A stretch of DNA of 54,828 bases from a virus: IMG/VR virus record IMGVR_UViG_3300022208_000004, positions 1 to 54,828 of that record, one strand, 5' to 3'. The notes beneath the pieces were generated by a model, which worked only from the letters and a program-made list of their open reading frames with translations, did no database searches and was not told where the DNA came from. This document shows positions 1-54,828 of the stretch, piece after piece; position 1 is the first letter of the stretch; every line of letters starts with the position of its first letter. A program made the position numbers and the translations under genes.

Positions 1-230
1 CCTTTAATAGATGAATTAACTCCTGCTAAACTCCATCTAGCAACTGCTAATGTAGCAGCAGGATTGATTGCGGTTTCTGGACCAAAAATTATACCGTCTA
101 TTTCATTACTTTCACTAGACGTTAATAATCCACCACCGAAGTAACCTTTGAATCCCCAGAAGTATATTTCCGCAAGACTAAGCCCCTCAATAGTTTCGGC
201 TTTAAGATAATTTTTGCTATTATAACTCAT
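1..230 (-). CDS. Partial structural or fibre-associated protein (5' end only)
   Basis: An open frame begins with ATG at 230 and runs off the left edge of the window, giving about 76 residues. It starts MSYNSKNYLKAETIEG and contains a Gly/Tyr/Phe-rich stretch (FKGYFGGG). The start overlaps the TAA of the preceding fibre gene as TAATG, which implies translational coupling. I do not recognise the family. Its place directly after a repeat-rich fibre gene suggests another tail appendage or fibre-associated protein. That is inference from position only. Confidence 0.6.
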   Translation of the reverse strand, partial: MSYNSKNYLKAETIEGLSLAEIYFWGFKGYFGGGLLTSSESNEIDGIIFGPETAINPAATLAVARWSLAGVNSSIK

Positions 231-2917
231 TAAATTATTATCCAACCCCCACTTGTTGCTACAATTGTTACTGCTTCATATGTAGTATTTAGCGTATATG
301 TTGGTGCATCATCTATAGTTTCAGAAGCATTCGGGTCAATTGTTACGGTATAAGGCAAAGGCATCATATTTTTAATATGAAAAGTTAATCCTAAGTTAGA
401 CGCTACGGCAGGAAGATATACGGTATAATTTACAGGTGTAGTTAAATCAATTACATGAATATAAGCACTATCTACACCTAAACTTACGGAAACGCTAGGT
501 GATGTATATACCGTACACCTATTAATAATGTTATACATACCAGCATTAGAAGAAGCTAATATGGTCCGCCCGCCAGAAGTTACTCCTAGAATGCCAACTG
601 CACTTAAAAAAAGTCCAGTATTGGTACTATTATTAAAAGTATAGGAAGGGGCGGACCAGGTTCCATCCTGGATGTAGTAAGGTATTATTGAAGAAACTGC
701 CACTGAGGATACACTAAACCTACCAGTACCACCAGTAGAAATAGCAATATTATCAGCGGCCGCCCAATATATTCCCGTATTATTATCACCAGTAAAAGTT
801 ATAGCGGGAGAAACAGCGGTTCCATTTTGGTTGTAAATCGGTAAGGTAGATGTAATATCAGAAGCCCCGATAGACAATCTTAAAGTGCCAGCAGTTGAAA
901 CGCCCAATTTATCCGCACTAATCCAATATAGACCAGTATTATTATCACCCGTAAAAGTTATAGCAGGTGCAGTAACGGTTCCATCCTGATTATAGAAAGG
1001 TAATGTAGATGTAATATCGGAAACACCAATAGACAATCTTAATAGACTGTTTGTGGATATACCGATTGTATTTGCTCCAATACGATATAATCCAGAAGTT
1101 GTTTCAGAAGTCCAGGAAAATCCAGGTGCGCCAGCCGTTCCATCAACAGCCCTGAAAATTTTATTAGTAAAGGTTTCTGTATTTGCCAATGTGGATAATG
1201 TTCCAGTTGTAGGAAGTGTGACATTGGTTATTGCCGTAGAGGTCAACGTCATTGAGAAAGCGCCAGACGTAACAAAATCATTTGCTAATGTTAGATTACC
1301 AGAAAGATTTATTATTCTATTTGCATCATTATGAGTTAAAGTTATGGTTCTATCTGCAATGTTAGTAAGAGAACCCATGACAAGGCTTGTTTCAAAGGTT
1401 CCATTTTTTATTGATAATCCGTTATTTAATATTCTAAGATATTTTCCAGCAGTATTAGTAAATGAAATCGTCTCAACATCATTTACTCTAAATGAATATA
1501 TACTTCCAGTTATACCATTGAAAATATTTGTAGTAGTTCCATCATGATATATTGATAAATCATTTCCATTTCCAAAATAGATTCTGGATGAATCTGGTAA
1601 ATATATTCCACCTTGAACGTATAAAGTATTTGCACCTTTTTTAGCCCCTGTTGAGCCTATTGAAACGGAACCATCTTCATAAATTCTTAGTCTTTGAATT
1701 AGATTGAGGTCAGGGTCAGTAGCACCAGAATCATTGGTATAGAAGATTAGGTCAGCATCAGCAGCACCCGTACCATTCTCTGAAGCGATTCTAGCGCCGA
1801 TATATGTGGCCAGGGTAGTAAGATCATAGTTAATGAAATCTATCAATCCAAACGGCGTTCCAGAGGCGTCTCTTGCGCCTAACAATCCAAGGTTAGATTG
1901 TCTTAGGTCAGTAGCAGAATTCTTACCATCAAAGAATAAATTATATTCGCTATAGATTCCAGAAATAGGATTGGTATTACTTTCAAAAATAAAACTGGTT
2001 CTTTTATTTAAAGTAAATCTGTCATTAACTTCCTGCCATCCAAAACTAGCATCAGAAGCAACCCTTAATGTCTTATCACCATCGGCACTAGATGAAATAT
2101 CCAATTCATTGCTTCTAAAAATAGTATGCTCAACACCATTTATGGACACCCCAATTTCATCGGTTACATAATAAAGTCCAGTATCAATATTATTTGTAAA
2201 TGTTATAGCAGGTGCGGAAACACTTCCATCCTGATTATAGAAAGGCAAAGTGGATGTAATAGCGGTTGTGGAAATGTCAAATCTTAATGTACCACCAGTG
2301 CTTACTCCTATTCTATCAGCGGCAATCCAATAAAGACCAGTATTAGTATCACTAGAGAAACTATAAGCTGGTAATAAGGCAGAACCCTTTGATATAGCCA
2401 AACTTCCATTCAATCCAGAAATAATTACGTTTACCCCATCAGCATAGACTACATGATTACGGTTAGTATCCAATAAGGTATAAGAACTTCCAGCACCAGA
2501 TAAAGTTACACCACTGGCTATTGTATTTGCAAATCTTAGAACACCTTGATTGTTTGTTCCAGATAGAGTGAATGTATATGTACTGGCCAAGTTTATTATT
2601 GTATCTGAATCAATATCAATGATTAGATTAATAGCTGATATGCTTATGTTTGCAGTAGCATTGTGTGTTCCACCTAATATTTTTATTCTATTTCCATCAA
2701 CAACAGAAGCGGCAAAGGAATCAATGAAATGAGTAGCCTCACCAGAGTTATATTCAGCCAAGCTTCCAACAACAATATCATAATCTGATCTTGCTCTGAA
2801 TATATTTAATTGAGTCTGATAATCCAATAAATTAGGAACACTCAATTCGCCAGTTAAGGCTATTTTGTTTATCCTTGTTCCATCTGTAAATGTTTTATCT
2901 TTTCTAATATATGGCAT
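230..2917 (-). CDS. Tail fibre protein with repeated beta modules
   Basis: An 895-residue protein with about six copies of a module of roughly 50 residues. Each copy carries a TGLYW-like core, then GVSTGGTLR, then an ITSTLPFYNQDG linker. A central segment contains RIYFGNGNDLSIYHDGT, a motif I associate with long fibres of T4-like phages, especially cyanophages. Composition is rich in Thr, Ser, Asn and Gly with few charged residues, as in elongated trimeric fibres. No cleavage or chaperone domain is obvious at the C-terminus. A GAGGG ribosome site precedes the ATG. It follows another appendage gene and is coupled to the next. Role: host recognition or a fibre shaft; which receptor is unknown. 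Confidence 0.75.
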   Translation of the reverse strand: MPYIRKDKTFTDGTRINKIALTGELSVPNLLDYQTQLNIFRARSDYDIVVGSLAEYNSGEATHFIDSFAASVVDGNRIKILGGTHNATANISISAINLIIDIDSDTIINLASTYTFTLSGTNNQGVLRFANTIASGVTLSGAGSSYTLLDTNRNHVVYADGVNVIISGLNGSLAISKGSALLPAYSFSSDTNTGLYWIAADRIGVSTGGTLRFDISTTAITSTLPFYNQDGSVSAPAITFTNNIDTGLYYVTDEIGVSINGVEHTIFRSNELDISSSADGDKTLRVASDASFGWQEVNDRFTLNKRTSFIFESNTNPISGIYSEYNLFFDGKNSATDLRQSNLGLLGARDASGTPFGLIDFINYDLTTLATYIGARIASENGTGAADADLIFYTNDSGATDPDLNLIQRLRIYEDGSVSIGSTGAKKGANTLYVQGGIYLPDSSRIYFGNGNDLSIYHDGTTTNIFNGITGSIYSFRVNDVETISFTNTAGKYLRILNNGLSIKNGTFETSLVMGSLTNIADRTITLTHNDANRIINLSGNLTLANDFVTSGAFSMTLTSTAITNVTLPTTGTLSTLANTETFTNKIFRAVDGTAGAPGFSWTSETTSGLYRIGANTIGISTNSLLRLSIGVSDITSTLPFYNQDGTVTAPAITFTGDNNTGLYWISADKLGVSTAGTLRLSIGASDITSTLPIYNQNGTAVSPAITFTGDNNTGIYWAAADNIAISTGGTGRFSVSSVAVSSIIPYYIQDGTWSAPSYTFNNSTNTGLFLSAVGILGVTSGGRTILASSNAGMYNIINRCTVYTSPSVSVSLGVDSAYIHVIDLTTPVNYTVYLPAVASNLGLTFHIKNMMPLPYTVTIDPNASETIDDAPTYTLNTTYEAVTIVATSGGWIII

Positions 2918-2932
2918 TGTTACCCTCTAAAA

Positions 2933-4921
2933 TTAAACCGCTTCTGTCAATACACTACCACTAGACACATATAATCTTCTAGGAAGTGATGTTACTCTAT
3001 CTACAAAAATATGTTCACCAGCAGAATTGTGTTCATAATTAAGACGTTCTGTATTATCTTTTGAAACATCTATATGAGTATAGGCTTCAACAAACTGAAT
3101 AACATTACCTGTTGCCCAGGTCGTCTTAGGCGCTATTGTATCCTTAGAATAAGTGCTTCCAGGTAAAAGTAATTCAACATAATCTATACCTTCGACTTGA
3201 AGCAATCCATTACGATAAACATACATTGATTGAATTCCGTTTATCCCTTTTGGAATAAACATGGCCGAATCTGGTAGTTTAAGATTACCACTACCTTGTA
3301 TGGTTATGTTAAATGAAAACCCTGGACTAGCTGTGCCATTAGATGCATTTGTGCAAGGACCAGTTGCAGAATTTGTTACAGTAACAACACTTGATAGTGA
3401 TGTAGAAGCGAAATCGGCAAGAGCCTCTAATACCGCCGCTGTTGCAGTAGCAACTTGAGCCGCCGTGTCAGTGGAATTTATAGCCACCACGGCACCAGTC
3501 CAGGCAGGATTAGGATTTGGATTTACGCCAGCACCATCAACATTATACCATACATAATAATGTTTTATATCGTTTGCAGAATACAAATGGAACCATTTAT
3601 TTGCTAAGGTTGAACCAGCCACGGTTGTTATTTGTGTTACTTCCGCCGTAGGAACAACATCACTTACCAAAGTCAATGTCTTATGCATTCTTGAAAAGGA
3701 GAAAGGGGGGTCTTGCCAGTTCCAGAATATTGCAAATGCATCTAGATTGGCCGCACCAAGCCAAGTCAATCTAATTGTAGCAGTAGAAATACCCGTCACT
3801 AGATTTATGTCCTGATCTTGGTTTTGGTTTACGCTGTTTATTGATACTTGAATATTTCCAGGATTATCAGATTCTAAATGAACATACAGTTTGTTGTAAG
3901 TAGCACCCAATGGCAAGGATGTTCTTTGGATATAATCACCACTACCACCAGAGTAGTTATTATCAGTGGAAGAATATACCAAACCAGATACTAGATAATT
4001 AGGGTCTGCACCAACTGGTTTCTTCATGGTATTGTAATAGGCAGAGGAATAGCTAAGGCTTGTAAATAAATTGTTTATGAGAATATCTTCTTGGGTTATA
4101 TCACCAGTACCACCAGAACCACCACCAGAACCCCCAACGCCACTAGATAGAAGTAGCAAACCATTTCCCAAAGATAGTCCAATCCTAATAGAAGTTTCTC
4201 CATTGGTTATACTACCTGCTATTGAATCGTGTAAGTAAACATAGGTTCCAGCGGGATACGTTGCATTGGGCATGTTTGAACCCATATTGATAAATCCCTG
4301 TGTCATTACAACTCTATCTGTAACGCTTGCGATTCCAATAAATTTATGAGGGGAGTTTACTGTTCCTGAATCAACTGCGATTGCCTTTTTATATTTACTA
4401 GCGGTTCCATCAAAATAAACCACATTGAAATCTCTTACAGCAGTATCGAATTTGGAAAATTCATCTATTGTTTTACCTACATAGTTCAATGAATTTCTAA
4501 AAATATATTCTGCGTTAGAATCTCCAAAAGTTATAATTGAGTTTGGTACTATGTGATTTTTACTATCAAGTCCGTTTGATACTACTTTGAAATAGGCAAT
4601 TGCTCTTTGAGAATTATTATCACCACCTAGAACGTTTACATAATTATTGAAAGAAATGTAGGCTAGAGTAACTATGTCTGTTCCATCAGCGGGCGCAATA
4701 GCATATATTATGTATTCACCTTCGGTTAAGGCAGGAGAAAAGGTAAAAGGATTAACAGACACAATGGTAAATCCTCTACCATTACCACCAATGTTAATCA
4801 TTCCATCTGGTATGTTAATTTTGTGAACAGTACCTACAGAATAATCTGAAATATCAACTATTGGACCTTTTAGAGAAATGAACCCCGCTGCTTGAGACGC
4901 AATTGAAAAAATCTCTGTCAT
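2933..4921 (-). CDS. Virion appendage protein with YYVWYN module
   Basis: About 662 residues. I chose the ATG at 4921 (MTEIFSIASQ) because GGAG lies just upstream; a TTG codon at 4939 overlaps that site and is unlikely to be the start. The N-terminal third is hydrophobic beta-type sequence. A Gly/Ser-rich linker (GVGGSGGGSGGTG) sits near residue 270. A module with KHYYVWYNV and an NATGP-type ending lies around residues 425-545 and recurs in three baseplate proteins of this window. The C-terminus contains SMYVYRNGLLQVEGIDYV, a pattern common in phage fibre and adhesin proteins. A CATAAATA late-promoter-like box lies about 35 bases upstream. Likely a fibre, collar or adhesin component; the exact role is unknown. 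Confidence 0.65.
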   Translation of the reverse strand: MTEIFSIASQAAGFISLKGPIVDISDYSVGTVHKINIPDGMINIGGNGRGFTIVSVNPFTFSPALTEGEYIIYAIAPADGTDIVTLAYISFNNYVNVLGGDNNSQRAIAYFKVVSNGLDSKNHIVPNSIITFGDSNAEYIFRNSLNYVGKTIDEFSKFDTAVRDFNVVYFDGTASKYKKAIAVDSGTVNSPHKFIGIASVTDRVVMTQGFINMGSNMPNATYPAGTYVYLHDSIAGSITNGETSIRIGLSLGNGLLLLSSGVGGSGGGSGGTGDITQEDILINNLFTSLSYSSAYYNTMKKPVGADPNYLVSGLVYSSTDNNYSGGSGDYIQRTSLPLGATYNKLYVHLESDNPGNIQVSINSVNQNQDQDINLVTGISTATIRLTWLGAANLDAFAIFWNWQDPPFSFSRMHKTLTLVSDVVPTAEVTQITTVAGSTLANKWFHLYSANDIKHYYVWYNVDGAGVNPNPNPAWTGAVVAINSTDTAAQVATATAAVLEALADFASTSLSSVVTVTNSATGPCTNASNGTASPGFSFNITIQGSGNLKLPDSAMFIPKGINGIQSMYVYRNGLLQVEGIDYVELLLPGSTYSKDTIAPKTTWATGNVIQFVEAYTHIDVSKDNTERLNYEHNSAGEHIFVDRVTSLPRRLYVSSGSVLTEAV
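3285..3645 (-). repeat. YYVWYN module, copy 1 (appendage protein)
   Basis: Protein-level repeat of about 110 residues: TVAGSTLANKWFHLYSANDI, HYYVWYNV, a helix AATATAAVLEALADF and a final TVTNSATGPCTNASNGT. Related copies lie at about 41350-41720, 42850-43215, 49310-49615 and 50993-51310. Boundaries are approximate. Confidence 0.75.
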
Positions 4922-4955
4922 AGTAAAATAAAACTCCAAAATTAATGTTCATTTC

Positions 4956-4963
4956 TATTTATG
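4956..4963 (-). promoter_or_regulatory. T4-type late promoter box (CATAAATA)
   Basis: On the minus strand this reads CATAAATA, close to the T4 late consensus TATAAATA. It sits downstream of the terminator of the tail-tube gene and about 35 bases before the next ATG, where a new transcript would be expected. Confidence 0.6.
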
Positions 4964-4965
4964 AA

Positions 4966-5003
4966 TATAAAAAAAGGCTTCAAACAAAATGTGTGAAGCC
5001 TTT
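4966..5003 (-). terminator. Rho-independent terminator after the tail-tube gene
   Basis: Inverted repeat AAAGGCTTCA / TGAAGCCTTT around an 11-base loop, followed on the minus strand by a run of seven T. It separates the tail-tube gene from the fibre genes. Only four T follow on the plus strand, so it should work mainly in the minus direction. Confidence 0.85.
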
Positions 5004-5025
5004 TAGTCTAATGTTTTCATTTAAT

Positions 5026-5598
5026 TTATTTCTTATTACTGTGTACTAAACCAATACCAGAACCTACTGTTGGGTCAACATCACTACTAAAGTAATTGAA
5101 TGTAAAAGAAACACTAAACTCTTGAACCTGGTCAACAGTTTCATGTGATAATTCAACCGTGTCCAGGCTCTTTGGCCATGCATCATGAAGGTAATAAGTC
5201 ATGATAGGGTCTTTACTACTGTTCCCTATTTGTTCCAATTTTATTATAGCCCTATATTCAGAGGCGGGTCTTCTTGTGTTTGTAATAGGGTCTGCTATGA
5301 GATTAACCCATTGTTCCATCAAGGTTCTAAGTTCAAGATTTATGTTGTTCCAAAAAATAACAGTATAGGGTTCATAAGTTATATCACCCGAACGCTTATC
5401 TTGATGGCCAAACCAGTTAAGGGTAGTGATTTCTCCTATTGTTCTACTAGGAATTGAGGCACTTTTAACATGATACTGCATATCCTCTGTAAATCCAGGT
5501 ACTCCCGTAGGAACATTCTCAAACGAAAGTAAGAAACGGTTTGGTCTAATTATATCTTCAACATTACTTTTAAAATCATGTATTGTAATTCCAGGCAT
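5026..5598 (-). CDS. gp19: Major tail tube protein (gp19-like)
   Basis: A 190-residue protein of the T4 gp19 tail-tube family, length typical. The family-like N-terminus is IIRPNRFLLSFEN near residues 15-28. It is followed by KSASIPSRTIGE, by YEPYTVIFWNN in the middle, and by a C-terminal strand pair around LSHETVDQVQEFSVSFTF. It lies immediately downstream of the sheath gene, as in T4 (18-19), with a strong GGGAG ribosome site and its own terminator. It should stack in hexameric rings to form the inner DNA conduit of the tail. Three divergent relatives lie in the baseplate cluster; this copy is the best major-tube candidate because of its sheath neighbour. Confidence 0.9.
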   Translation of the reverse strand: MPGITIHDFKSNVEDIIRPNRFLLSFENVPTGVPGFTEDMQYHVKSASIPSRTIGEITTLNWFGHQDKRSGDITYEPYTVIFWNNINLELRTLMEQWVNLIADPITNTRRPASEYRAIIKLEQIGNSSKDPIMTYYLHDAWPKSLDTVELSHETVDQVQEFSVSFTFNYFSSDVDPTVGSGIGLVHSNKK

Positions 5599-5614
5599 TT
5601 ATTTCTCCCTTAAA

Positions 5615-8137
5615 TTAAACTGTAAAATCACTAAATGAAGTGCCCATTTGAGTTATTGTCATTGTGCTTTTCAAGAATTCAGCGGTTCTTGTTGGCTTGA
5701 CATAAATTCCTACAAGCATTGCATTAGCTTCAACAATATCTTGAGTATTGTTAGTCTCATTTACCACTATCATATAGTCTATTAAACCACGTCTTGCTTT
5801 TATTCTACTATATAGTGGATTCAACACACCAGACACCCTACTTCTACTGATTGCATCATTTATAGTGAAGACAAATGGCTTTAATGATTTATCTGTAATT
5901 TCAGCCAATTCAATTAGATTTTCTCTAACGTTGATTCTATCCAAGGCAGAAGCTTCCGCTGTGTGTGTCTTTTGACCATAAATAATAGCATTACCCTCAC
6001 CAGGAATAGGTATGATTGGGTTAATAGCATTGTAATACAAAGAATCCCTACCAGTCTTATTTGGAATGAAAGCAAGCTTTATGGCATTTTTAATAACGCC
6101 TCTTGATGTTCCCGCAGTAGCTTCCCAAGGAGTTTTATTTACTGCAAACAACCCCGCAACGTCACCTGATATATTTACCCAACGGTTTACATCATTATAC
6201 TTATCGTACTGATATTTCATGTTTCCATAAACAGCAACAAAGGTTGAAGATGCATTGAACAGCATTGAATTGAATTTTGCTTCCACTGTTCCAAAGGCTT
6301 CTACAAGATATTTAACAGCTTCGGCGCTTGTCTTTCCTACCAATGCGGAATTATCATATGGTGCAACTATTCCCAAGCAATCTTTTCTTGTACCTGCTAT
6401 AGTAGCCCCTTTATTGTAATCCAACTCATGTGGAAGTATATATCTTACCTTTATTTCATCCTTGTTTTCAAATGAAAGATAGGCTTCAATAATATCAGCT
6501 TGAGTATATCCATTTGGATTATAGGCACCATTAGAAGTAGAATCCACTACTGGCCAATAGGCTTTTAATTCTGTTGTGGTTCCTATTCTTGGATAGATTG
6601 TTGTATATGTTGAATGGTGAATTATAGGTAAAGAGCCACCACCAGTATTAACTTCTTTGGTACTATTCTGGTTTACCTTTACATACACATATTTTGAATT
6701 ACTAGCTAAAACAGATTCGGCAAAATTGATTCTGTTGAAAGTATCTCTACCAGTTTCTTTCCAGGAAAGAACCCATTTTTCCAATACAGTGAATGAACCA
6801 TCATCTTCTTTTTTGAATACTATCATAGCAAATTCACCTAAAGAAAATTTAGGCATGAATTCAAAGAAAGAAGAAAATTTAGATTGCATATCTGTTGAGA
6901 CACTTTCATTCCAAGCAGCCTCATTTGAGCAAACACCGATTCCTATTTCAGCATCTACTGATGTAACATATTTTCTGTAGACAGCCAATCTTGAATCTGT
7001 AATATTTCCTCTTAATGATGTTGTAGAGACAGTAAAATTATCCAAGGTTTGATTTGGAGTAGCATTTACTGAAGTAACGGCAATTCCTGAAACGGAACCA
7101 TTTATTAATTCACTTGCGGCAAAAGCACCAGTTACATCTGATAATGTAAGGGTATTACTTGATATATTAGCAATCTTTCCACTTGCACCAGACGTTTGAC
7201 CAGTTATAGTTTCCCCTAGAACAACCAAAGCACCACCACCAGTTATTAGGTTTATCTTTCCAGTCAAATCCCAACCAGTCAAGGCAGTAGCATTCAATAA
7301 GTTGATTGTTGTTCCATCACCACCTATTTTCAAGGTTTCAATACCATTTACAATCAATATACCAGAATCAGCACCGCTAGAAGGCAATCCTTTTTGAGAA
7401 ACCTGATTGCCTCTCAATTTGGTTCTTAATTTCATTGTATATTGATCTGTTGCAGCATGAGTATATTCAACAATAGTTTTAGATATTGAAGCGATATTCA
7501 TGTTTGTAATAGTTGTTTCTGCAACATCACTATTATACAAAGTGCCTTGTTCAACTGCCTGATAGGTAGACAAAGTAGTTTTTGTTGAATTTGCTAGAGT
7601 TACGTTGTTTGAAGTTGGTGTTCCTGTAGCAGAACTTGTGCCACCCGTGACAATGTTAATAGAACTAAATGTTCCAGATACTTTTATTAGTCCAAGGTAA
7701 GTATTGGTTCCTGAAGTTCTTTTAGAGAAAATTATAGCAGTTGCGTTTGTTACTGCTTGAGAAACAGTTTCGCCAATAACAAAGGTTCCTGTCAAGGATG
7801 CTGTAACAAATTCCAATTCTCTTACAACCTGCCCGCCAGTTAGAACTAAACCAGTATTCTTTGTAGCCTTGGCTTGGTCAATAGGTCTTACGTTGTAAAC
7901 ATCGGAAACATATTGTAAAGCATTCCAAGCCTGATACCAGTCATGGTAGTTATATTTTGTAGGCTTGTTGAAATAGGATTGTAATATACTTTCGCCTTCT
8001 GTCTTAGTCACTTGAAAAGCGGGACCGTTGTCGGCTCTCAAAATATTAGCAATTGATTTACCTGCGATTTGGGCAGGTTTCTGTGAAACGTTTCTTTCAA
8101 ACAGTTCATGACCTGGACTTAGGCTAAACTCTGTCAT
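5615..8137 (-). CDS. gp18: Tail sheath protein (gp18-like), enlarged
   Basis: An 840-residue sheath protein (T4 gp18 is 659). The N-terminus LSPGHELFERNVSQ plus GPAFQVTK and LQYVSDVYNVRPID match the gp18 pattern. The C-terminal 150 residues (NVRENLIELAEI, NNTQDIVEANA, GIYVKPTRTAEFL) are the conserved sheath core. Extra length lies after residue 100. There, two segments carry GETVSQAVTNAT and GETITGQTSGASG, a beta-module type that often decorates phage surface proteins. Ribosome site GGAG is well spaced, with a CATAAATA late box 46 bases upstream of the ATG. It polymerises around the tube and contracts to drive penetration. Confidence 0.92.
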   Translation of the reverse strand: MTEFSLSPGHELFERNVSQKPAQIAGKSIANILRADNGPAFQVTKTEGESILQSYFNKPTKYNYHDWYQAWNALQYVSDVYNVRPIDQAKATKNTGLVLTGGQVVRELEFVTASLTGTFVIGETVSQAVTNATAIIFSKRTSGTNTYLGLIKVSGTFSSINIVTGGTSSATGTPTSNNVTLANSTKTTLSTYQAVEQGTLYNSDVAETTITNMNIASISKTIVEYTHAATDQYTMKLRTKLRGNQVSQKGLPSSGADSGILIVNGIETLKIGGDGTTINLLNATALTGWDLTGKINLITGGGALVVLGETITGQTSGASGKIANISSNTLTLSDVTGAFAASELINGSVSGIAVTSVNATPNQTLDNFTVSTTSLRGNITDSRLAVYRKYVTSVDAEIGIGVCSNEAAWNESVSTDMQSKFSSFFEFMPKFSLGEFAMIVFKKEDDGSFTVLEKWVLSWKETGRDTFNRINFAESVLASNSKYVYVKVNQNSTKEVNTGGGSLPIIHHSTYTTIYPRIGTTTELKAYWPVVDSTSNGAYNPNGYTQADIIEAYLSFENKDEIKVRYILPHELDYNKGATIAGTRKDCLGIVAPYDNSALVGKTSAEAVKYLVEAFGTVEAKFNSMLFNASSTFVAVYGNMKYQYDKYNDVNRWVNISGDVAGLFAVNKTPWEATAGTSRGVIKNAIKLAFIPNKTGRDSLYYNAINPIIPIPGEGNAIIYGQKTHTAEASALDRINVRENLIELAEITDKSLKPFVFTINDAISRSRVSGVLNPLYSRIKARRGLIDYMIVVNETNNTQDIVEANAMLVGIYVKPTRTAEFLKSTMTITQMGTSFSDFTV

Positions 8138-8182
8138 AATTATTCTCCAAATAAAACTTATGTTTTTTAACTATGTTTATTT

Positions 8183-8190
8183 TATTTATG
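8183..8190 (-). promoter_or_regulatory. T4-type late promoter box (CATAAATA)
   Basis: CATAAATA on the minus strand in the short gap between the terminase C-gene and the sheath gene, 46 bases before the sheath ATG. It would give the sheath-tube pair its own high-level late transcript. Confidence 0.6.
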
Positions 8191-8198
8191 TTTTCTTA

Positions 8199-10259
8199 CT
8201 AAAAAATAGAACTTGATGATTCGTCTTCTATGGAAGAATAAAATTCTGGAACATCATCATCTTCAATATCACTCAAACTTGTATTATTTATTATTCCCCT
8301 AACATTATTTCTCATTTCTTCAGGTGTTTTGTCTTTCATCTTTGCAATTTTCTTGAGTGCTTCCATTATTCCTAGCCCCTTTTCTGTTTTGTCTAAAATA
8401 GTTTCATTTAATTCTGCAATCTTTTCTCCAAATAATGGCCTATCTTGAAGAAACAATAATGAATGTATCAAAGCCGCTACAGCATCATCCTTATAACCTT
8501 GTTCTGCCTCATAACTGTTTTTCTTTTTAGTGTAAGTTGATAATTGCGTAATTGTAGTGGCATCACATATAACCAAACCATATCTTTCAATAAGCATCTT
8601 TAACAACAAAGCGCCTTTCTTTTTATTCTTCTTTGTTGTCCTGAATCCAAACACATTAGGCTTTTGAGAATACACATTTTCATACTCAAATGTATAGTTA
8701 AGTGTATCAGCCATTTCCTGCCCAACCGAATCATTAGTTTCAATGAAAATATAGGCATTATTATAATATCTACCTATACTGTTAAGCAATTCTGGTATTT
8801 CCATGTAGTGAACACCAGTTCCTATAACAACAGTTGCAATCTGTTTGTAAGGAATATCAGTTATATCAATAACCTGTATGGCAACAGAGTCACCAGCGGA
8901 TTCTGTAGTTATTTTAGCAGGGTCAACCCCTACAATATAATCATGCCCAATAATCCTATCATGGTAAATACTTATGTGACCTTCATAGTAATCGTTTATC
9001 TTTGTTATGTCTTTATACAAGGTCACATAACTTTCAGGCAGAGGGTCTAATACTGTCATATCTTCCATGTATTCACCATCAACCAATGAGTTTGAGGATG
9101 AAAGAAATTTACAGTTAAATTCTTGTTGAAATTTTCTTCGGCCAAGGTTTCCTATTGTCTGTTTCTCAAATACACCATCAATTATGTGATAGTTGCCATA
9201 TCTAAATTCAACTTCTTTAAAGCTATGTTTTTTTCCTTGGTGAACAATTAACATTGATTTGTAATCAGTTTCCGTGAAACCTGCGTGTAATTCTTTCATG
9301 GAATAGGCTTTTATTTCATTGTTATATTCAACATCAATAACATCATCATCATTCATGGAAACAAATTTATCATCTATGACATTTGCATAACCAGGGACTT
9401 CTTTCCAAAGTATTTCACAAGGAACAAATTCATTTTTCTTATCCAGTGCTTGCTTCCACATTTTGTAAAAATAATTCATACCTAATGGAGTTGAAACCAT
9501 TATTACTCTAGAAGATTTTGACGATGAAATAGTAGGGTAAACAGATTCCCAAAAAGGGTCCCAAATAGTATCGGACAAGTGAGCCGCTTCGTCAATAATT
9601 AAAAGATTTATCGTCTCACCACGAATAGAGTCTGAGGCCGTTGTTCCTGCGAAAACCTTGCATCCATTTTCTAGTTGAATTTCTGTCTTATTCCAGGTTA
9701 TAGCGCCTTGTTGTAACCAGAACGGAAGATTGGTATAAGCCAATTTTATTCTATGTAAGATTTCTTTAGCCTGTTTTTCTTTGTTGGCCAGAATGACAAC
9801 ATTCTTATATTCATTGAAAAGAACATAATGCAATACATAAAGCGCAAATGAAGTTGAATTGTGTGAAAGAATATCATTGGTATAATATAGGGAATCGTCA
9901 ACATCCAATAGGTCAAACATATGTTCTTTATTATCATTTCTCTTGACCTTGATTAAGGTTTCAATACCATCCTTTGTTTTGATTCTTGTTTTATTTTCAA
10001 TACAGTCTTTTGTGAATATCTCATTGTCGTTTTCATCAATGAGAATATGATTATCAGCACAAAATAGTTTCTTTCCTTTATCTGTTTCGATTTCCCAAAC
10101 ATCAAATTTTACAGTTTTGCCTATACCCTCAAATGGTTTCCATCCCTGATTTGTCCAGACTTTATAATCAGAAACCTTTACTTCATGTATGAATTTATCA
10201 TCTTCTGAGTAAGCCCAATTGATTAGTTTTCGTTTTAACTCTGTAAAAATTCCAAACAT
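8199..10259 (-). CDS. gp17: Terminase large subunit, C-gene: intein C-part plus ATPase/nuclease
   Basis: A 686-residue protein. Residues 1-134 are the C-part of a split intein: a block-B-like CADNHILI near 67-74, and a block F/G end with YYTNDILSHN and His133-Asn134. From Ser135 (STSFALYVLHYVLF) it continues T4 gp17 exactly after the Walker-A Gly-Lys. Walker B is LLIIDEAAH (219-227), followed by motif III STPLGMNYFY (256-265). The nuclease domain has GVDPAK (444-449), FIETND (505-510) and a C-terminal DDAVAAL (591-597). About 75 extra residues occur between the ATPase and nuclease domains (about 291-365). After trans-splicing with the product of 11380-11934 it should form the DNA-packaging motor and headful nuclease. 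Neither half alone has a complete ATPase site. Confidence 0.93.
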   Translation of the reverse strand: MFGIFTELKRKLINWAYSEDDKFIHEVKVSDYKVWTNQGWKPFEGIGKTVKFDVWEIETDKGKKLFCADNHILIDENDNEIFTKDCIENKTRIKTKDGIETLIKVKRNDNKEHMFDLLDVDDSLYYTNDILSHNSTSFALYVLHYVLFNEYKNVVILANKEKQAKEILHRIKLAYTNLPFWLQQGAITWNKTEIQLENGCKVFAGTTASDSIRGETINLLIIDEAAHLSDTIWDPFWESVYPTISSSKSSRVIMVSTPLGMNYFYKMWKQALDKKNEFVPCEILWKEVPGYANVIDDKFVSMNDDDVIDVEYNNEIKAYSMKELHAGFTETDYKSMLIVHQGKKHSFKEVEFRYGNYHIIDGVFEKQTIGNLGRRKFQQEFNCKFLSSSNSLVDGEYMEDMTVLDPLPESYVTLYKDITKINDYYEGHISIYHDRIIGHDYIVGVDPAKITTESAGDSVAIQVIDITDIPYKQIATVVIGTGVHYMEIPELLNSIGRYYNNAYIFIETNDSVGQEMADTLNYTFEYENVYSQKPNVFGFRTTKKNKKKGALLLKMLIERYGLVICDATTITQLSTYTKKKNSYEAEQGYKDDAVAALIHSLLFLQDRPLFGEKIAELNETILDKTEKGLGIMEALKKIAKMKDKTPEEMRNNVRGIINNTSLSDIEDDDVPEFYSSIEDESSSSIF
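9858..10259 (-). other. Split intein, C-terminal part (134 residues)
   Basis: Residues 1-134 of the terminase C-gene. It carries the block-B-like histidine (CADNH), an LDVDDSLYYTND block-F-like segment, and the terminal SHN with penultimate His and Asn for cyclisation. The +1 extein residue is Ser, an allowed splice nucleophile. Because block B lies in this half, the break is upstream of block B. That differs from DnaE-type split inteins, whose N-parts contain blocks A and B. Confidence 0.9.
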
Positions 10260-11422
10260 TCTCTTATTGTTTTATCCTTATCATTGTTATAATCTTTTTC
10301 TTGAATGTGTAATATTTCACATTTCAATTCATCTATTATTTGTTGTTCCCTCAACATATCTCTTTCTTGATTTCCTCTTTTTTCTCCATGCCAGTAATCA
10401 CCATCAAACTCAATTACCTTATTTGTTTTTTCATCGTAGAAATCAAGGAATCTTAATGAATATGATGATTGAATATGAACAACATATTCATTGTTCCAAC
10501 CAGATTTATCTTCTGTTTCATCTTTTAATGTGGCAAAATGAATACCTGTTTTATCTTCCAATGAGTTATAAACAGACCAAAATAATTCTTGTGAAATCTT
10601 AGAGAATGGTTGCCTTCCTTCTATTTTTTTTCTATTGATTTCCAATTTTTCTTCTGGTGTTTTGGCATCCAATGTTTTCTGCCATTTTTCTTGTCTTTTT
10701 AACCATATCTCTTTTCCTTTTTTCTCTCCATACTTATCAATACAAAGTTCAAGAGAAAAACGTCTTTGTAATTCACCTATTTTCTGCTTTGCCTTATCTA
10801 TTGAGTATCCTTGTTTTAACCAATGTTTAAGAGTCAATTTATTGTTTCCATTGTTCCTGTTGGAATCACCTATCTTCTTATAGATGCTTTGTAATTGTTT
10901 ATTCAATTCATCATCAGTCAAATTTTCATAACCCTTGAAGTTTTTACTGAATGGTGACAGATTTCCGCCATGATTAAATCCAGGATTGTTTTCTCCTTTT
11001 ATTTTTTCTGAGGCATAGTTTAAGTATGATTCAGAAAACGCTCTCACACTATACTTTTCTTCATATTCTTGAACTGTGATATTATGTTTGTATAGTAGGT
11101 GTTGCGTTAATGACCGCGCCTTAATTCCACATATCTTACATTCGACTATGCCTACTTCATGTTTGTATTTTTGGTCAGCCTGTTTCCGTTGTCTTGTGGT
11201 TTCTAGACACTGTGTTGAACAGTATTTTGCTTTCATGTCTCTGACTGAAATATCCTTGTGACAATTAAGACATTCTCTTTTTATTGTTTTTGGGTCAACC
11301 CATTTTTCATGTTTTATTAGGTAATCTATCTTGTTTAGATTATGTTCTTTTTTAGTGTGGTGATAGAAGTTATATTTGTTTATGGTTTGATTACATTCCT
11401 TACAAACTTTTTCAGATTCCAT
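10235..11422 (-). CDS. Vsr-like (EDxHD) homing endonuclease between the terminase halves
   Basis: A 395-residue protein. The N-terminus has zinc-finger-like pairs: CKECNQ with HH..H, CLNCHK with YCSTQC, and CKICG followed by an HLLYKHN histidine pair. A NUMOD3-like GENNPGFNHGG follows near residues 145-155. The C-terminal catalytic region reads RFLDFYDEKTNKVIEFDG, then DYWHG and ERDMLREQQI, matching the Vsr-fold EDxHD homing-endonuclease pattern. The gene lies between the two terminase pieces and overlaps both (43 bases into the N-gene, 25 into the C-gene). It has its own AAGGAGA ribosome site and an upstream TATAAATA box. Expected role: cutting unoccupied terminase alleles so the split-intein locus spreads. 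Published fractured genes carry endonucleases of this type. Confidence 0.85.
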   Translation of the reverse strand: MESEKVCKECNQTINKYNFYHHTKKEHNLNKIDYLIKHEKWVDPKTIKRECLNCHKDISVRDMKAKYCSTQCLETTRQRKQADQKYKHEVGIVECKICGIKARSLTQHLLYKHNITVQEYEEKYSVRAFSESYLNYASEKIKGENNPGFNHGGNLSPFSKNFKGYENLTDDELNKQLQSIYKKIGDSNRNNGNNKLTLKHWLKQGYSIDKAKQKIGELQRRFSLELCIDKYGEKKGKEIWLKRQEKWQKTLDAKTPEEKLEINRKKIEGRQPFSKISQELFWSVYNSLEDKTGIHFATLKDETEDKSGWNNEYVVHIQSSYSLRFLDFYDEKTNKVIEFDGDYWHGEKRGNQERDMLREQQIIDELKCEILHIQEKDYNNDKDKTIRECLEFLQS

Positions 11423-11934
11423 ATTATAAGTCTCCTTAGATTGTTCATACTCTTATTTATAATATAGAATGGTTTTTTAGTATGCTTCTGGTCAATTTGG
11501 TAAACCCTGTTTAATAAATCATAGAAATCACCAATTTTTATATCCATAATTTCTCCTTCATAAGTCTTTATTTTAATTACAGAATCACCCAAACAGCACT
11601 TTCCACACTGTCTACTTGCTACGTTAATAGTAAAACGATTGTTTAAAAAATTGTTTAATAGTCTTTCTTGATATCGTCTTAGATTAATGGTGATAAGTCC
11701 CTTATCAGCATGGACTATTTTATAATACCGTTTTGCAAAGTAGTATATGTCTTGTTGGCATTTATACAATTCCTGAATATGAACATCGGAGAAAGGTAGA
11801 ATGGCATTCTTACCCTTTAGTTTTGTGTTGCCTAGATAGTGAAATTTCTGACCATAAACATCTCTTGTAAAATCGGGAATATCTAGAGGATTTTCTGGTA
11901 TTACAGTTATAGCATTCGTTTCTATTACTTCCAT
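11380..11934 (-). CDS. gp17: Terminase large subunit, N-gene: N-extein plus intein N-part
   Basis: A 184-residue protein. Residues 1-112 match the T4 gp17 N-terminus: LRRYQERLLNNFLNNRFTIN is the adenine-binding/Q region, then ASRQCGK ends the Walker-A loop at Gly-Lys. Residues 113-184 are the intein N-part, opening with CCLGDSVIKI, a good block A (Cys1, Gly4-Asp5). The segment after about residue 147 is not clearly intein-like. Its DNA also contains the late promoter and ribosome site of the endonuclease gene. The start overlaps the preceding gene by 10 bases. This is not simply a truncated gene: the C-gene supplies the complementary intein end and resumes the extein at the next expected residue. 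Confidence 0.92.
   Translation of the reverse strand: MEVIETNAITVIPENPLDIPDFTRDVYGQKFHYLGNTKLKGKNAILPFSDVHIQELYKCQQDIYYFAKRYYKIVHADKGLITINLRRYQERLLNNFLNNRFTINVASRQCGKCCLGDSVIKIKTYEGEIMDIKIGDFYDLLNRVYQIDQKHTKKPFYIINKSMNNLRRLIIWNLKKFVRNVIKP
11383..11598 (-). other. Split intein, N-terminal part (72 residues)
   Basis: Begins with Cys113 of the terminase N-gene immediately after Gly111-Lys112. Block A is CCLGDS; the next strands are EGEIMDIKIGDFYDLL. There is no block B in this half. Only the first 30-35 residues look like intein fold, resembling the very short N-part reported for the atypically split AceL-TerL intein. The remaining residues may be read-through into the DNA used by the nested endonuclease gene. 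Confidence 0.85.
11454..11461 (-). promoter_or_regulatory. T4-type late promoter box (TATAAATA) for the endonuclease gene
   Basis: An exact TATAAATA on the minus strand, 32 bases before the endonuclease ATG and followed by AAGGAGA at ribosome-site distance. It lies inside the coding sequence of the intein N-part, so the nested gene appears to have its own late expression signal. Confidence 0.65.
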
Positions 11935-12443
11935 TTGTTCTCTGATAGTGTTTTTGGAAAGAATCCAGATTCGGGCAATTCGACAATTATCTCGTAATAT
12001 CCATTTGCAAAAGCAACCACCCCAATTATCTTTTCCATAGGAACAATATAGGCAGCCAACTTTTTTTCTTCATCTGAATATCTTTTAGCCCATTTTTTAT
12101 CCGCAAAAAGAACAGTCAAAGAACCCTTTGGAACCTTAATATTATCGGATTGTGCCCGATGTAGAATAACTTTGTTCCCATATTCTTTTTTCATGAAGTG
12201 TAGGGTCTTGGAGTATTCTTTTTTAACATCATCTAAGGTGAAGTCATTCTTATTTATCTTCCTATCTAATGCTCTAGGAATCCCAACAATAAGCCCCCTA
12301 ACATCAGAATTTATGGCAGAACTTATGCTATTAGGCAAGGATTTGGTTTCCTGACTAGCAATTTTCAATAATTCATCGTTTATGACAAACGTCTTTATGT
12401 TCTCATTAAGAAATTGTTTGAATGTCTTAATATTACTTATCAT
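11925..12443 (-). CDS. Leader-bearing protein, possible ADP-ribosyltransferase-like fold
   Basis: 172 residues from the ATG at 12443, chosen because GGGGA lies 7 bases upstream; a GTG at 12464 would be upstream of that site. The N-terminus MISNIKTFKQFLNE resembles the T4 capsid-targeting leader and offers an LxE cut site (LNE, residues 12-14). The rest contains VILHRAQS (Arg96), LTVLFADKKWAKRY, and a C-terminal GYYEIIVELP (Glu151). That arrangement is reminiscent of the R-S-E layout of arginine-type ADP-ribosyltransferases, but the middle Ser-Thr-Ser motif is poor. It overlaps the terminase N-gene start. Likely head-packaged; the enzyme call is tentative. Confidence 0.5.
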   Translation of the reverse strand: MISNIKTFKQFLNENIKTFVINDELLKIASQETKSLPNSISSAINSDVRGLIVGIPRALDRKINKNDFTLDDVKKEYSKTLHFMKKEYGNKVILHRAQSDNIKVPKGSLTVLFADKKWAKRYSDEEKKLAAYIVPMEKIIGVVAFANGYYEIIVELPESGFFPKTLSENKWK

Positions 12444-13422
12444 ATGAATATCCCCACTTCTCACCTAATGCATAGAACATATCTGCAAATGTGCGCCATT
12501 TATTTTTCCTCATTATTCTAATAATTTCATCCATGTAGTCTCTTAGTTTGCCTTCACTTTTCTTGTTGTTATGAAACAGCGTTTCTATTCCAGAACTTTT
12601 GACCGCCCGATTTATAAAATAGTCCATATGTTCTTTATCTGAACTACTTTTAATTTCATTAAAATTTCTGAGACTTCCAGCATTATAAAGATATGATGAT
12701 TCTTTTGAGGTCAATTCTTCAGTGTTTTTCTTTTTCAACAATGAAAGTATGCTTTGAAAAGCATCAGAATCATAAGATGAATTATAGTCGCGTCCACTAT
12801 TTGCTTTTGTTTTTGTATAGGTTTTAAGGAAATTTATTACATCGTCTAATTCTGTTTTGGCTTTAGATTTATTTTGCAAAATCCAGTCATGGTTGTCACT
12901 GTATATCCAATATGGAATACCACTCTTTTTTAGTTCAATAAATGTGCTTAACAATTCTGTTCTATTCTTTGCGAACTTCTCAAATTCTTTCATTCTTTCG
13001 ATGTTGAAAAGAATGTGTATTTCTTCAATATACTTATTGAATTGTTCAATAGTAGGTTTAGGTGAATAAATTCTATCTTCTGCTTCATCATCCTTTTGTC
13101 TGAATGCGATAGTTGTATTTCTACCCCAATAATCTACAGACTTTGCAGAATAACGTTGATTCAGTTTTTCACCGTTTAATTTCATCACAGCCGAAGCCAT
13201 ATCTTCACCAAAATGATAGCCGCCGTATTTCAGTCTGGTAGTAGATAGGTAGTAATAATTTTTCTTTTTACCCCTAAACCTTTCTTCTGAACTCTGACCT
13301 ATATCAGTAGTGAGTTTAATGGAATTCGTTTTTAGAATTTTACCTAGAGAAATGAGTGAGGTCGCATGGTAAACCATACTAGAAGCCATTTCATTTAGAT
13401 ATTGTTTAAAGGTCAGTATCAT
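12433..13422 (-). CDS. Leader-bearing ADP-ribosyltransferase-like protein (Alt analogue?)
   Basis: 329 residues. Leader MILTFKQYLNE (LNE at 9-11) is followed by VYHATS (17-22), a spacer, then YYYLSTTR (56-63), a VMKLNGEKL strand (79-87), VDYWG and EAEDRI (113-118). His-x-Thr, Ser-Thr-Thr and a downstream acidic pair are the arrangement I associate with phage ADP-ribosyltransferase or KptA-like folds. The last 150 residues are helical with no recognised domain. T4 Alt is a precedent: a capsid-targeted ADP-ribosyltransferase injected with the DNA. Leader DNA at 13401-13422 is identical to that of the next gene upstream. Fold assignment is inference from motifs. Confidence 0.6.
   Translation of the reverse strand: MILTFKQYLNEMASSMVYHATSLISLGKILKTNSIKLTTDIGQSSEERFRGKKKNYYYLSTTRLKYGGYHFGEDMASAVMKLNGEKLNQRYSAKSVDYWGRNTTIAFRQKDDEAEDRIYSPKPTIEQFNKYIEEIHILFNIERMKEFEKFAKNRTELLSTFIELKKSGIPYWIYSDNHDWILQNKSKAKTELDDVINFLKTYTKTKANSGRDYNSSYDSDAFQSILSLLKKKNTEELTSKESSYLYNAGSLRNFNEIKSSSDKEHMDYFINRAVKSSGIETLFHNNKKSEGKLRDYMDEIIRIMRKNKWRTFADMFYALGEKWGYSYDK
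13401..13422 (-). repeat. Leader-coding repeat A, copy 1 (22 identical bases)
   Basis: Identical to 14203-14224. Encodes the start of MILTFKQ in the ADP-ribosyltransferase-like gene. The bodies of the two genes are unrelated. Confidence 0.9.
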
Positions 13423-13426
13423 AAAT

Positions 13427-14224
13427 TTATATTTCCTTTAATAGTTCTTTTTTAAATTCTTCTACTTTTAATTGTATGTAACCATAGAATCGTTTGAGAA
13501 ATTTTTTCTGAACATCTCCATTCCATGATCTAAATATAGGACTTTCTTTTACAAATATAGTGAAAAAATTATAGGTTTTATTTTCATCGGCCTTGCCTAA
13601 CCAATCTTTTCCAGCCTTCATTATAAAAGCTAATTTGGCTTCTGGTTTTAATTTATTTAGTATATTATCTATTTTAAATATAATCTGTTGAGCATAAGCA
13701 TTATACTCTTTATCTGAAGATATGTAATCGGTTATATCACCAGATTTTGCTAGTTCTAGTGTTCCAGATTTAAAAAAGTCTTCTTTCCATCTTTTAGAGT
13801 CTAGGAAATGAATGAATTCATGTAGGAATGTTTCTTTATTTTTTTCAAATAGTTTTTTCATTTCTTTCATATTTTCTATACTCACCACATAATTCTCTGG
13901 TAAGCAGTATAGTCTTATTACTCTACCATTTTTCAATGGTTCTATTAAACCTTTTATGGTTATATTCTCATTTGATACAACTTTTTGTAAAGTAACGGCA
14001 ATATTATCATCCTTAAACATAGCCAATCCCCTTTTAACATTATTGAAAGGTATAGCTATACCAACGGCTTTTCCGTCACTCTTGACAAGAGTAGAGACTT
14101 CCAGGAGACTTTTTTTACTGTTAAATAGACCATTCAATCTATCAAAGACCTTTAAAGCAATATCTCTAGCTACTTTATCTGATTGAGCATCTTCAACCAA
14201 GAATTGTTTAAAGGTCAGTATCAT
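13427..14224 (-). CDS. Leader-bearing HExxH metallopeptidase-like protein
   Basis: 265 residues. Leader MILTFKQFLVE (LVE at 9-11) precedes a long mixed region and then ETFLHEFIHFLDSKRW, with HEFIH at 135-139. HExxH is the zinc-binding and catalytic signature of gluzincin/metzincin-type metallopeptidases. A possible third ligand is Glu in SDKEYNAYAQQ about 30 residues later, as in gluzincins. No signal peptide or membrane segment is seen. If the leader targets it to the head, it could be a protease delivered to the host cell or one acting inside the head. A single HExxH can occur by chance, but its hydrophobic flanks and downstream Glu support a real site. Confidence 0.6.
   Translation of the reverse strand: MILTFKQFLVEDAQSDKVARDIALKVFDRLNGLFNSKKSLLEVSTLVKSDGKAVGIAIPFNNVKRGLAMFKDDNIAVTLQKVVSNENITIKGLIEPLKNGRVIRLYCLPENYVVSIENMKEMKKLFEKNKETFLHEFIHFLDSKRWKEDFFKSGTLELAKSGDITDYISSDKEYNAYAQQIIFKIDNILNKLKPEAKLAFIMKAGKDWLGKADENKTYNFFTIFVKESPIFRSWNGDVQKKFLKRFYGYIQLKVEEFKKELLKEI
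14203..14224 (-). repeat. Leader-coding repeat A, copy 2
   Basis: Identical to 13401-13422. Encodes the start of MILTFKQ in the metallopeptidase-like gene. Confidence 0.9.
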
Positions 14225-14225
14225 A

Positions 14226-14573
14226 TTACAATTGCCAATCGGATTTTAATTTTGCGGATTTTCTCGCAAAGGCTCTGGCATAGGCATCCCTATAAACTTC
14301 TTTTACAGACGTATCCCAGGGCCTTGAAATTTCCATAAGGTTGTCAAAAATATCATCTACAAGCATATTTACCAATCTTTTAACTGATTGGTTTTCATCG
14401 GGATTACCTTCATCATCATATACCTTCATAATAACATCTCCTGTTTTTAAGGCATATGTTTTTAAGGCATTAAACAAAGTTTGCTTTGTTGCGCTGGAAA
14501 TAGAACCCCTTACGTTTGTAATAGGTGTGCTACGGGGTTGTATTGTTTTTTCAATTAATAATTTATAGTCCAT
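14226..14573 (-). CDS. Small protein of unknown function with a leader-like N-terminus
   Basis: 115 residues, starting MDYKLLIEKTIQPRS. The first residues resemble the MNYKELL leaders nearby but lack a clean LxE site. The rest is helical and charged, with DDIFDNLMEISRPW and RDAYARAFARKSAKL. It sits between the metallopeptidase-like gene and gp16, 2 bases after one and 5 before the other. I do not recognise a family. It could be head-packaged like its neighbours or an accessory packaging factor; nothing in the sequence decides. Confidence 0.6.
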   Translation of the reverse strand: MDYKLLIEKTIQPRSTPITNVRGSISSATKQTLFNALKTYALKTGDVIMKVYDDEGNPDENQSVKRLVNMLVDDIFDNLMEISRPWDTSVKEVYRDAYARAFARKSAKLKSDWQL

Positions 14574-14577
14574 ATTT

Positions 14578-15081
14578 TTATCCCCTTGCTTTTTTTAATA
14601 GGTCCGCTGTTGTTCCTTGAATAATATTCACTGTATTAGCCTTACCAATGTTCATTCCAGGTTGATCTGGTAGATTGTTTCTTTCTCTCTCTACCTTGAC
14701 AACTCTTTCATACATAACCATTGTCGTTTCAATAGTCTTAGTAATGTTTGCCATTAAATTAGATATTCCTTCTATTCGTGACCCTGACATAACATCAGCA
14801 TCACCAGTAGAAAGACTATTGAATAAATCCCTGCCCCGTCTAACAAGATTCTGTAAGTTTCTTCTAGCCAATACAAAATCCTTCTTCAAATCAATCAAGT
14901 CAAATAATTCAATCTTACCAGAATCTTTGTTCATCACCTGTAAATCTTTTTCGGATATTTCCTCTACTTCATAATCATCTGTAGTCAACACAATATCCTT
15001 AGTTTCATTATCTACTCTAGTAACTTTTTCTTCTATAATATTGAATTCTTCACTCAATCTATTGAAAGTTTTATCATCCAT
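14578..15081 (-). CDS. gp16: Terminase small subunit (gp16-like)
   Basis: 167 residues (T4 gp16 is 164). The central part has the gp16 helical hairpin: DFVLARRNLQNLVRRGRDLF, then ISNLMANITKTIETTMVMYE. The C-terminus ends MNIGKANTVNIIQGTTADLL, parallel to the T4 ending in which a MNIQNATVFMGSP-like segment precedes TELMDEIGD. It should form the oligomeric ring that regulates terminase and recognises DNA for packaging. Unlike T4, where 16 and 17 are adjacent, five accessory genes lie between this gene and the terminase large subunit. An exact TATAAATA sits only two bases before the ATG. Confidence 0.8.
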   Translation of the reverse strand: MDDKTFNRLSEEFNIIEEKVTRVDNETKDIVLTTDDYEVEEISEKDLQVMNKDSGKIELFDLIDLKKDFVLARRNLQNLVRRGRDLFNSLSTGDADVMSGSRIEGISNLMANITKTIETTMVMYERVVKVERERNNLPDQPGMNIGKANTVNIIQGTTADLLKKARG

Positions 15082-15082
15082 T

Positions 15083-15090
15083 TATTTATA
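15083..15090 (-). promoter_or_regulatory. TATAAATA box overlapping the gp16 start region
   Basis: An exact T4 late-box match on the minus strand, but only two bases from the gp16 ATG. A transcript starting here would begin inside gp16, so the box may serve downstream genes, give a leaderless message, or be coincidental in AT-rich DNA. Confidence 0.35.
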
Positions 15091-15136
15091 AATCCAATTC
15101 AGTTTTCCATTGTTCTATCTTCATTTATGAAGTTAG

Positions 15137-15424
15137 TTAAAAAGGACTAACATTTTTCATGGTTTTTCTTCTTTGTTCCCATGTTTTACCTTTGGCTTGT
15201 TTCATCCATTCTTTTGCGGCTTTTTCTGTAGAGAAAGGTTCAAAATTAATTGACGACCATGCTGTGTCCCCAGGTTTACCATATTTAGTTCCAGAAGTAT
15301 CTTGAAATTCTTCAACATCCCAAACATCTCCAAATTCACGCATATAATTTTTCTTCACTCTTAGATCACCAAATTTTGGTTCGCTTTCTTGTAATACTTT
15401 ATTGATTATTTCTTTGTAATTCAT
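15137..15424 (-). CDS. Small leader-bearing protein, unknown function
   Basis: 95 residues. Leader MNYKEIINKVLQES has LQE at residues 11-13. The mature part is rich in Trp and charged residues: DVWDVEEFQDTSG, GDTAWSSINFEPF, and STEKAAKEWMKQAKG. This could be a small alpha/beta fold in which an AAxxWM helix packs on strands. The bases around the start codon are identical to those of the next gene upstream (AAAGGTATAATATG then AATTACAAAGAA). Probable head-packaged small protein; function unknown. Confidence 0.65.
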   Translation of the reverse strand: MNYKEIINKVLQESEPKFGDLRVKKNYMREFGDVWDVEEFQDTSGTKYGKPGDTAWSSINFEPFSTEKAAKEWMKQAKGKTWEQRRKTMKNVSPF

Positions 15425-15425
15425 A

Positions 15426-15725
15426 TTATACCTTTGTTATTATTTTTGATTTTGGGAAATAGACTAATGTAATATCGTTATATTTCATATAATAAGATTT
15501 ACCCAAATCTTCATCTTCTTTTCCCCAATCCTTCTTTAACACCTTACTTCCTTTGAGATTTTCACCTACTAATTTTTCAAATTCTTCTGGTGTTAATTTT
15601 TTGTTTAATATCCATCCGCCCCTAACTTTGTTTTCCTTTCCTATACTGTTTAAAAAATTATTAACTTTCTCAAAAGGAAATAATTTTTCGTTTAACACTT
15701 GTTCAAGTAATTCTTTGTAATTCAT
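15426..15725 (-). CDS. Small leader-bearing protein, unknown function
   Basis: 99 residues. Leader MNYKELLEQVLNEK with LNE at 11-13. The remainder is a compact charged alpha/beta protein (VRGGWILNKKLTPEEFEKL; YYMKYNDITLVYFPKSKI). The ribosome site and leader DNA are shared with the gene 1 base downstream, although the mature parts are unrelated. No catalytic motif is visible. Likely another small internal head protein. Confidence 0.65.
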   Translation of the reverse strand: MNYKELLEQVLNEKLFPFEKVNNFLNSIGKENKVRGGWILNKKLTPEEFEKLVGENLKGSKVLKKDWGKEDEDLGKSYYMKYNDITLVYFPKSKIITKV

Positions 15726-15752
15726 ATTATACCTTTTTATTATAGTGTTTGT

Positions 15753-16040
15753 TTATACACCTAACCATTTTTTTATTTTATTAATATCCCAACCCATGAA
15801 AATATCATTAACATCTTTGCTTTTTACTATACGAACAATTTTATCATCTTGCTCTGATAAAGTAGCTATTTTTTCGTTATTCTTAAAAATATAATAACCG
15901 TCTATTGAAGATTTTTTATCCCAATATTTTACGGTTATTCCTTTTATTTTTCCTATTTGGTTTGCTATTTCTTCTGCTCTTTCGGATGCTGAAATTTCTT
16001 TTTCTTCCAATAACTTCTCAAATAGTTCTTTTATTTTCAC
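15753..16040 (-). CDS. Small leader-bearing protein, unknown function
   Basis: 95 residues. Leader MKIKELFEKLLEEKE with LLEE at 10-13. The body contains ASERAEEIANQIGKIKG, VKYWDKKSSIDGYYIF and DINKIKKWLGV. Strand-rich centre with a C-terminal helix and no known motif. It is separated by 27 bases from the next gene and lies 2 bases after the preceding one. Probable head-packaged small protein. Confidence 0.63.
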   Translation of the reverse strand: MKIKELFEKLLEEKEISASERAEEIANQIGKIKGITVKYWDKKSSIDGYYIFKNNEKIATLSEQDDKIVRIVKSKDVNDIFMGWDINKIKKWLGV

Positions 16041-16041
16041 C

Positions 16042-16437
16042 TTAGACCTCTAATACGGGGTTTGTTGTTTTAAAATTCTTTTTCCTTATAGTGGTTTTTC
16101 CTATCAATTCCAATAAACCAGTTTTAAAGTTGATATGTAAGGCGAACGGAACATTTATATCCGTATGTAAATCCTTCAATACCGCCTCTGAATCAGGATT
16201 CATTTTGACTATCTTACTACCATATTTAGAATATTCTTTACGAAATAATTGTTCTAATTCTGATATTGTTATTTGTTTAATGTTGCGTTCATCATTAACT
16301 CTATCTAAAAAATGCTTAGTGAATTCTATATCTATGGATAAGGAAGAAAATAATTTATCCAGAACATCCTCTAGTTTATCCAATTCCTGTTTAGTAACCT
16401 TATGCTCCTTTAGGATAAAATCTTTAAATGTAATCAT
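16042..16437 (-). CDS. Leader-bearing protein, possible RNase-toxin-like fold
   Basis: 131 residues. Leader MITFKDFILKE with ILKE at 8-11. The body has TKHFLDRVNDERN (about 40-52), ISELEQLFRKEY, EAVLKDLHTDINVPFALHIN, and a C-terminal GKTTIRKKNFKTTNPVLEV. An HF-x-x-R helix followed by strands and a late TI-KK-F strand recalls small BECR/RelE-type nuclease folds and is common among T4-like phage hypotheticals. The nuclease idea is weak inference. Closely packed with its neighbours on both sides. Confidence 0.6.
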   Translation of the reverse strand: MITFKDFILKEHKVTKQELDKLEDVLDKLFSSLSIDIEFTKHFLDRVNDERNIKQITISELEQLFRKEYSKYGSKIVKMNPDSEAVLKDLHTDINVPFALHINFKTGLLELIGKTTIRKKNFKTTNPVLEV

Positions 16438-16439
16438 AC

Positions 16440-16622
16440 TTATTTCATCATTTCAATTTTGAAATCATGCCCATTAAATGTTACTACAGCAGTCTTATTA
16501 TTTTCAGAATCAATAATTCTGGCATTCAAGTTTCTAATGAATCCTACTAAATCAGGGTCAAGCTTACCCTCAAGTAATTTTCCTTTTCTCATATCTCTAT
16601 AAACTGCCACTAAGTCATTCAT
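16440..16622 (-). CDS. Very small protein, unknown function
   Basis: 60 residues, starting MNDLVAVYRDMRKGKLLEG. The early LLEG might be a degenerate leader end but lacks a Glu at the cut position. The rest, VGFIRNLNARIIDSENN and AVVTFNGHDFKIEMMK, looks like a small beta structure. The ribosome site GGGA is plausible and the gene is tightly placed between neighbours, which supports it being real. Function unknown. Confidence 0.55.
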   Translation of the reverse strand: MNDLVAVYRDMRKGKLLEGKLDPDLVGFIRNLNARIIDSENNKTAVVTFNGHDFKIEMMK

Positions 16623-16632
16623 GGATTATCCC

Positions 16633-17361
16633 TTATTTAATAAATTGTTCTCTACTTCCAATACTATCTATTTGATAATGAAGGTCAAGTTCTAATAAGT
16701 TTGCATCACCAGTGAAAGTATCCCCGACAGCACTAGAATTTCTAAATATTCTCCCGATTAACATTGAAGAAATAGACAATCCAGTTCCTATAATAGTTGG
16801 AAAAGAAGTGACATAATGTTTCTTGGCCGTCCCATCCAAAACTTGAGTTGCAGTAGTAATGGTTGTGTTTGGAAACACCCCATTAATATTTACTATTGAG
16901 TATTCCAGCCCCCATATAACACTGTTTATCTCTGTTGTGCTAGGGAACCAATGGACATGAGGCTCTAAATTTGAACCTACTTTATAATCATGAGGAAGCT
17001 GTGTAGCAAAGTATAATTGTTGTTCATTTGTTGGATTTATTTGTTTTTCAAAGGCATATAACCATATTCCAACAGAAGCCGACCCATTATCCAGAATCTT
17101 TTTAAAGACTGGTGCTTTTCCGTCTGTAGCAAATGACGTTACAGGAATCCTTATATCATCCCAATACGTTGAGTTTCCTTGAAACGAAATCTCACCAGTT
17201 AAAGGGTCAATAGCAAGATAATTAGTTGCGCCACCCATTTTTGAGAAAAGTGTTTTCCAGGATATTTGTTTTGTAGCACCATCCACATCAACTATGACTA
17301 GTTTTATATCACCATTTGATTGTGTGGCTGAAGGCAAGGCACTTATTCTAACATCAGGCAT
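16633..17361 (-). CDS. Virion structural protein with YWDDIR...HVHW pattern
   Basis: 242 residues. The N-terminus VRISALPSATQSNG resembles the attachment peptides of many phage appendage proteins. The body reads STYWDDIRIPVTS, then GIWLYAFEK, FATQLPHDYK and EPHVHWFPS, a combination I recall from structural or fibre-associated proteins of diverse phages, with a beta-sandwich character. No leader of the packaged type. It lies just after gp15, with a TATAAATA box 53 bases upstream of the ATG. Likely a tail-tip, collar or decoration protein. Confidence 0.65.
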   Translation of the reverse strand: MPDVRISALPSATQSNGDIKLVIVDVDGATKQISWKTLFSKMGGATNYLAIDPLTGEISFQGNSTYWDDIRIPVTSFATDGKAPVFKKILDNGSASVGIWLYAFEKQINPTNEQQLYFATQLPHDYKVGSNLEPHVHWFPSTTEINSVIWGLEYSIVNINGVFPNTTITTATQVLDGTAKKHYVTSFPTIIGTGLSISSMLIGRIFRNSSAVGDTFTGDANLLELDLHYQIDSIGSREQFIK

Positions 17362-17372
17362 TTAAATTCCCC

Positions 17373-18269
17373 TTATTGAATTTGTTCAAGTAAAATTCTT
17401 TTATTATCTTCAGTATTTATATATAAGCCACCTTCTGACATAATACCAAAGAATTGATCGTAAATAATACTAGTAGTAGGTTCATTTATTCTATTGGTTA
17501 TATCCGTCACTGGTGTTAGATTGTCTGGTCTTAATTCATAGGAAAGAAACTTATTATAGTCTTCTGAACCAGTTTTACCAATAAAATAATCTGTAGTTAT
17601 TTCTTTAACAAAACCAAGAGGCTGGTATTTGACATAATAGTAATTAAGTTTAGCCTGTATCGTAATAATAGATATGAATACTCTATCATCATCAAATCCA
17701 AATTCTTCATTTGTATCTGGTGTAACAGAAGATATACTGAATTTTATTGATTCTGGTTCAAAGCCATCTATCACATTTAGATTCAATGCCAGCGTAGGAT
17801 TGAAATAAGGTAATATTTGCTCAATAATCTGAAAATTATCGTCTATTGTTTTTGACATAATGGAAAGTTCTATATCCAGATTCCAGGGAACACCAGTTGG
17901 AATGTTCCCTACTGTTTTAGTGGAAGCATCATAATTACCTGATATTTTTTGTGTCTTATTCATAGCACGTTCAGTAGAAAAAGACATTCCAACAATATTA
18001 ATAGCCATTCTAGGTAAGATATTGTTAATATAAACTTTATTTGTTTCAGGTGAGTTTGGATTTATAAAAGTAGCCTGTTTTACGATGTTCCAGAAAGATT
18101 CTTGTGTGGCATAATTAATGGGAACATTTATGTATTTGTTAGGAACCCCAACATTGTCATATTTTTCAACAAATATTCTCGAAGTGAGCCAATCCATAAG
18201 AGAAGTGACTACTTTTCTAGTAATATGTTTGTGTCCAAAATAACTTGTAGGAATTGAGGTTCTAACCAT
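17373..18269 (-). CDS. gp15: Tail terminator / sheath stabiliser (gp15-like)
   Basis: 298 residues (T4 gp15 is 272). Shared features: FGHKHITRKVVTSLMDWLTS at the N-terminus, INVPINYATQESFW (T4 has VPITYASKEHF), NNILPRMAINIVGMSF, and DDNFQIIEQILPYFNPTL (T4 has DDMFQIVEQILPYFQP). It should cap the tube and sheath at the neck. Its stop and the following start are adjacent, and its own start overlaps the J-domain gene stop as TAATG. It is separated from gp14 by more than 7 kb of accessory genes, unlike T4. Confidence 0.9.
   Translation of the reverse strand: MVRTSIPTSYFGHKHITRKVVTSLMDWLTSRIFVEKYDNVGVPNKYINVPINYATQESFWNIVKQATFINPNSPETNKVYINNILPRMAINIVGMSFSTERAMNKTQKISGNYDASTKTVGNIPTGVPWNLDIELSIMSKTIDDNFQIIEQILPYFNPTLALNLNVIDGFEPESIKFSISSVTPDTNEEFGFDDDRVFISIITIQAKLNYYYVKYQPLGFVKEITTDYFIGKTGSEDYNKFLSYELRPDNLTPVTDITNRINEPTTSIIYDQFFGIMSEGGLYINTEDNKRILLEQIQ
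17414..17421 (-). promoter_or_regulatory. TATAAATA late promoter box in the 3' end of gp15
   Basis: Exact consensus on the minus strand, 53 bases before the start of the 242-residue structural gene. Plausible late promoter, though an AT-rich genome yields chance matches. Confidence 0.5.
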
Positions 18270-19339
18270 TATATTTTTCCAATCTTTGCTAGTCTCTTAT
18301 CTCTTTCTATTTTATACTTTTCTAATTCTTTAGTAATAACTGAATTCATAGCTTCTACACCCTTAGCGGCTCTCATTCTTTTAACAATATCTATCCACAT
18401 ATTCATTGTTTCTTCTGTTTCCTCTACACTGACAACATAACCCATTTTTACTCTGGAACCAGCTTTGTAGATTCCATTTACCATCCAGGCAGAATAATCT
18501 TTACCCATAGACATTCTATAGATGTATAATTTTAATTTTTTACCGTCTTCTTCTCCCAAATCAATCCAGGAACCTTCCCTATCAAAAGTAACATCACCCA
18601 ATTTTCTAAGGAAACCACTTTCAAAATCACGTCTTTTAAATTTTCTTTCTTTCTTACCCTCAAACACTTTTTTCAACACCTTTGAGGGGAATATATTTTC
18701 AGGGTCAGAAACTTCCGTTGTGCTTCCTTTCCAATCCCAGGTTCTTTGTTTCATTTTTTGCTTTCTATTGTCATGGTAAAGATAATTATCAATAGTTATT
18801 TTCCACTGTAAACCAGAGTCACCACCACCCAACATTTTATTCATCTGATTTCCTTCTGCGCTAAAATAAATCTGGTAGTAGAAAATAGTTTCCCTATTTG
18901 TAGTAGCCCATTCATGTATTTGTTGGACATAGGCACCAGTCCAATAACTATCCGCAATCTTTTCCTTAACTGTATGCTTTAGTAACCCTGGAAAAAACTT
19001 AGAGAAATGCTTTGAAAATCTCTCAACTGAAAAATCTTTGTTCAAGGCATTTTTTATAACTGCCAATTCCATCTTAGCCTTGGCTAGTTTCATATCATCA
19101 TCCCGTTTTCTTTCATCTGGTGATAGGATGTGTTTAGTACCAATTTTCTTCAATAGGCTGTAAGCAGCATTGACCTTTTGCATCATATCAGTAGAACCAC
19201 CCAAGTCTGGATGGTGTTTCTTAGAAGCCATTTTCCAGGCAGTAGTCAAGTCTATTGTAGAGTCTTTTATATCTAAGATTTTAACAGCTTCATCGTAGGT
19301 CATGGCTGTTTCTTTTAGGAACTGTTTAAAAGTTTTCAT
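18269..19339 (-). CDS. Leader-bearing J-domain protein
   Basis: 356 residues. Leader MKTFKQFLKETAM (LKE at 8-10) is nearly the T4 internal-protein leader. It is followed directly by a J-domain: YDEAVKILDIKD, then LTTAWKMASKKHHPDLGGS with HPD at 43-45, and QKVNAAYSLLKKIG. J-domains recruit and stimulate Hsp70/DnaK. The remaining 280 residues are a Trp- and Lys-rich region (TWDWKGSTTEV, SWIDLGEEDGKKLKLYIYRM, YVVSVEETEETMNMWIDIVK) with no recognised domain. Ribosome site GAGGA is well placed. If packaged and injected, it could redirect host DnaK; alternatively it could be a virion-assembly cochaperone. Confidence 0.8.
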   Translation of the reverse strand: MKTFKQFLKETAMTYDEAVKILDIKDSTIDLTTAWKMASKKHHPDLGGSTDMMQKVNAAYSLLKKIGTKHILSPDERKRDDDMKLAKAKMELAVIKNALNKDFSVERFSKHFSKFFPGLLKHTVKEKIADSYWTGAYVQQIHEWATTNRETIFYYQIYFSAEGNQMNKMLGGGDSGLQWKITIDNYLYHDNRKQKMKQRTWDWKGSTTEVSDPENIFPSKVLKKVFEGKKERKFKRRDFESGFLRKLGDVTFDREGSWIDLGEEDGKKLKLYIYRMSMGKDYSAWMVNGIYKAGSRVKMGYVVSVEETEETMNMWIDIVKRMRAAKGVEAMNSVITKELEKYKIERDKRLAKIGKI

Positions 19340-19678
19340 TTATTCCTCTGAATATGTGTCTTCATGATTAAATTCCCAAACAATAACACCACCTTTTTGT
19401 GTTTTTGTCCAGCCCGATTTTTTAGTTCTTTCGAAAGTATTCAATTGCTTGGCCACGTCTTGATCTGTAAAAGGAACAGGATTTGGTTCATAGTAGGTTT
19501 CCAGTTCTTTCACTATCTCTGAAAAACTCATAGGTCTATCGGCATACATTACTATATCTCTTAATACCTGTGACAATAAGAAATGATAGCCGCCACCTAT
19601 CTTAAATTTTGGTTTGATTTTTTTGACTGTATTTTTTTCTTCCAATAGTGATTGGAAAAGTAATTCTATTTTTCCCAT
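19340..19678 (-). CDS. Leader-bearing small protein, possible winged helix
   Basis: 112 residues. N-terminus MGKIELLFQSLLEEKN with LLEE at 11-14, then a basic linker (KKIKPKFKIGGGY). The body reads FLLSQVLRDIVMYADRPMSF, then SEIVKELETYYEPNP, DQDVAKQLNTFERTKKSGW and GGVIVWEF. Helix-helix-helix followed by a short strand pair fits a winged helix-turn-helix, so DNA binding is possible. It runs straight into the J-domain gene. Likely head-packaged; a regulator role is speculative. Confidence 0.55.
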   Translation of the reverse strand: MGKIELLFQSLLEEKNTVKKIKPKFKIGGGYHFLLSQVLRDIVMYADRPMSFSEIVKELETYYEPNPVPFTDQDVAKQLNTFERTKKSGWTKTQKGGVIVWEFNHEDTYSEE

Positions 19679-19680
19679 GA

Positions 19681-20034
19681 TTATACCTTATTTACCCAAG
19701 TTATTCTTTTTTCTAGCAATTGAAGGTGATTACTATAAACGGTTTCCTTAAATCCACTAGGTTTTGTTACTTCTATCTCTACCTTAATATCCCCTTCCAG
19801 GGGTAGGGTTTCATTGGCCAGGATATGAATAATAAAGCTTCCTGTTACTGCGTTACTCACTTCTATTTGCGTAGAGTCCCCACCAGTAACGGCATTATTA
19901 GCTTTCTTAATTGAATTAACAGGAGTCTGGTTGTCCCAAATCTCTGCACGGATTTGATAGCCTGTTATATCCAATCCAAGGTCAATGTTAATATCCATTG
20001 AATCGGATTTAAATCTTTTTAATAATTGTGTCAT
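19681..20034 (-). CDS. Small virion-associated beta protein
   Basis: 117 residues with repeated strand patterns: INIDLGLDITGYQIRAEIWD, then STQIEVSNAVTGSFIIHILA, LPLEGDIKVEIEVTKPSG and YSNHLQLLEKRITWV. This resembles the Ig-like small beta proteins near phage baseplate or fibre genes (BppU N-terminal type), a loose comparison. Its start overlaps the stop of the repeat-rich gene upstream, and an AATAAATA box lies 29 bases upstream. Confidence 0.5.
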   Translation of the reverse strand: MTQLLKRFKSDSMDINIDLGLDITGYQIRAEIWDNQTPVNSIKKANNAVTGGDSTQIEVSNAVTGSFIIHILANETLPLEGDIKVEIEVTKPSGFKETVYSNHLQLLEKRITWVNKV

Positions 20035-21233
20035 TGAATATCTAAGCTTAAAGGTTTTATTGTATTTATTATATTGATATTAGGTTTCTCTACTATTCCA
20101 CTATTTGTTTCTATTCTTATTTTATCTTTATTGACAAGTGTAGGAATAGAAGCACCTTCTATTTTATCTAAGTGCTGAAAACCAATAGGAGAAAAAAGAA
20201 TAGCATTTCCTATGGTTTGTTGTTCAGAAATACCATTAATTATTCTTATTCTATTGAATGACAAATTATTAGCATCTGAACCAAATTGAGCCAATCCTAA
20301 AAATCCTTTTGTAAGCGATATATTGGTTTCGGAATTGGATTCTGTTACGGCTATTCCTGACATACCTTTTCTTATTGAAACGTCAGCGGTTAATGAGGCC
20401 GATGTAGTAGCATAAGAATTAAAGGCTTTAATGTTTCCAATGGATGCATTATTGGAAGCTAGGGTTGTCACACTTCCATAAAAATTTCTAATCCTAGAGA
20501 ATATATTTTCAGAAGATGATATGGAAGAAATAATACCACTTATATTTGTTGCAGCTTTTCTTACAATAAAATCGGATGTGGTAGAAGCTATAGCAGATAG
20601 TTGACCTGCTATGATTCTTTTCAATGATAAAACAGAAACGCTAGAAGTAATGGCTAATACTTGACTTCCGAATAATCTTTTTATTTCCAGAACAGAAACA
20701 CTAGAAGATACAGCGTTGAGTTGTCCTATTAAATTTTTTATCTTTGATAGAACTGAAACGCTAGAAGATACTGCGTTAAACTGACCTGCTATGATTCTTT
20801 TTAGTGATAGAACTGAAACACTAGAAGTCGTAGCAGAAGCAAGTCCAATTAATAGAGTTTTTCCATTCTCTACGGTTAAGTCTGAAGCACTAGAAGCCGT
20901 AGCAGATAGTTGACCTGATAAATATCCTATTCTTGTTAAGACAGCAGTATTTGAAGTTGTAGCAGATAATTGACCTAATATACTTCTCTTACCCGTTAGA
21001 ACAGAAGCACTAGAAGATGTAGCAGTAGTAACCCCTACTATTGGTCTTTTTCTTGAAAGTGAAGCCGAATTGCTTGAAGTAGCAGTTAAGGTTCCTGTAA
21101 TTGATTTTCTGATTTCAAGACTTGCCGAATTGCTTGAAACAGCATCAGCAGTACCAGTGAATGATACTAGACCAGGAATTACTTCGGTTGAAGAAAATGG
21201 GGCAGAACCGAATGGAATGGAACCAAAACTCAT
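20031..21233 (-). CDS. Repeat-rich virion protein (about 13 short Ser/Ala repeats)
   Basis: 400 residues. Most of the protein is a tandem repeat of 22-26 residues with the form ATSSSASVLSLKRIIAGQLS, repeated about 13 times between residues 15 and 300 with variable KR-hydrophobic-G linkers. The N-terminus (SFGSIPFGSAPFSST) is like short peptides on phage structural proteins. The last 100 residues are non-repetitive. Such low-complexity beta repeats suggest an extended fibre or decoration. It overlaps the next gene by 4 bases and follows the 374-residue appendage gene. No enzymatic motif. Confidence 0.6.
   Translation of the reverse strand: MSFGSIPFGSAPFSSTEVIPGLVSFTGTADAVSSNSASLEIRKSITGTLTATSSNSASLSRKRPIVGVTTATSSSASVLTGKRSILGQLSATTSNTAVLTRIGYLSGQLSATASSASDLTVENGKTLLIGLASATTSSVSVLSLKRIIAGQFNAVSSSVSVLSKIKNLIGQLNAVSSSVSVLEIKRLFGSQVLAITSSVSVLSLKRIIAGQLSAIASTTSDFIVRKAATNISGIISSISSSENIFSRIRNFYGSVTTLASNNASIGNIKAFNSYATTSASLTADVSIRKGMSGIAVTESNSETNISLTKGFLGLAQFGSDANNLSFNRIRIINGISEQQTIGNAILFSPIGFQHLDKIEGASIPTLVNKDKIRIETNSGIVEKPNINIINTIKPLSLDIQ
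20063..20070 (-). promoter_or_regulatory. Late-type box (AATAAATA)
   Basis: AATAAATA on the minus strand 29 bases before the ATG of the 117-residue beta protein. It fits the relaxed NATAAATA form; moderate support only. Confidence 0.35.
20560..21190 (-). repeat. Tandem protein-coding repeats, about 60-80 bp period
   Basis: The minus strand repeats a unit containing AGTGTTTC(A/T)GTTCT and AGCAGATAGTTGACC-like segments (seen on the plus strand as ctagaag, gtagcagatagttgacc and gaacagaaac). These encode the ATSSSVSVLSLKR units. Copies are unequal in length and divergent, as expected from slippage or unequal recombination. Confidence 0.8.
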
Positions 21234-21241
21234 GTCCCCTC

Positions 21242-22366
21242 TTATGTATCAGATTCTATGTATATTCTATTTAATGCAATTGCAACAGCGGAAGCAGCGT
21301 TTGTTCTACATTCAACATGGGGATACAAAAACGCGGTATTTACAGGAATATTTGTTGAATTTGCAACGTTATCACTTAAAACCGTGCCGTCATTGATTCT
21401 TACAATACGGCTTGTAATTGATGTTCCGTTTGGTGGACAAAAAAACATAACATCAAAAATATCATTTGCAGCAACCGCAATTCCAGTAGCAACACGGTTT
21501 GTTGTAGCACCATCACGATAGGCAATAAACCAGTTTGTATCTGCTTGGTCCTTTACTAATGCCACGGTATTATTTTGTGCGCTTGGTTCACCAGCCAATA
21601 ATGCGTTTGATGCGGAAAGACCACACCATATTTGCATAGAGGCTTGTAATGTAACAACGCCAAATCTTGCAAAAAAGAAAAATCCGCCTTGACCAGCGGC
21701 GTTTCCAGTCCAACATATAGTTGCCGCGCTTCTTACACCAGAAGCGTTTCCCGCAGTTGCCGTTGTTGTATATACTGCACGTTTCATTTGATTCATTAAT
21801 GAACCAGTCGCAAGTGCTGGATGTGATTGTGTTACCGCAACAGTCCAGGATGTTGAAAAGTTAATTGCAGCGGTAGTACCAGTTCCAGGCAACCACATTG
21901 TAACACTATTTCCAAATAAAGCGGGTTGCAAACTTGTATCCAATCCAGAAGGTCCAATCATTTCTGGAAACATTCTTCCAGAACGATTTCTTGCATACAT
22001 TTTAAGTCTGTTTGCAGTAGGCGCGGTTGGAACTAAACTGTGATGATATTGTAATAAGGAAGTATCGTGTCTTGCATTTGGTGAACAAAAAACATTCTTA
22101 GAACCCGCCCCCCAATTTACAGCCGCCCCAGCATTAGATGAAGTTATTATTTCATCCCGTGAAAGTGTATTTGGCGTACCAGATGTTACTGTACCTATTC
22201 CAACTTCCCAAGAATTTCCATCCTCAACAACATAAGTGCAAGTATTTGTTGTACCTACACCAGCAACAAATGTGTGAAAACCAGTAACGGCACCATTCAA
22301 TGAATAGGTTCCTGTTCCAGTCGTTGTGGTTGTTTCTTTTATTCTATCAGCATTATTTAACGCCAT
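21242..22366 (-). CDS. Virion appendage / fibre-type protein
   Basis: 374 residues. The N-terminus MALNNADRIKETTTTTGTGT, followed by SLNGAVTGFHTFVAGVG, EDGNSWEVGIGTVTSG, TLSRDEIITSSN and GSKNVFC, is a very common phage structural-protein start. The C-terminal half is a jelly-roll-like Ala/Thr-rich domain (GGFFFFARFGVVTLQASMQI; NWFIAYRDGATTNRVATGIA), probably receptor or glycan binding. The gene and the next are visibly more GC-rich than their neighbours. Likely a fibre or tail-tip attachment protein. Confidence 0.7.
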   Translation of the reverse strand: MALNNADRIKETTTTTGTGTYSLNGAVTGFHTFVAGVGTTNTCTYVVEDGNSWEVGIGTVTSGTPNTLSRDEIITSSNAGAAVNWGAGSKNVFCSPNARHDTSLLQYHHSLVPTAPTANRLKMYARNRSGRMFPEMIGPSGLDTSLQPALFGNSVTMWLPGTGTTAAINFSTSWTVAVTQSHPALATGSLMNQMKRAVYTTTATAGNASGVRSAATICWTGNAAGQGGFFFFARFGVVTLQASMQIWCGLSASNALLAGEPSAQNNTVALVKDQADTNWFIAYRDGATTNRVATGIAVAANDIFDVMFFCPPNGTSITSRIVRINDGTVLSDNVANSTNIPVNTAFLYPHVECRTNAASAVAIALNRIYIESDT

Positions 22367-22377
22367 TTATTATCCAA

Positions 22378-22791
22378 TTACGTTAATGTAATGTCAAGAG
22401 AACCAATAGCAAATTCAGCAGTATCACCGTTTAGAATTGGTTTAGCAACAGATAAGGCTCCGAATGCCAACATGTTTCCTACTGTAGCAGCATCATAAAG
22501 AACGAAATAGGTTAGGTTGGCACCAGCAACCCAATCAGCCGTAGCAGTAGGAAATGTAATCGCAGTAGCATTATCCTTAACTGATGGATTAGCACTTGTA
22601 GCAGCATTCCATGTAGCAGCGGATGTTGATACTCTAGCATATGAACCACCAGAAGGTTCTGTCACACCTGTTCCTGCGTCAGAAGGCGTAGTAGAACTAA
22701 GCGCAACATACACGTTTGTTGGTGGAGTGTATGCAACATCATTAAATATATGGTCAAGAAGCTTTGCAGCCAAAAAGTTAGAAAAACTCAT
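22378..22791 (-). CDS. Small fibre-type virion protein
   Basis: 137 residues. MSFSNFLAAKLLDHIFNDVA is followed by YTPPTNVYVALSSTTPSDAG, EPSGGSYARVSTSAATWNAA, AITFPTATADW and ILNGDTAEFAIGSLDITLT. This is a widespread phage structural family that often sits beside MALNNADR-type appendage genes, as here. Beta-rich, no catalytic motif. Probably a fibre tip or connector protein. Coding GC is slightly higher than flanking accessory genes, and it is paired with the next gene downstream (11-base gap). Confidence 0.7.
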   Translation of the reverse strand: MSFSNFLAAKLLDHIFNDVAYTPPTNVYVALSSTTPSDAGTGVTEPSGGSYARVSTSAATWNAATSANPSVKDNATAITFPTATADWVAGANLTYFVLYDAATVGNMLAFGALSVAKPILNGDTAEFAIGSLDITLT

Positions 22792-22809
22792 TTTTTATTC
22801 TCCTTAGAA

Positions 22810-23151
22810 TTATTTAAGATAAGCTGGACCAATATAGGTCACGCTCTTAAATGGATTTTGATCGTAAATATTTCCTCTGGCGTGTTTAGCTGGAACCTTC
22901 CAACTAGCAGCCTTGAGAATATCACCATTGGATTTGTCAATAAATCCCCATACTCTAGTTGATGGACCAGTAGTAGCAATTATCTTGACATATTTTTTCA
23001 TATCACCCGTTGTTATTGCTGTCTTTTGCCAATCATTAGTATAGTCCTTTTCTTCTTTGTGTATCAAGGCTTCAATACCTTTTATGAAAGAATTCAAGGC
23101 TTTCTGAAAATCAGCATCTATATTTTCTAGCAATAGTTTTTTATAGTTCAT
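22810..23151 (-). CDS. Leader-bearing small protein with KAASWKVPAKHARG motif
   Basis: 113 residues. Leader MNYKKLLLENIDAD (LLLE at 6-9). The C-terminal half reads YVKIIATTGPSTRVWGFIDK, then GDILKAASWKVPAKHARGNI and SVTYIGPAYLK. This segment recurs in many phages, often annotated hypothetical, as a small beta domain with a WKxPAKHxRG loop. The first part after the leader is helical and charged. Likely a head-packaged version of that family; biochemical role unknown. Confidence 0.7.
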   Translation of the reverse strand: MNYKKLLLENIDADFQKALNSFIKGIEALIHKEEKDYTNDWQKTAITTGDMKKYVKIIATTGPSTRVWGFIDKSNGDILKAASWKVPAKHARGNIYDQNPFKSVTYIGPAYLK

Positions 23152-23161
23152 GCTTCCTCAA

Positions 23162-23527
23162 TTATTTAAGATTATCATATTCGCCGTTTTTGATTCTTTC
23201 TTCTACATCAACAGCCAACTCTTTTGATACAGCGTCCCTAACTTTTCCAGGAAATAATTCCTTGGCATATTCTACGTTTTTATACATCTCTTTGGCGTAT
23301 TCCTTGGCACCATTATCAACAAGATTTCTCATTCCCTTAATAGCAGCCTGTTTATCAAAACTACCATTTTCAATTTTCTTCTTATAGTTTTTCACGATAG
23401 GAATATATTGTTGTTTGTATAGATTTGAATTATTATCAATATACAGTCTCAATTCATTTTCAGGGTCGTCCAACTTTTCAACACCCTCTGAAAGCAATCC
23501 TAATAATATGTTTCTGAAATTACTCAT
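23162..23527 (-). CDS. Leader-bearing helical protein, unknown function
   Basis: 121 residues from the ATG at 23527, chosen because GGAG lies 6 bases upstream; an earlier ATG at 23539 overlaps that site. Leader MSNFRNILLGLLSEG with LLSE at 11-14. The body is helical: DPENELRLYIDNNSNLYKQQ, YIPIVKNYKKKIENGSFDK, and MRNLVDNGAKEYAKEMYKNV. The layout suggests a compact helical bundle with a GAKxY turn seen in other phage hypotheticals. No motif gives a function. Its start overlaps the preceding gene by 8 bases. Confidence 0.6.
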   Translation of the reverse strand: MSNFRNILLGLLSEGVEKLDDPENELRLYIDNNSNLYKQQYIPIVKNYKKKIENGSFDKQAAIKGMRNLVDNGAKEYAKEMYKNVEYAKELFPGKVRDAVSKELAVDVEERIKNGEYDNLK

Positions 23528-24071
23528 TCTGTTCTCCATTATCTATGAGTCTATATTTTAACAGTGGTTTTCCATTAATAAGAATATCACCCTTTTCGTT
23601 CTTATCTATTGTTTTGACCACTATTCGTTTATTTTTAAAACGCCCGCCTAAAATAGTATCTCCTATATTTATAGGAATATCTATATTTTCTTTTAATTCA
23701 TTCCTAGAACCTTTTGCCACCATTTCAACCTTGTTTGATTGAATTGCCTTATCCGTGACTGCTACAACATCATTTAGTGTTAATTTGGCTTTCCAACCAT
23801 CAGCATCATCGTATTTTATTTTGACCAAAACATTATTATTTCCAGGTTCAGCATATTGTAAATTTGGAGTTGCTGAAGCGTGAATTCTTTCTTTATGAAT
23901 AAACTTTCCAGAATTCACTCCGTTTTCATATTCTTTCATTGACATTACACGATAAAGGTAATCTGGCTTTTTTCCATTAGCCAAACGTGGTACTATTCTA
24001 TCACCAATCATAGGACCTTCAATCAGTCTCAATTTTTCTTCTGCTAAGAATTCCTTGAATGTTTTAATCAT
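23520..24071 (-). CDS. Leader-bearing ADP-ribosyltransferase-like protein
   Basis: 183 residues. Leader MIKTFKEFLAEEK (LAE at 9-11). The middle has DYLYRVMSMKEYENGVNSGK (Arg41), HASATP (64-69), VLVKIKYDD strands and NKVEMVAKGS (Glu116). Arg, then Ser/Thr, then Glu in that order is consistent with an R-S-E ADP-ribosyltransferase fold. The C-terminus (IGDTILGGRFKNKRIVVKTI, LLKYRL) looks like a small SH3/KOW-like barrel. Leader DNA shares 24 identical bases with an internal leader in the next gene upstream. Enzyme assignment is tentative; head packaging is inferred from the leader. Confidence 0.55.
   Translation of the reverse strand: MIKTFKEFLAEEKLRLIEGPMIGDRIVPRLANGKKPDYLYRVMSMKEYENGVNSGKFIHKERIHASATPNLQYAEPGNNNVLVKIKYDDADGWKAKLTLNDVVAVTDKAIQSNKVEMVAKGSRNELKENIDIPINIGDTILGGRFKNKRIVVKTIDKNEKGDILINGKPLLKYRLIDNGEQNE
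24036..24059 (-). repeat. Leader-coding repeat B, copy 1 (24 identical bases)
   Basis: Identical to 24538-24561. Encodes FKEFLAEE in the 183-residue ADP-ribosyltransferase-like protein. Confidence 0.88.
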
Positions 24072-24075
24072 ATAG

Positions 24076-24948
24076 TTAATTGACGTTCTTATACTTTGTT
24101 ATTTTTATGAATTCGTCTACCTCTGTTTTACTAGCCTTTTTTCCATTGATATAAAGACTATTATCATAGGCAGTTTTAACTACATATAGATTTCGCTTAC
24201 CTAGAACTTTTTTGAGTTTATCTATTTTACTTATTGACGCCGCATTAGAACTACCTTCCGCTGGAATAAAGACAATATGATTTAGACTATCTGTTATATC
24301 TAACCTGAATCTATTTTTTTTATCAACATTTACTTTTAGATTTTTCTCTATATTATCATGTAAAACACCAGCACTATTCCAAAAATATAAATCATTATTT
24401 TTGTCTTGAAATCCGCCTATCATATCATCCTTATCACTACCTATAAACGTAACTAATTCATGAAAATTTTTAGGATTCTTTAATATATCTATACCAAGTG
24501 TTCTTCCAGAAAAACTTGTAATTGAAGTCTTGAAAGTTTCTTCTGCTAAGAATTCCTTGAAGGTCATTATTCTGGATTCTTTCAAATCTTCTTTATTCAA
24601 CGTAGCATAAGCCTTGTAGACTTCTTTGTTTTGCTTAACATAGTAAATCTTGTTTTTTACACCATTGGCCGCAAACATATCTCTTAAACCGTCTACCATA
24701 TCAGACACGGCCTTAACATGATATACCCTGTTCATATAGGAATTTCCTAAAAGAACAAGCATATCTTCTTTCTGTTTTATAGCATAAGCAGCCGCCGCTA
24801 TTATAGCAACATTGGCATCACCTGGACTTCTTTTATAATTAAAAATAGCCTTATCTGTATTCTCGACAACACCTATCTTGTCAAGCAATTCTACTTCTCC
24901 AATAAGTCTCTGTTTCCCTACTCTTACGGGTTTGCTAGTTATTTTCAT
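24076..24948 (-). CDS. Two-part protein with an internal capsid-targeting-like leader
   Basis: 290 residues. Residues 1-127 form an alpha/beta domain (SPGDANVAIIAAAAYAIKQK, DMLVLLGNSYMNRVYHVKAV) without a leader. Residues 128-137 read MTFKEFLAEE, the same leader as the next gene downstream, and the remaining 153 residues are a separate beta-rich domain (FKTSITSFSGRTLGIDILKN; LNHIVFIPAEGSSNAASISK). The internal ATG is at 24567; only a weak AAAGAA precedes it. Either an internal start makes a packaged C-terminal protein, or two genes have fused. The stop and start at 24948 overlap with the upstream gene. Confidence 0.6.
   Translation of the reverse strand: MKITSKPVRVGKQRLIGEVELLDKIGVVENTDKAIFNYKRSPGDANVAIIAAAAYAIKQKEDMLVLLGNSYMNRVYHVKAVSDMVDGLRDMFAANGVKNKIYYVKQNKEVYKAYATLNKEDLKESRIMTFKEFLAEETFKTSITSFSGRTLGIDILKNPKNFHELVTFIGSDKDDMIGGFQDKNNDLYFWNSAGVLHDNIEKNLKVNVDKKNRFRLDITDSLNHIVFIPAEGSSNAASISKIDKLKKVLGKRNLYVVKTAYDNSLYINGKKASKTEVDEFIKITKYKNVN
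24538..24561 (-). repeat. Leader-coding repeat B, copy 2 (internal leader)
   Basis: Identical to 24036-24059. Encodes FKEFLAEE at residues 130-137 of the 290-residue protein, inside the reading frame rather than at its start. Confidence 0.88.
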
Positions 24949-25262
24949 TAAACCTTCATTTTATTTAGAGTGTCTTTAGCACAATCACTTCTATCTTTTA
25001 CATCCACATCAAGTGAAAGTTGACTAACACCATCATATTTAATCTTACCTTTTTTATGAAGTGATTCAGCCGCCTTTTGTAGAACACCAAAATCAACTCG
25101 CCCAAATTCCTTTTGTAGCTGTCTATCTGAAGCAATAGAAGAAAGAGACAACACCTTTCCCTTGTTCCGTTCAAGTGCAGATATGATTATATTCTGTCCC
25201 TGACCTTCTACAAGAATTTTTTGGAATATATGATTAGGGTCTATTTTGTCATTGTAGTTCAT
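24948..25262 (-). CDS. Leader-bearing small protein, possible winged helix
   Basis: 104 residues from the ATG at 25262, chosen for AAGGA 4 bases upstream; the frame stays open to 25325 but would overlap the previous gene. N-terminus MNYNDKIDPNHIFQKILVEG with ILVE at 16-19. The body reads NIIISALERNKGKVLSLSSI, then ASDRQLQKEFGRVDFGVLQK and AAESLHKKGKIKYDGVSQLS. The three-helix-plus-strand order suggests winged helix-turn-helix. A possible packaged DNA-binding protein. The last base is shared with the next start (TAATG). Confidence 0.55.
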   Translation of the reverse strand: MNYNDKIDPNHIFQKILVEGQGQNIIISALERNKGKVLSLSSIASDRQLQKEFGRVDFGVLQKAAESLHKKGKIKYDGVSQLSLDVDVKDRSDCAKDTLNKMKV

Positions 25263-25269
25263 GGGTTCC

Positions 25270-25530
25270 TTATCTAGCACCAGGGGCATATTTATTGAAT
25301 AATTCTGTTGCTCTTTTAGAGTCAATCTTACTCAACTTGTCCTTAATGCTTCTGATTTCCTTAGAGGCAGCTAAACCACTTGTATAATATCTATTATCAT
25401 CAGACATTTCATAATACCAATCATGGTTTTTAAGTAATTTTTCATATTTATCCCATTCAACTTCATTGGTTTCATTTATTATCTTTTCCGCTAGTAAACT
25501 TAAATCCTTGTCCTTTGGTATATTATTCAT
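25270..25530 (-). CDS. Small helical protein, unknown function
   Basis: 86 residues starting MNNIPKDKDLSLLAEKIINE. No clear capsid-leader motif, though LAEKIINE near residues 13-20 is faintly similar. The body is charged and helical: WDKYEKLLKNHDWYYEMSDD, ASKEIRSIKDKLSKID and ATELFNKYAPGAR. A strong GGGAG ribosome site and a TATAAATA box 48 bases upstream (inside gp14) argue that it is expressed. It opens the accessory gene run downstream of gp14. Confidence 0.6.
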   Translation of the reverse strand: MNNIPKDKDLSLLAEKIINETNEVEWDKYEKLLKNHDWYYEMSDDNRYYTSGLAASKEIRSIKDKLSKIDSKRATELFNKYAPGAR

Positions 25531-25545
25531 AATTCTCCCTTAATA

Positions 25546-26166
25546 TTATTCCATTCCAAGCCCATCTTTTTCAGTAGTATTTATAACGGGTTTGACAAAA
25601 TTCGTGTCATTGGCAGTTTGTTTAGGTATGTTGCTAATCGTTTCATCCTTATCAGAAATAGTTTCCAATGAAAGAAAATCTGTGTCAGTAACTTTATCGG
25701 AAATATCAGCATGGTCAAAGTTGTAAAGAACGCTTGCTATTTTATAACGATATTGATTCACAGTATGCACCTTACGGACTTCAAATAGCTTTTTGATTTT
25801 CTTGTAGTAAACCAAATCCTGTTCTTTTGGATAGACTTTGAATTGATTGAAGTAACGAATTGAGGCATGAAAAGTAGCCTCACCCAAGTTAGGATTGAAA
25901 CCAAACTTGGAATACATACCAGAATCTTCCGCGCCAAAATCATCTTCAAATTGATCTATGATAAGCCTAATAGGGGTTCCCTTTTCCAGAGTCTTATTCA
26001 AATATTCTCCAAAAATAGGTTCCTCTTGAGCCAATGTAACAGGAATCCATATACATTCAGCACCATATAGATATGTTCCTTCGTCATTCAATTCATTAAT
26101 TGTATTTCTCTCGTTTTCAAATCCAATTTCATCATTGAAAAAGAAGGGTCTGTTTGTATCAACCAT
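25546..26166 (-). CDS. gp14: Neck protein (gp14-like)
   Basis: 206 residues (T4 gp14 is 256). Shared order: TYLYGAECIWIPVTLAQEEP followed by IFGEYLN (T4 has RGVECYYVPREY then LIFGEDL), FGFNPNLGEATFHASIRYFN, YPKEQDLVYYKKIKKLFEVR and NQYRYKIASVLYNFDHADIS. gp14 helps join completed heads to tails. The C-terminal 40 residues are polar and variable. A GATAAATA box lies 34 bases upstream. gp13, its usual neighbour, is not recognisable in this window. Confidence 0.85.
   Translation of the reverse strand: MVDTNRPFFFNDEIGFENERNTINELNDEGTYLYGAECIWIPVTLAQEEPIFGEYLNKTLEKGTPIRLIIDQFEDDFGAEDSGMYSKFGFNPNLGEATFHASIRYFNQFKVYPKEQDLVYYKKIKKLFEVRKVHTVNQYRYKIASVLYNFDHADISDKVTDTDFLSLETISDKDETISNIPKQTANDTNFVKPVINTTEKDGLGME
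25578..25585 (-). promoter_or_regulatory. TATAAATA late promoter box in the 3' end of gp14
   Basis: Exact late-box match on the minus strand, 48 bases before the ATG of the first accessory gene after gp14. It is well placed to drive the accessory run. Confidence 0.5.
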
Positions 26167-26180
26167 GTTTATGTTCCATG

Positions 26181-27743
26181 TTATTTTATTTCTTTTCCAT
26201 ATTTATCATAAAACACCTGATATTTTTTATCATCGCTAAAGTTTAATCCAAATTTGTCTCGGAATAGTTCTGAATCATATATGATTGGGTCAACACTATA
26301 ATCTAATTTTTCTGATAGACCTAGCATAACCATCAAAAGAGAAAGTAAGAAGCCGCCGCCTACAACAGAAACCATAGCACTAACGGTAGAGTCTGGATTG
26401 GGTCTATTTTCAAGACCTGGATTTTTCATCGCTCTCCTGAAAATATTAACACCATCTGCTTGAGGCTCTACCACAAGACGTTTCATCTTTGTAGTTTCCA
26501 AAGCCTTTAGTGTGTCTACCCAAGCCTTAAAGGCTTCTATGTTTGATTTGATTATCTTCATTTCTCTCAGTCTATCTTCTAGATAGGCAACCATTTTTAA
26601 TTGAGAATTTTGTGAAGCGGTTTCAAATCCTTTTTTGGTTGAATTTAATACATTTTCTATATTTAGAAATATTTCTGCCAATGAACTTGAAACATCTTGT
26701 AGACGATAGGTTTTCCAGTTTGGTTCTGGCGCTTTATTGGTTTTAGTAGATAATTCTTTGTCGAATACCCAATTAATTGTTTTATCTGGCCCTTCAAAGA
26801 TATTATCATCAATAATGTAATCCTTCTTTTCTCTACTTGTATTTTTTCTCCATTTAGGGTCTACATATCCACTTATACCATCATTAACGGCCTGAAAAAT
26901 TCCTACGGAAATAGTTTCTTCAGCATCACCTGTTCTATATTTACCCAATACCATTGCATCTTTTTTGTAACTGGAATTTTTCTTCCACCATTTAGCCACA
27001 CTACTGTCAACTGTTTTTGGTTTTTCTTCTTCTTCTTTTAAAAGACTATTATTTTTATCAAAGTATTCTAGCAATTCTTTTGTTTGTTGAGTAGGAATAA
27101 TAGCATATAAAAATCTAGCAAACTGAACCATCGTTTTCATAGCAGTTCTCATACCTGCAAATTTTTTATCCTCTAACAATTTTTCATCAGTAGATAAGAA
27201 TATTGTAAAACCACCGCCATATAAATTTGTTTTGGTATTAGGTCTGTTACTATCTAGTTTATCATCAAAAGATTTATCAAACAATTCAAATGCCTTTTGA
27301 ACGGATAGGATAGGGAAAGAAGAATTTTTATCAACGGGTCTATTTGTTAATTCCTGTAATGATATTGTACCACTATTCATTTCATGGGAAGGATAGATTA
27401 TTAATATATAAACCCCCGAATTTTTAATAGAATTCATGAATGATATAATCTGGTCAACCAAAAAGCTGATTGCAGTCACAATAGGATTAAGATCATTCAC
27501 TAAGAAATATTTTATTACATTTAGAACATCTGAAATAATTTCTGTAGTAGCAATCAGCTTTGATGTTCCAGTATTAAAGCTGTCTAGTAATTGTTCTATA
27601 TCAGCGGGCAGACCTACTTTTTGATTAGTAACATTAACCCATTTAAAGGATTCCTTAGAATCCTTGCCTTTAGGTGCAGGAACTATACTTTCGCCTATTT
27701 TTGCATAGGCTTTGACTTTTCCGTAAAGATTTACTGTTGCCAT
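26181..27743 (-). CDS. Large virion protein, unknown
   Basis: 520 residues. N-terminus MATVNLYGKVKAYAKIGESI. Helical region around residues 45-105 with a hydrophobic stretch (VIKYFLVNDLNPIVTAISFL). A segment near residues 255-300 (SSYKKDAMVLGKYRTGDAEE, then VGIFQAVNDGISGYVDPKWR) looks like a divergent form of the small aromatic carbohydrate-binding-like module seen in neighbouring genes. The C-terminus has a hydrophobic run (AMVSVVGGGFLLSLLMVMLG) that might be membrane-active. Clustered with other unassigned structural genes just before gp14. Role unknown. Confidence 0.55.
   Translation of the reverse strand: MATVNLYGKVKAYAKIGESIVPAPKGKDSKESFKWVNVTNQKVGLPADIEQLLDSFNTGTSKLIATTEIISDVLNVIKYFLVNDLNPIVTAISFLVDQIISFMNSIKNSGVYILIIYPSHEMNSGTISLQELTNRPVDKNSSFPILSVQKAFELFDKSFDDKLDSNRPNTKTNLYGGGFTIFLSTDEKLLEDKKFAGMRTAMKTMVQFARFLYAIIPTQQTKELLEYFDKNNSLLKEEEEKPKTVDSSVAKWWKKNSSYKKDAMVLGKYRTGDAEETISVGIFQAVNDGISGYVDPKWRKNTSREKKDYIIDDNIFEGPDKTINWVFDKELSTKTNKAPEPNWKTYRLQDVSSSLAEIFLNIENVLNSTKKGFETASQNSQLKMVAYLEDRLREMKIIKSNIEAFKAWVDTLKALETTKMKRLVVEPQADGVNIFRRAMKNPGLENRPNPDSTVSAMVSVVGGGFLLSLLMVMLGLSEKLDYSVDPIIYDSELFRDKFGLNFSDDKKYQVFYDKYGKEIK
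26200..26207 (-). promoter_or_regulatory. Late-type box (GATAAATA) before gp14
   Basis: GATAAATA on the minus strand, 34 bases upstream of the gp14 ATG and inside the 3' end of the preceding gene. It fits the relaxed NATAAATA late pattern. Confidence 0.45.
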
Positions 27744-27910
27744 TTATCTTCTTTGCTTAGTCTTTGTTGTTTTTCTATATTCAATAGCAGTTCATTCTTT
27801 CTTGTTTCCATTTCATGAATAACTAGATCAAATGCCTTTGATATGTTGTCAATTAATTTAGTAATATCATTTGACTCTGCGTTTTTATCCCACTTGATAT
27901 TTGTTTCCAT
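27731..27910 (-). CDS. Small coiled-coil-like protein (59 residues)
   Basis: A short frame from ATG at 27910 to TAA at 27731, filling an otherwise empty 166-base gap. The start overlaps the upstream stop as TAATG, and the end overlaps the next start by 13 bases, exactly the packing style of its neighbours. It begins METNIKWDKNAESNDITKLI and continues as a charged helix (FDLVIHEMETRKNELLLNIE) likely to form a coiled coil. No family recognised. Possibly a chaperone or minor structural partner of the flanking large proteins. Confidence 0.65.
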   Translation of the reverse strand: METNIKWDKNAESNDITKLIDNISKAFDLVIHEMETRKNELLLNIEKQQRLSKEDKWQQ

Positions 27911-30900
27911 TAATCATTTACCTGTTTTTCATAAAAACGATATTTAACTCTATCGCCTTCAAGGGTTGAATATACATCAAAAAGGGAATAATAGTCTCTT
28001 ATTACATTAGTGACATATTTTATAGAACGGTCCACCATAGAATTAACCGCACTAAAAATTCTATTAGAATAGCTATTAGGAATAGTAGGATTTCCTATTC
28101 TTGTATTTATTGAGGCTATTTGATTGTTAATAGCAGTCTTAAAAGTATCCAAATTTGTTTTGGCTGTAGTATGTTCTGATGTTGTATAGGTTACTGAATT
28201 TAAAGAATCGCCACTACGTCTTTTAAAAGTTCCCGATGTTGTTATACCCCAATTTGCAGCCCAAGTAGTATGATAGGTTTTCAGGGTTTTCATAGTTTTT
28301 GTGGCTGTTTCATAATCATCAAAGGCTGTCCAGAATGTTGTATCGGTTGAAACATTATTTGGGTCCTTATAACCAGCAGGAGAACCAGCAACCAAGGCTT
28401 GTAGGGTGGTCAGTTTATCCATTTGGGCATCTATGAAAGTAACATCGGCTATGATATTTACAGATAAATCTGAACCATAGTTACTAAAAACGGACCCAAC
28501 AGTTCTAACAGTTCCAGCAGAAGAATAGGTTACAACGGAAATAAGTCCGTTTGCCGTATTCAATTCATATCTTGTTCCATCACCAACACCATCTATACTA
28601 TCACTTGGAACCGTGGATGCACTTGCCGTAGAATAAGTTGTAACATTTGACACCTTGGGAGTCATGGAATCTGTATAGGCAAAAGCTGTGCTATTTTCAG
28701 CATCGGTAGGAGTAGGATTGCTTACCAATGGATTTACATTGTATTTCCACTTTTCATCACTATGGACACTCCATTTATATTCTAAAGGGTCCCCTTCGGT
28801 ATGAATCCAGTGACCATAGAAAATATCATCCTTTCCATAGGCAGGATTTTGTTGTGTCTCATGTTTCCCATCTGTAGCAGGGAAAAATGGATTTTTTTCT
28901 ATAAATGGATATGAAGTATCAACCTTTTTACCCATAGATATATTCGTGGTATTTGCCGCCTTTAGAACATCATCCAGACTTTCATTATCTGGATTCAGCC
29001 AACCAAAATAATTTTTCATATCGGTGTTGGTTAATAGAGTAGATTCTTTAGTATCACAAATGACTTCAAATTTTAGGGACGTTCCACTGGCACTTAGGTT
29101 TGTTGTAGTGGTAATGTTACTCCCTGTATGACTAGCTATTACATAATCTTCATAGGGCTTGGAATTGTAATTGTATATTCTCAAGGTTTTTCCAAGATAG
29201 GCATTATTGGCAAACCCCGAAGCACCAAAGGCTGTAGAACTAAAACCAGTTGTGCTTATTGTAGCAACACCATCATTTCTAATATAGATAGGCAACCAAT
29301 TAGGATTCATTTCTAATCCTTCACAAACCACTATCAGCTTGCCATAAATGCTATGGTCAGAATATTTTTTTAATGGATAGGATTTTAATAAATCTGGCGC
29401 TTTTGAAATAACAGAACTCAACCCATTAACTTTCAATAGTGTATTTGTACCACCATAGATACTGGTTGTCAGGGATGTTATGTTTAGATATTCATATTTT
29501 GTCAGCCAATTTGTTAATCCGTTCAATTGACTATAGACGATTCTGACCAGACTTTCTTTATCTGGAACAGCACTTCCGCCACCTGATTTTGTTAGGGTCA
29601 GGCTGGTTAGTTGTGTAGATATGTTTGTAGTGGCATTTATGCTTCCCGATACAACCCCCGTTCCTTCTCCAAACAACGTATCATAGGAACCTGAAATAAC
29701 CCCAAGAGAATTAGACTTTATGGATGCTCTTAGATATGTCCAGACAACTGTTCCATCTGCAACGGTTCCACTGATTGGCCATACAGGTGGAACAGTCCCA
29801 CTCATACCAGCGGTAGAACATTTATAAACTCGAATTTCACCATCTGTAGAAATTCCTACTACTCTATCATTGAGTGAATATGTTTGTTTAGCTGTCCAAT
29901 CCTGATCTAACAAGATTCTAAATGTATTAGCAATTACATCAATGTTGCTATATGTAAATGTTGCAGTTCCAACAATATCTGTAAGAGTAATATCTGTATC
30001 ATTATAAGTGTGTATTGTTTCTATTACATTGGCTATGTCTTCTTTAATATAGTCAACCCTAATTACATTTTTATCACTTGTCTTTATATCATTAAATCTT
30101 ATTTTCAATTGTTTTGTTATTTTATCAAAGAAAGAAACCTTACTATCATGTTTTAGACTAAGTATTTCTCCTTTATTTGACATACCAGCATACTTGACGT
30201 TATTGACAAATATCTCAACTGTTTCTAGAACAGGAGTAAAGGTTAATTGTCTTTCCCAAATATACGTTTCATTATTGAAGGCTGTTACTGTATCCGAAGA
30301 TTTGTTTTCACTTGCTACATAGTCATACTGAATTTTTATCAGAGTATCATTTCCAGTAGGAATGGTAGTAAATGTTAAGGATATGGTTTTTTTGTCAAAA
30401 TCTAGATATGATTTTTCTGTGTTTATGGATATGCCTTGATTATTGTCTATATTCTTAATTTTTTCATCATCAAAGATATAGCCCACCAGAACAGTTCCAC
30501 AAAATATTTTTAGGGATGGAATGGCCGCGCCTTTTTTTACTGGTTTATTTAATAGTTTATATTCAACTAGATTTGTTTTTGTTTTTATTGAACCTAGTGT
30601 TTCTGAAATATAATCTAATCTGGCGGGTTCACTGAAGGCAGTTAAATCATCATCAATGCTTACCATCTGTCCAGAAGTTTTATTTTTAACCAAAAAGAAA
30701 TTTGATATATCAGCGGAACCGCCCAATTGGTCTAAAGGAATGTCATTCCCATTATCATCCAGAACATAATACCCAAACTGTGAAGTAGAGGGTAGACTGA
30801 ACGTAATGTTTTGACCAAATTGGCCAGGGGCAGTTCCGCTTCTTCTAAAAGTGTATTTTAATTCTTGACCATCAGAAGCACCTTGTAGGATTGCTCTTTG

Positions 30901-31083
30901 TCTTGCAAGTTGAGAAGCAATATAAGGAACATCATCAACAGATAATGCAGTTGCCTGACTATCTCTTGTAGAAGTAGCCAAACGTAAATTATCTATCAAA
31001 GTTTTTCTTGCCATTATAACATCAGAAGGTGCTTTGATTAGGTTTCCTAATAATTTTGCCTTTTCTTCAGCAGCAGTAGTCAT
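27910..31083 (-). CDS. Large modular virion protein, unknown
   Basis: 1057 residues. A helical N-terminus (AEEKAKLLGNLIKAPSDVIM) may be the attachment domain. A long beta-rich middle follows. Near residue 395 is TYSLNDRVVGIS, then YKCSTAGMSGTVPPVWPISG and DGTVVWTYLR, a small module resembling CBM5/12-like domains on phage appendages. The last 200 residues are helical, with RSIKYVTNVIRDYYSLFDVY near the end. Ribosome site AGGA with a CATAAATA box 20 bases upstream. Likely a baseplate-periphery or fibre protein. Confidence 0.6.
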   Translation of the reverse strand: MTTAAEEKAKLLGNLIKAPSDVIMARKTLIDNLRLATSTRDSQATALSVDDVPYIASQLARQRAILQGASDGQELKYTFRRSGTAPGQFGQNITFSLPSTSQFGYYVLDDNGNDIPLDQLGGSADISNFFLVKNKTSGQMVSIDDDLTAFSEPARLDYISETLGSIKTKTNLVEYKLLNKPVKKGAAIPSLKIFCGTVLVGYIFDDEKIKNIDNNQGISINTEKSYLDFDKKTISLTFTTIPTGNDTLIKIQYDYVASENKSSDTVTAFNNETYIWERQLTFTPVLETVEIFVNNVKYAGMSNKGEILSLKHDSKVSFFDKITKQLKIRFNDIKTSDKNVIRVDYIKEDIANVIETIHTYNDTDITLTDIVGTATFTYSNIDVIANTFRILLDQDWTAKQTYSLNDRVVGISTDGEIRVYKCSTAGMSGTVPPVWPISGTVADGTVVWTYLRASIKSNSLGVISGSYDTLFGEGTGVVSGSINATTNISTQLTSLTLTKSGGGSAVPDKESLVRIVYSQLNGLTNWLTKYEYLNITSLTTSIYGGTNTLLKVNGLSSVISKAPDLLKSYPLKKYSDHSIYGKLIVVCEGLEMNPNWLPIYIRNDGVATISTTGFSSTAFGASGFANNAYLGKTLRIYNYNSKPYEDYVIASHTGSNITTTTNLSASGTSLKFEVICDTKESTLLTNTDMKNYFGWLNPDNESLDDVLKAANTTNISMGKKVDTSYPFIEKNPFFPATDGKHETQQNPAYGKDDIFYGHWIHTEGDPLEYKWSVHSDEKWKYNVNPLVSNPTPTDAENSTAFAYTDSMTPKVSNVTTYSTASASTVPSDSIDGVGDGTRYELNTANGLISVVTYSSAGTVRTVGSVFSNYGSDLSVNIIADVTFIDAQMDKLTTLQALVAGSPAGYKDPNNVSTDTTFWTAFDDYETATKTMKTLKTYHTTWAANWGITTSGTFKRRSGDSLNSVTYTTSEHTTAKTNLDTFKTAINNQIASINTRIGNPTIPNSYSNRIFSAVNSMVDRSIKYVTNVIRDYYSLFDVYSTLEGDRVKYRFYEKQVND

Positions 31084-31102
31084 TTTATTCCTTTTTAATC
31101 TT

Positions 31103-31110
31103 TATTTATG
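31103..31110 (-). promoter_or_regulatory. T4-type late promoter box (CATAAATA)
   Basis: CATAAATA on the minus strand, 20 bases before the ATG of the 1057-residue virion gene and overlapping the end of the previous gene. Confidence 0.5.
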
Positions 31111-31597
31111 TGATGCTGGCCGAAGGCACGGGCGGGAAGGTTGTAGGAACACCAGTACCAAAAACAATAGCAGCCTTTGTATAGTTGTCTATTGCCGTTG
31201 CAAATTTATTAGCAAAAATTTTACTGGAAGGTGGATTGCTTGAAAATATATCATTCAGGGCTACTTGCAATCCTGCCTGATCTGCAAATATTACATTACC
31301 TGTTCCAAAAGTTGGACCTGAAATAGCTATTGTCATAAACCCGCTAGTTATTTGAGTTGCTATTTGTGAGGCGGCCACGGAAGGTCCAGGTTGAAAGCTA
31401 GACCATACACCATTTAATCCACTTGATATTAAACTTTGGGCAGGGGCAGCCGTAATTATCCCATCCGTACCCGCTGTTCCCATATTCCAATAATTGACTA
31501 GTGCTTTAGCAACCCCATTGGCAACCAAAGCAGGTGGACTATTTTTAGAGTAAACATCATCCAATTCTGTTTGTAGTAATGACTTATCTAAAGGCAT
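31106..31597 (-). CDS. Small virion protein, unknown
   Basis: 163 residues starting MPLDKSLLQTELDDVYSKN. Ala/Gly/Ser-rich with two related halves: VANGVAKALVNYWNMGTAG and FANKFATAIDNYTKAAIVFG share an A-x-A-hydrophobic-x-NY core, suggesting an internal duplication. Between them lies GVWSSFQPGPSVAASQIATQ. Located between the spike gene and the large modular protein. Small proteins like this follow spike genes in several myoviruses; perhaps a spike-tip or hub partner. No function can be assigned. Confidence 0.6.
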   Translation of the reverse strand: MPLDKSLLQTELDDVYSKNSPPALVANGVAKALVNYWNMGTAGTDGIITAAPAQSLISSGLNGVWSSFQPGPSVAASQIATQITSGFMTIAISGPTFGTGNVIFADQAGLQVALNDIFSSNPPSSKIFANKFATAIDNYTKAAIVFGTGVPTTFPPVPSASIT

Positions 31598-33160
31598 TTA
31601 TTCTCCGAATATTTTTACGCTTTTTAATTGAAGCAATCCAGCAGATTCCAAGGCAACACCAGAGTTTCCATTTGGCGTAGGGTGTGTATGATTTTTTAAC
31701 CAATCAACAGTTGCATTTGCTTTTAGAAATGGTTCTGTTCCAGCACCCATTTTTATTTGCGTTCCTTTTATTTCTGTGATTCCTGCTACATTTGATTCTA
31801 TTCCACCTATTGCATTTTTGAATTTTATCGCACCTATAGCAGAAATACCTAACTCTCCTATCGCATTCTTTATTGAAATTTCACCTGTAACATTTACTTT
31901 GACGCTGGCCAGGGGAGTAGATAATTCTATATTACCGATAATTGTATTTAGGTTTATGTTTCCCAATGTTGTTTTTATTGTATAATTTCCCGCACTAACA
32001 TTAGTTGTTCTAGAGTCCATTCCAGGTATTCCTATTATGGTTTCTTCAATTTTTTTACCAGAAGAAATGGATAGTGTTCCAATACCAGTTGATAGTATCA
32101 AGTTATTTGTGGCCTGAATACTAATACCAGTTGCACTTATTTCTCTGGCATCTGATCTTTCATTGAATACTCCGTAATTCATTGTAACTGTGCCGCTTGT
32201 TTTAAAAATTATTTCTGGTGAACTAAATATCATTCTCTTACCAGAAACAAAGCCTATTTCATCGGTTGTTTTATACATTACATTTTTGGCTTCTAGCAAA
32301 TCAGTTCCATTGATATAGCTACTCCTATCAGCCTTTATTTTTTGAAAGAAGCTTTTGCCTGTTTCCAGGACAAAATTACTCAAGGTCTGATAGCGCATAT
32401 CATTATGAACTGTTAGAGAATCATATCCCTGGATTTCAACAAATCGCCCTGTAAAATTATCAGTCACTTCATTTGTCTTAACATCAAATCCCTTTATAAT
32501 CAAATGTTGTGATTGATAAATTACCTCTTTCTTTGTTCCTTCTGTAAAAGTAACTTCATCGCCCTTGACTTTGGTAATCCAATTACCTGTATTGTCTATT
32601 GTGAAATAGGAATGCGAAGGATGTTTTAAGTGTATTCTGTTATTACCGTCTGTTCTATCAAAAAGGAAAACGAATCCATCCTTTTCATAGGGAATATATA
32701 TTTTATCGTAGAATCCCTTGTAACCAGTAGGAAAAGGTTCATCCAATCTTTCTTTAATGCTTTCTGTTGTTACTATGTAATTTCCAAAAGTCTTATCTCT
32801 TGTTATGACAGGTATTTTTTTCTCTAGACTATCTCTAAGCAAACGTTTTATTATTTGATAGTCTTCTGTTTCGGTAATGTTTATGTTTTCATTAAATAAT
32901 GCAGTAAATGTAAGATTTTCAGGAATAGTTTCTCTGATATATGTAGTTTCATCTACAATACCATCACCATCAAAATCTTCACTATAAGCCTTAACATTTT
33001 CTTCATTAATATTAGAAGCCTCTACAATTTCTGTATTTTTATAAGCCTCATATTTTATTAATTGTAAGAAACGTGACACATTACTTTCACCGTCTTTCTT
33101 CAGGCTTCCATTATTATTGCTATTATCAACAATTGAAGTAGAAACTGTATTTTCGGCCAT
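31598..33160 (-). CDS. Baseplate central spike, beta-helix type (gp5 C-terminal-like)
   Basis: 520 residues. The C-terminal 200 residues are a run of short strands of the type NINLNTIIGNIELSTPLASV, then VTGEISIKNAIGELGISAIG, ending with LKNHTHPTP. This fits the intertwined beta-helix of gp5/gpV/VgrG-type puncturing needles; HTHPTP is a common end-segment in such spikes. The N-terminal 250 residues include an EF-hand-like DFDGDGIVDETTY (Asp at alternating positions) that could bind calcium. No lysozyme domain is seen, unlike T4 gp5. It lies just after the OB-fold gene and gp27. Confidence 0.75.
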   Translation of the reverse strand: MAENTVSTSIVDNSNNNGSLKKDGESNVSRFLQLIKYEAYKNTEIVEASNINEENVKAYSEDFDGDGIVDETTYIRETIPENLTFTALFNENINITETEDYQIIKRLLRDSLEKKIPVITRDKTFGNYIVTTESIKERLDEPFPTGYKGFYDKIYIPYEKDGFVFLFDRTDGNNRIHLKHPSHSYFTIDNTGNWITKVKGDEVTFTEGTKKEVIYQSQHLIIKGFDVKTNEVTDNFTGRFVEIQGYDSLTVHNDMRYQTLSNFVLETGKSFFQKIKADRSSYINGTDLLEAKNVMYKTTDEIGFVSGKRMIFSSPEIIFKTSGTVTMNYGVFNERSDAREISATGISIQATNNLILSTGIGTLSISSGKKIEETIIGIPGMDSRTTNVSAGNYTIKTTLGNINLNTIIGNIELSTPLASVKVNVTGEISIKNAIGELGISAIGAIKFKNAIGGIESNVAGITEIKGTQIKMGAGTEPFLKANATVDWLKNHTHPTPNGNSGVALESAGLLQLKSVKIFGE

Positions 33161-33162
33161 AT

Positions 33163-33708
33163 TTAATCCATTTGTCCTGTTATTTCTATTGATTTTCTTC
33201 TAGCAGCTTCTTCCATACTCTGACGTTCTATTTGCTTTAGTTTTGTTATTTCATCAGGTGTTAGAACCCTGTATTCATCAAGATTTTCTGTAGTGGTGTA
33301 AAAATCTTTATTAGTATAGGCTTTGACTTGTTCTATCTTATCCAAAGTTACACCCATTTTGATAAGATATATTTTTTGATTTTTGTCACTTACTCTTTCA
33401 TCATCTACATTGTACTGATATGATGAACGCACGAACCCTAGCCACAAGCAATTCATAGGGTCTGATTTGTCAGGAAATAGAACATAAACCCAATCTCCTT
33501 TTTCTGGAAGATCACCGCTTGAATTTCTGGTAGGGGCACAATGTTTGGCCCATATCGCATTCCCTATTTCATCTGTGTCCATATTATGAACACCCAATAC
33601 TCTGACTAAAACTCTTTCTTGCGCCTTTGGGTCACGATTTTCTACAACCAGGGCTTCTTTAATTCCTGCCAAAACCATTTCTGGAAATAAGTCTTTTTGT
33701 CCTATCAT
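33163..33708 (-). CDS. Baseplate hub OB-fold protein (gp5 N-terminal-like)
   Basis: 181 residues. KEALVVENRDPKAQERVLVR is followed by VRVLGVHN, AIWAKHCAPTRNSSGDLPEK and GDWVYVLFPDKSDPMNCLWL. This matches the gp5/VgrG OB-fold start, in which a VE.R.DP..LGRVRVRV-like segment precedes G..V.V.F. The rest is a charged helix (DEITKLKQIERQSMEEAARR). In T4 this fold is the N-terminal domain of gp5; here it is a separate gene between gp27-like and the beta-helix spike, coupled on both sides. Role: joins the hub trimer to the spike. Confidence 0.78.
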   Translation of the reverse strand: MIGQKDLFPEMVLAGIKEALVVENRDPKAQERVLVRVLGVHNMDTDEIGNAIWAKHCAPTRNSSGDLPEKGDWVYVLFPDKSDPMNCLWLGFVRSSYQYNVDDERVSDKNQKIYLIKMGVTLDKIEQVKAYTNKDFYTTTENLDEYRVLTPDEITKLKQIERQSMEEAARRKSIEITGQMD

Positions 33709-35171
33709 TAATAATCCTGTACTGTGCCAGTTGTAGCCTCATAGGCGTCTAATTCTTCGGCTTGTTCTATTTGTGACTGTCTCAATACCGAACTGCCTAT
33801 ATCATATTTATCACCATCATAAGCACCTCCATATGTCATTTCTTTATTGGATGAAATTAGATTAAAGTTTGTTATTCCTTTCGTGTCAATATTGATAATT
33901 TCTCTTTCATTGTAACCATATGAAACCAAAGACAATACATTAACATATTCAGTTCCTTGTATGAAATGTCTTATCTTTGTTATTAGGTAATTTCCCGTGT
34001 ATTGCTTATCTTCTGTTTCTGTTGTTTCACTGGCATCAATACTAGGATAGACAACCTTTATGTTTTTACCCACTCTTTTAAACGTTCCTTCACCATTTAC
34101 TTTTAGTCTCAACTTTAGCATTTGATTCTTAAACGTTGACATTCTAGTTTCACTGTATCCATCTATCAGGCTGGCAGTATCCCCTTTATTCAGTTCTGTC
34201 CTGTTTTCAAACAAACCAGAATAATAGGTAGGTCTATATTGTAGTCCCAAAAGGTGTGAAGAAAATGGAAGCTTTTTTTCAGGTAGGGAAGTTTCTATAG
34301 AATCTATTCTCTTTTCCTTTGATATAATTCTAGTATTATCATAATCAAAGCCAACGTGTTTATTTCTTATTACACCCATAGATGAATCTCTAATCAAATC
34401 GGCATTGTCTTCTATGGCTATTTTACCCAGGATTTTTCTAGCCGAAAATTCACTAGGAGTATTCATACTCAAGTCAAATGGAACAGTTCCTATATTTGAA
34501 TCATTGACAATAGAATAATATTCCTTCTTTAGTAGTCTTGCTATTGGCCAGAATTGAACCAATCCAGTTTGAAGGTCTGTCCATAAGTGATAGTTTCCAT
34601 TACCATTTTCATCCTGTGAAATCTTCAATAGATAATATATTGTCTCAATAGGAGTCCAGTAGGGAGACACAAATCTTTCAAGCTTTTGTTTTGTAGGAAT
34701 AAATTCAGAGTTTCCTATATCATTAGACTCTACATTACCACCACATTCTTTAACAAGGTCTTTTATTATTTGATCTATTCTGGCGTTTGTCCAGTATCTT
34801 GATCTACGTCTTATATTAGCCTCAATAACCCAATCTGTTTCAAATTCAAAGGCTAATAGATTATGAAGGTTGTTAAACTTGTTTTCCTTTTTGATGTTAG
34901 TCAAACGGAATGTGTATTCAATAGGAATTTCCCAATAATCTTCTCCCCCAGGCTGAAATCTAGTAAAGGAAATTTCTAGTTTATCTCCTAATGATATTTC
35001 TCCAAAATTTTCTAGAAAATTCCAGTCCTGATACACCAATGTTCCAGAAGGTCCAAGTTGTTCCAAGTCTTCATATATATCTAATTGTGAGACATAAGTT
35101 ATATCAAGGTCAATACCGTTTATTTTAAGTGTATTGATTTTAATGGATGTTTTTGTATTAATAAGTGTCAT
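33708..35171 (-). CDS. gp27: Baseplate hub protein (gp27-like)
   Basis: 487 residues (T4 gp27 is 391). The N-terminal part, ISYEDL-like (SQLDIYEDLEQLGPSGTLVY) with IPIEYTFRLTNIKKENKFNN, and DQIIKDLVKECGG fit the gp27/late-control-D hub fold. The end has GNYLITKIRHFIQGTEYVNV, typical of hub proteins where a loop returns to the tube-like domain. Position between gp53 and the OB-fold gene also fits. It should form the trimeric cup that matches tube hexamer to spike trimer. Confidence 0.8.
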   Translation of the reverse strand: MTLINTKTSIKINTLKINGIDLDITYVSQLDIYEDLEQLGPSGTLVYQDWNFLENFGEISLGDKLEISFTRFQPGGEDYWEIPIEYTFRLTNIKKENKFNNLHNLLAFEFETDWVIEANIRRRSRYWTNARIDQIIKDLVKECGGNVESNDIGNSEFIPTKQKLERFVSPYWTPIETIYYLLKISQDENGNGNYHLWTDLQTGLVQFWPIARLLKKEYYSIVNDSNIGTVPFDLSMNTPSEFSARKILGKIAIEDNADLIRDSSMGVIRNKHVGFDYDNTRIISKEKRIDSIETSLPEKKLPFSSHLLGLQYRPTYYSGLFENRTELNKGDTASLIDGYSETRMSTFKNQMLKLRLKVNGEGTFKRVGKNIKVVYPSIDASETTETEDKQYTGNYLITKIRHFIQGTEYVNVLSLVSYGYNEREIINIDTKGITNFNLISSNKEMTYGGAYDGDKYDIGSSVLRQSQIEQAEELDAYEATTGTVQDY

Positions 35172-35173
35172 AC

Positions 35174-35677
35174 TTAATCCACTGAATTTGTTCTAAACTG
35201 GAATATTATATCATTTAATTGTGAAGCATCCAATACATCTATTTCTCTTTTCTTATCATTGTCTTCACTCAATAAACGATGATAAAAATCCTTTGAATAT
35301 TTGTTTTCTTTTTGATAGTATTCATTCACAAGATATATTATTTGTTCCTCTGTTTTTGGCCATTGTTTTAGGGGGTCTTTTATGTTATTGAATAAACAAA
35401 CTATCCACCAATAATCTATAGTTCCATAGAATCTATTAGAAACATCTTCAGGCATCTCATTTGATTTTACATAGTATCTTGAGAATGATGTTCCACGGGA
35501 TTTAAAATCCTCAACCAATTTCTTTTGAGAAAATAGATTTTTTAGCTTTATGTTGATTGGCTGATAATGTGAAAAATCCAATGAAATATTATCGGATTTA
35601 TTAGCCTCAATATATGGCAATAATGAAATAGTAGTATCTTTTAATTGGTCAACAAAGGAGAAATGCTTATATTTCAT
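35174..35677 (-). CDS. gp53: Baseplate wedge protein (gp53-like)
   Basis: 167 residues (T4 gp53 is 196). Diagnostic segment: DVSNRFYGTIDYWWIVCLFN, then NIKDPLKQWPKTEEQIIYLV. In gp53 and its LysM-like relatives this reads as an A..LYG..-type helix, a YWWVILLLN-like core and then DP. The N-terminus has FSFVDQLKDTTISLLPYIEA. It locks neighbouring wedges around the hub. A GATAAATA box lies 28 bases upstream, inside the 3' end of the tube-cap gene. Downstream is gp27-like. Confidence 0.82.
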   Translation of the reverse strand: MKYKHFSFVDQLKDTTISLLPYIEANKSDNISLDFSHYQPINIKLKNLFSQKKLVEDFKSRGTSFSRYYVKSNEMPEDVSNRFYGTIDYWWIVCLFNNIKDPLKQWPKTEEQIIYLVNEYYQKENKYSKDFYHRLLSEDNDKKREIDVLDASQLNDIIFQFRTNSVD

Positions 35678-35685
35678 TATAATCC

Positions 35686-36594
35686 TTATCTATCTTTTCC
35701 ATAATATTTATCTCCTGAAGAACCACCATCATTTCCAATATTTGTCGTTTCATTAGTGAGACTTTTTCTAATACCAGGAAATATACTTTTAAACTGCAAA
35801 CCCAAACTAGCAGATACAGGAATACCATCACTGAAGTATTCAAAAACATCTGTTCCGTCACTATAAGAAACTTCAAATCCTACAAGCGCCATTGTTTTGT
35901 AGCTTACAAATTGTCCTGTTCTAACGGTTCTATTGTTTTTAACAAAATCTATCTGGAACAAAGGTGGATACTTGTAGAACTGTAATGTCATTCCAACGTT
36001 TGATATAATTTCTGGCATGGTTGCTTCCCTGAATTTTTCAATAAGAGCAACCATTGTTTCACCCTCTGTCTTATTCTTGGGGAAAAATGTAAAGGTTAAA
36101 GGAAGGCTTAGATTACTAGCACCTTTAAAAATCAAGGCATCGTTTGGCGCGAATCTCATTCCAGCAGCAGCATATCCAGATTCTAGAGCATCAATACCAC
36201 CAAGGCTTGCGGTTATATGTGATACAGTAGGTGCTATTTTATCCATTATAACATGACCCATCATGTTAGAGGCAATATCTTTAACAGCACTCGCACCCGC
36301 CTTGAACATCTCTATACCCGTGTCCTGATTGAAAATATTCTGCAAGGCCCCTGGCTTTGTTCCAAAGGCTATTTTCTCACTTGACCAGTTTGGACTGATA
36401 TTTTCTCTATAGGAAGGAATGTAAAGAGACGCCATCCAAAGCGCGGATTCTCTAGTCAACACAAATCCATCTTCATTACCGCCACCCATTTTTTCTTCAA
36501 GTGTTGGTGGAGAATAATTATGTGCATAGATTTCAAGATGCATACGATTAGCATCATCATCTATCGTCTCTGGATATCTGTATCTATCTACCAT
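35686..36594 (-). CDS. Baseplate tube cap protein (gp48/gp54-like)
   Basis: 302 residues (T4 gp54 320, gp48 364). Features: an N-terminal region with RYPETIDDDANRMHLEIYAH, a Gly/Ala helix region in the middle (LGGIDALESGYAAAGMRFAP), and the tube-like C-terminal domain SLPLTFTFFPKNKTEGETMV, with MPEIISNVGMTLQFYKYPPL and ALVGFEVSYSDGTDVFEYFS. These are the strands through which gp48/gp54 nucleate tube assembly. The gene directly follows the tape-measure gene, as 48-54 follow 29 in T4. Which of the two it replaces is uncertain. Confidence 0.8.
   Translation of the reverse strand: MVDRYRYPETIDDDANRMHLEIYAHNYSPPTLEEKMGGGNEDGFVLTRESALWMASLYIPSYRENISPNWSSEKIAFGTKPGALQNIFNQDTGIEMFKAGASAVKDIASNMMGHVIMDKIAPTVSHITASLGGIDALESGYAAAGMRFAPNDALIFKGASNLSLPLTFTFFPKNKTEGETMVALIEKFREATMPEIISNVGMTLQFYKYPPLFQIDFVKNNRTVRTGQFVSYKTMALVGFEVSYSDGTDVFEYFSDGIPVSASLGLQFKSIFPGIRKSLTNETTNIGNDGGSSGDKYYGKDR
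35705..35712 (-). promoter_or_regulatory. Late-type box (GATAAATA) before gp53
   Basis: GATAAATA on the minus strand, 28 bases before the gp53 ATG. Relaxed NATAAATA form inside the upstream coding end. Confidence 0.4.
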
Positions 36595-36597
36595 CTA

Positions 36598-38244
36598 TTA
36601 AACCCCTTCAATAATTAGTCTTCTTTGGGCCGCTGTATTTTTACTGCTAGTAGGAACTATTACATCTGGTTGATTTACAATGGAATCTCTACTAGATGAT
36701 TCTGAACCTCTTTGCTTGACTTCGGTATAGTTATTATTTATAATGATATTGCTTTGACCCTTTAGATAGGAAGCAATAGAAGAATCCGATTGATCTTTTC
36801 CTTTGTCTACCGTATCCTTTGTGCTATTTACTGTATTTGAATAATTTGGTTTTGGTGTTGTAGTTTTTTTCGTTTCAGTTTTACTATCAAATCCTAGCAT
36901 TGATTTAGCACCAGAGACTAAAGAACCAGCAGCCTTAAATCCACCGCCGATACTATCCTCTCCGACATTAGAAATAAGAAAGTCTGCTATTTCTGTTTTA
37001 TATTTGTCAGCCAACCATTCACCACCTATACCACCTGCAACAGAGGCAAAAAATCCGCCAGCAGGACCTAGTAAAGAACCCAACACACCAGCTAAACCAC
37101 CACCAATCAAACCGCCAAATTGAGGAATGGCATCTATTAATTGTTCTCTTGTATTTTTTCCTTCGGATGTTCCTGCAATTCCAACAGCAGTAGCAGAATT
37201 TATTAAAGTTCCTAGTGGTGATGCTTTAAGCATCCTTACTAAACCGCCGCCAGCCATTTTCAGGGCTTTCCCTATAATATTTTTGTTTATGATAGTATCA
37301 AAATGTTTTAGAATAGCATCCTTACCCATATTAGCAACATCCATAGCCTTTGAAGAACCAGCCTTAACATTTTCTGCCAATGAACTTCCAAAATCAAATA
37401 ATTTACCGCCAACATTCTTTAAGGTTTTTACTGCGCCCCCTGCTTTGTCTTCTATGAAATCCCCTATATTCTTAAAAGGATTCAATTTAGAAATCCATTC
37501 AATTCCCTCTCCTATGAAATTAGTAAATTGTTTGAAGTATGGAGTAATAAATTCTAACATACTTGTTCCCAATTTCTTTCCTAATCTTCCGATAGGTGCT
37601 AAAATTTTAGATACAAAATCATCATAAACACCACCTAAGTATTTTGAAAAAGAACCAAATTTATTTGAAAGCATTACAAAGAAATCATCAAACTTAGTGG
37701 TTATTGTTGGGAGTAACCATTTACCTAGATTCAATAAGGCAGGTATTTGAGAAGTAACAAATTCACTATTCATCATAGCCGCTATTGCTGTCAATAAACC
37801 AGCCAAAGGAAGTCCACTAAACCAATCTATACCTACATCATTATTATTTTTTCCTGGAATGGGAGCAGGTTCGGTAGGCTTGTCTTCATTCGTAGGTTTT
37901 ATTAGGGAATCCTTAAAGACATTGAAATCTTCCTTAATAGAATTCACCTTTGTTGAAAAAGTATCTATTGCTATTCTGACCATTCCCACGTCTATTATGA
38001 GTCCAGTTAGTTTTTTACTTAACTCAACCTGTGCTATTCTGACCATTCCAACATCTGTTATGAGTCCAGTTAGTTTTTTATTTAACTCAACATAAACAAG
38101 ATTACCAGAAGCAATAGCATTGTTCTGAATAGACTTGTATTCTTCATTGTTCTTTGTGGAAGTAGTAACGTCCAATAAAGAACCAATTGAATTATTAGTC
38201 TTTATGTCGTTTCTAATGAATGATATATTCTGTTCTAATGCCAT
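36598..38244 (-). CDS. gp29: Tape measure protein (gp29-like)
   Basis: 548 residues (T4 gp29 is 590). N-terminus MALEQNISFIRNDIKTNNSI is helical. Two adjacent 21-residue copies (VELNKKLTGLITDVGMVRIA and VELSKKLTGLIIDVGMVRIA) lie near residues 50-92. The middle is amphipathic helix with hydrophobic stretches (WFSGLPLAGLLTAIAAMMNS) and Gly-rich parts (FGGLIGGGLAGVLGSLLGPA), as usual for tape measures that may also form a membrane channel. It lies directly after the chaperone-frameshift pair and before the tube cap, the T4 order. It would set tail length. Confidence 0.75.
   Translation of the reverse strand: MALEQNISFIRNDIKTNNSIGSLLDVTTSTKNNEEYKSIQNNAIASGNLVYVELNKKLTGLITDVGMVRIAQVELSKKLTGLIIDVGMVRIAIDTFSTKVNSIKEDFNVFKDSLIKPTNEDKPTEPAPIPGKNNNDVGIDWFSGLPLAGLLTAIAAMMNSEFVTSQIPALLNLGKWLLPTITTKFDDFFVMLSNKFGSFSKYLGGVYDDFVSKILAPIGRLGKKLGTSMLEFITPYFKQFTNFIGEGIEWISKLNPFKNIGDFIEDKAGGAVKTLKNVGGKLFDFGSSLAENVKAGSSKAMDVANMGKDAILKHFDTIINKNIIGKALKMAGGGLVRMLKASPLGTLINSATAVGIAGTSEGKNTREQLIDAIPQFGGLIGGGLAGVLGSLLGPAGGFFASVAGGIGGEWLADKYKTEIADFLISNVGEDSIGGGFKAAGSLVSGAKSMLGFDSKTETKKTTTPKPNYSNTVNSTKDTVDKGKDQSDSSIASYLKGQSNIIINNNYTEVKQRGSESSSRDSIVNQPDVIVPTSSKNTAAQRRLIIEGV
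37970..38095 (-). repeat. Direct tandem duplication, 63-bp units, in the tape measure gene
   Basis: Two head-to-tail copies of 63 bases (37970-38032 and 38033-38095) differing at only a few positions. They encode two in-frame 21-residue units. Retention of near identity points to a recent duplication that lengthened the protein. Confidence 0.92.
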
Positions 38245-38259
38245 TGTTTATACCTTTAA

Positions 38260-38454
38260 TTATCTTTGGATATTACCCTTTAACGCCTTTTCATGCCCTT
38301 CGTTTTCTTTCTTTATATCATTCACTAATAAATTGTAAAAAAGGTCTAACTCAAAAGGATATAATTTATTGAGTTCTCCCATACTATAACCACCATGTCT
38401 AACCATGAAATGAATTTTCATGTAATGATTAGGGAGTGTAATATCCTCAATTAA
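38260..38454 (-). CDS. Frameshift extension of the gp26-like protein (tail chaperone T part)
   Basis: A 64-codon frame in the -1 register, entered at the very end of the gp26-like gene. After the shift it reads LIEDITLPNHYMKIHFMVRH, then GGYSMGELNKLYPFELDLFY and NLLVNDIKKENEGHEKALKG. A Y-x-x-x-EL-x-x-x-PFE helix followed by KKENE is typical of tail-assembly chaperone T parts and of gp51-like small proteins. The frame has a stop (TAG) just upstream of the overlap. Its first ATG (38421) has no ribosome site at normal spacing, so frameshifting is more likely than separate initiation. It ends just before the tape measure gene, where G/GT pairs lie. If initiated at 38421 it would be 53 residues. 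Confidence 0.7.
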   Translation of the reverse strand, partial: LIEDITLPNHYMKIHFMVRHGGYSMGELNKLYPFELDLFYNLLVNDIKKENEGHEKALKGNIQR

Positions 38455-39263
38455 AAAACCAGGAATCTAAACATATCTGAAGGAACAAGGTTAGATTCTT
38501 TGCCGCAACCATTACATTTACCTTTTTTATTAAGCTTGAATTGACTTATTCTTTCACCCAATTCTGTTTCCAACAAATCTCTTTCTTTTGGCTCTAGTCT
38601 AAACAATATTTTTTCAACATATGTCTTATCTAGATTGTCTTCCTTTTTATCGCCAAACTCTACACCCTTTATGCTATTAATCATGAACTCCCATTTGAAC
38701 TTTTGTAATTCGGCAGTTTCTTCATCACCTTTAATATATTTGTTTTCCAACACACGCTGAATTTCAAATGAGACTTCTTTTGGATATAGCTTTAAGTTGT
38801 CTCTAATCACTATAGGAGTTTGGTCAAGCGGTTTAGTTACAACATCTTTATCCAGAATAATTGTTTCGGTTAATAGTTCTCTACCTATACCCTCTATGCC
38901 CATTTTTTCCGCCTGTTTCTTGGGCAGCTTCATCCAGGTAGGACATTCCTGATTTGTGCAACGGTATGACATTTCTATTTTATTACCCTTTGCCTTCAGA
39001 CGCATTTCATAAAGCAAATATAATAGGTCATTCTTTGATAGGTCCTTTAATTTTTCTTTGGCGTCTACACTAGTTCCCATCAATTTTATAACTTCATTTG
39101 TCACCAGTTCATCGTTTTCTTTATTAATACCATCTATGGCGTATAGAAAGTTTTTTTCACTCTCTACGTTCCATCCCTTATATTGGATAGATTGCCCACT
39201 CAGTAATTTAATCTTACTAAACGCCGTGTCATTATTAGATAATAATTCTAGAATCTCACTCAT
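38451..39263 (-). CDS. gp26: gp26-like baseplate / tail assembly protein
   Basis: 270 residues from the ATG at 39263, chosen for AAAGGAG 6 bases upstream; a TTG further up overlaps that site. Matches the T4 baseplate (gp26) family pattern: KIKLLSGQSIQYKGWNVESE, EKNFLYAIDGINKENDE, LKDLSKNDLLYLLYEMRLKA and KGNKIEMSYRCTNQECP. There are two CxxxC/CxxC sites, CTNQEC near residue 107 and CNGC near 256, which could bind one zinc. It ends RFLVF-stop over a TTTTTTA run, with a -1 frame open beyond. In position and form it corresponds to the G part of a tail chaperone upstream of the tape measure. Confidence 0.78.
   Translation of the reverse strand: MSEILELLSNNDTAFSKIKLLSGQSIQYKGWNVESEKNFLYAIDGINKENDELVTNEVIKLMGTSVDAKEKLKDLSKNDLLYLLYEMRLKAKGNKIEMSYRCTNQECPTWMKLPKKQAEKMGIEGIGRELLTETIILDKDVVTKPLDQTPIVIRDNLKLYPKEVSFEIQRVLENKYIKGDEETAELQKFKWEFMINSIKGVEFGDKKEDNLDKTYVEKILFRLEPKERDLLETELGERISQFKLNKKGKCNGCGKESNLVPSDMFRFLVF
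38452..38458 (-). other. Putative -1 ribosomal frameshift site (TTTTTTA)
   Basis: Minus-strand heptamer TTTTTTA spanning the last sense codons and stop of the gp26-like gene. The zero-frame reads GTT TTT TAA. A slip of the Phe tRNA from TTT to the overlapping TTT with the stop in the A site continues as TTA ATT GAG. This joins the zero-frame directly to the 64-codon -1 frame. Confidence 0.6.
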
Positions 39264-39273
39264 GTTTTCTCCT

Positions 39274-39822
39274 TTATTCAATTCTATGGAATCTCGCTTT
39301 AAATCCTATGGTTACGGTCCCAAATTCATTTTCAGCATAATCAAAATTACTTCCTGAAATGGAAGTAGGAATAACCCCTACAAATACATCTTTCTTGTTT
39401 ATTATATCTCCTACTCCATTGATAGGAATCACTTCAATATCAGAAGATACATCATCAAAATAATTTCTATTTACACTAGCCAATTCATCACGTCTGTCTA
39501 CAATAGAGTTCATCCATATAGAAAATGAATCCCTGACCTTCATATTGGATTCTTCCCAAAAGGTCATACTTAAATCGGAACCTATGTTTCTATCTTTTAC
39601 TACTACACTTAGCTTTGATACATCTACACCAAGGTTAATTCCAGGTAGATCAATTTTTATTAGATTGTCTCTTAATTCATCACTACTTATAGGTAGTGCA
39701 ATACTAGGCATTCTTATGAAATTGACATAGAAGCGGGATAGGTTTAAAAAACCATCTCCATTTAGCCAACTATTCTCAATAAAATATTCAGGACTTGTAA
39801 ATTTCTTTGGGTCAAAACTCAT
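39274..39822 (-). CDS. Divergent tail-tube-like baseplate protein
   Basis: 182 residues. FLNLSRFYVNFIRMPSIALP replaces the RPN.F start of the other tube proteins. Then LRDNLIKIDLPGINLGVDVS, LSMTFWEESNMKVRDSFSIW and EFGTVTIGFKARFHRIE follow the tube fold order (strand, IP/PG loop, FW, helix, final paired strands). It is the third in a row of tube-like genes, 3 bases from its neighbour and 10 before the gp26-like gene. Probably a tube-initiator ring at the hub. Confidence 0.65.
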   Translation of the reverse strand: MSFDPKKFTSPEYFIENSWLNGDGFLNLSRFYVNFIRMPSIALPISSDELRDNLIKIDLPGINLGVDVSKLSVVVKDRNIGSDLSMTFWEESNMKVRDSFSIWMNSIVDRRDELASVNRNYFDDVSSDIEVIPINGVGDIINKKDVFVGVIPTSISGSNFDYAENEFGTVTIGFKARFHRIE

Positions 39823-39825
39823 TTA

Positions 39826-40380
39826 TTAAACCTTATTATGGTGCATCCACATAAAACCAAACATGACTGTAAAATCCTGTAATTGGTCAGTAGAATCATG
39901 ATTATATTCATATCCGTCTAAAGATTTAGGCCAGGCTTTATCAAAATAATAGCGACCAATTCTTTCCAGATTCCCATTCAAATGCCATAAATTAATACTA
40001 CCAAACATACTAGTTAAATCTGTAGTAACTTGATTGTTCTGATAATTATTTATACCAGTTCCATTTTCAAGGTAAAAAAGTTTATGCCATTCACTGATAA
40101 AAGAAACCGCCCCAAGGTTTATATCAGAGTGAAATCTTATCATGAGTTCTGTTATTTCAGCACCAGAATTTTTAGGAATTGTTATTCTTCTACCCATTCT
40201 TGATATAACTCTGGAAGCATAGTCTATTCTAGGTAGTGTAACTGTTTTTATAGCATTTTCGGCTATAGTAATGTTTGATGAAGATAGGGAAGGAACCATA
40301 AATTCTAATTCAAAAAGATTAGGTCTAGAAATGTCTTCTAAATGATTAGTTAATACATTGAGTCCATGATTCTCTGTCAT
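39826..40380 (-). CDS. Tail-tube-like baseplate protein
   Basis: 184 residues. DISRPNLFELEFMVPSLSSS carries the gp19-type RPN.F motif, followed by IKTVTLPRIDYASRVISRMG, the FHSDINLGAVSFISEWHKLF helix and a C-terminal DSTDQLQDFTVMFGFMW. The final part, KAWPKSLDGYEYNHDSTDQL, closely parallels the major tube protein (AWPKSLDTVELSHETVDQV), indicating paralogy. Start and stop overlaps (TAATG) couple it to both neighbours. A specialised ring joining hub and tube is the likely role. Confidence 0.75.
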   Translation of the reverse strand: MTENHGLNVLTNHLEDISRPNLFELEFMVPSLSSSNITIAENAIKTVTLPRIDYASRVISRMGRRITIPKNSGAEITELMIRFHSDINLGAVSFISEWHKLFYLENGTGINNYQNNQVTTDLTSMFGSINLWHLNGNLERIGRYYFDKAWPKSLDGYEYNHDSTDQLQDFTVMFGFMWMHHNKV

Positions 40381-40925
40381 TATTGTATTCTCTTGAATGA
40401 AGTAAAATTAAAATCAACAGTAAATTCCTCAAAAGTATCTACTTCAATATGTGAAAGTTCAATATTACTTATAGAGTATGGAACTACATTGGACATAGAA
40501 TACTTTGCTAGTATTTCATCCTTTGAGCCGCCGTATTGAGTTATTATCAAATTAACCCCACTGTTTCTATATTCTGATACAGAAGCCGTTCTAAATCCAG
40601 CAGATTCATCTTTAATATTTTTTATGCCATCCATCCAATTTTCAATAAATGTTCTGCCTCTCCATTCAGCATCATTCCAAAAGGTCACTACTATTGCTTC
40701 GGGTTTATAATCACCTGAAAGTGTGGTTTGAGTTCCTTTATAATGAAAAATTGGACCAGAAATATCCTTTTTAGGAATACTTGCCTTGGATATAAGATAG
40801 ACAAAACTATCGTCATAGTCATAAGATATTAAATCAACAGCACCCTCAAATTTTGCAGTAAATCTATTGGGTCTGGAAATTTCTCTTATATTATCTTTGA
40901 ACGTCCAAATATTTATTTCAGTCAT
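40380..40925 (-). CDS. Tail-tube-like baseplate protein
   Basis: 181 residues. REISRPNRFTAKFEGAVDLI is followed by FVYLISKASIPKKDISGPIF, DYKPEAIVVTFWNDAEWRGR and SHIEVDTFEEFTVDFNFTSF. It tracks the major tube protein of this phage along its whole length, including the SASIP/SKASIP loop. Located between the gp8-region protein and another tube-like gene. Either a tube initiator or a second tube type. Confidence 0.78.
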   Translation of the reverse strand: MTEINIWTFKDNIREISRPNRFTAKFEGAVDLISYDYDDSFVYLISKASIPKKDISGPIFHYKGTQTTLSGDYKPEAIVVTFWNDAEWRGRTFIENWMDGIKNIKDESAGFRTASVSEYRNSGVNLIITQYGGSKDEILAKYSMSNVVPYSISNIELSHIEVDTFEEFTVDFNFTSFKRIQ

Positions 40926-40926
40926 A

Positions 40927-42786
40927 TTATATTAGGATAGTAAAATCTTCATCAGAAGACAAGTGTTCTCTTACTATGGGCTTTTTATTAGCCATGTAAA
41001 GTATTGTCCCCAAGTTGTAGGAATGTTCATTAGTAGAAAATAAATCAGAATGACTATAATTTTCTAATGAACAATATTCTCTTGAAGCCGTTTTAGGATT
41101 ATAGCATAAAAATAATTGTCTATAAGTTTCATTTGTAGGAATGCTTTTTGAGCATACTTTTTTCAAACGTATTAGATCAAAGTAATATTGTATTGCTTTA
41201 GATATGTGTTCGGTTGTCATGAATTTTACAGTTGAATCTGGATTGCCATCTATTGTAATTACATCCACTATCTCTGAATTTATTTCTGGAACACTAGCTA
41301 GTATGTTTTCGGTTTCAATATTATCAACCCTTCTAGAAAATCTTATTTCATTCACCTTCTTGAAGGTAAATGAAGTAGAAGTAGAAACGTCTGTAGAGTC
41401 TTTTGCATCACTAGAAGGATTTATATTCTTATTCTTGACTATGATCTTAGTGTTTACATCTGGATGAACATTACTTGTAAAAGAAGATGTTATTGCATTA
41501 ATAGCAGAAGCCGTTAATGTGGCTATGGTAGAAGCGGTTGCAGCAGGTGTATAATTCACTACAATAGGAACACCAGAAATTAATGGTGCGGACCCTGTTC
41601 CATTATTATACCATATATAATAAACAGTTTCTATATTCTCATTTGAATAGTGTGGACTGTATAGATAGAAAAATTTATTATTAAGACCTCCTGGAATATC
41701 TCCGTCTCCCTTTATAGCTATTTCCGTATGTCTCTGTCCACTTATCCTTACCAAACCCTTTACATCAAAGATACTGGAATGAATAGCGCCTAGATTGATA
41801 TAATTTTTAGTTAAAGGTGCAGGTGTAATATCTGAAGTTTCTTGGCCTTCACTGAATTTTTCAGGGAAAACGGCTAATTTTTCTGACTGTGAGGCAGTTG
41901 TTAATTTCAATCTACCTGAATTTAGAATTGACTCTCCAATAACTGGATAGGAAAAAACTAGGCTTGTTTCCGTTTCAGTTTCGATTATCTGAAGATATTT
42001 CATCTTATCCTGAATAATATTTCCATCGGGAGTAGATAGGAAAAAAACAGAATTGGTTAGATTGTTGTTCAAGATATAACCACTACCTTCCTGAACGAAT
42101 CTAGGCAACAGACCCGTTATTTCCATTTCACCTAAAATGTTTGTGGTTTTAACTAAGTCTCCTACTATATTGTTCCCGAAAGAACTAGAAGGGGAAGCCG
42201 CCGCTATGTTTGTATTATACATCAATCTAACTGGTTGTTTAAGAGTAGGTAATTCTATTTCAGAAATTTTTTGAATTTTTATTCTGGATGAAAAGGTGTT
42301 GTTATAATTGAATATGTAATAATCATAGGCTATGTTTGAGTTTTCATTTTTTATGATTGGTCTTAGTCTAAGAGTATATTCAAGGTAGTCCATATTAAGT
42401 CCCTTGATTCTGACCCATTCTTTATTTGCATATTCCAATTCTAGATTTCCAATGTAGCTGGCATCAAGAAAAACGAAATCATTTACTGAAGTAGGAACAA
42501 TACTCGCATCAACATAACCAATATTTACTACTCTCCTTGCGTTTGTTGTTCCGCCAGAATTTAGGTCATAAAACTTTGTTGTTTCTTCCGTAGAAGATGA
42601 ACCCAAGGCAATAACGTTTGAGGGAAAGGTTGCAGCATGACTTATTTTCATTAAATTAGAGTAACCCCACATTGGATTTGATCTAGCAAACCCCAAATAT
42701 ATATTACCCTTTATTATAGTTTCAAAGAATAAGGACTTATTGAAGTCAATTGTTGTTCCTGCCAAAAAAGAATGAATTACTGTCAT
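40927..42786 (-). CDS. Baseplate wedge-region protein with YYIWYN module (gp8-position)
   Basis: 619 residues. N-terminus KGNIYLGFARSNPMWGYSNL recalls gp8-type wedge proteins, in which an IFITFGRSEPW-like segment is followed by a list of observables; this is a loose match. A YYVWYN-family module (TVYYIWYNNGTGSAPL) lies near residues 355-480. C-terminus has CSKSIPTNETYRQLFLCYNP. It is coupled to the giant gp7-position protein (TAATG). Likely a baseplate wedge component; gp8 identity is inference from position and N-terminus. Confidence 0.5.
   Translation of the reverse strand: MTVIHSFLAGTTIDFNKSLFFETIIKGNIYLGFARSNPMWGYSNLMKISHAATFPSNVIALGSSSTEETTKFYDLNSGGTTNARRVVNIGYVDASIVPTSVNDFVFLDASYIGNLELEYANKEWVRIKGLNMDYLEYTLRLRPIIKNENSNIAYDYYIFNYNNTFSSRIKIQKISEIELPTLKQPVRLMYNTNIAAASPSSSFGNNIVGDLVKTTNILGEMEITGLLPRFVQEGSGYILNNNLTNSVFFLSTPDGNIIQDKMKYLQIIETETETSLVFSYPVIGESILNSGRLKLTTASQSEKLAVFPEKFSEGQETSDITPAPLTKNYINLGAIHSSIFDVKGLVRISGQRHTEIAIKGDGDIPGGLNNKFFYLYSPHYSNENIETVYYIWYNNGTGSAPLISGVPIVVNYTPAATASTIATLTASAINAITSSFTSNVHPDVNTKIIVKNKNINPSSDAKDSTDVSTSTSFTFKKVNEIRFSRRVDNIETENILASVPEINSEIVDVITIDGNPDSTVKFMTTEHISKAIQYYFDLIRLKKVCSKSIPTNETYRQLFLCYNPKTASREYCSLENYSHSDLFSTNEHSYNLGTILYMANKKPIVREHLSSDEDFTILI
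41350..41720 (-). repeat. YYVWYN module, copy 2 (gp8-position protein)
   Basis: GGLNNKFFYLYSPHYSNENI, TVYYIWYNNG, TASTIATLTASAINAITSSF. Divergent member of the shared module; boundaries approximate. Confidence 0.65.
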
Positions 42787-45700
42787 TATAGACTCTCAAA
42801 AGAATATGTTTGTGCTACTGGTTTCATAAGTTGAACAAATATGTTACTATCTGCAATTGATAGGAACGCAAATCCACTAGTACCCTCTGTTGCAGTTGTA
42901 GTAGGTGCAGCACCATAACCGCTTTCTGTAGTTATGGTCAGAACAGATTCGTTTCTAGATACTTCAAAATCCAAACCAAAGTTGATAGTAGATAATTTTT
43001 CTTCTATCTTCCTTGCTATATTTATGGCAGTTTCATTTTGGGTAATACTTATTTCTAGACCAATACCAGAAGTTATAGGTTCTGAACTACCAGCATTAAC
43101 GTTAAACCAAACATAATACTCTCTTGTATTATCACCAGAATAAACCTTGAAATATTTACCACCCAAAGAACCCGTAACATCAGCAACCGTTGTTACTCTT
43201 GATATTTCTGGTGTTTGATAATAGTTGTATACATTAGCATTATAAACTGTACCTGTTTTTGCTAATAGAACTATCTTATTTTCTAAGGATACTCTCTCTA
43301 CAGTAGTATCTGTTCCCGATGCTATATAAGCCAACCATCTAGCATATGTCTCTGGATTAGGATAATCAAATCCTAATTTTATTCTTCTATTGAAATTTGA
43401 GGCGTCCATATTTTGAAAATTTGAAGACTTGTCAAGATTTGTATCATAGTCATTATTCATGGTATAGGCATTTCCATAATATTTTTTATCCGAAAAATGT
43501 CTGAATATTTTTATTATATCGGATACAGGATTTGTACTAGATGCTAGAGTTGTTCTTACTCTAACAAAATAATAAGGACCAAAAACAACCGATGTTTTAT
43601 CCTTTATATTGGTAGTAGCCCAATCAGCAGTATCTATAAATTTAACACGCCCATTTTGAGTAAATCCAGACGTGCCATCTGTTACAGTAAGAGAATCCCA
43701 TGTTTTACCGTTCCAATATTCCCAAACGTAAGTGCCGCCTACTCCATTTATCGTCAATGAAAAATCTATCTCATTAAACTTTGTATCGTTTCCAAAGTAA
43801 TATACATCATTTACGTTTATGGAAATGGTTTTATCTACAATAGCTAATTGATCTGTGTAATTCTTAATTGAAGAATCATAATAGATCAATGATTTTAGAC
43901 CAGACTCATAAAAACTAGAAACCATATCATTTATCCAGGCATAATTGGCCACGGGTAAAGTTGTTAGACTGGTAAAGGCAGAAATCCTTGCTCTTACATA
44001 ATAGAGTTGGCTTCCATCTTTTAGAATAGGACGCCATTCCAAAGTAGGATTTGTCCAAGTAACTGCTACAGAACCCGCAATAGTGAATTTATTACTACCA
44101 TCAGTTACATCAGCCAAGGCTTGCCATGAATCCCCTGACCAATATTCCCAAACCACTGTCCAGGTTCCCACACCAGCGGTTGTTATGTTTAAATTCAGTC
44201 TATGGAAATAATCAGTTGCTCCAAAATAATAGGCATCGCCAATCTCTGGTGTGGCATCCAAGAAATTCAACAAGCCCGTGTCAGTAGATTTTATATTATT
44301 TGATTCATCAACCAAACTCGTTTTTGTTTCCAGGTAAGTTCTCTTTAAGGAAACTAGTTTTTCTATTTTTCCTATTCTACCACCGCTATAAATATTTCCC
44401 TCAAATTGAGTGATCTTTTTCATATGTGTCCAAAAGATATTACTATCCTTTGAAGTGCCGTAATCTTTCCAGACTGGTTTTGTAGAACCACTTGTAGCGC
44501 CTTGGGTAATATTTCTGTTTATGGTTGAGGCGATAGGAACAGTAGTTCTAGAACCAGCATCAGTTCTAAATCTTATCCAATAAGAATAAACTCCATTCAC
44601 AATTGTCTTACCCCAAGTAGAAGATAGGTCCGCCCATGTTACAGTATTCAATCCTGAATTTTTAAAATTGTTTGTTCCGTCTGTTACTGCAAAGGTTGTC
44701 CATACATTATTTGTATTATGCCAATATTCCCAAACAATAGTATAAGCACCAACACCTACTGTTGTTACATTTATATTAAGATTGTTAAACGTATAATCAG
44801 AACCAATGTAAAAACTATCAGTAACATCAACGGCGGTTCCACTGAATAGATATACATCATCTACTGTAGCAGAATTACAAGCATCATAGAAGTTGCTGAA
44901 TGTTGCAGCCGAACTATCATAAAAATAATAATAGTTAAGAGGAATATGAGGGAGTATCTTGTAAACATTGATATTACCAGTATCGGACAGAGCAACTATT
45001 TCATCATTTACAGAATAACTTTTAGTAGAACCCCATACATTGGTAAACTCATAGATATTATCAAACTGTTTCCATTTTATCTTAGGATTTTCAGCTAAAG
45101 TATATTTCTTCATATAGATATTTGTATTAATCTTTTGGAAATTTTTAGTATGATTCAAGGCCGAACTAATGGTAGATGGATTACTAGGGAATGTGATAGT
45201 TCCATTATATTTTGAATATTTGTAATTAAACTTATCAATGAAATTACCATCAGATATATCAATGACAAATTTATTGAAATACATTGAATAACCGACAAAC
45301 ATTTTCAGGTCAAAAGAAAATGTTGAGGGCTTAATCTTAGTGTAGACATAATGTGTCTTTTTGTGAGTAAGAGTAGCAGCTACTACTTGAGAACTACCAT
45401 CGGGATTATTAACCTTGATAAAGTTTGTCCCTACAGTCAATACAGGATACGCCCCGTTATTTACAGCAGAAGCCCCACTTGCTACTACCATATCTCCAAC
45501 CGAAATAAATCCTACTGGATTGGTTGTAAGTGTTATGGTTTGAATACCAGTGTTGTCTACAATTACAGGGGTATTAAAATTGGCTACGGTATAATTAACA
45601 TCATTCGATACTTTCTCTACTATATTATTATTCAATACAACGTTTCCGAATGTTAAGTCTGAAACCGTATTATAGTATGTTGAAGATATGTATAATACAG

Positions 45701-47258
45701 GATAAGCGTCAGTGGTGTATTTAAAGGTAATATCACCAGAAGAAAATTCTTTCAATGGAGAATTTTTTACAACAATCATTTGCAAAACAGAGTCTTCATT
45801 GAATGTAAGCCTTGAGGCATCTGACAAGGCAGAACTAAGAGAATAAGTCTGAAGGTATGTTATTAAAGGTTTGTTTATCTTTCTTAGATTTGTTATTACA
45901 CTTAATAGGTCTGCCTGTGTTGTTCCTTCTCCATTGTTTATTTGATAATCGTTAGAATAGGCTTCAATAGTAGAAAACAATTCTGCCACGGTTATTATAT
46001 TATTGGTTGCAAGATTGGTATTCTTAATGATAGTATAAACACCACGATTATTACCGTTTGGAAGTATTAGTTCATAACCATTCATAGAATCAATATCAAT
46101 GGTTGTAAGATTTATATCTATTTGAATTGTCTTGTTATTTTTAACAACTGCGCCAGTTCCTTTGTATAGATAAGGTGCTGTTGGATTGGCAAAAAACTTA
46201 GGCTGATATGTCACAGGATTTGAAATAAAATTTCTATTCATATCAAGGAAATCATGATTTGTATTTGTTCCTGAAATGATATTTGCTCTATCCTGGCCAT
46301 GCACCGAAAGTTTTTCCCTTAAAGAATTTAGAAGGTAATCATCTGACCAATTATAATTCTCTGTTTGATAGTGTTCTAGGAAACCCTGGACAACTTGATA
46401 GTAAGTATCTATCCATCCTACAGGATGCACGATGTTCTTTATTACCTTAGTCCAGTTTTCTTTAGGTAAATCTGATGCAATAATGTATTTGAAAGGATTT
46501 TTTATGTCTGGTTCAACCGCAACAAAATGATAATTCAAAACGTCCGCAAAAATTTCTATCAGATATATAATTTTTCCAATAAATCCATTAGAAGTATTAA
46601 TGTCAAATGACCTGTCTAATAATACCTTCTTTATGTCTTCAAACTGTGATTCGGTCAAGGTGTTTGAGGCATTAATAGCATCAAAGTAGGCTGAAAATGT
46701 AGCTAGAAGTTCATGGGTATTAAGTGATTCAAAGATGTTCTTATTGTCAAAAAGTATTTTTTCATAACCATTGTATGAATAACGCTTGGTTGTACTATCA
46801 AACGTTGTAGGAACATATTGGAAATTGAATTTGTTCCCTTCTTCTATCATCTTTTTTGGGTCAAATAATTCTGGTAATAGGATGTTTCTGTGTGTAGAAG
46901 CGTTTCTATTACCGTCCTGTGACACTGTTACATTGGGAACCGTTGACATTTTTTCTGTAACAAACTTAATTTGCTTTTGGATTATTGCGTTATTATCAAC
47001 CCCATAGATTTTAGTTGTGAGTGTTATTTCATAAACAGTGTTGTAGTCAAGGCTCTTGGCAGGAGTTATTGTTATAGTTGTCCCACTACCAGATAGTGAA
47101 ACAGTAAAATCTACATCAAGGCCAGCAGAATCTTCAAAAATAATAGTATTTTTAATGACTGTTTCTTTTTTTAAGGCAGCACTATATACAATATTAAATG
47201 AACTATTGACAAGGATTCGTTTATCAACAGCAGGAGTAATCGTAACAAAATTGGACAT
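42786..47258 (-). CDS. Giant modular baseplate protein (gp7-position)
   Basis: 1490 residues. Residues 1-105 look like a bacterial Ig-like SbsA/Big_5 domain (TITPAVDKRILVNSSFNIVY; LDYNTVYEITLTTKIYG). A helical region follows (LNTHELLATFSAYFDAINAS; GFIGKIIYLIEIFADVLNYH), perhaps the wedge core. Three copies of a WEYWNG-type module (about 780-885, 985-1080, 1130-1225) and one YYVWFN module (about 1360-1485) are appended. The gene lies between gp6-side genes and the gp8-position gene, as gene 7 does in T4 (1032 residues). Modules probably decorate the baseplate for glycan binding. Confidence 0.6.
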   Translation of the reverse strand: MSNFVTITPAVDKRILVNSSFNIVYSAALKKETVIKNTIIFEDSAGLDVDFTVSLSGSGTTITITPAKSLDYNTVYEITLTTKIYGVDNNAIIQKQIKFVTEKMSTVPNVTVSQDGNRNASTHRNILLPELFDPKKMIEEGNKFNFQYVPTTFDSTTKRYSYNGYEKILFDNKNIFESLNTHELLATFSAYFDAINASNTLTESQFEDIKKVLLDRSFDINTSNGFIGKIIYLIEIFADVLNYHFVAVEPDIKNPFKYIIASDLPKENWTKVIKNIVHPVGWIDTYYQVVQGFLEHYQTENYNWSDDYLLNSLREKLSVHGQDRANIISGTNTNHDFLDMNRNFISNPVTYQPKFFANPTAPYLYKGTGAVVKNNKTIQIDINLTTIDIDSMNGYELILPNGNNRGVYTIIKNTNLATNNIITVAELFSTIEAYSNDYQINNGEGTTQADLLSVITNLRKINKPLITYLQTYSLSSALSDASRLTFNEDSVLQMIVVKNSPLKEFSSGDITFKYTTDAYPVLYISSTYYNTVSDLTFGNVVLNNNIVEKVSNDVNYTVANFNTPVIVDNTGIQTITLTTNPVGFISVGDMVVASGASAVNNGAYPVLTVGTNFIKVNNPDGSSQVVAATLTHKKTHYVYTKIKPSTFSFDLKMFVGYSMYFNKFVIDISDGNFIDKFNYKYSKYNGTITFPSNPSTISSALNHTKNFQKINTNIYMKKYTLAENPKIKWKQFDNIYEFTNVWGSTKSYSVNDEIVALSDTGNINVYKILPHIPLNYYYFYDSSAATFSNFYDACNSATVDDVYLFSGTAVDVTDSFYIGSDYTFNNLNINVTTVGVGAYTIVWEYWHNTNNVWTTFAVTDGTNNFKNSGLNTVTWADLSSTWGKTIVNGVYSYWIRFRTDAGSRTTVPIASTINRNITQGATSGSTKPVWKDYGTSKDSNIFWTHMKKITQFEGNIYSGGRIGKIEKLVSLKRTYLETKTSLVDESNNIKSTDTGLLNFLDATPEIGDAYYFGATDYFHRLNLNITTAGVGTWTVVWEYWSGDSWQALADVTDGSNKFTIAGSVAVTWTNPTLEWRPILKDGSQLYYVRARISAFTSLTTLPVANYAWINDMVSSFYESGLKSLIYYDSSIKNYTDQLAIVDKTISINVNDVYYFGNDTKFNEIDFSLTINGVGGTYVWEYWNGKTWDSLTVTDGTSGFTQNGRVKFIDTADWATTNIKDKTSVVFGPYYFVRVRTTLASSTNPVSDIIKIFRHFSDKKYYGNAYTMNNDYDTNLDKSSNFQNMDASNFNRRIKLGFDYPNPETYARWLAYIASGTDTTVERVSLENKIVLLAKTGTVYNANVYNYYQTPEISRVTTVADVTGSLGGKYFKVYSGDNTREYYVWFNVNAGSSEPITSGIGLEISITQNETAINIARKIEEKLSTINFGLDFEVSRNESVLTITTESGYGAAPTTTATEGTSGFAFLSIADSNIFVQLMKPVAQTYSFESL
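42850..43215 (-). repeat. YYVWYN module, copy 3 (gp7-position protein, C-terminus)
   Basis: TVADVTGSLGGKYFKVYSGD, REYYVWFNVN, NIARKIEEKLSTINFG, VLTITTESGYGAAPT. Located at the extreme C-terminus; boundaries approximate. Confidence 0.75.
43545..44870 (-). repeat. Three WEYWNG modules in the gp7-position protein
   Basis: About 95-residue modules with the order DDVYYFG, INxTTxGVG, VWEYWNG, VTDGTxxF, SGxVxW and YYVRARI. Copies at about 44550-44870, 43975-44262 and 43545-43830, separated by unrelated sequence. Two further copies lie in gp6. Confidence 0.78.
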
Positions 47259-47260
47259 AG

Positions 47261-48259
47261 TTATGAAATGGTAATAGGTTTAATAAAATCTAACAGATAT
47301 TTATCATGCTTCAAAAACAACCTTGGATAATAACGGCCAGATTTTTCATAAACATGAGACTGTTCGGCTAATAAATCGGATACTACTGAAAAATTATTGT
47401 ATACTCTAACAAAGGTCCATGTGACTGTATTATCATTTATCGTTCCACTAGTTGGCCACAATGGTTCCGTTGTCCCGCTAGTTCCAGCCGTGGTGCATCT
47501 ATAAACATTGTATCTTTCTATCGTCTCTCTTTCTACAATTATATCCCCAATGGAATAGGCTCTACCTGACACCCATTCAGTAATTCCGTCTCCAAAGTCC
47601 CAAACATATTCGACATTTGATATTGCAGGAATGTTTATAGAGAAGCTTATTTTATTACCGACAGATAATGTGCCACTTGTGGTTATGTTTATATCAGAAA
47701 ATAGAGTATCGTCAAATATCCTCAAATCTATTTCATTATTGTTTTCTTTCATTCTAAGATATTCTTTAATTAGATCAGGATACAAAGGATGTTTTTCTAT
47801 GAAATTTTCATCATACCATCTAAGATAATTGTGAGAAATGAAGTCTTTGTTTTCCATAGAATACTTGCCCCAGACTTCTAGGGATTCTATCTCAAATTGG
47901 TTTGGATTAGTAACGGTCAGTCTAAGAAAAATAAATTCTGTATTTCTATCCATAGTATAGTCTATGTCAAGGTGATATTTTGTGGGAACAAATGTATCGG
48001 ATAAAATATCCCAATTAAAACCATCTATTGATCTTTCTATCTTTAGACTAGAAAGTGTTCCTATCCAGTCTATGACTATTCTATCTAGCAGTTCTCTTTC
48101 ATAGACGTTTAATACAATCCATTGAACTCCACCATCAAGTGGACGCCACGAAAATTCTTCCTTGGTAGTATGCACCAAATCAAGATTGGCTGTTCCTGAA
48201 ACAATTGAGGAATAACGTATTGTATTCTTTTTATGTTTTATGAAATTTATATCACTCAT
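47261..48259 (-). CDS. Appendage protein: F5/8C-like, PKD and CBM-like modules
   Basis: 332 residues. Residues 25-130 resemble a discoidin/F5-8C fold (GVQWIVLNVYERELLDRIVI, SLKIERSIDGFNWDIL, FIFLRLTVTNPNQFEIESLE). A PKD-like part contains VEYVWDFGDGITEW and SHVYEKSGRYYPRLFL. Between these strands a small CBM-like module is inserted (GRAYSIGDIIVER, YRCTTAGTSGTTEPLWPTSG, DNTVTWTFVR), splitting the PKD. It follows gp6 by 3 bases. All modules suggest sugar or surface contact at the baseplate. Confidence 0.65.
   Translation of the reverse strand: MSDINFIKHKKNTIRYSSIVSGTANLDLVHTTKEEFSWRPLDGGVQWIVLNVYERELLDRIVIDWIGTLSSLKIERSIDGFNWDILSDTFVPTKYHLDIDYTMDRNTEFIFLRLTVTNPNQFEIESLEVWGKYSMENKDFISHNYLRWYDENFIEKHPLYPDLIKEYLRMKENNNEIDLRIFDDTLFSDINITTSGTLSVGNKISFSINIPAISNVEYVWDFGDGITEWVSGRAYSIGDIIVERETIERYNVYRCTTAGTSGTTEPLWPTSGTINDNTVTWTFVRVYNNFSVVSDLLAEQSHVYEKSGRYYPRLFLKHDKYLLDFIKPITIS
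47298..47305 (-). promoter_or_regulatory. Late-type box (GATAAATA)
   Basis: GATAAATA on the minus strand, 40 bases before the ATG of the 1490-residue gene. Relaxed late pattern inside the upstream coding end. Confidence 0.4.
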
Positions 48260-48262
48260 ATC

Positions 48263-51200
48263 TTAGTCTTGAATCGTTACGTTAGAAACATTCAACTGTA
48301 TTGATTGGTTAAAACCAGTATCAAAGTCTGTCTGTATTCCTAAAGCAGTACCCTTAGATGAAACAACATCAATAGGTCTGATTTCTATGTGATCTATTTT
48401 ATTTGTTGTTAGACTATAATTATCAAATAATTCTTTCAATTTTTTAACAATAGTTTTATTTGCAGTATTGTCTATTAATCCCTTAATATCATCTTTAAAT
48501 ATGATATAACCATTATCATAATTTAGAGTGCCTAAAGAAACATCATGAAACATATCAAAACCATATACAGTAAAAGAACCATACTTTCCTGTTTTTAGTT
48601 TATAGTGCTGTATGAAACCATTACCTGAAATATCCAAAACTCCATTGATATTATAGATGGTTACTGTCCCACTATTGGCATCAACAGATTCAACTAAGAA
48701 TATACCATTGTTATTTGGACTGTCACTATTACTGATTTTTATTAAGTCATTTTTTCCGATTAGATTTATATCGTTTATATTTGACTCCCCCCTTATGGTA
48801 TTATCAATAATGAAATTTGTTTTTCTACCCGTTACTATCTTAACAGTAGTAGCCTTTGGTTTAACATATCCAGACCCTGAAAAATTATCTATTCTTGCTC
48901 TTATATAGTAGAGTGGACCTACTCCGTCTATTGTAGTAGTAGTCCATCCACTAGGAACCTGCCATTCCACCGTGTTTACACCAGATTTATCAAAGGAATA
49001 TGTTCCTAGTGTATTGTTGATTATGTTTGATAGTGCAACCCATGAACCATTCCAATATTCCCAAACAAGGTTAAAGGTTCCACCAGGAGTTAAAAAGAAA
49101 GGTGTAGATATGTCAAATTCTACTCCCGCAAAAATTGCGCTGTGACCTATGATAATACTATCATCTACTACTGGCGTATCTGTTAATAAGAGAACATCGT
49201 CTATTGTAGTGTTGTTTGCTTCTGTAGTATAGTTTGTATAGGTAGTGGCATATCTTAAAACAGAACTGGAATTTACCACCTTTTTAACACCATCACTTGT
49301 ATCGGAAGAAGGTCCATCCAATAAATTCTGTATGGTTACATAAGCACCATCTGAATCAATAGAGAAATTTGTATTATAAGGTGGCGCTGATAAAACGGTT
49401 TGCAAGGCTACTGCAACGTTTACGTCAGTATCACCATCATTGATATGAATCTCAATAGCGGTTTTTCCTGCTATTGAAGGATTAACTCCCTTTGTAGATG
49501 AATTAAACCAAACATAATATTGAGTATTGTCACCCTCTGTATTCAAGAAAAAGTAGGAATTATTCAGAATGCCGTTCACGTTGGCAATACATTTAATAAC
49601 ACTAGTTTGCTTTGCATTAAGAGTGATTGTCTGGACATTGTTTTCATCAACGTCACTGAAGCTGGATAGATTGTAAACCAATTTTGCTACGTCTTGTTCT
49701 ATAGAAAAATTTTGTTGTAAAACCAGGTCATTTTTCATGTTGTATTTCTTCAGGGTTTCACTTACATAGTTGTTTAGAGAATAAACCCCGTTAAAATGTT
49801 GCATAGATAGTATAATACTGTCACCATCTGAATCTGTTACTTTTACAAAGTTTTCATCTATTGAATCTGCATTTGCAGTATTAATAACAACATCATTTCC
49901 ATCATCGTCTTTTAGTTGCTTTATAGTTTGAAAAGACCATTTAAAGGTGGCTGTGTCAAATTGAGCATCAAACAATTTTGTCTTGCCATAAAAACGCACG
50001 TCAGAAAAAACATTGTTGTTCAATAATAATGATATGATATAGTTTTCAACCTGATTATTAAATTCATCTATTTCCGTAATACTATCAATTTTTAATAATA
50101 AAGTTTCTCCATACTTGGCTATAACACCTATGCTTCTCAAATAAATATCATCAATATTAGTCAATGAAAAAACGAGTGGAGTATTTTGTATCAATTTAGC
50201 TACAGTACGCCCGTTTAATTGAACCTGCCATTCATTTGTATTACTCTGAACTAGATTTGGAATATATTCTATCTCATTCTGGTCCATGAATTTTGTTGTC
50301 TGGAAATCAAGAATATCCTTTGAGGGTCCTATCATTTGAAATTTAATGAAATCAAATTTAGAAATATCTATATTATAGATGTATCTATCCAAATTTGGAT
50401 GTGTTAATTTTCCATACATTGAAGACTTCTCTACAGGCAAAGTGTACTGGTCATATATGTTTGATGTTCGACCTAGTGTAGTAGTCTGTAAAGAGAATCC
50501 TGTTCTCTGTTCGGTCAATAGCCATATTCTTGAGGCTAGGGGCTGAATACCATAACCAGCACCACCCACATAACTTGTTACGGCTCTTATCCAATACTTG
50601 TTTGAGGCATTTACACTGTTTTTGACCCAATCCAATGGAATTGAATAGACTATATCGTGAATACCTACAATATCAAAGGCTCTTAATCCTGTTGTAGTGG
50701 AATCTATGACATTCTGCAAATCGGCCCAGGCTGAACCATTCCAGTATTGATATTTTATTTTAACATCTTTCTTGTTTGGTATGGATATATCAATAGAAAT
50801 TCCTGAAAAGATTTCATCGTTTCCAAAATAGATCAAATCGTCATTAGCGGCACTAGGAGAATTATAGATCAAAATAACATCATTAAAAATATCATTATTG
50901 GCGGACGTTGTTATGTTTGAAAACGTTGAACCATCATCGCCTATTCCAAAAATAACATTGGACAATATTTTTTGACCATGCCCATCACTAATTGAATTTA
51001 CCTCTCCTGTATTTTTATTCTCTATCAATAACACGTTTACTTTTCTATCAACGGTGAAAACGTCTCCGTTCAAATAATTCTTTAATGAAGATTCAATAGC
51101 AGTAGCAACGGCTTCAGAACTAGAATTTAAGGCTATATTGACTTGAATACCTATCGCATTAATAATGTTTGGATTTACGCCAGTTGAGTTTACATTGAAC

Positions 51201-52957
51201 CATACATAATAATGTGTTTCGTTCTGTAGCACGTCTGTAGCATAGATATTAAAATAGGTGTTGTTAAGGGAACCATTTGTATCAGAAATAGCCACGATAT
51301 TTGTTCTATTCTTTGCTCCAAAGTCTTTAGATTTGTTTTCAGAAACAATAATCTCGGAACGCTTTTTTATGAAAGCCTTTGTTTGAGGCAGATTGTTTTT
51401 GTCATATAGGATATTTCCATCAATATCCTTGACATAAATGATTGGCAGATAAATTCTATTTTCTCTGTTGTCATAAAAACTATCCTTGTTTATTGAGAAA
51501 TTGTATTTTGGTTCTATTCTCCCGCCCACCACACCAATAGCACTAATCATATCCGATGTTAATTTTGAATGTCTGTAACCTTTCCCCAATCCTCTCAAAT
51601 TAGATTCTATAAAAGAATTGATTTTATTAGTAGCGTTTGAAATAGCCTTTTGTTTTTCTGCGATAGTGAAAGATTGAGGAACCTCTATGAAAGGTTCTAA
51701 TTCTATGTAAGTATAGGAAGGCTTCAAGAATCTTTTCTTAGTGGATACTACTGTTCTGTCTTCCATGAATTTAATGATACTATTCTCATTTATCTCTGAT
51801 AGATAAAAAACATTATTACCATCGAAATTTGTTTCATCCAAGGAAGCTGGAACAGCAGAAATAAATGTTGCTCCATGAACACTAGAGTCATTTGGGAAAA
51901 TGATATTGCCCGTAGAGACATTGTGGTATTTCAAATCAGAAGAAAAATATTTGTCCAGTAAAGCGGCATAGCCTTGAACCCCTACAGCACCACCAGCAGA
52001 ACCATGAAATCTAGGTGCATTGAATTGTATTTCTTCCAGTGTTTCAAGATCACTTCCACCATATGAATTCTGAACATCTATGATATTGAAGTTAGAGAAA
52101 CTATATGTGAAAGTAGAATCGGCAACTGAAATAGTAACAACTGGCGGATTTAGAAAATTAATAGCAACCTGATTATTACCAGCAGCGCCCAATGTTTCTA
52201 GATACTCGACCTCTATTATCTCTGTTGTCTTAGGTATTTTACCCATTTTGCCATCACCAAAAATGATTTTAGGCATACCCTCATTGGTAATGCTTTCTTC
52301 AACAAAGTAAATTTCCTCATTTCTAGTGGATAGGAAAGTGTCTATTCTCTCCCACATTTTATTACTTTCTTTTCCTGTGTTTAAAGGACGCACATAAACG
52401 TTTAAGTTATTTTCCTCAACGTTTAAAGAATTTATCCTTATGCTTTGTAATTTCTTGCCAGAACCAAACACCTGAAAATTCTTATGAATACCTTCTGTTA
52501 GAATAAAGTCCGAACTCAACATAACATCGTTTTCATAGGTCAAACGAATGGGTAGCATGTTCTGGAAAACATAATTGTTTGGGCTTGAGACAAATTTTGT
52601 TTTTGCAGGTATAATGATCGTATCACCAGGAACAAATCTATGACCTTCAGAGGCTACATATTCCAATGTGCCCACAAATTTAGAAGATACTTTTCTGGAA
52701 GGTATGTAACCCATTCGTTTGGCTATGGAAACGGCACTATTTCTAATTTCTGTAGTATCTAGGAAAATGTTATTTGCGGTTAGTGTGCTATTGAACCCAT
52801 CCAACATTGAAGTATAGGCCATCGTATCAATAAAATATGAAAAGTTGCTTCCATTGAAATCAAATTCAGCCTTGTATTGACCGTTTTCTTTAAGCCAATT
52901 CACCACACCCTGTCTAATGTCTTCAAATCTTAATGCTGTAAGTGCAAACTGAACCAT
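48263..52957 (-). CDS. gp6: Baseplate wedge protein (gp6-like, Baseplate_J), enlarged
   Basis: 1564 residues against 660 in T4. Residues 1-500 are clear Baseplate_J/gp6: LRFEDIRQGVVNWLKENGQY, NFSYFIDTMAYTSMLDGFNS, NSAVSIAKRMGYIPSRKVSS, IIFGDGKMGKIP and NSYGGSDLETLEEIQFNAPR. The extra length carries two YYVWFN modules (about 550-655 and 1115-1215) and two WEYWNG modules (about 695-795 and 1235-1340). The C-terminus (LKELFDNYSLTTNKIDHIEI) looks like another wedge domain, so modules may be inserted within the gp6 scaffold. gp6 dimers link wedges and pass the contraction signal. Upstream is gp25, 1 base away. Confidence 0.88.
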   Translation of the reverse strand: MVQFALTALRFEDIRQGVVNWLKENGQYKAEFDFNGSNFSYFIDTMAYTSMLDGFNSTLTANNIFLDTTEIRNSAVSIAKRMGYIPSRKVSSKFVGTLEYVASEGHRFVPGDTIIIPAKTKFVSSPNNYVFQNMLPIRLTYENDVMLSSDFILTEGIHKNFQVFGSGKKLQSIRINSLNVEENNLNVYVRPLNTGKESNKMWERIDTFLSTRNEEIYFVEESITNEGMPKIIFGDGKMGKIPKTTEIIEVEYLETLGAAGNNQVAINFLNPPVVTISVADSTFTYSFSNFNIIDVQNSYGGSDLETLEEIQFNAPRFHGSAGGAVGVQGYAALLDKYFSSDLKYHNVSTGNIIFPNDSSVHGATFISAVPASLDETNFDGNNVFYLSEINENSIIKFMEDRTVVSTKKRFLKPSYTYIELEPFIEVPQSFTIAEKQKAISNATNKINSFIESNLRGLGKGYRHSKLTSDMISAIGVVGGRIEPKYNFSINKDSFYDNRENRIYLPIIYVKDIDGNILYDKNNLPQTKAFIKKRSEIIVSENKSKDFGAKNRTNIVAISDTNGSLNNTYFNIYATDVLQNETHYYVWFNVNSTGVNPNIINAIGIQVNIALNSSSEAVATAIESSLKNYLNGDVFTVDRKVNVLLIENKNTGEVNSISDGHGQKILSNVIFGIGDDGSTFSNITTSANNDIFNDVILIYNSPSAANDDLIYFGNDEIFSGISIDISIPNKKDVKIKYQYWNGSAWADLQNVIDSTTTGLRAFDIVGIHDIVYSIPLDWVKNSVNASNKYWIRAVTSYVGGAGYGIQPLASRIWLLTEQRTGFSLQTTTLGRTSNIYDQYTLPVEKSSMYGKLTHPNLDRYIYNIDISKFDFIKFQMIGPSKDILDFQTTKFMDQNEIEYIPNLVQSNTNEWQVQLNGRTVAKLIQNTPLVFSLTNIDDIYLRSIGVIAKYGETLLLKIDSITEIDEFNNQVENYIISLLLNNNVFSDVRFYGKTKLFDAQFDTATFKWSFQTIKQLKDDDGNDVVINTANADSIDENFVKVTDSDGDSIILSMQHFNGVYSLNNYVSETLKKYNMKNDLVLQQNFSIEQDVAKLVYNLSSFSDVDENNVQTITLNAKQTSVIKCIANVNGILNNSYFFLNTEGDNTQYYVWFNSSTKGVNPSIAGKTAIEIHINDGDTDVNVAVALQTVLSAPPYNTNFSIDSDGAYVTIQNLLDGPSSDTSDGVKKVVNSSSVLRYATTYTNYTTEANNTTIDDVLLLTDTPVVDDSIIIGHSAIFAGVEFDISTPFFLTPGGTFNLVWEYWNGSWVALSNIINNTLGTYSFDKSGVNTVEWQVPSGWTTTTIDGVGPLYYIRARIDNFSGSGYVKPKATTVKIVTGRKTNFIIDNTIRGESNINDINLIGKNDLIKISNSDSPNNNGIFLVESVDANSGTVTIYNINGVLDISGNGFIQHYKLKTGKYGSFTVYGFDMFHDVSLGTLNYDNGYIIFKDDIKGLIDNTANKTIVKKLKELFDNYSLTTNKIDHIEIRPIDVVSSKGTALGIQTDFDTGFNQSIQLNVSNVTIQD
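48885..49180 (-). repeat. WEYWNG module in gp6, distal copy
   Basis: SIIIGHSAIFAGVEFDIS, FNLVWEYWNGSWVALSNI, SGVNTVEWQVPSGWTTTTID, LYYIRARI. Shares order with the copies in the gp7-position protein; boundaries approximate. Confidence 0.72.
49310..49615 (-). repeat. YYVWYN module, copy 4 (gp6)
   Basis: CIANVNGILNNSYFFLNTEG, TQYYVWFNSSTKGVNPSIAG, VAVALQTVLSAPPY, YVTIQNLLDGPSSDTSDG. Inserted in the distal half of gp6; boundaries approximate. Confidence 0.75.
50560..50850 (-). repeat. WEYWNG module in gp6, proximal copy
   Basis: DDLIYFGNDEIFSGISIDIS, KYQYWNGSAWADLQNVID, VYSIPLDWVKNSVN, KYWIRAVTSY. More divergent than the distal copy; boundaries approximate. Confidence 0.68.
50993..51310 (-). 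repeat. YYVWYN module, copy 5 (gp6)
   Basis: AISDTNGSLNNTYFNIYATD, THYYVWFNVNSTGVNPNIIN, AVATAIESSLKNYL, VLLIENKNTGEVNSISDGHG. Inserted after the gp6 core; boundaries approximate. Confidence 0.75.
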
Positions 52958-52958
52958 T

Positions 52959-53348
52959 TTACCTCAATTGTTTTAATAGTTGTTTCAATTGTAATACTCT
53001 TTCTGACTGCAAAACAGAAAAATCAATGTTTATCTCAAAAGTATTCGTTTCATCCAATGGAATCACTTCTACTATGACATTCTTAGCCTTTGGTATATTC
53101 ACTGATATTGCTCTTTCAACCTCATTCAAGATTCCTCTTGCAGTTATATTGTCAACTGGTTGAAAAACAAATTGTTTTAATGCGGTTCCAAAATTTTTCT
53201 GGCGGAAGCCTCTGGAATTCTTTTCTGTTAATAGACAAGTAGCTATTGATTTCTTAATAGCTTCCTCATTTCTATTTACTTCAATATCATTGGTTATTGT
53301 TTTAACACCATCTATATCAAAATCAATATAATTAATTTTTTCTGCCAT
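52959..53348 (-). CDS. gp25: Baseplate wedge protein gp25
   Basis: 129 residues (T4 gp25 is 132). Signature: IKKSIATCLLTEKNSRGFRQ, then FGTALKQFVFQPVDNITARG (T4: G.R...FGC.L...LFE-type pattern), and EVERAISVNIPKAKNVIVEV. The EPR-like loop is replaced by FQP here. gp25 forms the conserved core of the inner baseplate that primes sheath assembly. It directly precedes gp6. The N-terminus IDFDIDGVKTITNDIEVNRN is typical of the family. Confidence 0.9.
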   Translation of the reverse strand: MAEKINYIDFDIDGVKTITNDIEVNRNEEAIKKSIATCLLTEKNSRGFRQKNFGTALKQFVFQPVDNITARGILNEVERAISVNIPKAKNVIVEVIPLDETNTFEINIDFSVLQSERVLQLKQLLKQLR

Positions 53349-53621
53349 TTATCTCTTGAGTAATAAATTCATCTTTACTTTTTCTAGGATGTATACAGCA
53401 TCCTCAACAGTAAGATTAAAGGTTCCATATTCATATGGATTATCACCACCAGAATAATTGAAAATCAACAGAGCCTTCTCAATATTTATATCTTCATTTT
53501 TACTAGCCATTTCTATCTCGGCTATAATTTCTTTCAGGTATTCAATCAGAGCCTTTGATTTATCTACCTTGTCTTCCTTTACTTTAAAATTTCCGTGTAT
53601 TACGTTAAAATTCTTTTCCAT
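53349..53621 (-). CDS. Small protein, unknown
   Basis: 90 residues: MEKNFNVIHGNFKVKEDKVD, then SKALIEYLKEIIAEIEMASK, EKALLIFNYSGGDNPYEYGT and FNLTVEDAVYILEKVKMNLL. One helix, then strands with a Gly-Gly-Asp turn, then a final helix. No family recognised. It overlaps the end of the upstream gene by 17 bases and is directly followed by gp25. Could be a small assembly factor for the baseplate genes, by position only. Confidence 0.6.
   Translation of the reverse strand: MEKNFNVIHGNFKVKEDKVDKSKALIEYLKEIIAEIEMASKNEDINIEKALLIFNYSGGDNPYEYGTFNLTVEDAVYILEKVKMNLLLKR
53483..53490 (-). promoter_or_regulatory. TATAAATA box upstream of gp25
   Basis: Exact late-box match on the minus strand inside the 90-residue gene, 135 bases before the gp25 ATG. 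The distance makes it a weak candidate for the gp25-gp6 transcript. Confidence 0.3.
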
Positions 53622-53940
53622 TTAACTCCATCCATAAATCATACATATTTGTTTCAGACGTAACAGTAACCTGGAAATAGGCAATATTCTTTAATAGTTT
53701 TACATATTTAGCAGTAAATGAATAGGGTCTAACTGACTTCTTTTTACCTACATCAAGTATGATATTTTTAGCCTTATCAATAGCAGCCGCCTTGTCCCTC
53801 TTGGCATACACCTTTACTAAGCTTTGGTCAGCGGCAATTTCGTTATAGTCATTTTCTATTTTAACAGTGAACACCAAAGACTGAATAATATTTTCATTAA
53901 GCTTCTGTTCATTTTCCAATATTCTTTTGAAGTTATTCAT
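53605..53940 (-). CDS. Leader-bearing small protein, unknown
   Basis: 111 residues. MNNFKRILENEQKLNE has ILEN/KLNE, with LNE at residues 14-16, so it may be a leader of the packaged type. The body reads SLVFTVKIENDYNEIAADQS, VYAKRDKAAAIDKAKNIILD, VRPYSFTAKYVKLLKNIAYF and MYDLWMELNGKEF, a strand-helix-strand pattern. It starts a new transcription unit: terminator at 53983-54013 and CATAAATA box at 53959-53966 lie just upstream. Confidence 0.6.
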   Translation of the reverse strand: MNNFKRILENEQKLNENIIQSLVFTVKIENDYNEIAADQSLVKVYAKRDKAAAIDKAKNIILDVGKKKSVRPYSFTAKYVKLLKNIAYFQVTVTSETNMYDLWMELNGKEF

Positions 53941-53958
53941 AATCCTCTCTTTTCCTTT

Positions 53959-53966
53959 TATTTATG
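53959..53966 (-). promoter_or_regulatory. T4-type late promoter box (CATAAATA)
   Basis: CATAAATA on the minus strand directly downstream of a terminator and 19 bases before an ATG. The terminator-promoter-gene layout makes this one of the best promoter calls in the window. Confidence 0.65.
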
Positions 53967-53975
53967 TTTTACCAC

Positions 53976-54013
53976 CAAACAAAAAAAGGAATGATTGTTA
54001 GTCATTCCTTTTT
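53976..54013 (-). terminator. Rho-independent terminator
   Basis: Perfect inverted repeat AAAAAGGAATGA / TCATTCCTTTTT with a 7-base loop, T-rich on both strands. It ends the transcript of the 187-residue gene; the symmetry would also stop plus-strand transcription. Confidence 0.88.
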
Positions 54014-54033
54014 CCAAATCTATTTATTGTTCC

Positions 54034-54597
54034 CTATTCTTCCAATCGTTTTTTTCCTAGCCTTGAAAACCAATTATCACCCTCTGCCATAGCAAAGGTA
54101 AAATCTTTTCTTTTCCAGCTAGAAAATATAGAGCCGATTTTCTTAGGGGTCCATGCACCTACATTTACAGTAGCATTTTTCTTCAACCAATTTGTATCTC
54201 TGGTTCCTATCAAGAATCCTTGTTTACCATCGGTATAGAATACAGAATCTTGCTCCCATTTTTCACCAGCCTTTTTGAGAAAGCTTTTTAGTGTTGATTC
54301 CTTTCCCTGTTCTCCAATCACAAGGAATGAGTCTTCCGTAACTCTAACCTTTGAACCATCACTACTTTCTTCCTCATAGTTTCCCTTGACTTTGACGAAA
54401 CCAAAACCAGCATTTCTTATCGAAGCCTCAAGAATCTTGTTCCTGGATTTGTTTTCCGAAAGGGTATATTCAGCCCTAAACGCTGTTATAGCGCCAACAG
54501 GAACATGATTATCTAGGTGTGAATACAACCTAGATACGCTAAACTCATTAAGCTGTTCTTCTTTCAGGATGCTTTCAAACTGTGTTTTAAGGTCCAT
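54034..54597 (-). CDS. Leader-bearing DUF3293-like protein
   Basis: 187 residues from the ATG at 54597, chosen for GGAG 7 bases upstream; the open frame continues to 54633. N-terminus MDLKTQFESILKEEQLNEFS has ILKE/QLNE cut-site candidates. The body fits DUF3293: GAITAFRAEYTLSENKSRNK (family: FITAYNP.S..LS..EN), ILEASIRNAGFGFVKVKGNY and EDSFLVIGEQGKESTLKSFL, then a C-terminal DFTFAMAEGDNWFSRLGKKR. The biochemical role of DUF3293 is unknown to me. An AATAAATA box lies at 54618-54625, a terminator follows. Probable packaged protein. Confidence 0.7.
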   Translation of the reverse strand: MDLKTQFESILKEEQLNEFSVSRLYSHLDNHVPVGAITAFRAEYTLSENKSRNKILEASIRNAGFGFVKVKGNYEEESSDGSKVRVTEDSFLVIGEQGKESTLKSFLKKAGEKWEQDSVFYTDGKQGFLIGTRDTNWLKKNATVNVGAWTPKKIGSIFSSWKRKDFTFAMAEGDNWFSRLGKKRLEE

Positions 54598-54617
54598 TAA
54601 ATTCTCCGTTTTCATTA

Positions 54618-54625
54618 TATTTATT
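54618..54625 (-). promoter_or_regulatory. Late-type box (AATAAATA)
   Basis: AATAAATA on the minus strand, 21 bases before the chosen ATG of the DUF3293-like gene and after the stop of the preceding gene. Relaxed late pattern in a true intergenic gap. Confidence 0.45.
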
Positions 54626-54665
54626 GAAAACAATACAATTATATGAATAGAAGTTCCATTAAAGC

Positions 54666-54828
54666 CTATGCATTATTTTTAATAAATTCATATAAATTAT
54701 TTCTCAACACCGTATCATTCCATCCCCATTTGATTGCATCTATCTTATATTCATTTGGTAAATTTTCACACCATATGACAATTCTTTCATCTGCCCAGCT
54801 TTCGCCTATTGATTCAAGAATTACATCA
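54666..54828 (-). CDS. Partial protein (3' end only)
   Basis: The last 53 codons of a gene entering from the right edge, ending with TAG. It reads ILESIGESWADERIVIWCEN, then LPNEYKIDAIKWGWNDTVLR and LYEFIKNNA. Charged alpha/beta sequence with several Trp; no family recognised. The 68 bases after it contain a late-type box and no gene. Confidence 0.55.
   Translation of the reverse strand, partial: DVILESIGESWADERIVIWCENLPNEYKIDAIKWGWNDTVLRNNLYEFIKNNA

What the first reader, a model, noticed from the sequence alone, without database searches (positions are those of the whole stretch)
8199..11934. Fractured terminase: split intein with a nested Vsr-like homing endonuclease gene
Seen: the N-gene ends its gp17-like part at ASRQCGK and continues with intein block A (CCLGDS). 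The C-gene starts with intein sequence, ends it with SHN, and resumes with STSFALYVL, the exact next residues of gp17. The 395-residue gene between them has zinc-finger-like motifs, a NUMOD3-like element and the EFDGDYWHG catalytic pattern of EDxHD endonucleases. Known: fractured genes with split inteins and such endonucleases were described from metagenomes, and a split intein in TerL (AceL-TerL) is known. Inferred: a functional TerL needs trans-splicing, and the nested gene makes the locus mobile.
Basis: partly seen in the sequence, partly recalled or inferred. Interest (0 to 1): 0.9.

Follow-up and report, generated by a model that had tools for sequence, protein, structure and literature searches.

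The report
Phage packaging-motor gene fractured by intein
A phage's DNA-packaging motor gene is broken in two inside its ATP-binding loop, with self-splicing intein halves on the broken ends and a DNA-cutting 'homing' gene between them; relatives show that this kind of cassette moves between motor genes, and in one lineage the cutter gene is written in a second reading frame on top of an unbroken intein.

Summary
Confirmed. On the minus strand a T4 gp17-like terminase (TerL) is encoded in two ORFs. The N-gene (11934-11380) ends at SRQCGK and continues into intein-N; the C-gene (10259-8199) starts with intein-C, ends it with SHN and resumes TerL. A zinc-finger/EDxHD endonuclease gene (11422-10235) lies between. 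The joined TerL aligns to gp17 without a gap across Walker A (E 3e-50); the joined intein aligns end to end with contiguous TerL inteins. Folds: IntC nearest Cat and VidaL; nuclease like I-Bth0305I and Vsr. Best reading: a fractured terL whose product must be spliced in trans.

One pair shares a 1266/1266-nt identical cassette in TerLs otherwise about 60-70% identical, a homing footprint. Phages CP21 and F379 are a near-isogenic contiguous/fractured pair. In one clade the endonuclease is overprinted on an unbroken intein (0 stops, 24-33 expected). AceL-TerL lies at another site. Splicing, cleavage and homing were not tested for the window itself.

The parts
11599..11934 (-). TerL N-extein, residues 1-112, ending ..VASRQCGK (first part of Walker A)
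   Evidence: PHROG TerL hit 1.7e-23; joined alignment to gp17
11380..11598 (-). Intein-N ORF part: Cys1 at 11598-11596; conserved core about 33 aa (CCLGDSVIKI...IGDFYDLLN), then a non-conserved tail of about 39 aa to the stop at 11380
   Evidence: joined intein alignment
11432..11437 (-). AAGGAG Shine-Dalgarno-like sequence 9 nt before the endonuclease ATG (11422)
   Evidence: read
10235..11422 (-). Free-standing homing endonuclease gene (395 aa) nested between the intein halves, overlapping the N-gene and the C-gene
11036..11158 (-). Ros-like C2H2 zinc finger region (residues about 89-129) of the endonuclease; two more Cys/His motifs lie upstream
   Evidence: 2jsp hit 2.2e-5 with the family profile; Z 3.9, 32% identity
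10625..10990 (-). Middle module of the endonuclease (residues 145-266), shared with the T5orf172-like endonuclease in TerL of Campylobacter phage F379; presumed DNA-binding
   Evidence: tblastn 35.8%, 2e-8; F379 domain by Pfam, below cut-off
10238..10609 (-). EDxHD/Vsr-fold catalytic domain (residues 272-395) with invariant E312, D327, EFDGDYWH, R358, E375
9858..10259 (-). Intein-C (residues 1-134 of the C-gene): block B-like CADNH, block F MFDLLDVDD, terminal SHN
   Evidence: CatC hit; AF2 model pLDDT 87 with HINT matches 6dsl, 6vgv
8199..9857 (-). TerL C-extein (residues 135-686): Ser+1, rest of ATPase domain, RNase H-like nuclease
   Evidence: Terminase_6N 1.2e-12, Terminase_6C 4.3e-11
5615..8137 (-). 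Tail sheath gene directly downstream (T4 gp17-gp18 order), placing this as the normal terL position
   Evidence: PHROG 4.7e-55
14578..15081 (-). Probable terminase small subunit upstream
   Evidence: PHROG 2.4e-4

Best explanation
This is a fractured terL. Shown by sequence: TerL is encoded as two polypeptides broken between Lys and Ser of the Walker A loop, each carrying part of an atypically split (short IntN) intein, with a zinc-finger EDxHD homing endonuclease gene nested at the split point. Inferred: the two proteins are translated from overlapping ORFs, the intein parts associate and splice in trans, joining CGK to STS and creating the only functional P-loop. Because neither part has an intact P-loop, packaging ATPase activity depends on splicing. 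The endonuclease recognises the P-loop DNA (GGNAAR|WSN) of intein-less alleles and cuts it; repair copies IntN-endonuclease-IntC in as one unit. Splicing makes the insertion tolerable to the phage, and placement in an essential conserved codon pair makes it hard to lose.
For: ORFs and junctions. Joined TerL is ungapped to gp17 across the junction. IntC matches Cat, VidaL and gp41-1 by sequence and by fold. Joined intein is full length against contiguous inteins at the same site, with the splice-junction residues present (C1, HN, Ser+1). Endonuclease fold and invariant active-site motif. Same architecture in 53 of 80 endonuclease-related contigs. Isolate pair: F379 (fractured) and CP21 (contiguous) are 99.6% and 96.9% identical on either side of a 1159-nt endonuclease that replaces a 47-nt linker. 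Homing footprint: L041 and L042 cassettes 1266/1266 nt identical, TerL flanks about 60-70%; all 35 distinct insertion sites fit GGNAAR|WSN. Endonucleases at P-loops of gp46-, UvsW-, AAA- and DnaB-like genes branch among those of TerL. No known intron RNA.
Against: No experiment. The window has no close relative, so neither an empty allele nor a recent transfer is seen for this copy, and its insert has unremarkable G+C. Curated intein models barely ring (Pfam Intein_splicing 0.064 in the C-gene; none in the record), so support rests on the Cat/VidaL-type family. The record may be a fragment, so a second intact TerL is not excluded. Endonuclease cleavage specificity is unknown.
Confidence: 0.9

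Rival explanations
1. The intein halves have decayed: the split is a dead or dying gene, and another intact TerL packages the genome.
For: The record is only 54.8 kb with no completeness estimate, so another copy could lie outside.
Against: C1, block F Asp, HN and Ser+1 are all intact, as are the TerL motifs; terL lies in its normal place before the sheath gene; the same split is conserved across deeply diverged phages.
Confidence: 0.05
2. Ribosomal frameshifting fuses N-gene, endonuclease and C-gene into one precursor, so the intein is really contiguous.
For: The ORFs overlap by 42 and 24 nt; in the L041/L052 clade the intein frame really is continuous past the endonuclease.
Against: N-to-endonuclease frame offsets of 0, 1 and 2 all occur, many relatives have a gap of 28-147 nt instead of an overlap, and the window endonuclease has its own AAGGAG and ATG.
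Confidence: 0.04
3. An RNA intron, not protein splicing, joins the two TerL parts.
For: Phage terL genes can be interrupted by introns (ICP1, PMC10448857); IBB_35 terL was described as having an intein and an intron (PMC3322345); F379's endonuclease is annotated 'intron-associated'.
Against: No credible Rfam match in the region; coding sequence on both sides of the endonuclease is conserved as intein protein and runs up to the exact extein junctions.
Confidence: 0.02
4. The split is kept because it regulates packaging: trans-splicing delays or gates TerL activity until both parts accumulate.
For: The break disables the P-loop, so splicing could act as a switch (inference).
Against: 78 of 80 TerL relatives found without reference to inteins have an uninterrupted RQxGK[S/T], so no such control is generally needed; the patchy distribution and the homing footprint fit a selfish element.
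Confidence: 0.05

Closest known systems
Fractured genes with split inteins and EDxHD endonucleases (Dassa et al. 2009; original paper not held, known from citing papers and my own knowledge)
   Same: Host gene split by a split intein with a free-standing endonuclease ORF between the parts. The same endonuclease search also recovers helicase genes split at QGNR|S with a long IntN and short IntC, the gp41-type layout.
   Different: Here the host is terL at Walker A and the split is atypical (short IntN); endonucleases of the gp41-type loci form a separate clade (99/98).
AceL-TerL, GOS-TerL and Cat atypically split inteins
   Same: Short IntN with the split after the first N-terminal motifs; IntC most similar to Cat by sequence and fold; host gene is TerL.
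   Different: The Cat-like intein found here in L165 lies at another TerL site, FE|CEFLGS, and carries a GIY-YIG endonuclease; the window's lies at Walker A GK|S.
Contiguous TerL Walker A inteins of Ackermannviridae (Magnus, Kuja, VAP7) and TerL1-a of mycobacteriophages (PMC5050341)
   Same: Same Lys|Ser/Thr P-loop insertion site; the Ackermannviridae inteins are homologous.
   Different: One continuous ORF, no EDxHD gene nested at the N-proximal site; homology with TerL1-a was not tested.
Campylobacter phages F379 (fractured) and CP21 (contiguous)
   Same: F379_177/178/179 is the same three-gene layout with a related middle module in the endonuclease.
   Different: Insertion three residues upstream (RQ|SSKS); T5orf172-like catalytic end (weak Pfam match) instead of EDxHD; the record calls it 'intron-associated'.
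ShiLan out-of-frame HNH insertion (PMC11855218)
   Same: An endonuclease overprinted in another frame of an uninterrupted host ORF, as in the L041/L052 relatives.
   Different: ShiLan has no intein splicing domains; L041/L052 have both intein parts and an EDxHD endonuclease.

Membership tests
Fractured gene with split intein | One host protein encoded in two ORFs, each ending or starting with an intein part, precise extein continuity | tested here: met
Fractured gene with split intein | Free-standing endonuclease ORF between the parts | tested here: met
Fractured gene with split intein | Protein trans-splicing activity | not testable with these tools
   needs co-expression or lysate mass spectrometry
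Class 1 intein | Cys1, terminal His-Asn, Cys/Ser/Thr at +1 | tested here: met
   C113, H133-N134, Ser135
Class 1 intein | HINT fold | tested here: met
   IntC model pLDDT 87, Foldseek 6dsl 9.5e-7 and many inteins; the joined IntN+IntC was aligned, not folded
Class 1 intein | Block B TxxH (typical, not universal) | tested here: inconclusive
   ADNH here: His present, Ala in place of Thr; the same Ala is invariant in the 17 aligned relatives, and CatC has Ser there, so it is a trait of this group
Atypically split intein | Split close to the N-terminus, native IntN 15-37 aa (PMC13014065) | tested here: met
   31-49 aa in most relatives; the window's IntN ORF part is 72 aa, a core of about 33 aa plus a tail, and the split falls N-proximal
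AceL-TerL allele | Same insertion site in TerL | tested here: not met
   Walker A GK|S versus FE|CEFLGS in the Cat/AceL-like locus L165; AceL's own site is recalled, not fetched
EDxHD (I-Bth0305I-type) homing endonuclease | Vsr-like catalytic fold with conserved acidic and His residues | tested here: met
   3r3p Z 10.2, Vsr 1cw0 Z 9.5; EFDGDYWH invariant
EDxHD (I-Bth0305I-type) homing endonuclease | Cuts the intein-less allele and drives homing | not testable with these tools
   indirect only: identical cassette in divergent TerLs of relatives
NUMOD3 | Pfam NUMOD3 match | tested here: inconclusive
   no Pfam hit at E up to 1, though the motif region looks similar by eye

The most novel reading that the evidence does not exclude
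This fractured family includes a clade (L041-L044, L046, L047, L052) in which the endonuclease gene is overprinted, in the +1 frame, on an unbroken TerL-intein ORF. Selection keeps that frame free of the roughly 30 stop codons expected, so that the same DNA makes a cis-splicing TerL precursor and, from an internal start inside the intein-N codons, the homing endonuclease. The N-proximal 'atypical' split point is then a second endonuclease insertion site of inteins, and fracturing and overprinting are two solutions to the same invasion.
Probability: 0.75. Interest if true: 0.8.

Novelty: new variant of a known kind. Interest (0 to 1): 0.62.

Why it matters
It puts an obligatory protein trans-splicing step inside the P-loop of an essential viral motor. 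The comparison set makes an open question testable: how contiguous inteins become split. F379 and CP21 are isolates that are near-isogenic here and differ by the endonuclease gene, L041/L042 record the whole cassette moving between divergent genes, and the overprinted clade shows a way to keep the intein in one piece. The endonuclease family's spread over P-loops of unrelated ATPases suggests that it targets the conserved GK|S/T codons. The inteins are also candidate short-IntN tools.

Tried and rejected
RNA intron: no credible Rfam match. Programmed frameshift as the general mechanism: frame offsets vary and gaps occur. AceL-TerL identity: different site. Further members of the overprinted clade: a scan with the L052 endonuclease found only itself. 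Endonuclease in bacterial genomes: the EFDGDYW pattern gave no relative in genome contigs. The missing first and last TerL pieces in L004's contig were not found. Dassa 2009 is not in the library, so that comparison rests on citing papers and my own knowledge. NCBIfam gave nothing. Promoter/terminator scan at chance level. A fold of the joined intein was not attempted because the tool refuses altered sequences; alignment was used instead.

Full report
WHAT IS THERE. On the minus strand three ORFs lie head to tail: 11934-11380 (184 aa), 11422-10235 (395 aa) and 10259-8199 (686 aa). They overlap by 42 and 24 nt. The middle gene has its own AAGGAG nine bases before its ATG. The outer two are the parts of one gp17-like TerL. 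Joined at CGK|STS, the ATPase part aligns to solved gp17 at E 3e-50 with no gap across the junction. The gene sits where T4 has gp17, before the sheath and tube genes, with a probable small subunit upstream. No other TerL is in the 54.8-kb record, which may be a fragment.

THE INTEIN. The N-gene continues after Lys112 with CCLGDS...IGDFYD; the C-gene begins with 134 residues that end YYTNDILSHN before Ser+1. IntC matches the consensus atypical intein CatC at 3.8e-9; its family profile also matches gp41-1 and VidaL. Its AF2 model (pLDDT 87) has Cat and VidaL as best structural matches, then many other inteins. The joined intein aligns from Cys1 to Asn with contiguous inteins at the same TerL site in Kuja, VAP7 and Magnus, and with CP21's intein three residues away. 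The split falls in the variable linker after the first N-terminal motifs. The break lies between Lys and Ser of Walker A, so neither part has a P-loop. Mycobacteriophage TerL1-a inteins use the corresponding position in contiguous form (PMC5050341). The AceL/Cat-like site is different: L165 has it at FE|CEFLGS with a GIY-YIG gene. L151 has an apparently unrelated contiguous intein, LAGLIDADG-like by eye, at the same Walker A site.

THE ENDONUCLEASE. Zinc-finger-like motifs (Ros-like) precede a middle module and a C-terminal domain whose model superposes on I-Bth0305I (Z 10.2) and Vsr (Z 9.5). EFDGDYWH, E312, D327, R358 and E375 are invariant in 23 relatives. The middle module is shared with the endonuclease in F379's terL, which has a different, T5orf172-like catalytic end. 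This suggests modular exchange around a common targeting part (inference).

DISTRIBUTION. Of 80 viral contigs with a related endonuclease, 53 have it in terL (counted), nearly all at GK|S/T. Five have it at P-loops of other ATPases: gp46-like, UvsW-like, an AAA protein and two DnaB-like proteins. The remainder are in a helicase gene at QGNR|S with long IntN and short IntC, the gp41 layout. The sampled endonucleases of that layout form one clade (99/98); those at other P-loops are scattered around and inside the TerL group. All 35 distinct junctions fit GGNAAR|WSN at the DNA level. Conversely, among 80 TerL relatives found without reference to inteins, 78 have an uninterrupted RQxGK[S/T], so the element is optional and patchy.

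MOBILITY AND HOW GENES FRACTURE. L041 and L042 have an identical 1266-nt intein-endonuclease cassette while flanking TerL DNA is 63% (N) and about 60-70% (C) identical. Identity starts at the Lys codon and runs about 17 nt past the 3' junction, as expected for homing with short co-conversion. A weaker case is L036/L049 (86% versus 76-79%). In Campylobacter phages, CP21 has a contiguous intein whose 47-nt linker is replaced in F379 by a 1159-nt endonuclease segment; flanking intein and TerL DNA is 99.6% and 96.9% identical. Direction (gain or loss of the gene) is not established. The literature places endonuclease domains of inteins at the canonical split position (PMC13014065, PMC6801210); here the gene lies at the N-proximal, atypical position.

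OVERPRINTED RELATIVES. In L041-L044, L046, L047 and L052 the TerL-intein frame has no stop through the endonuclease, which lies in the +1 frame. Synonymous resampling predicts 24-33 stops and never gave zero in 3000 trials per locus. Every fractured relative tested has 10-69 stops per alternate frame, about as expected. Within the clade, 24 of 31 differences between L041 and L046 fall at endonuclease codon position 3, so the endonuclease protein is constrained and the other frame mainly kept open. These form one clade (99/85). ShiLan (PMC11855218) is a precedent for out-of-frame endonucleases, but without an intein. That the long precursor splices in cis is inference. Members are few and partly near-identical, so this rests on two diverged lineages (59% DNA identity).

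MECHANISM. Shown: anatomy, intact splice-junction residues, folds, recurrence, and a transfer footprint in relatives. Inferred: trans-splicing, cleavage of the empty allele, and gene conversion. The window copy is divergent (highest endonuclease core identity 47%), with normal G+C, so nothing shows recent movement of this copy.

VERDICT. The window is a well-supported variant of fractured genes: terL Walker A host, atypical split, EDxHD gene at that split. The comparison set is more surprising than the window itself.

Noticed in passing
L041-L044, L046, L047, L052: The endonuclease is overprinted in the +1 frame of an unbroken TerL-intein ORF: 0 stops where 24-33 are expected by synonymous resampling.
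   Followed up: yes
L041:679-1944 and L042:5910-7175: Intein-endonuclease cassette 1266/1266 nt identical between TerL genes with about 60-70% identical flanks: a recent transfer.
   Followed up: yes
L004:5278-8672 (IMGVR_UViG_3300011947_000002): TerL pieces in scrambled order: a Walker A split (IntC|TTVV, then SVN|C IntN) lies downstream of a piece with another IntC (LIRN|CLYIDEIAF) and a third IntN (EMN|CVSGDT); large structural-looking genes, not endonucleases, lie between. First and last pieces not found.
   Followed up: partly
L016:1591-5774, L025, L026, L027, L057/L058, L061: TerL appears fractured twice or more, by the Walker A split intein and by a further split (near SxN|C before Walker B in L026/L027), several with a further endonuclease-like ORF. 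L026/L027 ORFs break at expected Gln positions, suggesting a recoded stop codon.
   Followed up: partly
L096:4212-6497 (Vibrio phage Va1): In an isolate, an EDxHD-like endonuclease is fused in frame to the N-terminus of IntC at the FE|CNFLGS TerL site: a two-gene form of the fractured gene.
   Followed up: partly
L097:3992-6710 (Caulobacter phage Cr30): A relative of the endonuclease stands free next to an intein-less TerL whose P-loop is SRQSAKST (GCAAAA instead of GGNAAR): possibly a site immune to its own endonuclease.
   Followed up: no
L073:640-2807 and L090:77-2298: Split TerL intein with only about 60-70 aa of endonuclease left (620-nt insert): likely decay stage of the homing cycle.
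   Followed up: no
window 11925-14224: Three ORFs between terS and terL; those at 12433-13422 and 13427-14224 begin MILTFKQ[YF]L, like T4 capsid-targeting leaders (from memory); 13427-14224 has HEFIH (metalloprotease-like) and 12433-13422 has a YHATS motif. No PHROG match; possibly internal head proteins.
   Followed up: no
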